Part shown: positions 1 to 22,971 of the stretch, piece by piece
Layout: every line of letters starts with the position of its first letter
Position numbering within the stretch: position 1 is the first letter of the stretch
Source of the DNA: a virus
Reading direction: 5' to 3' (one strand)
DNA length: 22,971 nucleotides
IMG/VR virus record: IMGVR_UViG_3300000595_000006
Location: 1-22,971 of that record
Notes under the pieces: generated by a model
What the model saw: the letters and a program-made list of their open reading frames with translations, nothing else
What the model was told of the DNA's origin: nothing
Database searches by the model: none
Program-made: the position numbers and the translations under genes

Positions 1-802
1 CCTGTTCCCCATCGCCTCAGGGGCTAAGCCCATCACCACGCTCCACGCCACAGCAGCGCAGTTGTTTAGCCGCACCGGCCTCGACGATCAGGCCCTCCGC
101 CGTCGCGCCCGCGAGCTCAATCCCGCCACCGGCCGCCCGTGGATCCCCGCACCCATCCGCGGCAAATACCACGTCATCGACACACTCACCGGCCTCCTCG
201 CCTGGAGCGAGCACCAGCGCGCCACCGCCCAGACCCGCAGCCTCCCCGCCCAATGCGCCAGCATGCGCGACGTCGAAGCCACCCACCGCATCCCGCAGGA
301 GATGCAGCAATACGCCCGCGACCACTACCATCCCCAGCCCGGCGAGCCCGTCATCTTTGAGAACAGCAGCCGCGTCAACGTCCCGCCCATGCTCAACTTT
401 TTCTTTCCCCTCCTGAAAAAAATCTTCGCCGGCGGCGGCGCGCAGATCAAAGGCCTCCAAGGCTTCGAAGACCTCGACCTGGACTTCCAACGTGCCCTCA
501 GCACCAAAGAAGACGTCATCCAGAAAAAGCGCGACAACGCCACCGCCAATCGCGACCTCTACGTCCTCGCCGACATCGAAAAAGAACTTGGTGAACCGCT
601 CGCCTACCTCGCCGGCGAATGGAAGACCGCCCTCAAAACCCACGGCGGCAAACTAAAATCCCTGTTGCACGGCGCCGGCCTCGATCCCGACCTCATCAAA
701 CAAGCGCTCAACATCCTCACCGAAGCCCTGCACGGCCCCCCCGCCAAGCTCCGCCAACAACTCAAGCTCGACGAACAAGCCGAAAATAAACAAGCCGCGT
801 AA
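1..802 (+). CDS. Putative terminase small subunit (Nu1-like), 5' partial
   Basis: The frame is open to the left edge with no stop, so the gene probably begins upstream of the window; the TTG at 62 is a poor start because similar sequence continues before it. The N-terminal part reads as a Nu1-like winged-helix DNA-binding module: a 'TAAQLFSRTGLDDQALRRR' helix pair, then a basic 'GRPWIPAPIRGKYHV' wing and an 'LTGLLAWSEH' helix. The remainder is a helical, charged region ending in a Lys/Gln-rich tail, which would suit oligomerisation and contact with the large terminase. In the family, this protein recognises the packaging site and presents DNA to the large subunit. The position about 1.3 kb upstream of the GpA-type terminase supports the call, although the two genes are normally adjacent. 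A non-terminase DNA-binding protein remains possible. Confidence 0.5.
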   Translation, partial: LFPIASGAKPITTLHATAAQLFSRTGLDDQALRRRARELNPATGRPWIPAPIRGKYHVIDTLTGLLAWSEHQRATAQTRSLPAQCASMRDVEATHRIPQEMQQYARDHYHPQPGEPVIFENSSRVNVPPMLNFFFPLLKKIFAGGGAQIKGLQGFEDLDLDFQRALSTKEDVIQKKRDNATANRDLYVLADIEKELGEPLAYLAGEWKTALKTHGGKLKSLLHGAGLDPDLIKQALNILTEALHGPPAKLRQQLKLDEQAENKQAA

Positions 803-805
803 CAA

Positions 806-1087
806 ATGACCGCCACTCTTCCAAACGTCCGTCGGCCGTTGCTCCGTTACTTCGGAGGCAAATGGCAATTGCGTCATTGGATCACCTCGCATTTTCCTGA
901 ACACCGTTTTTACGCCGAACCCTTCGCCGGCGCTGCCTCCTGTCTCCGCGCCAACTCCCCCGACATGGCGATCTGTAAACCTCGTAAAACCCGTTCGCGT
1001 ATTTCGTGTAATTCGTGGTCAAAAAATCCGCGTTCATCCGTGCCATCCGTGGTCAAAACCTCCGTTCCCTCTGCTTCCTCCTGTTAA
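806..1087 (+). pseudogene. DNA adenine methylase (D12 class), truncated by a repeat
   Basis: The first roughly 48 residues match the start of D12-class N6-adenine methyltransferases: 'LLRYFGGKWQLRHWI' carries the SAM-binding FGGK segment (PGGK or FGGK in the family), and 'FYAEPFAGAAS' is the motif I equivalent (EPFAGGG/A). Complete enzymes are about 250-300 residues and need a downstream DPPY catalytic motif. Here the homology stops near base 960-990 and the frame runs into a dispersed repeat to a stop at 1087. No DPPY-containing continuation is visible in any frame before the next gene. The ATG lies 3 nt after the stop of the preceding gene, so the ancestral gene was part of the packaging operon. 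The remnant cannot methylate DNA; such genes usually protect phage DNA from host restriction. Confidence 0.75.
994..1087 (+). repeat. Dispersed host-type repeat replacing the methylase C-terminus
   Basis: This tract has internally repetitive phrases ('GTGTAATTCGTGGTC' and 'CATCCGTGCCATCCGTGGTC') unlike the flanking coding sequence, and it ends in TTAAAATATG at the next gene's start. A related tract in the opposite orientation occurs at 4596-4632. I recognise this style of repeat from verrucomicrobial genomes, but that is recollection and not a search result. Its left boundary is approximate. Confidence 0.6.
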
Positions 1088-1090
1088 AAT

Positions 1091-2071
1091 ATGAAACTCT
1101 CCAACTCCATCGGCTGGTGCGACGACACCACCAACGCCGTCACCGGCTGCGACAAAGTTTCGCCCGGCTGCAAAAATTGCTACGCCGCCACCGGCACCCG
1201 CGCCCGCGTCCTGCGCGCTCGCGGCATTGAAACATGGGGCCCGAACGGCGTACGGCATCCAGTAGCGGAATTTGCCGAAAAGATTCAGCGGCTGAACAAA
1301 CTCTGCGTCTGTGATCGGTGCCATTCGGCTGGATACCTCGGCAGAATGAGAAACGGAACCGAGATACACCCCGGCAACCAATGCACCGTATCCGGCTGCC
1401 AGGGCCAGCTCCGCCGCCCCCGCCTCTTCGCCGATTCCAATTCCGATTGGCTCGACGAGAAATGGCCGATTGAAACGTTCAAGGGGTTTTTGGAAGCAAT
1501 TATTTTGCATCAAAATATTGATGTGCTTCTTCTGACGAAACGGCCCGAGAATTTCAGAACCCGACTACAGCAGATTATCGACGGGCATTTCCGAGATGCC
1601 GAAAAGATCCTCGCCCGCTGGTGGCTGGATGGTCATGCGCCGCCGCATGTCTGGCTCGGCGTTTCGGTGGAGAATCAGGCCATCGCGGACAAGCGGATTC
1701 CGTTGTTGTTGCAGATCCCGGCCGCAGTGCGGTTTTTGTCATGCGAGCCATTACTGGAAAAGGTCGATATTGAAAACTTTGTGCTGCCATCGTTGGAAGA
1801 CGTGCAAGCCATTTATGCAGGTCGAGAACCGAATTACGACGAGAGCCGCCGATGGGTCATCGTTGGAGGAGAATCGGGTAAGGACCGGCGCGACTGCGGG
1901 GTTGATGCGATTTCGAATATCGCAGAGCAGTGTCAGCACGCTGAAATCGCCTGCTATGTGAAGCAGGACTGCGCCTTCAAAAGCGGCGAACAAGGCCGCA
2001 TCCCCAACGAAATCTGGAACCTAAAACAATTCCCCTCTGTGAACTCTGTGGCAAAAACTTCCGGCTGTTAA
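1091..2071 (+). CDS. Phage Gp37/Gp68 family (DUF5131) three-cysteine protein
   Basis: The N-terminus 'IGWCDDTTNAVTGCDKVSPG' followed by CKNCYA is the diagnostic signature of the phage Gp37/Gp68 (DUF5131) family, with Cys20, Cys27 and Cys30. Further family features follow: 'LFADSNSDWLDEKW', 'DVLLLTKRPENF', 'HVWLGVSVENQ', 'RFLSCEPLLEKV' and 'WVIVGGESG'. The family is common in phages and mobile elements and is often paired with a TcmP-type partner; its biochemical activity is not established, and no TcmP gene is visible here. An unusual insertion at about residues 73-110 adds a second four-cysteine cluster (CVCDRC ... CTVSGC) that could bind zinc. The natural end is probably 'WNLKQFP'; the last 11 residues (SVNSVAKTSGC) come from a dispersed repeat. 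The terminase starts 1 nt after this stop, which suggests co-transcription. Confidence 0.85.
   Translation: MKLSNSIGWCDDTTNAVTGCDKVSPGCKNCYAATGTRARVLRARGIETWGPNGVRHPVAEFAEKIQRLNKLCVCDRCHSAGYLGRMRNGTEIHPGNQCTVSGCQGQLRRPRLFADSNSDWLDEKWPIETFKGFLEAIILHQNIDVLLLTKRPENFRTRLQQIIDGHFRDAEKILARWWLDGHAPPHVWLGVSVENQAIADKRIPLLLQIPAAVRFLSCEPLLEKVDIENFVLPSLEDVQAIYAGREPNYDESRRWVIVGGESGKDRRDCGVDAISNIAEQCQHAEIACYVKQDCAFKSGEQGRIPNEIWNLKQFPSVNSVAKTSGC
2036..2068 (+). repeat. Short dispersed repeat (CTCTGTGnnCTCTGTGGCAAAA type)
   Basis: The phrase CTCTGTGAACTCTGTGGCAAAA closing the DUF5131 gene recurs as CTCTGTGCCCTCTGTGGCAAAA at about 5927-5946, where it again supplies the C-terminus of a small reading frame. 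This looks like insertion or expansion of short repeats at gene ends. Confidence 0.55.
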
Positions 2072-2072
2072 A

Positions 2073-4595
2073 ATGACCTTGGAAGAAATATTCGGCCTCG
2101 AAAATCAGGACCTCATTGACCAGGTCCGCGCACAGAACCGCGCCAAAGCCATCGAATACATCGATCGCTACACGAAGCCCATGCCCACCGAGGAAGTCAC
2201 CGACTGGGCCCAGAAAAACGTCCGGTTCGACGAACCCAAATTTCGCGGCTCCTTCAGCATCGCCACCCGCCATTACCTCGAAGAAATCCTGAACCTCTGG
2301 CGCCGCGACCTCACCAACGAAATCACCGACATCATCTTCTGCGCCGCCACCCGCTCCGCTAAAACCAGAATCCCCATGGCCGGAGCTGCGTACCGCATCG
2401 CCCTCGACCCCATGCGCTGCCTCTGGACCAAACCCATGAAACACGGCGCCGGCGGCAGTCGCAATGACGCCATCACCAAATTCATCCCCATGCTCAAAGC
2501 CAGCCCGGGATTGAAACACGCTTGCGACCGGTGCGATAAAAATTCGCTCAACGGCAACCAACAACGCATCAACGGCAGCATCATCGATTGGGAAGGCACC
2601 GGCTCCGCCAAGCAACTGAGCGGCAACCCCGACGACGTCGTCGTCCAGGACGAGTGCGACGGCTACGTCCTAAAAGGCAACAACGAAGCCCACCCCAGCA
2701 TCCTCGCCGACGAACGCACCAAAGACGCCACCAACCCGTTGCGCTACAAAAGCTGCAGCCCCACCGTCGAAGACGGCGTGATCTGGCAATGGCTCATGCG
2801 CTCCGACCTCCGCCGCCGCTTCCTGCCCTGTCCGCGCTGCAATCCCAATGCCAAGGTAGGGCGCGTCACTCCGTGCGCGCCGAACTCCTCAACTCCTCAA
2901 CTCCTCAACTCCCAAACTCGGCTCAAGGGTTATTTCATCCTCGCCTGGTCCGAACAATACAACGTCCTCCCGAATAAATTGCCCGACGGCACACCCATCC
3001 CCATCGCCTACATCAAATGGGACCCCGCCGCCAAACACCGCGACGGCTCGTGGGATTTGGATTTAGTGACGCGCACCGCCCACGCCGTCTGCCCCCATTG
3101 CCAGGGCAAAATCCACAACCACGAAAAAGAATGGATGGATACCCGCGGCTTCTGGCTCTCCACCAAAAAAGGCGCCCCCGGCGTCGCCGGCTTCCAACTC
3201 AGCAGCCTCTACGTCACACACGATGAAACCGCGTGGGGCATCCTCGCCAAAAAGTTCCTGCTTGCCCGCGCCAACGGCCAAAGCATGAAAGGCTTCATCA
3301 ACAACGACCTCGCCGAAGTCGACGTCATGCAGGAACATGGCCGCAACAAACTCGAACTCAACACCGCCCCCGCCGCGCAAACCGATTGGGTCGCCATCCT
3401 CACCGCCGACTTTCAGAAAAACTGGCCCTACCTCTGGTTTGTCGTGCGGAAATGGTGCGCGTTCAAACTCCTCCCGCCCTTCGCCATCACCAACGGACTC
3501 CCCGACTTCGTCCCGCTGCTCGAATTGCCAGAAAACGCCGACCCGCGCGAAAAATGCCGGAAACTTCTGGGACTGAAGACTGAGGACTCTGGACTGTGGA
3601 CTAACAACCCCGCCTGGCTTGTCATTGCCGAGCTGATGCGCTTTGACAGCCGCACCGGCCCTTCGCCGCTCATCGAATTCCTCCTCGCCCAGGGCATCAC
3701 CGGCGCAAAACTCGTGAAATTGTACCGCGAAGACGCTAAAGCCAACACTATGGACTTCCGGAAAAAGATTCACGAACTCATGGCCGCTCAAGATGGCCGC
3801 ACCGCCAGGTGCCCCAGAGGGGGCGATTCCGAGCTCGTCGCCGCCGGCTACTGCGAACTCTCCGGCCCCGCCGCGTGGGAGGAACTCAAAGACGTCGTCA
3901 AACAATACCAGGTCGGCAAAGGCATGCTCATCCCCAACCGCTGCGTCCACATCGATTGCGGCTTCGCGGAAAAATTCAACCGCGTCGTCCTGCAAATGTG
4001 CTACGAAAGCGCCAGCATCTACAAATATTATGACCCCATCAACTCAACCAAGAACGTCCCGCTCTTTTACGAAACCCCTCGCCACCAATATTGCCTGCCC
4101 GCGCCCTACGATGGCTGGCTGCCCGTCCGCGGCAAACCCACCAACCGCCCGCTCGGCACCGGCAAACTGCATCCCGAGCTCAACATTGATATCGGCGATC
4201 CGTATTACGGCACGCCGAATGCCGGCACGAGCGTCACGGAAATTTTGGAAATCCCCCAAGGCCTCTTCTGGTTGCGCAAAGAAGACCTGCGCCAAAAACG
4301 CACCAAACAACTCTACACCGTCAGCCCCAACGTCGAATGGTTCCCGCGCCTCTACAACGTCGACGGCTCCCTGAGAATCGAAGGTGGACGTTCCACCTCC
4401 AATTTCAAACAGGCGGATTACGAGCGGCAATTGAACGAACAATATTTCGATGAAAAACGCGCCGTCGTCGTCCCGAAACACGGCAAAGGCGGCAGCCAAT
4501 CCAAAATGCACCCGTACCATTTGGACGACTGCGAGACCTACCAAATCGGCAGCGCCACCCACAACGAATTCTTCGAAGAAACCGAATCAAAATAG
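2073..4595 (+). CDS. terL: Terminase large subunit, GpA family
   Basis: This is the packaging motor and nuclease that cuts concatemeric phage DNA and pumps it into proheads. The ATPase region has a Walker A segment 'AATRSAKT' (Lys97-Thr98) and a Walker B 'DDVVVQDE' (Asp193-Glu194). A zinc-binding region follows (FLPCPRC ... AHAVCPHC), typical of GpA. The C-terminal nuclease shows 'HIDCGFAEKFNRVV' (Asp628) and the late 'HPYHLDDCE' (Asp818/819). At 840 residues it is about 200 longer than lambda gpA (641). Part of the excess is foreign: repeat-like tracts sit in frame at about 2855-2919 (inside the normally compact CPxC segment), 3571-3603, 3795-3835 and 4382-4398. The ATG at 2073 lies 1 nt after the previous stop. 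Whether the protein still works with these inserts is uncertain. Confidence 0.93.
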   Translation: MTLEEIFGLENQDLIDQVRAQNRAKAIEYIDRYTKPMPTEEVTDWAQKNVRFDEPKFRGSFSIATRHYLEEILNLWRRDLTNEITDIIFCAATRSAKTRIPMAGAAYRIALDPMRCLWTKPMKHGAGGSRNDAITKFIPMLKASPGLKHACDRCDKNSLNGNQQRINGSIIDWEGTGSAKQLSGNPDDVVVQDECDGYVLKGNNEAHPSILADERTKDATNPLRYKSCSPTVEDGVIWQWLMRSDLRRRFLPCPRCNPNAKVGRVTPCAPNSSTPQLLNSQTRLKGYFILAWSEQYNVLPNKLPDGTPIPIAYIKWDPAAKHRDGSWDLDLVTRTAHAVCPHCQGKIHNHEKEWMDTRGFWLSTKKGAPGVAGFQLSSLYVTHDETAWGILAKKFLLARANGQSMKGFINNDLAEVDVMQEHGRNKLELNTAPAAQTDWVAILTADFQKNWPYLWFVVRKWCAFKLLPPFAITNGLPDFVPLLELPENADPREKCRKLLGLKTEDSGLWTNNPAWLVIAELMRFDSRTGPSPLIEFLLAQGITGAKLVKLYREDAKANTMDFRKKIHELMAAQDGRTARCPRGGDSELVAAGYCELSGPAAWEELKDVVKQYQVGKGMLIPNRCVHIDCGFAEKFNRVVLQMCYESASIYKYYDPINSTKNVPLFYETPRHQYCLPAPYDGWLPVRGKPTNRPLGTGKLHPELNIDIGDPYYGTPNAGTSVTEILEIPQGLFWLRKEDLRQKRTKQLYTVSPNVEWFPRLYNVDGSLRIEGGRSTSNFKQADYERQLNEQYFDEKRAVVVPKHGKGGSQSKMHPYHLDDCETYQIGSATHNEFFEETESK
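2855..2919 (+). repeat. In-frame dispersed repeat inside the terminase gene
   Basis: After CCAATGCCAA the sequence becomes a GGGCGCGTCACTCCGTGCGC phrase followed by about three AACTCCTC copies and AACTCCCAAACTC. It is translated as 'VGRVTPCAPNSSTPQLLNS' plus a few residues, low-complexity sequence without a family equivalent. It separates CPRC from the following 'LKGYFILAW' strand that normally comes directly after it. The length keeps the reading frame. A similar CAACTCC/CTAAACTC tract occurs at 5952-5990. Confidence 0.7.
3571..3603 (+). repeat. GACT-rich imperfect tandem repeat inside the terminase gene
   Basis: GACTGAAGACTGAGGACTCTGGACTGTGGACT is a run of degenerate GACTNNNG units, read in frame as LKTEDSGLWTN. 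It resembles the other short repeat insertions in this gene and has no counterpart in family motifs I know. Confidence 0.5.
4382..4398 (+). repeat. Perfect hairpin-type repeat AGGTGGA-CGT-TCCACCT in the terminase gene
   Basis: A 7-bp perfect inverted repeat with a 3-nt loop is read in frame as EGGRSTS. Its compact palindromic form suggests a REP-like mobile palindrome and not selected protein sequence. Confidence 0.45.
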
Positions 4596-4632
4596 ACACG
4601 AATTCCACCAATTAACACGAATGAACACGAAG
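4596..4632 (+). repeat. Dispersed CACGAAT-type repeat between terminase and next gene
   Basis: ACACGAATTCCACCAATTAACACGAATGAACACGAAG consists of repeated ACACGAA phrases. Read on the other strand it resembles the 'GTGTAATTCGTGG' tract at 994-1087. It overlaps the presumed start codon of the next gene at 4621. Confidence 0.55.
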
Positions 4633-4887
4633 AAAATTACCATCGAGGGCTTGTGGATTGAATACCGGGACGCATGTTATCCACCTAAAAACGGCAAACT
4701 CGATCCACTCCAAGAAACGGAAACCCGCCAGGCATTCTATGCAGGCATTCTGACTGCCGCAAAGGTTGTGGTCGAAAGTTCGGCTCACATGACTGAGGAA
4801 GAGGCCTTGCGCAACATAAAAACCATGATCGATGAAACGCAAGCCGTGTGCCGGTCTCGAATCTACGAGATGAAAGGAAGAAATTAA
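4621..4887 (+). CDS. Small hypothetical protein (88 aa)
   Basis: I do not recognise this protein. It is mixed charge and probably mostly helical, with 'IEGLWIEYRDACYPP' early and a helical stretch around 'TRQAFYAGILTAAKVVVESS' in the middle. It contains no Cys cluster, signal peptide or membrane segment. The ATG at 4621 lies inside a dispersed repeat, so the first few residues (MNTKK) may be repeat-derived and the original start may have been lost or replaced. The next gene follows after 2 nt, so the two are probably co-translated. The size and composition are typical of small phage accessory proteins. Confidence 0.6.
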   Translation: MNTKKITIEGLWIEYRDACYPPKNGKLDPLQETETRQAFYAGILTAAKVVVESSAHMTEEEALRNIKTMIDETQAVCRSRIYEMKGRN

Positions 4888-4889
4888 TC

Positions 4890-5126
4890 ATGAACCCTCA
4901 ACGCTTTTCCGAATCCAATACCGTCATGCGTCGCCCGCCAGATATGACCGAAGAAGAATGCGCCGACGTCCACGCCTACGCCGATGGCAAAATCGTCATC
5001 ACCGCTTGGGCTCCCACACCCGAAGAATTGGTAAAAATAAATCTCGGAGAGCCGGTCTTTCTCTGCGTCCACGGACAAACCATGCCGCCGGTATCTCTTT
5101 CGGTCGGAAAGTGGTGCGAATCATGA
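4890..5126 (+). CDS. Small hypothetical protein (78 aa)
   Basis: I do not recognise this protein. It starts at the ATG two bases after the preceding stop; an upstream in-frame start would overlap that gene. It has an acidic 'DMTEEECADVHAYADG' segment followed by beta-type sequence ('KIVITAWAPTPEELVKI', 'EPVFLCVHG'). The shared 'MTEEE' phrase with the upstream 88-residue protein is short and probably coincidental. No signal peptide or membrane segment is visible. Confidence 0.5.
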   Translation: MNPQRFSESNTVMRRPPDMTEEECADVHAYADGKIVITAWAPTPEELVKINLGEPVFLCVHGQTMPPVSLSVGKWCES

Positions 5127-5171
5127 ATCCTTTCCCATCTGTGGGTAGTGGGCTACTTTGAGCATTTTTTA

Positions 5172-5185
5172 GGCGATTACTCGCC
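5172..5185 (+). other. Small hairpin in the intergenic gap 5127-5195
   Basis: GGCGA-TTAC-TCGCC forms a 5-bp stem with a 4-nt loop and is preceded, not followed, by a T-run, so it is a weak terminator candidate on the plus strand and a better one for minus-strand transcripts. The leading TTTAGGCGA phrase also occurs next to the repeat at 7034. Confidence 0.25.
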
Positions 5186-5195
5186 ATAACCAATT

Positions 5196-5537
5196 ATGAG
5201 CCGATTTTGTAAACACGGAACAAGCCGGAGCAACCCCTGTCCTGACTGCATTCATGACAGCTTCAATGAAATAATTGCGGACTCCAAAAGACCAAAAAGA
5301 AACAAAATGAAATACCAATTCGTAATTGACCTCGAATGCGCCGAAACAGTCGCGCCATATGAAGCAAGGACTTGGCTGACCAAAATTCTTTCAGCAAACA
5401 CACGCGACTATGGCGTGTCGGGTTTTGAGGTGAGCGACGAACACGACATAAAAAGACGCTCGGTGCCTCCCGGATTAACGCCATGCGCGAAATGCGGCTG
5501 GAGCCATGAGGCTAATGACACGTGTGTGAAACACTGA
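5196..5537 (+). CDS. Small cysteine-rich hypothetical protein (113 aa)
   Basis: I do not recognise the family. The N-terminus 'MSRFCKHGTSRSNPCPDCIH' carries a C-x9-C-x2-C cluster. The C-terminus 'LTPCAKCGWSHEANDTC' carries a second C-x2-C group with His and a further Cys, so one or two zinc sites are likely. The central part (YQFVIDLECAETVAPYEAR) looks like a small alpha/beta domain. Zinc-finger mini-proteins are common in phage early regions, where they bind DNA or host factors, but nothing here fixes a role. An alternative start is the internal Met at 'MKYQFVIDLE'. The stop lies directly against a copy of the TACTTGTCGTGAAGGG repeat. Confidence 0.55.
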   Translation: MSRFCKHGTSRSNPCPDCIHDSFNEIIADSKRPKRNKMKYQFVIDLECAETVAPYEARTWLTKILSANTRDYGVSGFEVSDEHDIKRRSVPPGLTPCAKCGWSHEANDTCVKH

Positions 5538-5538
5538 C

Positions 5539-5560
5539 TACTTGTCGTGAAGGGATAATC
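5539..5560 (+). repeat. Repeat type B, copy 1 (TACTTGTCGTGAAGGGATAA...)
   Basis: This 22-bp sequence is identical to 7527-7548 and differs from the 25-bp repeat at 8867-8891 (type A) at a few positions. It lies immediately after a stop codon, as do other members of the family. Confidence 0.8.
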
Positions 5561-5575
5561 GCGAAAAATCAAACT

Positions 5576-5842
5576 ATGCCAAGTGAAATAAGTAGAACCA
5601 ATCCCGGCCCGCGCGATGATGCGCCATACATTCCTTCATGGTGTTATCCAAACAACAAGCCGAGAATTTGTGTCTGCAAATGCCATGAAGGATACCACAA
5701 CGACCACGGCGAATGCATTCGCTCCGCAACATGCGGATGCAAGGGTATTCAAATTTGCTCGAAGCCTGGATGTGGTTATCCAGACGGAAAGCCCTGTATC
5801 GGCTGCGGATTGGTGGTCTATCCCAAGAAAACAAAGGTATGA
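5576..5842 (+). CDS. Small cysteine-rich, probably zinc-binding protein (88 aa)
   Basis: The ATG at 5576 was preferred to the GTG-type start at 5522 because the earlier start would translate the type B repeat. The protein contains about a dozen cysteines in close pairs: 'ICVCKCHEGYH', 'GECIRSATCGCKG', 'ICSKPGCGYP' and 'KPCIGCGLVV'. The CxCxC, CxxxxC and CxxC spacings fit two or more zinc sites and resemble small treble-clef or ribbon folds, though I cannot name the family. The C-terminus 'CIGCGLVVYPKK' is ribbon-like. It overlaps the following small frame by ATGA, which suggests translational coupling. Confidence 0.55.
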   Translation: MPSEISRTNPGPRDDAPYIPSWCYPNNKPRICVCKCHEGYHNDHGECIRSATCGCKGIQICSKPGCGYPDGKPCIGCGLVVYPKKTKV

Positions 5843-5964
5843 GCAAGCAAGCAGATTTGGTTCGGAAGATACGCAGCATGTCCCAAATTATTCGAAGCGA
5901 GGCAGTTGAATGCGTGGGCACGCTCTCTGTGCCCTCTGTGGCAAAACCGAACCCCAACTCCTAA
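5839..5964 (+). pseudogene. Short reading frame truncated by a repeat (41 codons)
   Basis: ATGA overlap with the preceding gene points to a genuine coupled start. About 24 residues of helical, charged sequence (MSKQADLVRKIRSMSQIIRS and a few more) are followed by residues encoded by the dispersed CTCTGTG...GGCAAAA repeat (TLSVPSVAKPNPNS). The simplest reading is a small gene whose 3' part was replaced by the repeat; a very short functional peptide cannot be excluded. Confidence 0.4.
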
Positions 5965-5998
5965 ACTCACAACTCTCAACCTCCTAAACTTTCGAACC
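5917..5998 (+). repeat. Dispersed repeat tract before the small Nu1-like gene
   Basis: CTCTGTGCCCTCTGTGGCAAAA followed by CCCCAACTCCTAAACTCACA and more CTCAAC/CTCCTAAAC units combines the two repeat types seen separately at 2036-2068 and 2882-2918. It ends at the ATG at 5999. Confidence 0.6.
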
Positions 5999-6229
5999 AT
6001 GCCACTCGAAACTAAACACCCGAAACCGGAAACCTTGTTCTCGACCGTCAAAGAACTCGCCGCCGCCCTTGGCCGCTCTGAGGACTACGTCACCTACATG
6101 AAAGCCGGCGGATTCCAACTTCCCGCCACCCTGGCCGAAGCCGTCGCGTGGATCCGCGAGCACCCGCACCCGACACGCTACCGCCTCCACAAACACGCCC
6201 ACCGCCCAACCTGCACCAAAAAGACATAA
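5999..6229 (+). CDS. Small Nu1-like helix-turn-helix protein (76 aa)
   Basis: The ATG at 5999 is taken because everything upstream in this frame is repeat sequence. 'FSTVKELAAALGRSEDYVTY' followed by MKAGGFQLP is a helix-turn-helix of the gpNu1/excisionase-like kind, and 'LAEAVAWIREHPHPTRYR' is the following helix. It aligns along most of its length with the 68-residue protein at 8992-9198 and more loosely with the N-terminus of the 1-802 gene, so three related DNA-binding modules occur in one window. It could be a packaging or regulatory protein. Its stop overlaps the next start (TAATG), so it is coupled to the replication-like gene. Confidence 0.6.
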   Translation: MPLETKHPKPETLFSTVKELAAALGRSEDYVTYMKAGGFQLPATLAEAVAWIREHPHPTRYRLHKHAHRPTCTKKT

Positions 6230-7026
6230 TGGCGCACGACGGCACATTTGAATGGGACGAAGTCGCCTGGCGACTCGATACCGAAAAGCTCTCACCCGAA
6301 GCCCGCGGCATTTATCGCGAGATTCTGGGCGCTCTTTACCTGACAGATCGCAGTGGTGTTATCACCGGCACGCGCGAAGAACTCGCCCGCTCCGGTCGTT
6401 GCTCTGCCGTCCAGGTGAATGGTGCCATAGAAGAAATCGAGAAATACCGCGTCGCCAACGTGTCCGAGCGCAACGGCATAGTTACCATCGTCAACCGGCG
6501 CATGAAACGCGACCACGAAAAACGCAAAAAAGCCTGTATTCGCGTGCAAAAAAGCCGCTCAAACGGTGGTTCTAACGTCCCCGAGAACCGCCCGAAACGG
6601 AAGCGTAACACCCACTGTAACGCTGCTGTAACGCTTCCCCTTATAAGCTCCGACAAAGACTCCGAAAAAGCTTTATCGAAGACTTTGTTGGAACCTTTGA
6701 AGAAAGGGGGACTGGGGGAAAACAAGCCCGGTAACGCCCCTGTAACGCCAAAAAAACGCCTCACCGAACCACAGCGAAACCTCGCCAGACGCTTCGAAAT
6801 CATCCTCGGCCACCAATGGATAAATGACGCCGGTAAATGGGTAAATCGAATCAAAGAAGTCGACCAATACGGCAATACAACGCCTGGAACCTTCAGTAAA
6901 ACCGAGCGCGTCCTGGCTGAAGTGGAAAGCGCGACGAAGGAAAACCGCGTCCGCGAAACCCCCGCCCAATATGCCGAACAAATCTGGAAAGAATTTAAAG
7001 GCGAGTATCCCCTAACGATACTTTGA
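6229..7026 (+). CDS. DUF1376-like (YdaU) replication-associated phage protein
   Basis: The start at 6229 overlaps the upstream stop as TAATG; an earlier in-frame ATG at 6148 would lie inside the upstream gene. The N-terminal 100 residues match the general pattern of DUF1376/YdaU winged-helix proteins: 'FEWDEVAWRLDTEKLSPEAR' and GIYREILGALYLTDRSG, then a helix-turn-helix and 'NGIVTIVNRRMKRDHEKRKK'. A low-complexity basic linker follows (about residues 100-180), then a conserved-looking helical C-terminal domain (LARRFEIILGHQWINDAGKW onward). Proteins of this kind sit in phage replication modules, probably helping origin recognition or helicase loading. The last residues (GEYPLTIL) are encoded by a copy of the type A repeat, so the original C-terminus may have been changed. 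Confidence 0.6.
   Translation: MAHDGTFEWDEVAWRLDTEKLSPEARGIYREILGALYLTDRSGVITGTREELARSGRCSAVQVNGAIEEIEKYRVANVSERNGIVTIVNRRMKRDHEKRKKACIRVQKSRSNGGSNVPENRPKRKRNTHCNAAVTLPLISSDKDSEKALSKTLLEPLKKGGLGENKPGNAPVTPKKRLTEPQRNLARRFEIILGHQWINDAGKWVNRIKEVDQYGNTTPGTFSKTERVLAEVESATKENRVRETPAQYAEQIWKEFKGEYPLTIL
7000..7020 (-). repeat. Repeat type A, diverged copy at the 3' end of the replication-like gene
   Basis: GGCGAGTATCCCCTAACGATA is a near copy of 7034-7054 (GGCGAGTATCCCCTGACGACA), 34 nt upstream in the same orientation. It forms the C-terminal codons and nearly the stop of the upstream gene. Confidence 0.7.
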
Positions 7027-7033
7027 AAATTTA

Positions 7034-7058
7034 GGCGAGTATCCCCTGACGACAAGTA
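7034..7058 (-). repeat. 25-bp inverted repeat, left copy (type A)
   Basis: On the minus strand this reads TACTTGTCGTCAGGGGATAC plus TCGCC and is a perfect 25-bp match to 8867-8891 on the plus strand. The pair brackets 1.8 kb containing two small plus-strand genes and the whole minus-strand operon. No convincing target-site duplication is visible outside the pair (AAAATTTA on the left, AAATACCG on the right). Confidence 0.85.
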
Positions 7059-7065
7059 AGTGACT

Positions 7066-7284
7066 ATGAATAAGAAAAAAGCAATCACCAGACTTTCAAA
7101 AGCGGCTGCGGCAGAAGCTGTCGAAAACGTGATGGGGCACATTTGGGAAGATAATTGGAATCCTGATGCTCATATCTCAGTCACTTTGACGATTGACGAG
7201 CTTCGCTGTGCAACTTTTCTGCACACGGGCCGCGCACCGAATTGGTGGTTAAAACCATACAAGAAAAATGCCAACAAAATTTGA
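7066..7284 (+). CDS. Small hypothetical protein (72 aa)
   Basis: I do not recognise this protein. ATG at 7066 is chosen; GTG at 7060 would add two residues drawn from the adjacent repeat. The N-terminal half is an Ala/Lys-rich helix (ITRLSKAAAAEAVENVMGHI). The second half has beta-like 'AHISVTLTIDELRCATFLH' and ends 'NWWLKPYKK'. The gene lies just inside the left 25-bp inverted repeat, is A+T-richer than the structural genes, and overlaps the next gene by 17 nt, which suggests coupled translation. Confidence 0.5.
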   Translation: MNKKKAITRLSKAAAAEAVENVMGHIWEDNWNPDAHISVTLTIDELRCATFLHTGRAPNWWLKPYKKNANKI

Positions 7285-7546
7285 AATTCCAGCCCGAACG
7301 GAGCGGCATTGTGAGCCGTGCGAATTTCTTAAGCGGTCCAACATGCTTTGCACGCGGTTGGATGGGATAAAATGCGATTACGATTGCACACATCCAAACT
7401 GTTACCACGATCTGCCTCTTTCCGATGACCCGTTAACCAGGGGGAAGCAAATAGCGTTACGTGAACAAAACGCAAAAAATGGACGGTTTATCGGCAAGGA
7501 TGACAAACAACCGGCATGGTGCCCGTTACTTGTCGTGAAGGGATAA
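7268..7546 (+). CDS. Small cysteine-rich hypothetical protein (92 aa)
   Basis: The family is not recognised. Cysteines are clustered as 'RHCEPCEFL', 'MLCTRLDGIKCDYDCTHPNC' and 'AWCPLL', with a His in 'CYHDLP', enough for at least one and possibly two zinc or iron-sulfur sites. The final residues (LLVVKG and the stop) are encoded by the type B repeat at 7527-7548, so its native C-terminus may have been lost. It faces the minus-strand operon tail to tail, with no intergenic gap. It is one of three unrelated-looking Cys-rich mini-proteins in the accessory block. Confidence 0.5.
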   Translation: MPTKFEIPARTERHCEPCEFLKRSNMLCTRLDGIKCDYDCTHPNCYHDLPLSDDPLTRGKQIALREQNAKNGRFIGKDDKQPAWCPLLVVKG

Positions 7547-7548
7547 TC
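7527..7548 (+). repeat. Repeat type B, copy 2, at a convergent gene boundary
   Basis: Identical over 22 bp to 5539-5560. It contains the stop codon of the plus-strand gene ending at 7546 and the stop of the minus-strand frame ending at 7547, so it marks the breakpoint at which the minus-strand transposase-like frame ends. Confidence 0.8.
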
Positions 7549-7837
7549 ACCATTCTTTCGCGGCTACCCCGTTACGGCTTTGAGCCATGAGAAACACGGC
7601 GAAGAACCAAGACTTCAAACTGGTTTCGCTCTTGTGGAAAATCGTCCCGGCTGTCGGATGCAACTGGAAGCCGCAGAACGAACAAGCGTAACAGCGGCGG
7701 CCCGTGACCTTGTAGAAACAGTTGGTCTTTCCACATTCGCATTTTCCCCCATCAGGCCAACGATTCCAGAAGATAAACTCCAGACATACATCGTCGTTCG
7801 GAAAGTCCGCGTCGAATTGTTTGAAGCTATACTTCAT
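7547..7837 (-). pseudogene. IS1595-family transposase, N-terminal zinc-ribbon fragment
   Basis: The 96 residues match the start of IS1595-type transposases: 'FKQFDADFPNDDVCLEFIFW' and NRWPDGGKCECG, a zinc ribbon made of CECGKTNC and CYACSFC, then 'HPTAGTIFHKSETSLKSWFF' and 'LMAQSRNGVAAKEW'. Full proteins run to roughly 200-300 residues with a DDE-type catalytic domain; none of that domain is present. The frame ends exactly at a type B repeat, so it appears cut at that point. The start overlaps the upstream minus-strand gene by 11 nt, which looks like an operon and not a fresh insertion. It may therefore be a domesticated stand-alone zinc ribbon; I classify it as a remnant because the catalytic part is missing. 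Confidence 0.65.
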
Positions 7838-8144
7838 GAGATTTTAGGAGTTTCTCGCCCCGCGCCAAGAGCCGGTCAAGCGATGTGTTTTTGTTTCTGC
7901 GTGCGGCAGCAGCTTTCCCCGCACGAGACTTCCACCATATCCTATTTTTGGCGTTCAATTTTTTCCGGTTCCGTTTCGCCCAAGCGCGATACATTTTGGA
8001 CTGTTTCCCCGAGTTGGCGTATTGACGATTTCGCCGCTGAATCGTCGCTTTTCCAACAGCCGATTTACGCCATCTCTTTTGCGCGGCAGCGACTTTCTTT
8101 TTATTCTTCGCCCGCCATTGGCGGTGATATTCAGTGCGGCTCAT
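7827..8144 (-). CDS. Highly basic two-repeat protein (105 aa)
   Basis: The start at 8144 (MSRTEYHRQW) is chosen because it lies 4 nt after the HTH gene's stop; longer versions would overlap that gene. The protein is extremely rich in Lys, Arg and Trp and consists of two similar units, about residues 6-40 (YHRQWRAKNKKKVAAAQKRW and on) and 51-85 (MYRAWAKRNRKKLNAKNRIW and on), each ending in a K-S-x-x-G-K-A motif. Such R/K/W-rich stretches resemble the N-terminal regions of some HNH-endonuclease-like phage proteins, but no HNH motif is visible. A nucleic-acid-binding role is the natural inference. The product is otherwise unknown. Confidence 0.6.
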   Translation of the reverse strand: MSRTEYHRQWRAKNKKKVAAAQKRWRKSAVGKATIQRRNRQYANSGKQSKMYRAWAKRNRKKLNAKNRIWWKSRAGKAAAARRNKNTSLDRLLARGEKLLKSHEV

Positions 8145-8148
8145 GGGA

Positions 8149-8334
8149 TTACTTCTTTGGCTTGGACTTTTTGAGGCGGGCAATGACGCCCTCTTGCGCG
8201 ACGGCCAGCGGTTCTGTCTTGCCATGTTCCCATTCCCAAAGGGTGCGGGCAGGAACATCTAACAACTCAGCGGCCCCGGCCTGTGTCAGGCCAAGCCGCT
8301 CGCGCTCCGCTTTGATTAAGGCTGAGAATGTCAT
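8149..8334 (-). CDS. XRE/Cro-type HTH transcriptional regulator (61 aa)
   Basis: The start at 8334 gives a compact helix-turn-helix protein; upstream in-frame starts would overlap the previous gene. 'LIKAERERLGLTQAGAAELL' followed by DVPARTLWEWEHGKTEP is a clear HTH in which 'LTQAGAAELLDVPARTLWEW' spans the two core helices. It is nearly all DNA-binding domain, with a short basic tail (RLKKSKPKK) and no obvious dimerisation domain, so it may work as a Cro-like or antitoxin-like repressor. The twin palindromes upstream of the operon are its natural candidate operators. It is preceded by 4 nt and followed by 4 nt to its neighbours. Confidence 0.8.
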   Translation of the reverse strand: MTFSALIKAERERLGLTQAGAAELLDVPARTLWEWEHGKTEPLAVAQEGVIARLKKSKPKK

Positions 8335-8338
8335 GGGA

Positions 8339-8593
8339 TTATTTCCGGATGGAGAGGAACGAACCACAGGCCGGAAGGTCGTCGTTGATGGCACGTCCGT
8401 CCGATTGGAACAATTCGACTTTTACCGGGAACTGGCCAGAGAAGTGCGCCTCAATCGCCGCGACAACCTCATTGTAATCCCGCTCGTCGGATGTGCCATC
8501 AACAGACCATTGACCCTCAACCGGCTCAAAATTGGCAAGCTCGTTGGCGTTTTTGATGTTCGAAACCGTGATTTTGTTAGTGTTATTTTTCAT
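8339..8593 (-). CDS. Small hypothetical protein (84 aa)
   Basis: I do not recognise this protein. It has an Asn/Lys-rich N-terminus (MKNNTNKITVSNIKNANELA) and then a small alpha/beta-like region: 'YNEVVAAIEAHFSGQFPVKV' and 'ELFQSDGRAINDDLP'. It is acidic overall, the opposite of the basic 105-residue protein two genes downstream. Its tight packing with the HTH gene (4-nt gap) recalls toxin-antitoxin layouts, but no toxin motif is present and I do not assign that role. Confidence 0.55.
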   Translation of the reverse strand: MKNNTNKITVSNIKNANELANFEPVEGQWSVDGTSDERDYNEVVAAIEAHFSGQFPVKVELFQSDGRAINDDLPACGSFLSIRK

Positions 8594-8607
8594 AATGGTA
8601 TCTGTTT

Positions 8608-8769
8608 TTATTGTCCGCTATTGATTTTGAACCAACGCTCCGCGCCCTTCTTTGTTTTAAACGTTTTGCTTTTCGTGAACGTCATAGCCAGCCATTGCTG
8701 GTTGTTGATGCGGAACACGCCTCTTGAAATCTGCTCGTTATTTCCTAAATCCAACGTTTCGTTTTTCAT
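8608..8769 (-). CDS. Small hypothetical protein (53 aa), first gene of the minus-strand operon
   Basis: ATG at 8769 to TAA at 8608 gives 53 residues: MKNETLDLGNNEQISRGVFR, then INNQQWLAMTFTKSKTF and a basic end with 'AERWFKINSGQ'. The pattern (a short strand 'GVFRINNQQWLAMTFTKSKTFKT' and a helix 'KKGAERWFK') resembles small arm-like DNA-binding or DUF-type mini-proteins, but I cannot name it. It lies 14 nt upstream of the 84-residue gene on the same strand and starts 9 nt from the first palindromic operator. No Shine-Dalgarno sequence is visible. Confidence 0.5.
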   Translation of the reverse strand: MKNETLDLGNNEQISRGVFRINNQQWLAMTFTKSKTFKTKKGAERWFKINSGQ

Positions 8770-8775
8770 GTTTCT

Positions 8776-8804
8776 AATTTCGCAGATTCTGCGAATGAAG
8801 TCAA
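8776..8804 (-). promoter_or_regulatory. Candidate promoter of the minus-strand operon
   Basis: On the minus strand TTGACT (8804-8799) is followed 17 nt later by GAAATT (8781-8776), with the first palindrome filling the spacer. Transcription would then begin close to the ATG at 8769, giving a leaderless or nearly leaderless message. An alternative -10 is TATAAC (8836-8831), which would start transcription within or next to the second palindrome and leave a leader of about 50 nt. Both arrangements would let a protein bound to the palindromes block initiation. Confidence 0.35.
8779..8795. promoter_or_regulatory. Palindromic operator, copy 1
   Basis: TTCGCAGATTCTGCGAA is a perfect 17-bp palindrome (8 bp, central T, 8 bp). 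An identical copy lies 33 bp away centre to centre, about three helical turns, so two dimers would sit on the same DNA face. It is probably bound by the HTH protein encoded downstream at 8149-8334. Confidence 0.8.
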
Positions 8805-8811
8805 CATTTAT

Positions 8812-8828
8812 TTCGCAGATTCTGCGAA
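8812..8828. promoter_or_regulatory. Palindromic operator, copy 2
   Basis: Identical TTCGCAGATTCTGCGAA palindrome. The sequence between the copies includes the TTGACT -35 candidate, which fits autorepression. Confidence 0.8.
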
Positions 8829-8866
8829 TTGTTATAAACCCTTAATAACCAATTAAAAACTACGAC

Positions 8867-8891
8867 TACTTGTCGTCAGGGGATACTCGCC
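8867..8891 (+). repeat. 25-bp inverted repeat, right copy (type A)
   Basis: Perfect 25-bp reverse complement of 7034-7058, located just beyond the operators of the minus-strand operon. The first part (ACGAC-TACTT-GTCGT, 8862-8876) can also form a 5-bp hairpin. The rest of the gap to 8991 holds only a 5-bp hairpin (GCGGC 8971-8975, GCCGC 8985-8989) directly before the next start codon. Confidence 0.85.
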
Positions 8892-8991
8892 AAATACCGG
8901 TTACTGACGCGAAATCTCACCAGAAACCGCCGAAAACCCCCACAAAAAGAGTAACACCCCATTGAAAAACGCGGCAAAATAATCGCCGCAC

Positions 8992-9198
8992 ATGGAAACC
9001 GAACCGCTTTTGCTCACTCGCAAAGATGTTCTCTCCGTCCTCCCCGGCCGCAGTGCCCGTTACGTTTCAGACATGCGCCGCGCCGGCCTGAAATTCCCCA
9101 CCACCCGCACCGAAGTCGTCAATTTCCTCCGCCGCTGCCCCGCCCCGAGCCGGATTCGCAATTATTCAGAGAAATATTCGCGCCGCCGTCGCGTTTAG
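8992..9198 (+). CDS. Small Nu1-like helix-turn-helix protein (68 aa)
   Basis: 'LLTRKDVLSVLPGRSARYVS' followed by DMRRAGLKFP matches 'LFSTVKELAAALGRSEDYVT' plus YMKAGGFQLP of the protein at 5999-6229, with similar spacing into a second helix and a shared P-x-P-[ST]-R-[IY]-R motif near the end (CPAPSRIR versus HPHPTRYR). It ends in a strongly basic tail (YSRRRRV), as expected for a DNA contact arm. The two look like diverged paralogues. This one lies divergently from the minus-strand operon and upstream of the head genes, so it could be a regulator of the late operon or a second packaging-type protein. Confidence 0.6.
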   Translation: METEPLLLTRKDVLSVLPGRSARYVSDMRRAGLKFPTTRTEVVNFLRRCPAPSRIRNYSEKYSRRRRV

Positions 9199-9223
9199 TC
9201 ACCTTTAGTCACCTTTAGTCCCA
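9194..9223 (+). repeat. Three tandem TTTAGTCACC units
   Basis: TTTAGTCACC, TTTAGTCACC and TTTAGTCCCA follow one another across the stop codon of the preceding gene. Being AT-start decamers, they could be iterated binding sites or simple slippage. Confidence 0.7.
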
Positions 9224-9268
9224 CTTCGTCTCTCACACCCCATTCAGCGGAGGTGCCACGATTCCAGT

Positions 9269-9727
9269 GTGACGAATAAAAGTCCGGAAGCCTATCTCGC
9301 CAAGCTGCTGATCGCCTGGGACCGCGCCACCGATGGCGCGAACACCCTGCGCCCGCAATTCATCACCGAATTAAAAGCGGCGGATGCCCTGGTTGCTTCC
9401 GGTTCCATCGCCAGCGTCGGCAAAAATTCCGCGAACCAAACCTACAAAGGCTACGGCCCGGGCGGCGATACGCAGGAAGAAATTCGCGGCATGTGGGCCA
9501 GCCTCCTCGCGCTCTACGACCAATTGAAATCCAAAATTACCGCTGAATTCGAGGCGAGCGCAGATTTTGATTTCACCGCACCGGCAGATTTTGATTTCGA
9601 CGCGCCGATTTACGATATCCTCACCAAAATTTTCACCACCCAATCCACCGGCGGCGTGGTTTCGCTCCCGGATATTGGCGATCTCCGCGTCCCGCTGGAT
9701 TACTCCGCCACCATCGCCACCGCGTGA
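9269..9727 (+). CDS. Hypothetical head-region protein in the gpW position (152 aa)
   Basis: The GTG start at 9269 follows a GGAGG at 9249-9253 with a long spacing of 15 nt; no better start is visible. The protein has an N-terminal helical part (EAYLAKLLIAWDRATDG), a Gly-rich middle 'YKGYGPGGDTQEEIRGMW', an imperfect internal repeat 'ADFDFTAPADFDFDAP' and an aromatic-poor C-terminus. In lambda-like phages a small head-completion protein (gpW) lies between terminase and portal. Here the position relative to the portal is the same and the 4-nt overlap (GTGA) shows coupling. The sequence does not resemble gpW closely enough for me to call it one, and it is twice as long. Confidence 0.6.
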   Translation: MTNKSPEAYLAKLLIAWDRATDGANTLRPQFITELKAADALVASGSIASVGKNSANQTYKGYGPGGDTQEEIRGMWASLLALYDQLKSKITAEFEASADFDFTAPADFDFDAPIYDILTKIFTTQSTGGVVSLPDIGDLRVPLDYSATIATA

Positions 9728-11619
9728 AAAAGAAATCATTCCAATTCAAAAACACGCGCACCTCCCGGAAAACGGTGAACAAAGGTCCGATTCGGCTCAC
9801 CGCGGCGCAACGCAGAACTCGAAACCAAAAACGCGAAACCAAAAACGAGGCGCGCGCCCTCGGCGTGCTCGCGGTCACGAATCCCTGGACGGCCAAAAAC
9901 GGAACGCGCTCACAACGCCGCATTGTGGAGCGCGCCGTCGCCTGCCTCAGCAAAAATCAAGCGCACCTGGTCCGCAATTGGTACGAGAGCGGCAATCCCT
10001 ACGGCGATGGCACCCGCAGTTTCCTCCCGGAAACATTGACGGACGCTCGCTACGATCAGAACACCGTCACTCGCCGCGAGATGATGCGCCGCATGCGCTA
10101 TTGGGAGCAGAATTCCGGGATCCTCAAGAGCGGGTTGGATGTCGGTGAACAATACATCATCGGCACGCACGTTCCCGTGGTCACATCCACGGCCTCCGCT
10201 TCCGATTGGGCCACCAAAGCCGAGGCGGTGTTCATCGAAATGTGCGGCAACGCCGGGTTGAACGGCGAAACATTCTTTGACCTGCTCTGCATCGGTCACC
10301 GCCGGAAAAAAGTGGATGGCAACGTTCTCTTTGTTGAAACCAGCAAACCCGGCGCCATCACCATCCGCGCCGGCACCAAATACGAGACCGAGCTGAATCT
10401 GTTAAAACCCTGCTTCCAAATGGTGGAAGCGCACCGCATCGGCACGCCCTTCGCGCTCTGGCAGGAAAACGATTTGGACATCTTCGACGGCGTCCAATAC
10501 CGCACGATCGAGACGAAAATGCCGGATGGCCGCATCCGCCGGCAAAAAGTGCGCTCGCATTTCTGGGTGAATGACTCCGCGAACGATTTCAGCGCGGAGG
10601 AAGGCTTCACGGATGTTCCCATCGAGAACTGTTACTACGCGGCCAGCGCCCATCGCGTGAATGAAACGCGCAGCGTGAGTGATTTTTACGCCGCTGAACC
10701 CACGCTCGCGCTGCTCGAAGACCTGCTCAAGATGGAAATGCGCGCGCAGGAAGTGCAGAGCGACATCGCCCTGTTCATCACCAACGGCGCGGGCGCGATG
10801 GTGAATGAGAAAACCGCCGCCACCATGGGCGGGCTCGGCATCAAACTGAGCAAGGATGCAGATGGAAAACCCGTCGTCACCGCCAAGGATGTGGACGCCG
10901 TCAAAGCCGTTTACGAAAAAATCTGGGGCGGCCGCACTGCGATTGGCCGAACGGGCGATACCTTGACGGCCATGGCTCCGAACCGCCCGGCGGAAGCCAC
11001 GCTGAACCTCTGGAATTACCTGATCAACCTTTTTTGTTCCGCCGCGCGCCTCCCACGCCTGCTCGTATTCCCCACCATGAATCGCGGCCAGGGCACGGAA
11101 GTGCGCGCCGAGATCGAGAAAGCCAACGCCGCGTTCATCGCGGAATTCAATCGCATTTGGAAACCGTTCATTCATCGCGCCTGGAAATATTTCATCGGTT
11201 GGGCCATCAAAAACGATGAACGCCTGAAAAACGCACCCGCGGATTGGGCCAGCATTGAAGTTTCTCCGCCGCGCAGTCTCACCGTCGATATCGGGTATGA
11301 TAACGACGCGGACCTCGCCAAACTCGCCGCCGGCGTCACCAACCTGCACACGCTCGCGCAGAAATACGGCACCACCAAGAGCAAACTGATCAGCCAATCC
11401 GTCAGCGACCTCTTCGACATCAAACTCGCCTGCGCCAAAAAAGCCGAGCAATCCGAATACGCCCAATACGGCATCACCGTGGATGCCGCCGAGGTGCGCA
11501 ATAACCTCGGCGACGTCGTGAAAAACCTCGCCGCCATGAAAACGGCGGATGCCGCCAAAGCCACTGCGGAAGCCAACGCCGAAAACCCGGACCAAGAAAA
11601 GGAGCTTATCGCCGCATGA
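9724..11619 (+). CDS. Phage portal protein, lambda family
   Basis: The portal is the dodecameric ring at one capsid vertex through which DNA is packaged and ejected. The N-terminal core shows the family's run 'SQRRIVERAVACLSKNQAHL', 'MMRRMRYWEQNSGILKSGLD' and VGEQYIIGTHVPVV, the helix-rich wing with 'LALLEDLLKMEMRAQEVQSD', and a late 'PRLLVFPTMNRGQGTEVRAE' then 'FNRIWKPFIHRAWKYFIGWA'. The 631 residues exceed lambda gpB (533); part of this is an N-terminal extension of about 45 residues that includes a 14-bp tandem repeat. The GTG start overlaps the preceding stop (GTGA), and its own stop overlaps the next ATG. The last 60 residues are Ala/Glu-rich. Confidence 0.9.
   Translation: MKKKSFQFKNTRTSRKTVNKGPIRLTAAQRRTRNQKRETKNEARALGVLAVTNPWTAKNGTRSQRRIVERAVACLSKNQAHLVRNWYESGNPYGDGTRSFLPETLTDARYDQNTVTRREMMRRMRYWEQNSGILKSGLDVGEQYIIGTHVPVVTSTASASDWATKAEAVFIEMCGNAGLNGETFFDLLCIGHRRKKVDGNVLFVETSKPGAITIRAGTKYETELNLLKPCFQMVEAHRIGTPFALWQENDLDIFDGVQYRTIETKMPDGRIRRQKVRSHFWVNDSANDFSAEEGFTDVPIENCYYAASAHRVNETRSVSDFYAAEPTLALLEDLLKMEMRAQEVQSDIALFITNGAGAMVNEKTAATMGGLGIKLSKDADGKPVVTAKDVDAVKAVYEKIWGGRTAIGRTGDTLTAMAPNRPAEATLNLWNYLINLFCSAARLPRLLVFPTMNRGQGTEVRAEIEKANAAFIAEFNRIWKPFIHRAWKYFIGWAIKNDERLKNAPADWASIEVSPPRSLTVDIGYDNDADLAKLAAGVTNLHTLAQKYGTTKSKLISQSVSDLFDIKLACAKKAEQSEYAQYGITVDAAEVRNNLGDVVKNLAAMKTADAAKATAEANAENPDQEKELIAA
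9820..9847 (+). repeat. 14-bp perfect tandem repeat in the portal gene
   Basis: CGAAACCAAAAACG occurs twice head to tail and is read as part of 'RNQKRETKNEA' in the N-terminal extension of the portal protein. Length 28 bp is not a multiple of three, so the units are read in different frames. Confidence 0.75.
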
Positions 11620-13940
11620 AAGTGAATCGCGTCAAAAAACTTTTCAACTACGCCGATGGCCGCGGGATAATTCGCGTTTCCTTTAATGCGGATAAAACCG
11701 ATGAGCCCGCCGAGATTTTGATTTGCGAGGAAATCGGGAGCGACCCGTGGAGCGGCCAGGGATTCACTGTAAAAGATTTGCGCTCGGCGCTGGATTCCAT
11801 CACGCCTCGAACTCGGGACCTGAATATCCTGATGAATTCTCCCGGCGGCAGCGTGAGCGAAGGCTGCGCCATCCGCAACCTGCTCGAGCAATGGCAGGGA
11901 AATATCACCAACACCATCATCGGTGTGGCGGCCTCAACCGCCAGTTGGTGCATTCCCGCGAACGTCACGCGCGCCTACAAAAACAGCCAGGTGTTTCTGC
12001 ACCGCTGCATGGCGTTCACGATGGGCAATGCGGACGACTTGCGCCGAACGATTGATTTCCTCGAAACGACGGATGGGCAAATCGCGCAAATGTATGCCGA
12101 TCAGGCCGGGGGTGAACCGGATGAATACCTCGACCTGATGAAAGACGAAACCCTGCTCACCGGTCAGCAGGCCAAGGACCTCGGGCTCGTGGATGAAATT
12201 GTCGATGGCGAAGCGCAAAACAATTTCTCCGATCAATGGCTGAACGCCGCCAAACAGAAACTCGCTGCCCTCAATTCTCTGCGCTCTTCACAGCAGGGCG
12301 CATCAACCGACAACCACCAACCAAAGGACACATCTGTGAACCTCCAGCAAAAGCTCGCCCTGCTCAACAAACGGGGCATTACTCCGCCGGCCAATTGCAC
12401 TGAATCGCAAGCCGATGAACTCATCACCAAGAGCAACATCGGCCGCACGATGAACATTTCCATTCTCACCGATTGGAAGGTTCAATTCGATGCCGAAAAT
12501 GCCACCGATGAGCAACTGACCAAGCTCGTCAAGGACGGTAAACCGGTCGCCGCCAACAACGCTCCCGCGCCCATCGTGCTCGACCAGGTCACCAAAGACC
12601 GCCTGGAACGCCTCGAGCAGCGCGAGAAAGCCCAGCGCCGCGAAATCATCCAGAACAAACTCACGAAATTCGCGGAGGAAGGCCGTATCACCGTCAATCA
12701 GATCGAAGAATATACGAACCTCGCCGCCGAAGCGCAGGATGATCCGGTCAAGGGCAATCCCATCATCAACCTCGTTTCGAAGAACGATCCCAAAGCGCCC
12801 GGCATTCCCGCGCTCCCCGAGAACCTGAACAAGCTGGAAGTCGTGAGCGCGGCCATCCAGGACCTCGCCCGCGGTTTCGAAGCGCATGATGAGGCTTCCA
12901 AAGCCTGGCAGCGCGGCAACAACAACGTCTCGATGGAAACCATCCGCAACAATGCGGTGGCCAAGGCGAATTTCTTCAAGAAATTCCGCAACCGCTTCCT
13001 CGAGGTGATGAACACCAACACCATCGCCACGGAGCTCAAGCGGCAGGTCATTTTGCAGGATGTTGTCATCCGGGATTTCGTCCGCCGCGTGCTCAGCCTG
13101 AACATGTTTTCCACCGTATTCCAAAATGTCCCGCTGCAGGGTTTGAACACTGTGGAAGTGCCGTACTACGATCTCGATAGTTCCGCTTCCACGAGCTTCG
13201 TGAGCGGCACGGGCTACACGACGATCGGCAACACCACCACCGACAAGCGCGAAATCACCATCGGCGAAGGCGCGGCCAATGGCGACCGGCTCTACCAGGC
13301 GCTGCAATTCAGTTCGCAGGAAATCGCCCGCCAGCCGTACCTGAAAATCGCCGAGCTCGCCGGTCTCAAAGCCGAGAAACTCGCGTTCGATATCTGGCAG
13401 GACATTCTCAGCATCATCACCGCCGCGAATTACGGCGCCGCGGCCATCACCAAAGTGTCCGCGCTCTTTTCCAGCGATGACCTCGCGGACTTGAAACTCG
13501 CCTGCAAAGCGTGGCCGGAAATGGGCCGCGGTTTGATTCTGGACAGCGCCTATGACGCGAACCTGCTCAAGGATCCGAGCTTCAAGCACGCCCTGAACGC
13601 CGCGAGCGATTCCGCCATCAAGGAAGGCCGCTTATATCCGCGCGTGATGGGTTTTGATTACACGGAAAACCCGAACATCCCCGCAAATGGTGAAAACCTC
13701 GTCGGCTTCGCGGTATTCAAATACGCGATCCTCGTAGCCTTCGCTCCCGTTCCTCCGGTCGAGGAAGTGCGCAACGCCGGCACCGTGTGGGAATTGATCA
13801 CCGACCCCGCGACCGGCATCTCGCTCGAATACCGCCGGTTCGGCGACAACGTGAAGGACTTGGCCACGAACGTGATCGAATCCAGCTACGGCTTCGCCAA
13901 AGGCCTCGGCACCGGCCTCAAACGCATCACCAGCGCCTGA
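11616..13940 (+). CDS. ClpP-like prohead protease fused to major capsid protein
   Basis: The N-terminal 200 residues form a ClpP-type serine protease: 'LNILMNSPGGSVSEGCAI' (oxyanion NSPGG, residues 74-78), 'GVAASTASW' with candidate nucleophile Ser107, 'VFLHRCM' with His129, and 'KDETLLTGQQAKDLGLVDE' supplying an Asp near 177. A charged, partly coiled linker (about 215-435) would act as scaffold. The C-terminal 340 residues ('KANFFKKFRNRFLEVM' onward) look like an HK97-fold capsid protein with 'MFSTVFQNVPLQGLNTVEVP', 'LAFDIWQDIL' and 'LVGFAVFKYAILVAF'. In most phages protease and capsid are separate genes; here one 774-codon frame joins them without a stop, so self-cleavage is expected to release the shell protein. 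An internal ATG near 12932 could also start a capsid-only product. ATGA overlap with the portal. Confidence 0.85.
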   Translation: MKVNRVKKLFNYADGRGIIRVSFNADKTDEPAEILICEEIGSDPWSGQGFTVKDLRSALDSITPRTRDLNILMNSPGGSVSEGCAIRNLLEQWQGNITNTIIGVAASTASWCIPANVTRAYKNSQVFLHRCMAFTMGNADDLRRTIDFLETTDGQIAQMYADQAGGEPDEYLDLMKDETLLTGQQAKDLGLVDEIVDGEAQNNFSDQWLNAAKQKLAALNSLRSSQQGASTDNHQPKDTSVNLQQKLALLNKRGITPPANCTESQADELITKSNIGRTMNISILTDWKVQFDAENATDEQLTKLVKDGKPVAANNAPAPIVLDQVTKDRLERLEQREKAQRREIIQNKLTKFAEEGRITVNQIEEYTNLAAEAQDDPVKGNPIINLVSKNDPKAPGIPALPENLNKLEVVSAAIQDLARGFEAHDEASKAWQRGNNNVSMETIRNNAVAKANFFKKFRNRFLEVMNTNTIATELKRQVILQDVVIRDFVRRVLSLNMFSTVFQNVPLQGLNTVEVPYYDLDSSASTSFVSGTGYTTIGNTTTDKREITIGEGAANGDRLYQALQFSSQEIARQPYLKIAELAGLKAEKLAFDIWQDILSIITAANYGAAAITKVSALFSSDDLADLKLACKAWPEMGRGLILDSAYDANLLKDPSFKHALNAASDSAIKEGRLYPRVMGFDYTENPNIPANGENLVGFAVFKYAILVAFAPVPPVEEVRNAGTVWELITDPATGISLEYRRFGDNVKDLATNVIESSYGFAKGLGTGLKRITSA

Positions 13941-13962
13941 ACCCAATACCCATCCGTTCTTT

Positions 13963-13990
13963 GACCGGTCCCGCGCCACCGGGACCGGTT
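13963..13990 (+). terminator. Hairpin after the capsid gene, possible weak terminator
   Basis: ACCGGTCCCG (13964-13973) pairs with CGGGACCGGT (13980-13989), a 10-bp stem with a 6-nt loop. It is followed only by TTTATAG, with no long T-run, so it may slow transcription or protect the capsid mRNA end and not terminate fully. The structure lies in the 81-nt gap before the next gene. Confidence 0.55.
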
Positions 13991-14021
13991 TATAGAGCGG
14001 ATGAAAAGGAAATAAACTGCC

Positions 14022-14774
14022 ATGCAAGAAACCATTTTAATCGCCCGCGACCGAAAGACCGGCAAGGACATCCTCCTGTGCGGCCGCGAGGTGCCCTATC
14101 CCGACCAGCGGGAACGATACGAGGAATTCAATTCCCAAACTCACGAGGAATATTCGAGCGTTGCCCTGGTTTACCTGCAACCCGCCAAGAAGCCGCTCCA
14201 ATTCCTCAGCGAATCGGAAGTCAAAGCCCGCGCGGAAAAGCACGAGCAATTGGTCGCGACGTCCAACGCCAAATCCGAAGCCAAGGACGATGCGCTTCCG
14301 AAAAATCTCGCCCAGGCCAAGCAGGCCTTGACCGATGCCGAATCCGCTTGCGAAAAGGCAAATCAAGCCTTTCAAGCCGCGAAAAAAGCCTTCGGCATTA
14401 GCGCCGACGCGGCGGAGAAACACTTGCTTCATTCCAAAATGCTGGAGGCAAAAAAAGCTGCGCGCCTCGCCATCTCCGAACTCGAAACCGCCCGTCAGGA
14501 ATTCTTCCGGATGCAGCACGAGCACATGGCGAATCCTCCAGCGGAACCGGAAACGCCAAACCCGAAACCCGAAATTAAGCGGGAGCCGACGCCCGGTGAA
14601 AAGCGCGAAGCCGAACTGCTCAAGCAGGACAAATCTTCGTTGCTCGCCATGGTCGAAAAACTGAAAGCCGAAGGCAAAACCATTGACGCCGGCAAAGGCA
14701 CCAAATCCGCGCTCGTGACCGCCATCCTCAAAGCCGAAGGCTTCGACCTGACGGTCCCTGAAACCGCCGAATAA
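14022..14774 (+). CDS. Coiled-coil protein with a C-terminal HeH/LEM-like helical domain (250 aa)
   Basis: ATG at 14022 follows an AAAAGGA at 14003-14009. Residues about 1-70 form a small beta-type N-terminal domain (ETILIARDRKTGKDILLCGR). About 85-175 is a long Ala/Lys/Glu-rich coiled coil ('LAQAKQALTDAESACEKANQ' and on). After a Pro-rich link (PAEPETPNPKPEIKREPTPG) the end, 'LLAMVEKLKAEGKTIDAGKG' followed by TKSALVTAILKAEGF, has the helix-extension-helix pattern of HeH/LEM or SAP-like modules that phages use to bind DNA. Its position directly after the capsid gene suggests a head-completion or DNA-stabilising role, but I cannot name the family. Confidence 0.65.
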   Translation: MQETILIARDRKTGKDILLCGREVPYPDQRERYEEFNSQTHEEYSSVALVYLQPAKKPLQFLSESEVKARAEKHEQLVATSNAKSEAKDDALPKNLAQAKQALTDAESACEKANQAFQAAKKAFGISADAAEKHLLHSKMLEAKKAARLAISELETARQEFFRMQHEHMANPPAEPETPNPKPEIKREPTPGEKREAELLKQDKSSLLAMVEKLKAEGKTIDAGKGTKSALVTAILKAEGFDLTVPETAE

Positions 14775-14816
14775 TTCCAACCCAAAAACTTTAAACACTC
14801 AACTCAACCACATCAC

Positions 14817-15329
14817 ATGAATACGAAATTAAAAAAGCTGTTCCGCAGTCTGATGATCACTTCTGCATTCTGCATTCTGCATTCTGCATTGCCCGCCAAG
14901 GCCAACGACCAAATGCAGGGCGATACCAACACCCTGGCCGCGTTCTCCACGAACACGTTCAGGCTTTATAACGATGTCACCGGCACCTTCACCAACGGCC
15001 AGGCCACATCCGTCGCGCCTTACATCTACTGCACCAAGGGTGCGGACGCCTGGATTGAAGTGGGCGGCATCTTCACCAATTCCGGCGCCGGCCCGAGCAA
15101 CGTCACTTACCGCATCGCCGGTTCCGTTTCCGGATCCCAATGGACGAACAATTACGCCAGCGTGACGCTCGCCGTTCCCGTGGGCACCAATTACCAATCG
15201 GCCATCCTGTTTCTGCAACATCCCCCGCCGTTCATTGGATGGCGCTCCTTTGAGAATCCCAACACTGGAAACGTTTCCACGCGCACCGGCACCGGCTATC
15301 TCAAAGCCTACATCAAAGACGGCATCTGA
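14817..15329 (+). CDS. Small exported protein with repeat-encoded signal peptide (170 aa)
   Basis: The N-terminus is a classical Sec signal: KLKK basic residues, a hydrophobic core 'LMITSAFCILHSAL' and a probable cleavage site PAKA|ND. The core is encoded by four TTCTGCA heptamers (14861-14888). The mature part is Thr/Asn/Gly/Tyr-rich and beta-like ('NTFRLYNDVTGTFTNGQATS', 'ADAWIEVGGIFTNSG', 'YQSAILFLQHPPP'), similar in composition to the large fibre downstream. I do not recognise a family. The Cys in the core does not fit a lipobox (Phe at -1), so a lipoprotein is unlikely. It sits between a head-type protein and a possible head-tail connector, so a virion or periplasmic role are both possible. 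Confidence 0.65.
   Translation: MNTKLKKLFRSLMITSAFCILHSALPAKANDQMQGDTNTLAAFSTNTFRLYNDVTGTFTNGQATSVAPYIYCTKGADAWIEVGGIFTNSGAGPSNVTYRIAGSVSGSQWTNNYASVTLAVPVGTNYQSAILFLQHPPPFIGWRSFENPNTGNVSTRTGTGYLKAYIKDGI
14861..14890 (+). repeat. TTCTGCA heptamer microsatellite (4 units)
   Basis: Four perfect heptamers encode the signal-peptide core. Because 7 is not a multiple of 3, three units give the seven-residue cycle FCILHSA. Related tracts occur at 15834-15860 and 20219-20246. Confidence 0.9.
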
Positions 15330-15361
15330 TTCGCGCTCACGCAACCCGTAACCACTCGACC

Positions 15362-15703
15362 ATGTCTTTGAGTGATAAAATGCTCGCCGGCGGATGTGCT
15401 TTGCACGTCGAAGCCTTCCACGGCGAGCCCATTTTAATCCTCTCGGGACGCGAGGCGGGCAAAACCTTCATCGCCGTGCGCGAAAGCGAGACCGACCAGG
15501 TTCTCACCACCGACCTCGGCACTGACCCGCGCGCGCGCCGCGTGTTGCGTTTCCGCGATGGTGCACCAGTTCCGAACCTGGCTTCGCAGGATCGCCTCCA
15601 AACAGAGGATGGAAAAATCTGGAACGCCGTCAAAGCCCCGCAGGATGGCTATCTCAGCACGGATTTTGACCTCATCGAATGGGTTCCCGACCTCGACACA
15701 TGA
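15362..15703 (+). CDS. Possible head-tail joining protein (gpFII-like) (113 aa)
   Basis: The protein is small and beta-rich: 'ALHVEAFHGEPILILSGREA' and 'TFIAVRESETDQVLTTDLGT', then 'DRLQTEDGKIWNAVKAPQDG' and YLSTDFDLIEWVP. The order (an attachment segment, a D-x-L-x-x-x-x-G-K-x-W turn, then the P-x-D-G-Y strand pair) is reminiscent of lambda gpFII and other head-tail connectors, although identity is too low to be sure by eye. Its position between head genes and the fibre supports this. It is coupled by ATGA overlap at 15700 to the large fibre gene. An alternative is a small structural protein of unknown type. Confidence 0.45.
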   Translation: MSLSDKMLAGGCALHVEAFHGEPILILSGREAGKTFIAVRESETDQVLTTDLGTDPRARRVLRFRDGAPVPNLASQDRLQTEDGKIWNAVKAPQDGYLSTDFDLIEWVPDLDT

Positions 15704-18700
15704 ACACTCAAGGCAGAAGGCAGAAGGCAGAATGCAGAATTTCCGTAGTCGCTCGCCGAGGCTCTGCGCTCGTCGCGGCGGCAATGCGCTCCTCCCGCTT
15801 GTCCGCCGCGGCCTTCTGGCTGCTATTCATTTCTTCATTCTGCCTTCTTCATTCTGCCTTCGCGGCGCAGATGCGCTTCGGCCCATACACCAATGCGCTC
15901 GATGGCAATGTCATCACGAATAGTTACCTGACGGTGCGCGCGGTCGGGGATCCGGGAATCGATGCCGCGGGAAATGTGACGGGTGCGATTGGCTTGCCGT
16001 TGCGCGTGTTTCTCGGCGCGGATGGCATGGCCACCAACACGCTGCAGAATCAGAATTATTTCGTCACCAACGCGCTCGGCAGCGTGGCGTTCCTGAACAA
16101 AGGCTATCTGTTCCGCGCGCCGCTGGATTCCGGACCCACCGTTTATTCCACCACCGCGCCCGGCATTCTGATCACGGGCATGAATTATTTCGTGACGCTG
16201 GGCGGCACGGCCACGACCACGAATATCACCTTCAACCAGGTCACCAACGGGCTCGGTTTCACGCCGCTGCCGAACGCCGGCACGAATGGGTTTATCGGTA
16301 AACCGGATGGCACTAATATTTCCACCAGCATTTCCATCACCTACAGCAATTCGCTCTACAGTTTTTTCAACACCCAACTCGCCATTCAAAGCGCGCTCGG
16401 GCTCACCAACGCTTTCGCGACCAATGCGCCGGGCGTGGTTTATTCCGGCGGCCGCATTTACGTCAGCACCAATTACGATGCGCTCGGCACCGCGTTGGCC
16501 GTTGGCGCGGGCGCGACCAATTTCACCGTCTCAGCCAGCAATACGCTGTTCGCGCTGCATTCGATGAGCCTGACCAATGCGTTTGCCACGAATGCCGCGG
16601 GTGTCACTTACGTGAATGGCCGTGCTTACATCAGCACGAATTACGATTCCCTCGGCGCCGCGGTGCTTTCCACGAACGGCTTTTCCTCCCTCGTTTATAC
16701 GAATCCGGGAACGGTGGCCTACACCAATCAATTGCTGTCATTGATTCAAGCCACGAACCTCGCGCTCTCCGTCGCTGCTCCGCTTACCAATGGCTTCGTC
16801 GGCCCGGGCATCACGAATGGCTTCACCACCATTCAATTGCTCAATTCCACCAGCAACACGCTCGCGACGGCCTCCAGCTCCGGCATCAACGCCGCGACCG
16901 CGACCAACATCAACAATGCGGCCGCGGGTGTGATTGCCACGAATGGAGTCGGATTGACGTATAAATTTTCCGCCGCCGGCACGAATGCGATTCTGGCCAT
17001 TGCTCCCACAACAAACGGCCTTGTTGACGCATCCATCACGAACAATTCCGCCACCAAGGCTTACGCGCAGAGTCTCACCAATGGATTCGTCGGATCCGGA
17101 ATCACGAACAATTCCGCCACGATTTCTCTTTTGAACGGCGCGAGCAATTTGCTTCAGAACGCCAAAATGGCTTCCACCAACGGCTTCAGCACCAATCAAG
17201 TCATCGCCGCCGGCAATGGCACCAACGGCTTTTCCATGTCCGATGGAAATACTTTGGTTAAAATCGATTCCCCCGGATCCGCGCTCAAGGTTTCCACGCT
17301 CAGCAGCAATTACAACATTTCCATTAGCGTGGTGGATGATAATTCCGGCACGGGCGACATCATTGGTCCCCAAGGCCAGGCATTTCAATTCAATGTGGAC
17401 GGTGAAATTGCCATGAATGATAGCGGCGGAGAAATTATCCGCGCCAGTGAGACGGAAGGCATTCTCATTCAGGACGGCAACGATCACGCCTTTCAGCTCG
17501 ATCCCATTACGGGCAATTTAACACTGACCGGCGGCGGTTCATTCGCCGGGGATGCTTCCCAAACGACCGGAAAAGTTTCTTCCACCAACGGCTTCGCCAA
17601 AAATCTCACCGCCACCAACAACACCGCGCTGGAAGGTTCCATTTCTTTCGGTCCCACCGGGCAAGCCACAAACATCGTTTCCTCCACGAATTATTTGTAC
17701 TTCGTCGGCGCGGGAACCTCGCTCACCACCAATGGCGCGCTGGTTTGGAACGCCGCGCTCAAGATTTACACCAACTGGTCCAACGGCTCGATTCTCACCA
17801 ATAACAGTACTGCGTGGCTGTATCAAACCAACGGGCTCACGCTGTATTCCCTCTCCGGCAGTTCCCCGATCGGAGCGTATTCGGCGGTGAACGGCGATCT
17901 GCCCGCTCCGGCCGCGTATTACACGGCCGCGATGAATGACCACATGGTTTTTCTCGGGCCATTGTCGGTCACGAACCTGAATGCGATTTCCAACGCCATC
18001 GTCGTGAACGGTTCTTTCGCCGCTGCTTCCAATTCCATCGCGAACAACAACGGATTCGGCACGAACACCTATCTCGTCAATCCATCCGCCACCAATTGGG
18101 CGAGCGTGGAAAATTTCTTTTTTCAATTCGCCGCCAATGGCCAGTGGAACACCAACGCCGGCGGCGCGGGTTTTGGCGCGGCGGTCCTGAGCGGCGCCAC
18201 GAACCGCATCTTCAATCATGGCGCGAGCGTGATTGCGGGCGGCATGTATAACAAGGTGCTCGGCTTTGGCCGGAACTGGGGCGCGATCCTGGGCGGTCTC
18301 TCCAACGTGGTGGATAGCGGAGATGCCGTCAGCATCGCCGGCGGGACGATGAACTCCACGCTGAACAGCTATTACGATTTCATCGGCGGCGGCCAGTTCA
18401 ACGTCATGACCAACGCCCAATGGGCCTCGATTCTTTCCGGTTACTACAACACCAACGTCGACACCGGCGGGACCATTCTCGGCGGTCAAAGCAATTTTGT
18501 CCGCGGCAATTGGAGCCTGGCTTACGGAACCAAAATTATCATCACGAATGATAACAGTGTCGTGTTCTCCGACAGTCCCGCGAATACCACCACCAATTCC
18601 CAATTCATCATCCAGGCCACCAACGGGCTCACTGTGTTGGAAGGCGGCCTCACTGTTACCAATGTGAACCCCGGCGCGGCTCTCGCGGCGCTCGGCGTCA

Positions 18701-20190
18701 CCGCTTCCGGCCAATTGACCACCAATGCCGTCCCCGGCCCGGGCGGCGGTGCGGGCACCGTGACCAGCGTGGGCGCGGCCGTGCCCAGCGGATTCTCCGT
18801 GAGCGGCACGCCCATCACCACCGCGGGCACCATCACCATCACGCGCTCGGGCGATGCCAACAACGGCGGCAACGGCCAAATGAACATCGGCGCATTGCAG
18901 GCCACCGGGCTCACGCAGCTCGGCGGCCAGGTGACGATGAATGCGCTGATCGTCACCAACGGACTCACGAACAGCAGCTTGACGGCCGGAACTCTGACGA
19001 TCGCTGACGGTAACAAAAAACTCGCCTCACTCGCCAACGGCGTCGGCGTGCTAACCAATGATGGCAACGGAGTGCTGGGATATCTTTCGCCCAGCAGTTT
19101 CGGCGGCGGTTCGCCGCTTACCACCAATGGCCTTCCTGGACAAACCTACCGGTTATCGACCAATGGAGTTTCTCAGGAATTGACCAATTTCGACGCGCCA
19201 CTCGGATGGCCATTTACCAAGCCGATTATCTGGATCGTGGGTGGCGATTCCATTCCTTACGGACTGAATGTCGCCCACGCGTTTTGGTATTATGAAACGA
19301 ATAACTTCGCCCCGGCTGGATCGATTGTTCTCGTCGACACCAACGCCTGCGTTCCCGGTTCACAATCCACCACGATTCTTTCCCGCATGCGGACGGAATG
19401 GGCGAAGTATAGCACCTCAAATAATTTCACGGTGCTTTCAACGGTCTGGATTGGCGTGAATGATTTCAACGCCAACACCACCTGGCTGCAGGTCTATACC
19501 AACATCGACGAATGCGCCATGGAAGCGCATGCCTCCAATTCGCTGTTCATGGCCACGTGTATCACGCCGTCCACGGGAATGGCCTCTGCCAATCGATATT
19601 CATTGAATTGGTTCAATCTGAATCTCATCAACAACACCAATCGGCATTGGGATTTCCTGATGCGTCCCGATTTGGCTCTGCTCAATTCACAACCGGATAG
19701 CACGCTTTGGGTGGATGACGTTCATCCAACTGAACTTGGACACAGCAATGTTGCCTACAGTGTGGATTACACTTTGCGTCACGTTCAGGGGAGCACCTAC
19801 AACCCGAACATTCTGCAAGGGAGCCACTACATTCTGGGCTATGGGACGGACCCGCAAGGCTACGCCGCATCAGTCGTGGGCCAGGCTCAATATCCTTTTG
19901 TGGATCTCTATCGCCCTGGCGCAGCGGCGTTGTATTTCGGTCCCTTCGCAAACAGCGACGGCGGCACGGCGGATTTCCATTACAACAACAGCGATTCTAC
20001 GCACGACGGTTCGACGCTGTTCATGCAAGTGCGCGGAAAGACAAACGTTTGGTTCCGCCACGCCGTCACCTTCACCAATGCGCCGGAATTGATGCTCACC
20101 AACGCGGCGCCGGGGAACACCACCACTCCAAAATTGTGGTTCCCAGTCACGAATAATGGCGCCGTGTTCATGGTCCCAGGTTATCAATGA
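15700..20190 (+). CDS. Giant tail-fibre-like protein with SGNH hydrolase domain (about 1496 aa)
   Basis: Order of regions, counted from ATG 15700. A signal-like segment (about 29-56) ends in 'FCLLHSAFA'. A long repetitive Thr-Asn-Gly-rich shaft follows (about 75-780; many TNG, TNAF, TNGF units). A block at about 843-948 has six [IV]xGGxxN-type repeats spaced 15-18 residues, a beta-roll or beta-helix pattern. The phage-fibre phrase 'GTVTSVGAAVPSGFSVSGTP' lies near residue 1019. An SGNH/GDSL hydrolase domain has GGDS with nucleophile Ser1184, GVND (Asn1254-Asp1255) and DDVH (Asp1339, His1342). A beta-rich C-terminus ends 'GAVFMVPGYQ'. The hydrolase would deacylate surface polysaccharide during attachment. 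A start at 15784 (MRSSRLSAAAFW) gives a normal-length signal peptide; 15700 gives ATGA coupling to the upstream gene. Both are plausible. Confidence 0.85.
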   Translation: MNTQGRRQKAECRISVVARRGSALVAAAMRSSRLSAAAFWLLFISSFCLLHSAFAAQMRFGPYTNALDGNVITNSYLTVRAVGDPGIDAAGNVTGAIGLPLRVFLGADGMATNTLQNQNYFVTNALGSVAFLNKGYLFRAPLDSGPTVYSTTAPGILITGMNYFVTLGGTATTTNITFNQVTNGLGFTPLPNAGTNGFIGKPDGTNISTSISITYSNSLYSFFNTQLAIQSALGLTNAFATNAPGVVYSGGRIYVSTNYDALGTALAVGAGATNFTVSASNTLFALHSMSLTNAFATNAAGVTYVNGRAYISTNYDSLGAAVLSTNGFSSLVYTNPGTVAYTNQLLSLIQATNLALSVAAPLTNGFVGPGITNGFTTIQLLNSTSNTLATASSSGINAATATNINNAAAGVIATNGVGLTYKFSAAGTNAILAIAPTTNGLVDASITNNSATKAYAQSLTNGFVGSGITNNSATISLLNGASNLLQNAKMASTNGFSTNQVIAAGNGTNGFSMSDGNTLVKIDSPGSALKVSTLSSNYNISISVVDDNSGTGDIIGPQGQAFQFNVDGEIAMNDSGGEIIRASETEGILIQDGNDHAFQLDPITGNLTLTGGGSFAGDASQTTGKVSSTNGFAKNLTATNNTALEGSISFGPTGQATNIVSSTNYLYFVGAGTSLTTNGALVWNAALKIYTNWSNGSILTNNSTAWLYQTNGLTLYSLSGSSPIGAYSAVNGDLPAPAAYYTAAMNDHMVFLGPLSVTNLNAISNAIVVNGSFAAASNSIANNNGFGTNTYLVNPSATNWASVENFFFQFAANGQWNTNAGGAGFGAAVLSGATNRIFNHGASVIAGGMYNKVLGFGRNWGAILGGLSNVVDSGDAVSIAGGTMNSTLNSYYDFIGGGQFNVMTNAQWASILSGYYNTNVDTGGTILGGQSNFVRGNWSLAYGTKIIITNDNSVVFSDSPANTTTNSQFIIQATNGLTVLEGGLTVTNVNPGAALAALGVTASGQLTTNAVPGPGGGAGTVTSVGAAVPSGFSVSGTPITTAGTITITRSGDANNGGNGQMNIGALQATGLTQLGGQVTMNALIVTNGLTNSSLTAGTLTIADGNKKLASLANGVGVLTNDGNGVLGYLSPSSFGGGSPLTTNGLPGQTYRLSTNGVSQELTNFDAPLGWPFTKPIIWIVGGDSIPYGLNVAHAFWYYETNNFAPAGSIVLVDTNACVPGSQSTTILSRMRTEWAKYSTSNNFTVLSTVWIGVNDFNANTTWLQVYTNIDECAMEAHASNSLFMATCITPSTGMASANRYSLNWFNLNLINNTNRHWDFLMRPDLALLNSQPDSTLWVDDVHPTELGHSNVAYSVDYTLRHVQGSTYNPNILQGSHYILGYGTDPQGYAASVVGQAQYPFVDLYRPGAAALYFGPFANSDGGTADFHYNNSDSTHDGSTLFMQVRGKTNVWFRHAVTFTNAPELMLTNAAPGNTTTPKLWFPVTNNGAVFMVPGYQ
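15711..15860 (+). repeat. Inverted heptamer tracts at the start of the fibre gene
   Basis: AGGCAGAAGGCAGAAGGCAG plus AATGCAGAA (15711-15739) is roughly the reverse complement of the TTCATTCTGCCTTCTTCATT CTGCCTT tract at 15834-15860. The two flank a 94-bp segment. In mRNA they could pair over about 20 nt and enclose the internal ATG at 15784. Confidence 0.7.
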
Positions 20191-22971
20191 GATTCCTCGC
20201 CCTCATTTTATTCCTGTTTTCTGCATTCTGCATTCTGCATTCTGCCTTCTCCCAGACCTACATCGGCGCGGAGACCACGCAAACACTGCCCGGCCCGGCT
20301 TACAATTACCGCGTCATCGGCAATTGGCCGGATTCCAACTCCGTGAGCCAATTGAATCCGCCCGTCTTCAAATGGATTTACGATGAAACGATTCCCCTCA
20401 CGGCGAGCAATGACGTGCGCCTGTTCCATTTTCAACTGAGCACGAACGCCACGCCGTTCAGCTCCACGGTTTGGGACATCGCCTGTTCGAATAATTTCTA
20501 CAACCTCGTCCCGCCCATCACGAATGCGGATGGCAGCACTTACACCGGTCCCTGTTTCTGGCGCGTCAAATACTACGATACGAACTTCAGCCTGCTCGCC
20601 ACCGGCCCGACGCATTATTTCACGATGGCGCCGAACGCCACGCTCTGGGATCGCTCCATGCTCGCGGATACGAATTACCGCGCGACGTTTCATCATCCCT
20701 ACCTATATTTCAAAGGCACCAATCACGGCGCGCTCGCAGCCGGTCTGCCTTCCGTCTGGGATTTCCACACGCTCAGCATCAGCGGCATCGCGAGTTCCGT
20801 GGTGAATTTCTACCAGGAACAAACCTGGTGGGGTAATTCCACCATCACCAATGGCGGCGAGAGCACCGCGTTTCTCGCGATCGGCGGCGCGGCCAGTTGT
20901 GCGTTCAGCTATTACCTGCTCAATAGCAATAATGTTTATGATGTCGATGGCGCCTGCGCCTCGCTCAGTTTCGCCGCCACCGCCATTCGCCAGCAAAATC
21001 TCGATCTCATCGATCCCTACGTCAGCGATCCCGGCGCGCTGCAACAATTCTGCCTCGCGCGCGATTGGCTGTATCCGTTCATGACGACTGATGAGCGGAC
21101 CAACACGCTCTACACGCTGCGCACGCTGGCGATGTACGGCGCTTACGGCGGCGCGTGTTTTTATGGCGATGTGAATTTCTCGCCCACGAATCGGGATTAT
21201 CCCTATTTCCCATTTCAAGCGCCGTTCTACAGCGCATTCAAACTCGGCAGCTCGCATCCGCGCCATGATGTGGAAGTCGGTTTAATGGCCTGCCTCGCCG
21301 GCATGAATGAAGATCCCGTGCTGCGCGATCTGTTGCCGCTCTTCCTGAATTACTCGGTGTTCCAACTGGATCCCGATTTGGGCGATGAAGGCCGCGGCTA
21401 CGCGCAACAGGATAATTTCAAATTTGACCGCGAGTTCAGCGCCGCCGGCTGCGCCATCATCACCTTTCCGGAAGCGCATTTGGAACGCAATCCACTCTGG
21501 ACGAATCTCTCGCGATTCTTCGCCTCGTGGGACATCACCGGTTATCGCGGCGTGTTTGAAGGCGGCGATCTCGGCTACGGCTACGTGAACCAAATGTATC
21601 ACTACCGCTATCACGACGTCGCGGACATCACCGGGGATGGCGCGTTGCTCCGCCAGTACAATCGGCAATATAACAATTTCCGGCTGAACGCCGCGGATGA
21701 ATTCCCGCTGCTCGGCGAAGCGTTCTATAATTATTATTTCCCGAAGCCCGCCGAGACCGATTACCCGCGCAACGAATACTTCGATCCCATTCGCGGGCGA
21801 ATGTTTTCCGGTTCCTTGCCCTCGAGCGACAACGGCGCATTTACGAATGGTTCCACGCTGTTCATGGATGCGCGCCCGGCCGGCCGCAACGCGGACCACG
21901 GCAGTTACACCGATGGCGATTATCAATTTCTCTTTCACGGCTGCGAAATCAAAGCGCAAGGCGCGGCGCAGGGTTACGCGAAGCACCCGATGTATTACGA
22001 CACCGTGCTCGTCAACGGCATCGGCACCCGCACGCAGATTGCCCCGCCGAGCGATCCGGTCTATTCGTGGTTCGATCACTATACAAATTGCCCGGAATAC
22101 ACCTACGCCTCCGCGAACCTCACACTCGCCTACAATCGCACCAACTTCATCCAGGGCGGGCTCGGCGATCAAACGCTGCTCTACTACAGCCAGCTCACCA
22201 ATTGTGAGCCGCAAGTCTCGCTCATGCGCCGGCACGTGTTCTTCCCGCACAAACGCTACATCGTCGATTACAGCGAATGCCAGACCACCACGAACTCGTT
22301 TTTTCAATGGGTCTATCACATCGCGCAACCCGGCGCGACCGTCGACGCGAGCGGCTGCAGCTTTCATTATCCCTGCACCAATACTTACGACGGCACCACG
22401 CAAACGGTCTACGTCCTGCCCTTCGTCAGCACGAGCAGCATCGGCTTGCTGAATGAAAGCGGGACCAACCTCGCGAAGTTCAATCCCTTCACCGGCGAGA
22501 ATTACATGGGCGCGGATAACGACACCGGGCCGTTCGTCAATAACGTCATTTGGATCACCAACCGCGTCGCGACGACCGCGTTTCATTTCGGATACGTGAT
22601 TTATCCCGCGCTGCCCGGTGAAGCCGCGCCCACGCTCACGCGCCGTTCAGACAACAGTTTTGAACTAACCACCGCCACTCTGCACGACGGCATTTCATTT
22701 GCCGAAACCAACTCGACGATTCAGGCGCAAAGCCTCGGCACGAATTATTTCATCCTGAACACGTTCAACACCACCACCAACCTGGTCGGCCCCGACAGCG
22801 ATCCCAACACCAACACCGCCCCGCAGCTCTACGCGCCCGTCCGCGCCTTCACGGATTTGGATGAACGCGATGATGCGCCGGAAGCATTCCTGAGTTACGC
22901 CGCCATTCAAGCCGATGCGCTCGCCCAATCCGACCCGCGCCAGCCGGCGAACGCCACCAATGCGGTTACAG
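20187..22971 (+). CDS. Heparinase II/III-like polysaccharide lyase with signal peptide, 3' partial
   Basis: The frame opens at an ATG overlapping the fibre stop (ATGA) and stays open for 928 codons to the window edge. The signal peptide 'MRFLALILFLFSAFCILHSA' with cleavage near FS|QT is encoded by the heptamer tract. Residues about 45-140 ('LNPPVFKWIYDETIPL') resemble the Fn3-like N-terminal domain of heparinase-type lyases. About 150-530 is Trp/Tyr-rich and helical, as in an alpha/alpha toroid, including 'GYGYVNQMYHYRYHDV'. From 555 the heparinase II/III beta-sheet signature appears: 'MDARPAGRNADHGSYTDGDY' (His571, Asp576) and 'YYDTVLVNG' (Tyr603-Gly611), where the family usually has HN-tvlv-dG. 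Predicted role: eliminative cleavage of uronic-acid polysaccharide. Sub-family and the exact catalytic residues cannot be fixed by eye. Confidence 0.75.
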   Translation, partial: MRFLALILFLFSAFCILHSAFSQTYIGAETTQTLPGPAYNYRVIGNWPDSNSVSQLNPPVFKWIYDETIPLTASNDVRLFHFQLSTNATPFSSTVWDIACSNNFYNLVPPITNADGSTYTGPCFWRVKYYDTNFSLLATGPTHYFTMAPNATLWDRSMLADTNYRATFHHPYLYFKGTNHGALAAGLPSVWDFHTLSISGIASSVVNFYQEQTWWGNSTITNGGESTAFLAIGGAASCAFSYYLLNSNNVYDVDGACASLSFAATAIRQQNLDLIDPYVSDPGALQQFCLARDWLYPFMTTDERTNTLYTLRTLAMYGAYGGACFYGDVNFSPTNRDYPYFPFQAPFYSAFKLGSSHPRHDVEVGLMACLAGMNEDPVLRDLLPLFLNYSVFQLDPDLGDEGRGYAQQDNFKFDREFSAAGCAIITFPEAHLERNPLWTNLSRFFASWDITGYRGVFEGGDLGYGYVNQMYHYRYHDVADITGDGALLRQYNRQYNNFRLNAADEFPLLGEAFYNYYFPKPAETDYPRNEYFDPIRGRMFSGSLPSSDNGAFTNGSTLFMDARPAGRNADHGSYTDGDYQFLFHGCEIKAQGAAQGYAKHPMYYDTVLVNGIGTRTQIAPPSDPVYSWFDHYTNCPEYTYASANLTLAYNRTNFIQGGLGDQTLLYYSQLTNCEPQVSLMRRHVFFPHKRYIVDYSECQTTTNSFFQWVYHIAQPGATVDASGCSFHYPCTNTYDGTTQTVYVLPFVSTSSIGLLNESGTNLAKFNPFTGENYMGADNDTGPFVNNVIWITNRVATTAFHFGYVIYPALPGEAAPTLTRRSDNSFELTTATLHDGISFAETNSTIQAQSLGTNYFILNTFNTTTNLVGPDSDPNTNTAPQLYAPVRAFTDLDERDDAPEAFLSYAAIQADALAQSDPRQPANATNAVT
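20219..20246 (+). repeat. TTCTGC[A/C] heptamer microsatellite (4 units)
   Basis: TTCTGCA three times and TTCTGCC once encode the core of the lyase signal peptide, the same arrangement as at 14861-14890. Confidence 0.9.

Follow-up and report, generated by a model that had tools for sequence, protein, structure and literature searches.

The window, a 22,971-bp virus record that was analysed over its whole length, probably represents a phage late operon, from a relative of Verrucomicrobia phage P8625, carrying predicted export signals that are older than the repeat now spelling them. Between the capsid and tail genes, this operon would encode proteins destined for Sec export: a small protein with a beta-sandwich fold, another that is fibre-like, and a heparinase-like lyase. 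In the first two the signals appear ancestral in the phage family, and the lyase signal resembles those of its cellular relatives. A TTCTGCA-type heptamer would have rewritten the hydrophobic cores of all three signals, and only in the lineage of the window. The exported proteins would work at the infected cell's envelope or surface, and not as assembled parts of the virion.

Gene order in the window

The features of the window are listed below by position and strand.

2073–4595 (+): terminase large subunit, GpA type (Pfam GpA_ATPase, E 1.6e-27; PHROG terminase, E 1.5e-45)
9724–11619 (+): portal protein (Pfam Phage_portal_2, E 2.9e-17)
11616–13940 (+): fusion of head maturation protease and major capsid protein (PHROG protease, E 4e-49; major head protein, E 8e-9)
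14022–14774 (+): conserved gene between the capsid gene and the signal-peptide gene, without a signal
14817–15329 (+): capsid-adjacent protein with a Sec-type signal, supported by alignment; mature part predicted to be a beta-sandwich (model pLDDT 61)
14861–14890 (+): (TTCTGCA)4.3 tract, coding for the hydrophobic core of the 14817 signal
15362–15703 (+): head-tail connector-like gene, its role judged by position only, without a signal (relatives 43–52% identical)
15700–20190 (+): long repetitive fibre-like protein with a Sec-type signal; start uncertain, at 15700 or 15784
15710–15739 (−): antisense heptamer array, which the leader of the 15700 start reads as GRRQKAECR; 5′ arm of a hairpin
15831–15861 (+): TTCTTCATTCTGCC tract, 2.2 copies, encoding the core FISSFCLLHSA; 3′ arm of the hairpin
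20187–22971 (+): signal-bearing protein related to DUF4962/heparinase-II/III-like lyases, incomplete at the contig end
20219–20250 (+): (TTCTGCA)4.6 tract, encoding the core of the 20187 signal

The closest isolate to the capsid fusion protein is Verrucomicrobia phage P8625. A PHROG profile search with the connector-like gene at 15362 gave no match. Upstream, a 96-aa frame at 7547–7837 (−) resembles, as judged by eye, the zinc-ribbon N-terminal part of an IS1595-type transposase.

The contig is linear, lacks end repeats and ends within the lyase gene, as might be expected of an assembly artefact or of a piece of host genome misjoined to phage genes. However, 4-bp start/stop overlaps join 15362 to 15700 and 15700 to 20187, and independent contigs have the same order from the capsid through the fibre-like gene, making an artefact scarcely credible.

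Heptamer-encoded signal cores

An earlier note on this DNA described FC[IL]LHSA cores, encoded by TTCTGCA-type tracts, in the Sec-type signals at 14817, 15700/15784 and 20187, and these are present as described. With a slash marking the judged cleavage point, the N-termini read MNTKLKKLFRSLMITSAFCILHSALPAKA/NDQ (14817), MRSSRLSAAAFWLLFISSFCLLHSAFA/AQM (15784; a start at 15700 adds 28 residues) and MRFLALILFLFSAFCILHSAFS/QTY (20187). Both TTCTGCA tracts are perfect, and the tract in the fibre-like gene consists of a 14-bp double unit, TTCTTCA plus TTCTGCC. A two-unit heptamer pattern allowing up to two mismatches matched the window 12 times, against 0.15 expected from shuffled sequences. When three arrays were placed at random, the chance of all being in sense orientation and within signal regions was about 7e-8, a crude and post hoc figure. 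The association of heptamer and signal in the window is clearly not accidental.

The claim that the heptamer is hydrophobic in every frame holds for the sense strand, which reads FCILHSA with a mean Kyte-Doolittle value of 1.63; the antisense strand reads CRMQNAE, with a mean of −1.26. Of 2340 distinct heptamers, 142 are both free of stops and at or above a mean of 1.6. Being hydrophobic and stop-free in all three sense frames, the heptamer would be tolerated in a signal core.

The fourth array, at 15710, has the unit AAGGCAG and pairs with the array at 15831; the RNA hairpin predicted from this pairing is strong (−79.6 kcal/mol, z −4.75). This hairpin, in the segment 15690–15875, lies right after the 15700 start codon and could affect translation of the fibre-like gene.

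Conservation of the capsid-adjacent signal

Related contigs were reached through the capsid protein of the window, and 13 of them, the window included, cover the adjoining gene. Signals were scored by a simple rule on hydrophobicity, charge and cleavage site, not by SignalP; applied to phage D3, the rule flagged 2 of 64 proteins, both spanin-like exported proteins. The order of capsid gene, 14022-type gene, signal gene and 15362-type gene is kept in the 13 contigs, except that in L180 and L184 an additional gene separates the signal gene from the 15362-type gene. By this rule the capsid-adjacent protein has a Sec-type signal in 13/13 contigs, with a positive n-region, a hydrophobic core and small cleavage residues, and the gene on either side of it has one in 0/13. 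The heptamer occurs only in the window copy; the loci of the 12 relatives contained no array of two or more units.

The mature parts of the capsid-adjacent proteins align, and an HMM of the mature part finds the window copy at E 8e-21, a value to be read in light of that copy having been included in the HMM. None of the 13 members had a PHROG or Pfam match at E ≤ 0.01, and single-sequence searches with the 14817 and 20187 proteins returned no direct viral homologues. At the level of sequence, we regard the conserved export signals predicted on these capsid-adjacent phage genes as the principal finding.

All four close contigs covering the fibre-like gene (the window, L167, L168 and L172) have a signal on it, in three of them without the repeat. 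Its mature N-terminus aligns among the window, L167 and L168, the signals of the latter two being repeat-free, and in L172 the sequence VRLLLFMLSALSASAQ is read after the connector gene. The head-tail gene run of L167 also contains a 186-aa signal-bearing protein resembling an outer-membrane barrel (L167:18539–19099), and a lipoprotein with an fn3 domain lies in the same operon (L167:16114–16719). Separately, a prophage fibre-like gene at L229:8444–10342 combines a signal peptide, a collagen-like stretch below the Pfam cut-off and BNR (sialidase-type) repeats.

The same arrangement, with a signal protein beside the capsid, is found in a second capsid lineage (L016, L021 and L031; PHROG major head protein, E 2e-35; head-tail adaptor, E 1e-5); the signal protein there is a relative of the first family by hhalign (probability 91%, E 1.2e-6). 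More distant prophages (L228, L229 and L230) have a signal gene after the capsid gene. One 52-kb contig (L167/L170) contains two different head modules, one window-like and one labelled Mu-like by reading, and the Mu-like module also has signal-bearing genes beside its capsid gene.

The arrangement is not general among HK97-type prophages, an idea ruled out by 28 other prophage capsid loci (PHROG family 10; rough gene calling), none of which had a signal counterpart (0/20 in Verrucomicrobiota, 0/8 in Bacteroidota). The isolated phage P8625 resembles the window in the order of terminase, portal, ClpP-like protease and capsid and is the best isolate match, but it has no SignalP-positive protein (PMC4642752) and, with counterparts judged by position, no space where a 14817 gene would lie. 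The premise that such signals are unusual beside capsid genes is thus borne out, and the 28 signal-free loci together with P8625 indicate that the capsid-adjacent signal is lineage-specific rather than universal. No homology could be detected to the capsid-adjacent proteins that lack a signal in other phages (phrog_5707/28483).

A putative host-type lyase at the contig end

The 20187 protein has cellular homologues at 25–32% identity, with E-values down to 2.4e-14. These homologues match DUF4962 and in part Hepar_II_III_C, and five of six of their genes start with a visible ordinary signal or lipoprotein signal. The 20187 protein itself had no Pfam match, DUF4962 and Hepar_II_III included, so we describe it as related to these families and do not file it as a member. 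No homologue was found in annotated phages. It is like the DUF4962/heparinase II/III-like lyases of Verrucomicrobiota over much of its length and in having an N-terminal signal, and it is set apart from them by its low identity, its place in a phage operon and its heptamer-encoded signal core. It looks like a host-type secreted enzyme carried by a phage.

The heptamer probably rewrote existing signals

The earlier note had proposed that expansion of the heptamer at gene starts created export signals de novo. The tract is hydrophobic and free of stops in every sense frame, and most of each signal core consists of it. In unrelated bacteria, too, some plausible secreted proteins (L045, L046/L076, L080, L083, L085 and L271) have signals with repeat cores, for example MKKLFSTFCILHSAFCISFAQ. 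However, the counterparts of 14817 and 15700 in related phages have ordinary repeat-free signals, and the cellular relatives of 20187 likewise have ordinary signals. Since relatives lacking the repeat also have signals on these genes, the heptamer would, in one lineage, have taken over the core of signals that already existed. On this comparison we reject a de novo origin for the 14817 and 15700 genes and judge it unlikely for 20187; as a general account of the signals, it is very improbable.

The heptamer itself is ordinary, being present in many phyla and in 27 stretches of viral contigs. In four Verrucomicrobia genomes, about one of the 51 arrays inspected (L271) is the signal core of a credible gene; arrays thus seldom become signals, a further argument against a de novo origin. 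When 335 genomes of the class were scanned for ATGA followed by three units, three matches emerged, none in a convincing secreted gene, and our literature search on the heptamer repeat in Verrucomicrobia found no paper.

The further proposal, that a phage virion gene thereby becomes a secreted host enzyme, is not supported in that direction, because the relatives' signals are ordinary and repeat-free: the signal appears old in the phage family, and the lyase looks host-type.

Heptamer arrays often occur as inverted pairs, which look like a dispersed palindromic repeat element. Such pairs form intergenic hairpins in several places in L028 and L034 and at the G002 loci L255, L259, L261, L264 and L265; the hairpins of L028 and L034 have a recurrent short loop, TGAAAGACTTTTGA.

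Arrays also occur inside coding sequence. The portal-protease fusion gene at L016:3290–6316 (PHROG portal at aa 42–439, head protease at about 800–960) has a linker with four arrays, all in the hydrophilic CRMQNAE reading. The arrays seen in long, strongly coding viral genes read hydrophilic and those in the window signals hydrophobic, so array orientation seems to be filtered by place within the protein; the cut-offs for this comparison were set after the data were seen, making it suggestive only.

Possible slippage switching

In Neisseria opa genes, CTCTT repeats lie in the leader-peptide region (PMC3960869). The layout in the window is similar: a tandem repeat in the 5′ or signal-coding region, with a unit that is not a multiple of three, so that a change of one unit shifts the frame. 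The tracts could thus be contingency switches by which each of three surface proteins is turned on or off on its own within a population of phages or prophages. In simulations, gain or loss of one or two units truncated all three proteins, to 46–120 of 170 aa (14817), 69–81 of 1496 (15700) and 50–68 of at least 928 (20187), and a change of three units kept the frame. However, the window differs from opa in its 7-bp unit, its roughly four copies, its phage genes and the lack of observed variation, and the 15831 tract is imperfect. Viral contigs searched for length variants of the 14817 tract yielded none, nor a second copy of the locus, and in one unrelated pair (L046/L076) the copy number was equal. 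With only about four units per tract, slippage should be rare. Switching is compatible with the reading of rewritten ancestral signals; given the unit number and the absence of variants, we treat it as a possibility, and a rather doubtful one.

Possible destination of the predicted exported proteins

With modest confidence (pLDDT 61–66), 14817-type proteins are modelled as a beta-sandwich with a signal helix. Sequence searches with this protein against solved structures (PDB) gave no match. The models weakly resemble TNF-like lectins, carbohydrate-binding modules and XepA in fold, with no PDB resemblance below E 0.001, and one BFVD entry resembles the fold at E 9.7e-4. XepA, an exported protein of prophage PBSX, offers a parallel as a beta-sandwich protein (a fold predicted in the 14817 type) exported by a prophage, but its Foldseek E-value is only 0.016 and no sequence relation was found.

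Phage-encoded exported proteins include Lom and Bor of lambda, Llp of T5 and Cor of phi80 and N15, some of them encoded in late regions close to tail genes. Like the capsid-adjacent family, these are phage genes with export signals; unlike it, they are scattered accessory genes, the family described here being fixed beside the capsid gene in 13/13 contigs.

The conserved predicted signals, the presence of the tract in the window only and the orientation of the tracts can be read from the sequences themselves. The most economical interpretation, we infer, is a late-expressed set of proteins for the host envelope, which would bind or mask surface sugars and receptors, degrade matrix and perhaps block re-adsorption or alter surface sugars.

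The place of the 14817 gene between capsid and connector genes is equally suited to a virion decoration protein. The capsid-adjacent and fibre-like proteins might be virion parts that travel by way of the periplasm and join the particles during lysis or afterwards, consistent with the locked capsid-connector position in two capsid lineages and with a predicted jelly-roll-like fold resembling the kind seen in decoration and receptor-binding domains. We consider this unlikely, as the heads of tailed phages are normally assembled in the cytoplasm and no precedent was found in the literature searched. A bolder version, to which we give little credence, is that a tailed-phage lineage sends a capsid-associated protein and its fibres through host Sec, so that particles are decorated outside the cytoplasm, with the signals of one lineage doubling as slippage switches. 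If this were true, heptamer slippage in that lineage would vary the decorated surface.

The heptamer provides a clear natural case of a repeat overwriting the core of a signal peptide and leaving its job unchanged, and such tracts should not be read as newly born signals. A predicted exported protein fixed beside the capsid gene in all the family members covered here, and common to two capsid lineages, is undescribed in the libraries and papers searched, and it poses a testable question: whether the capsid-adjacent proteins are located on virions or on the dying cell's surface.
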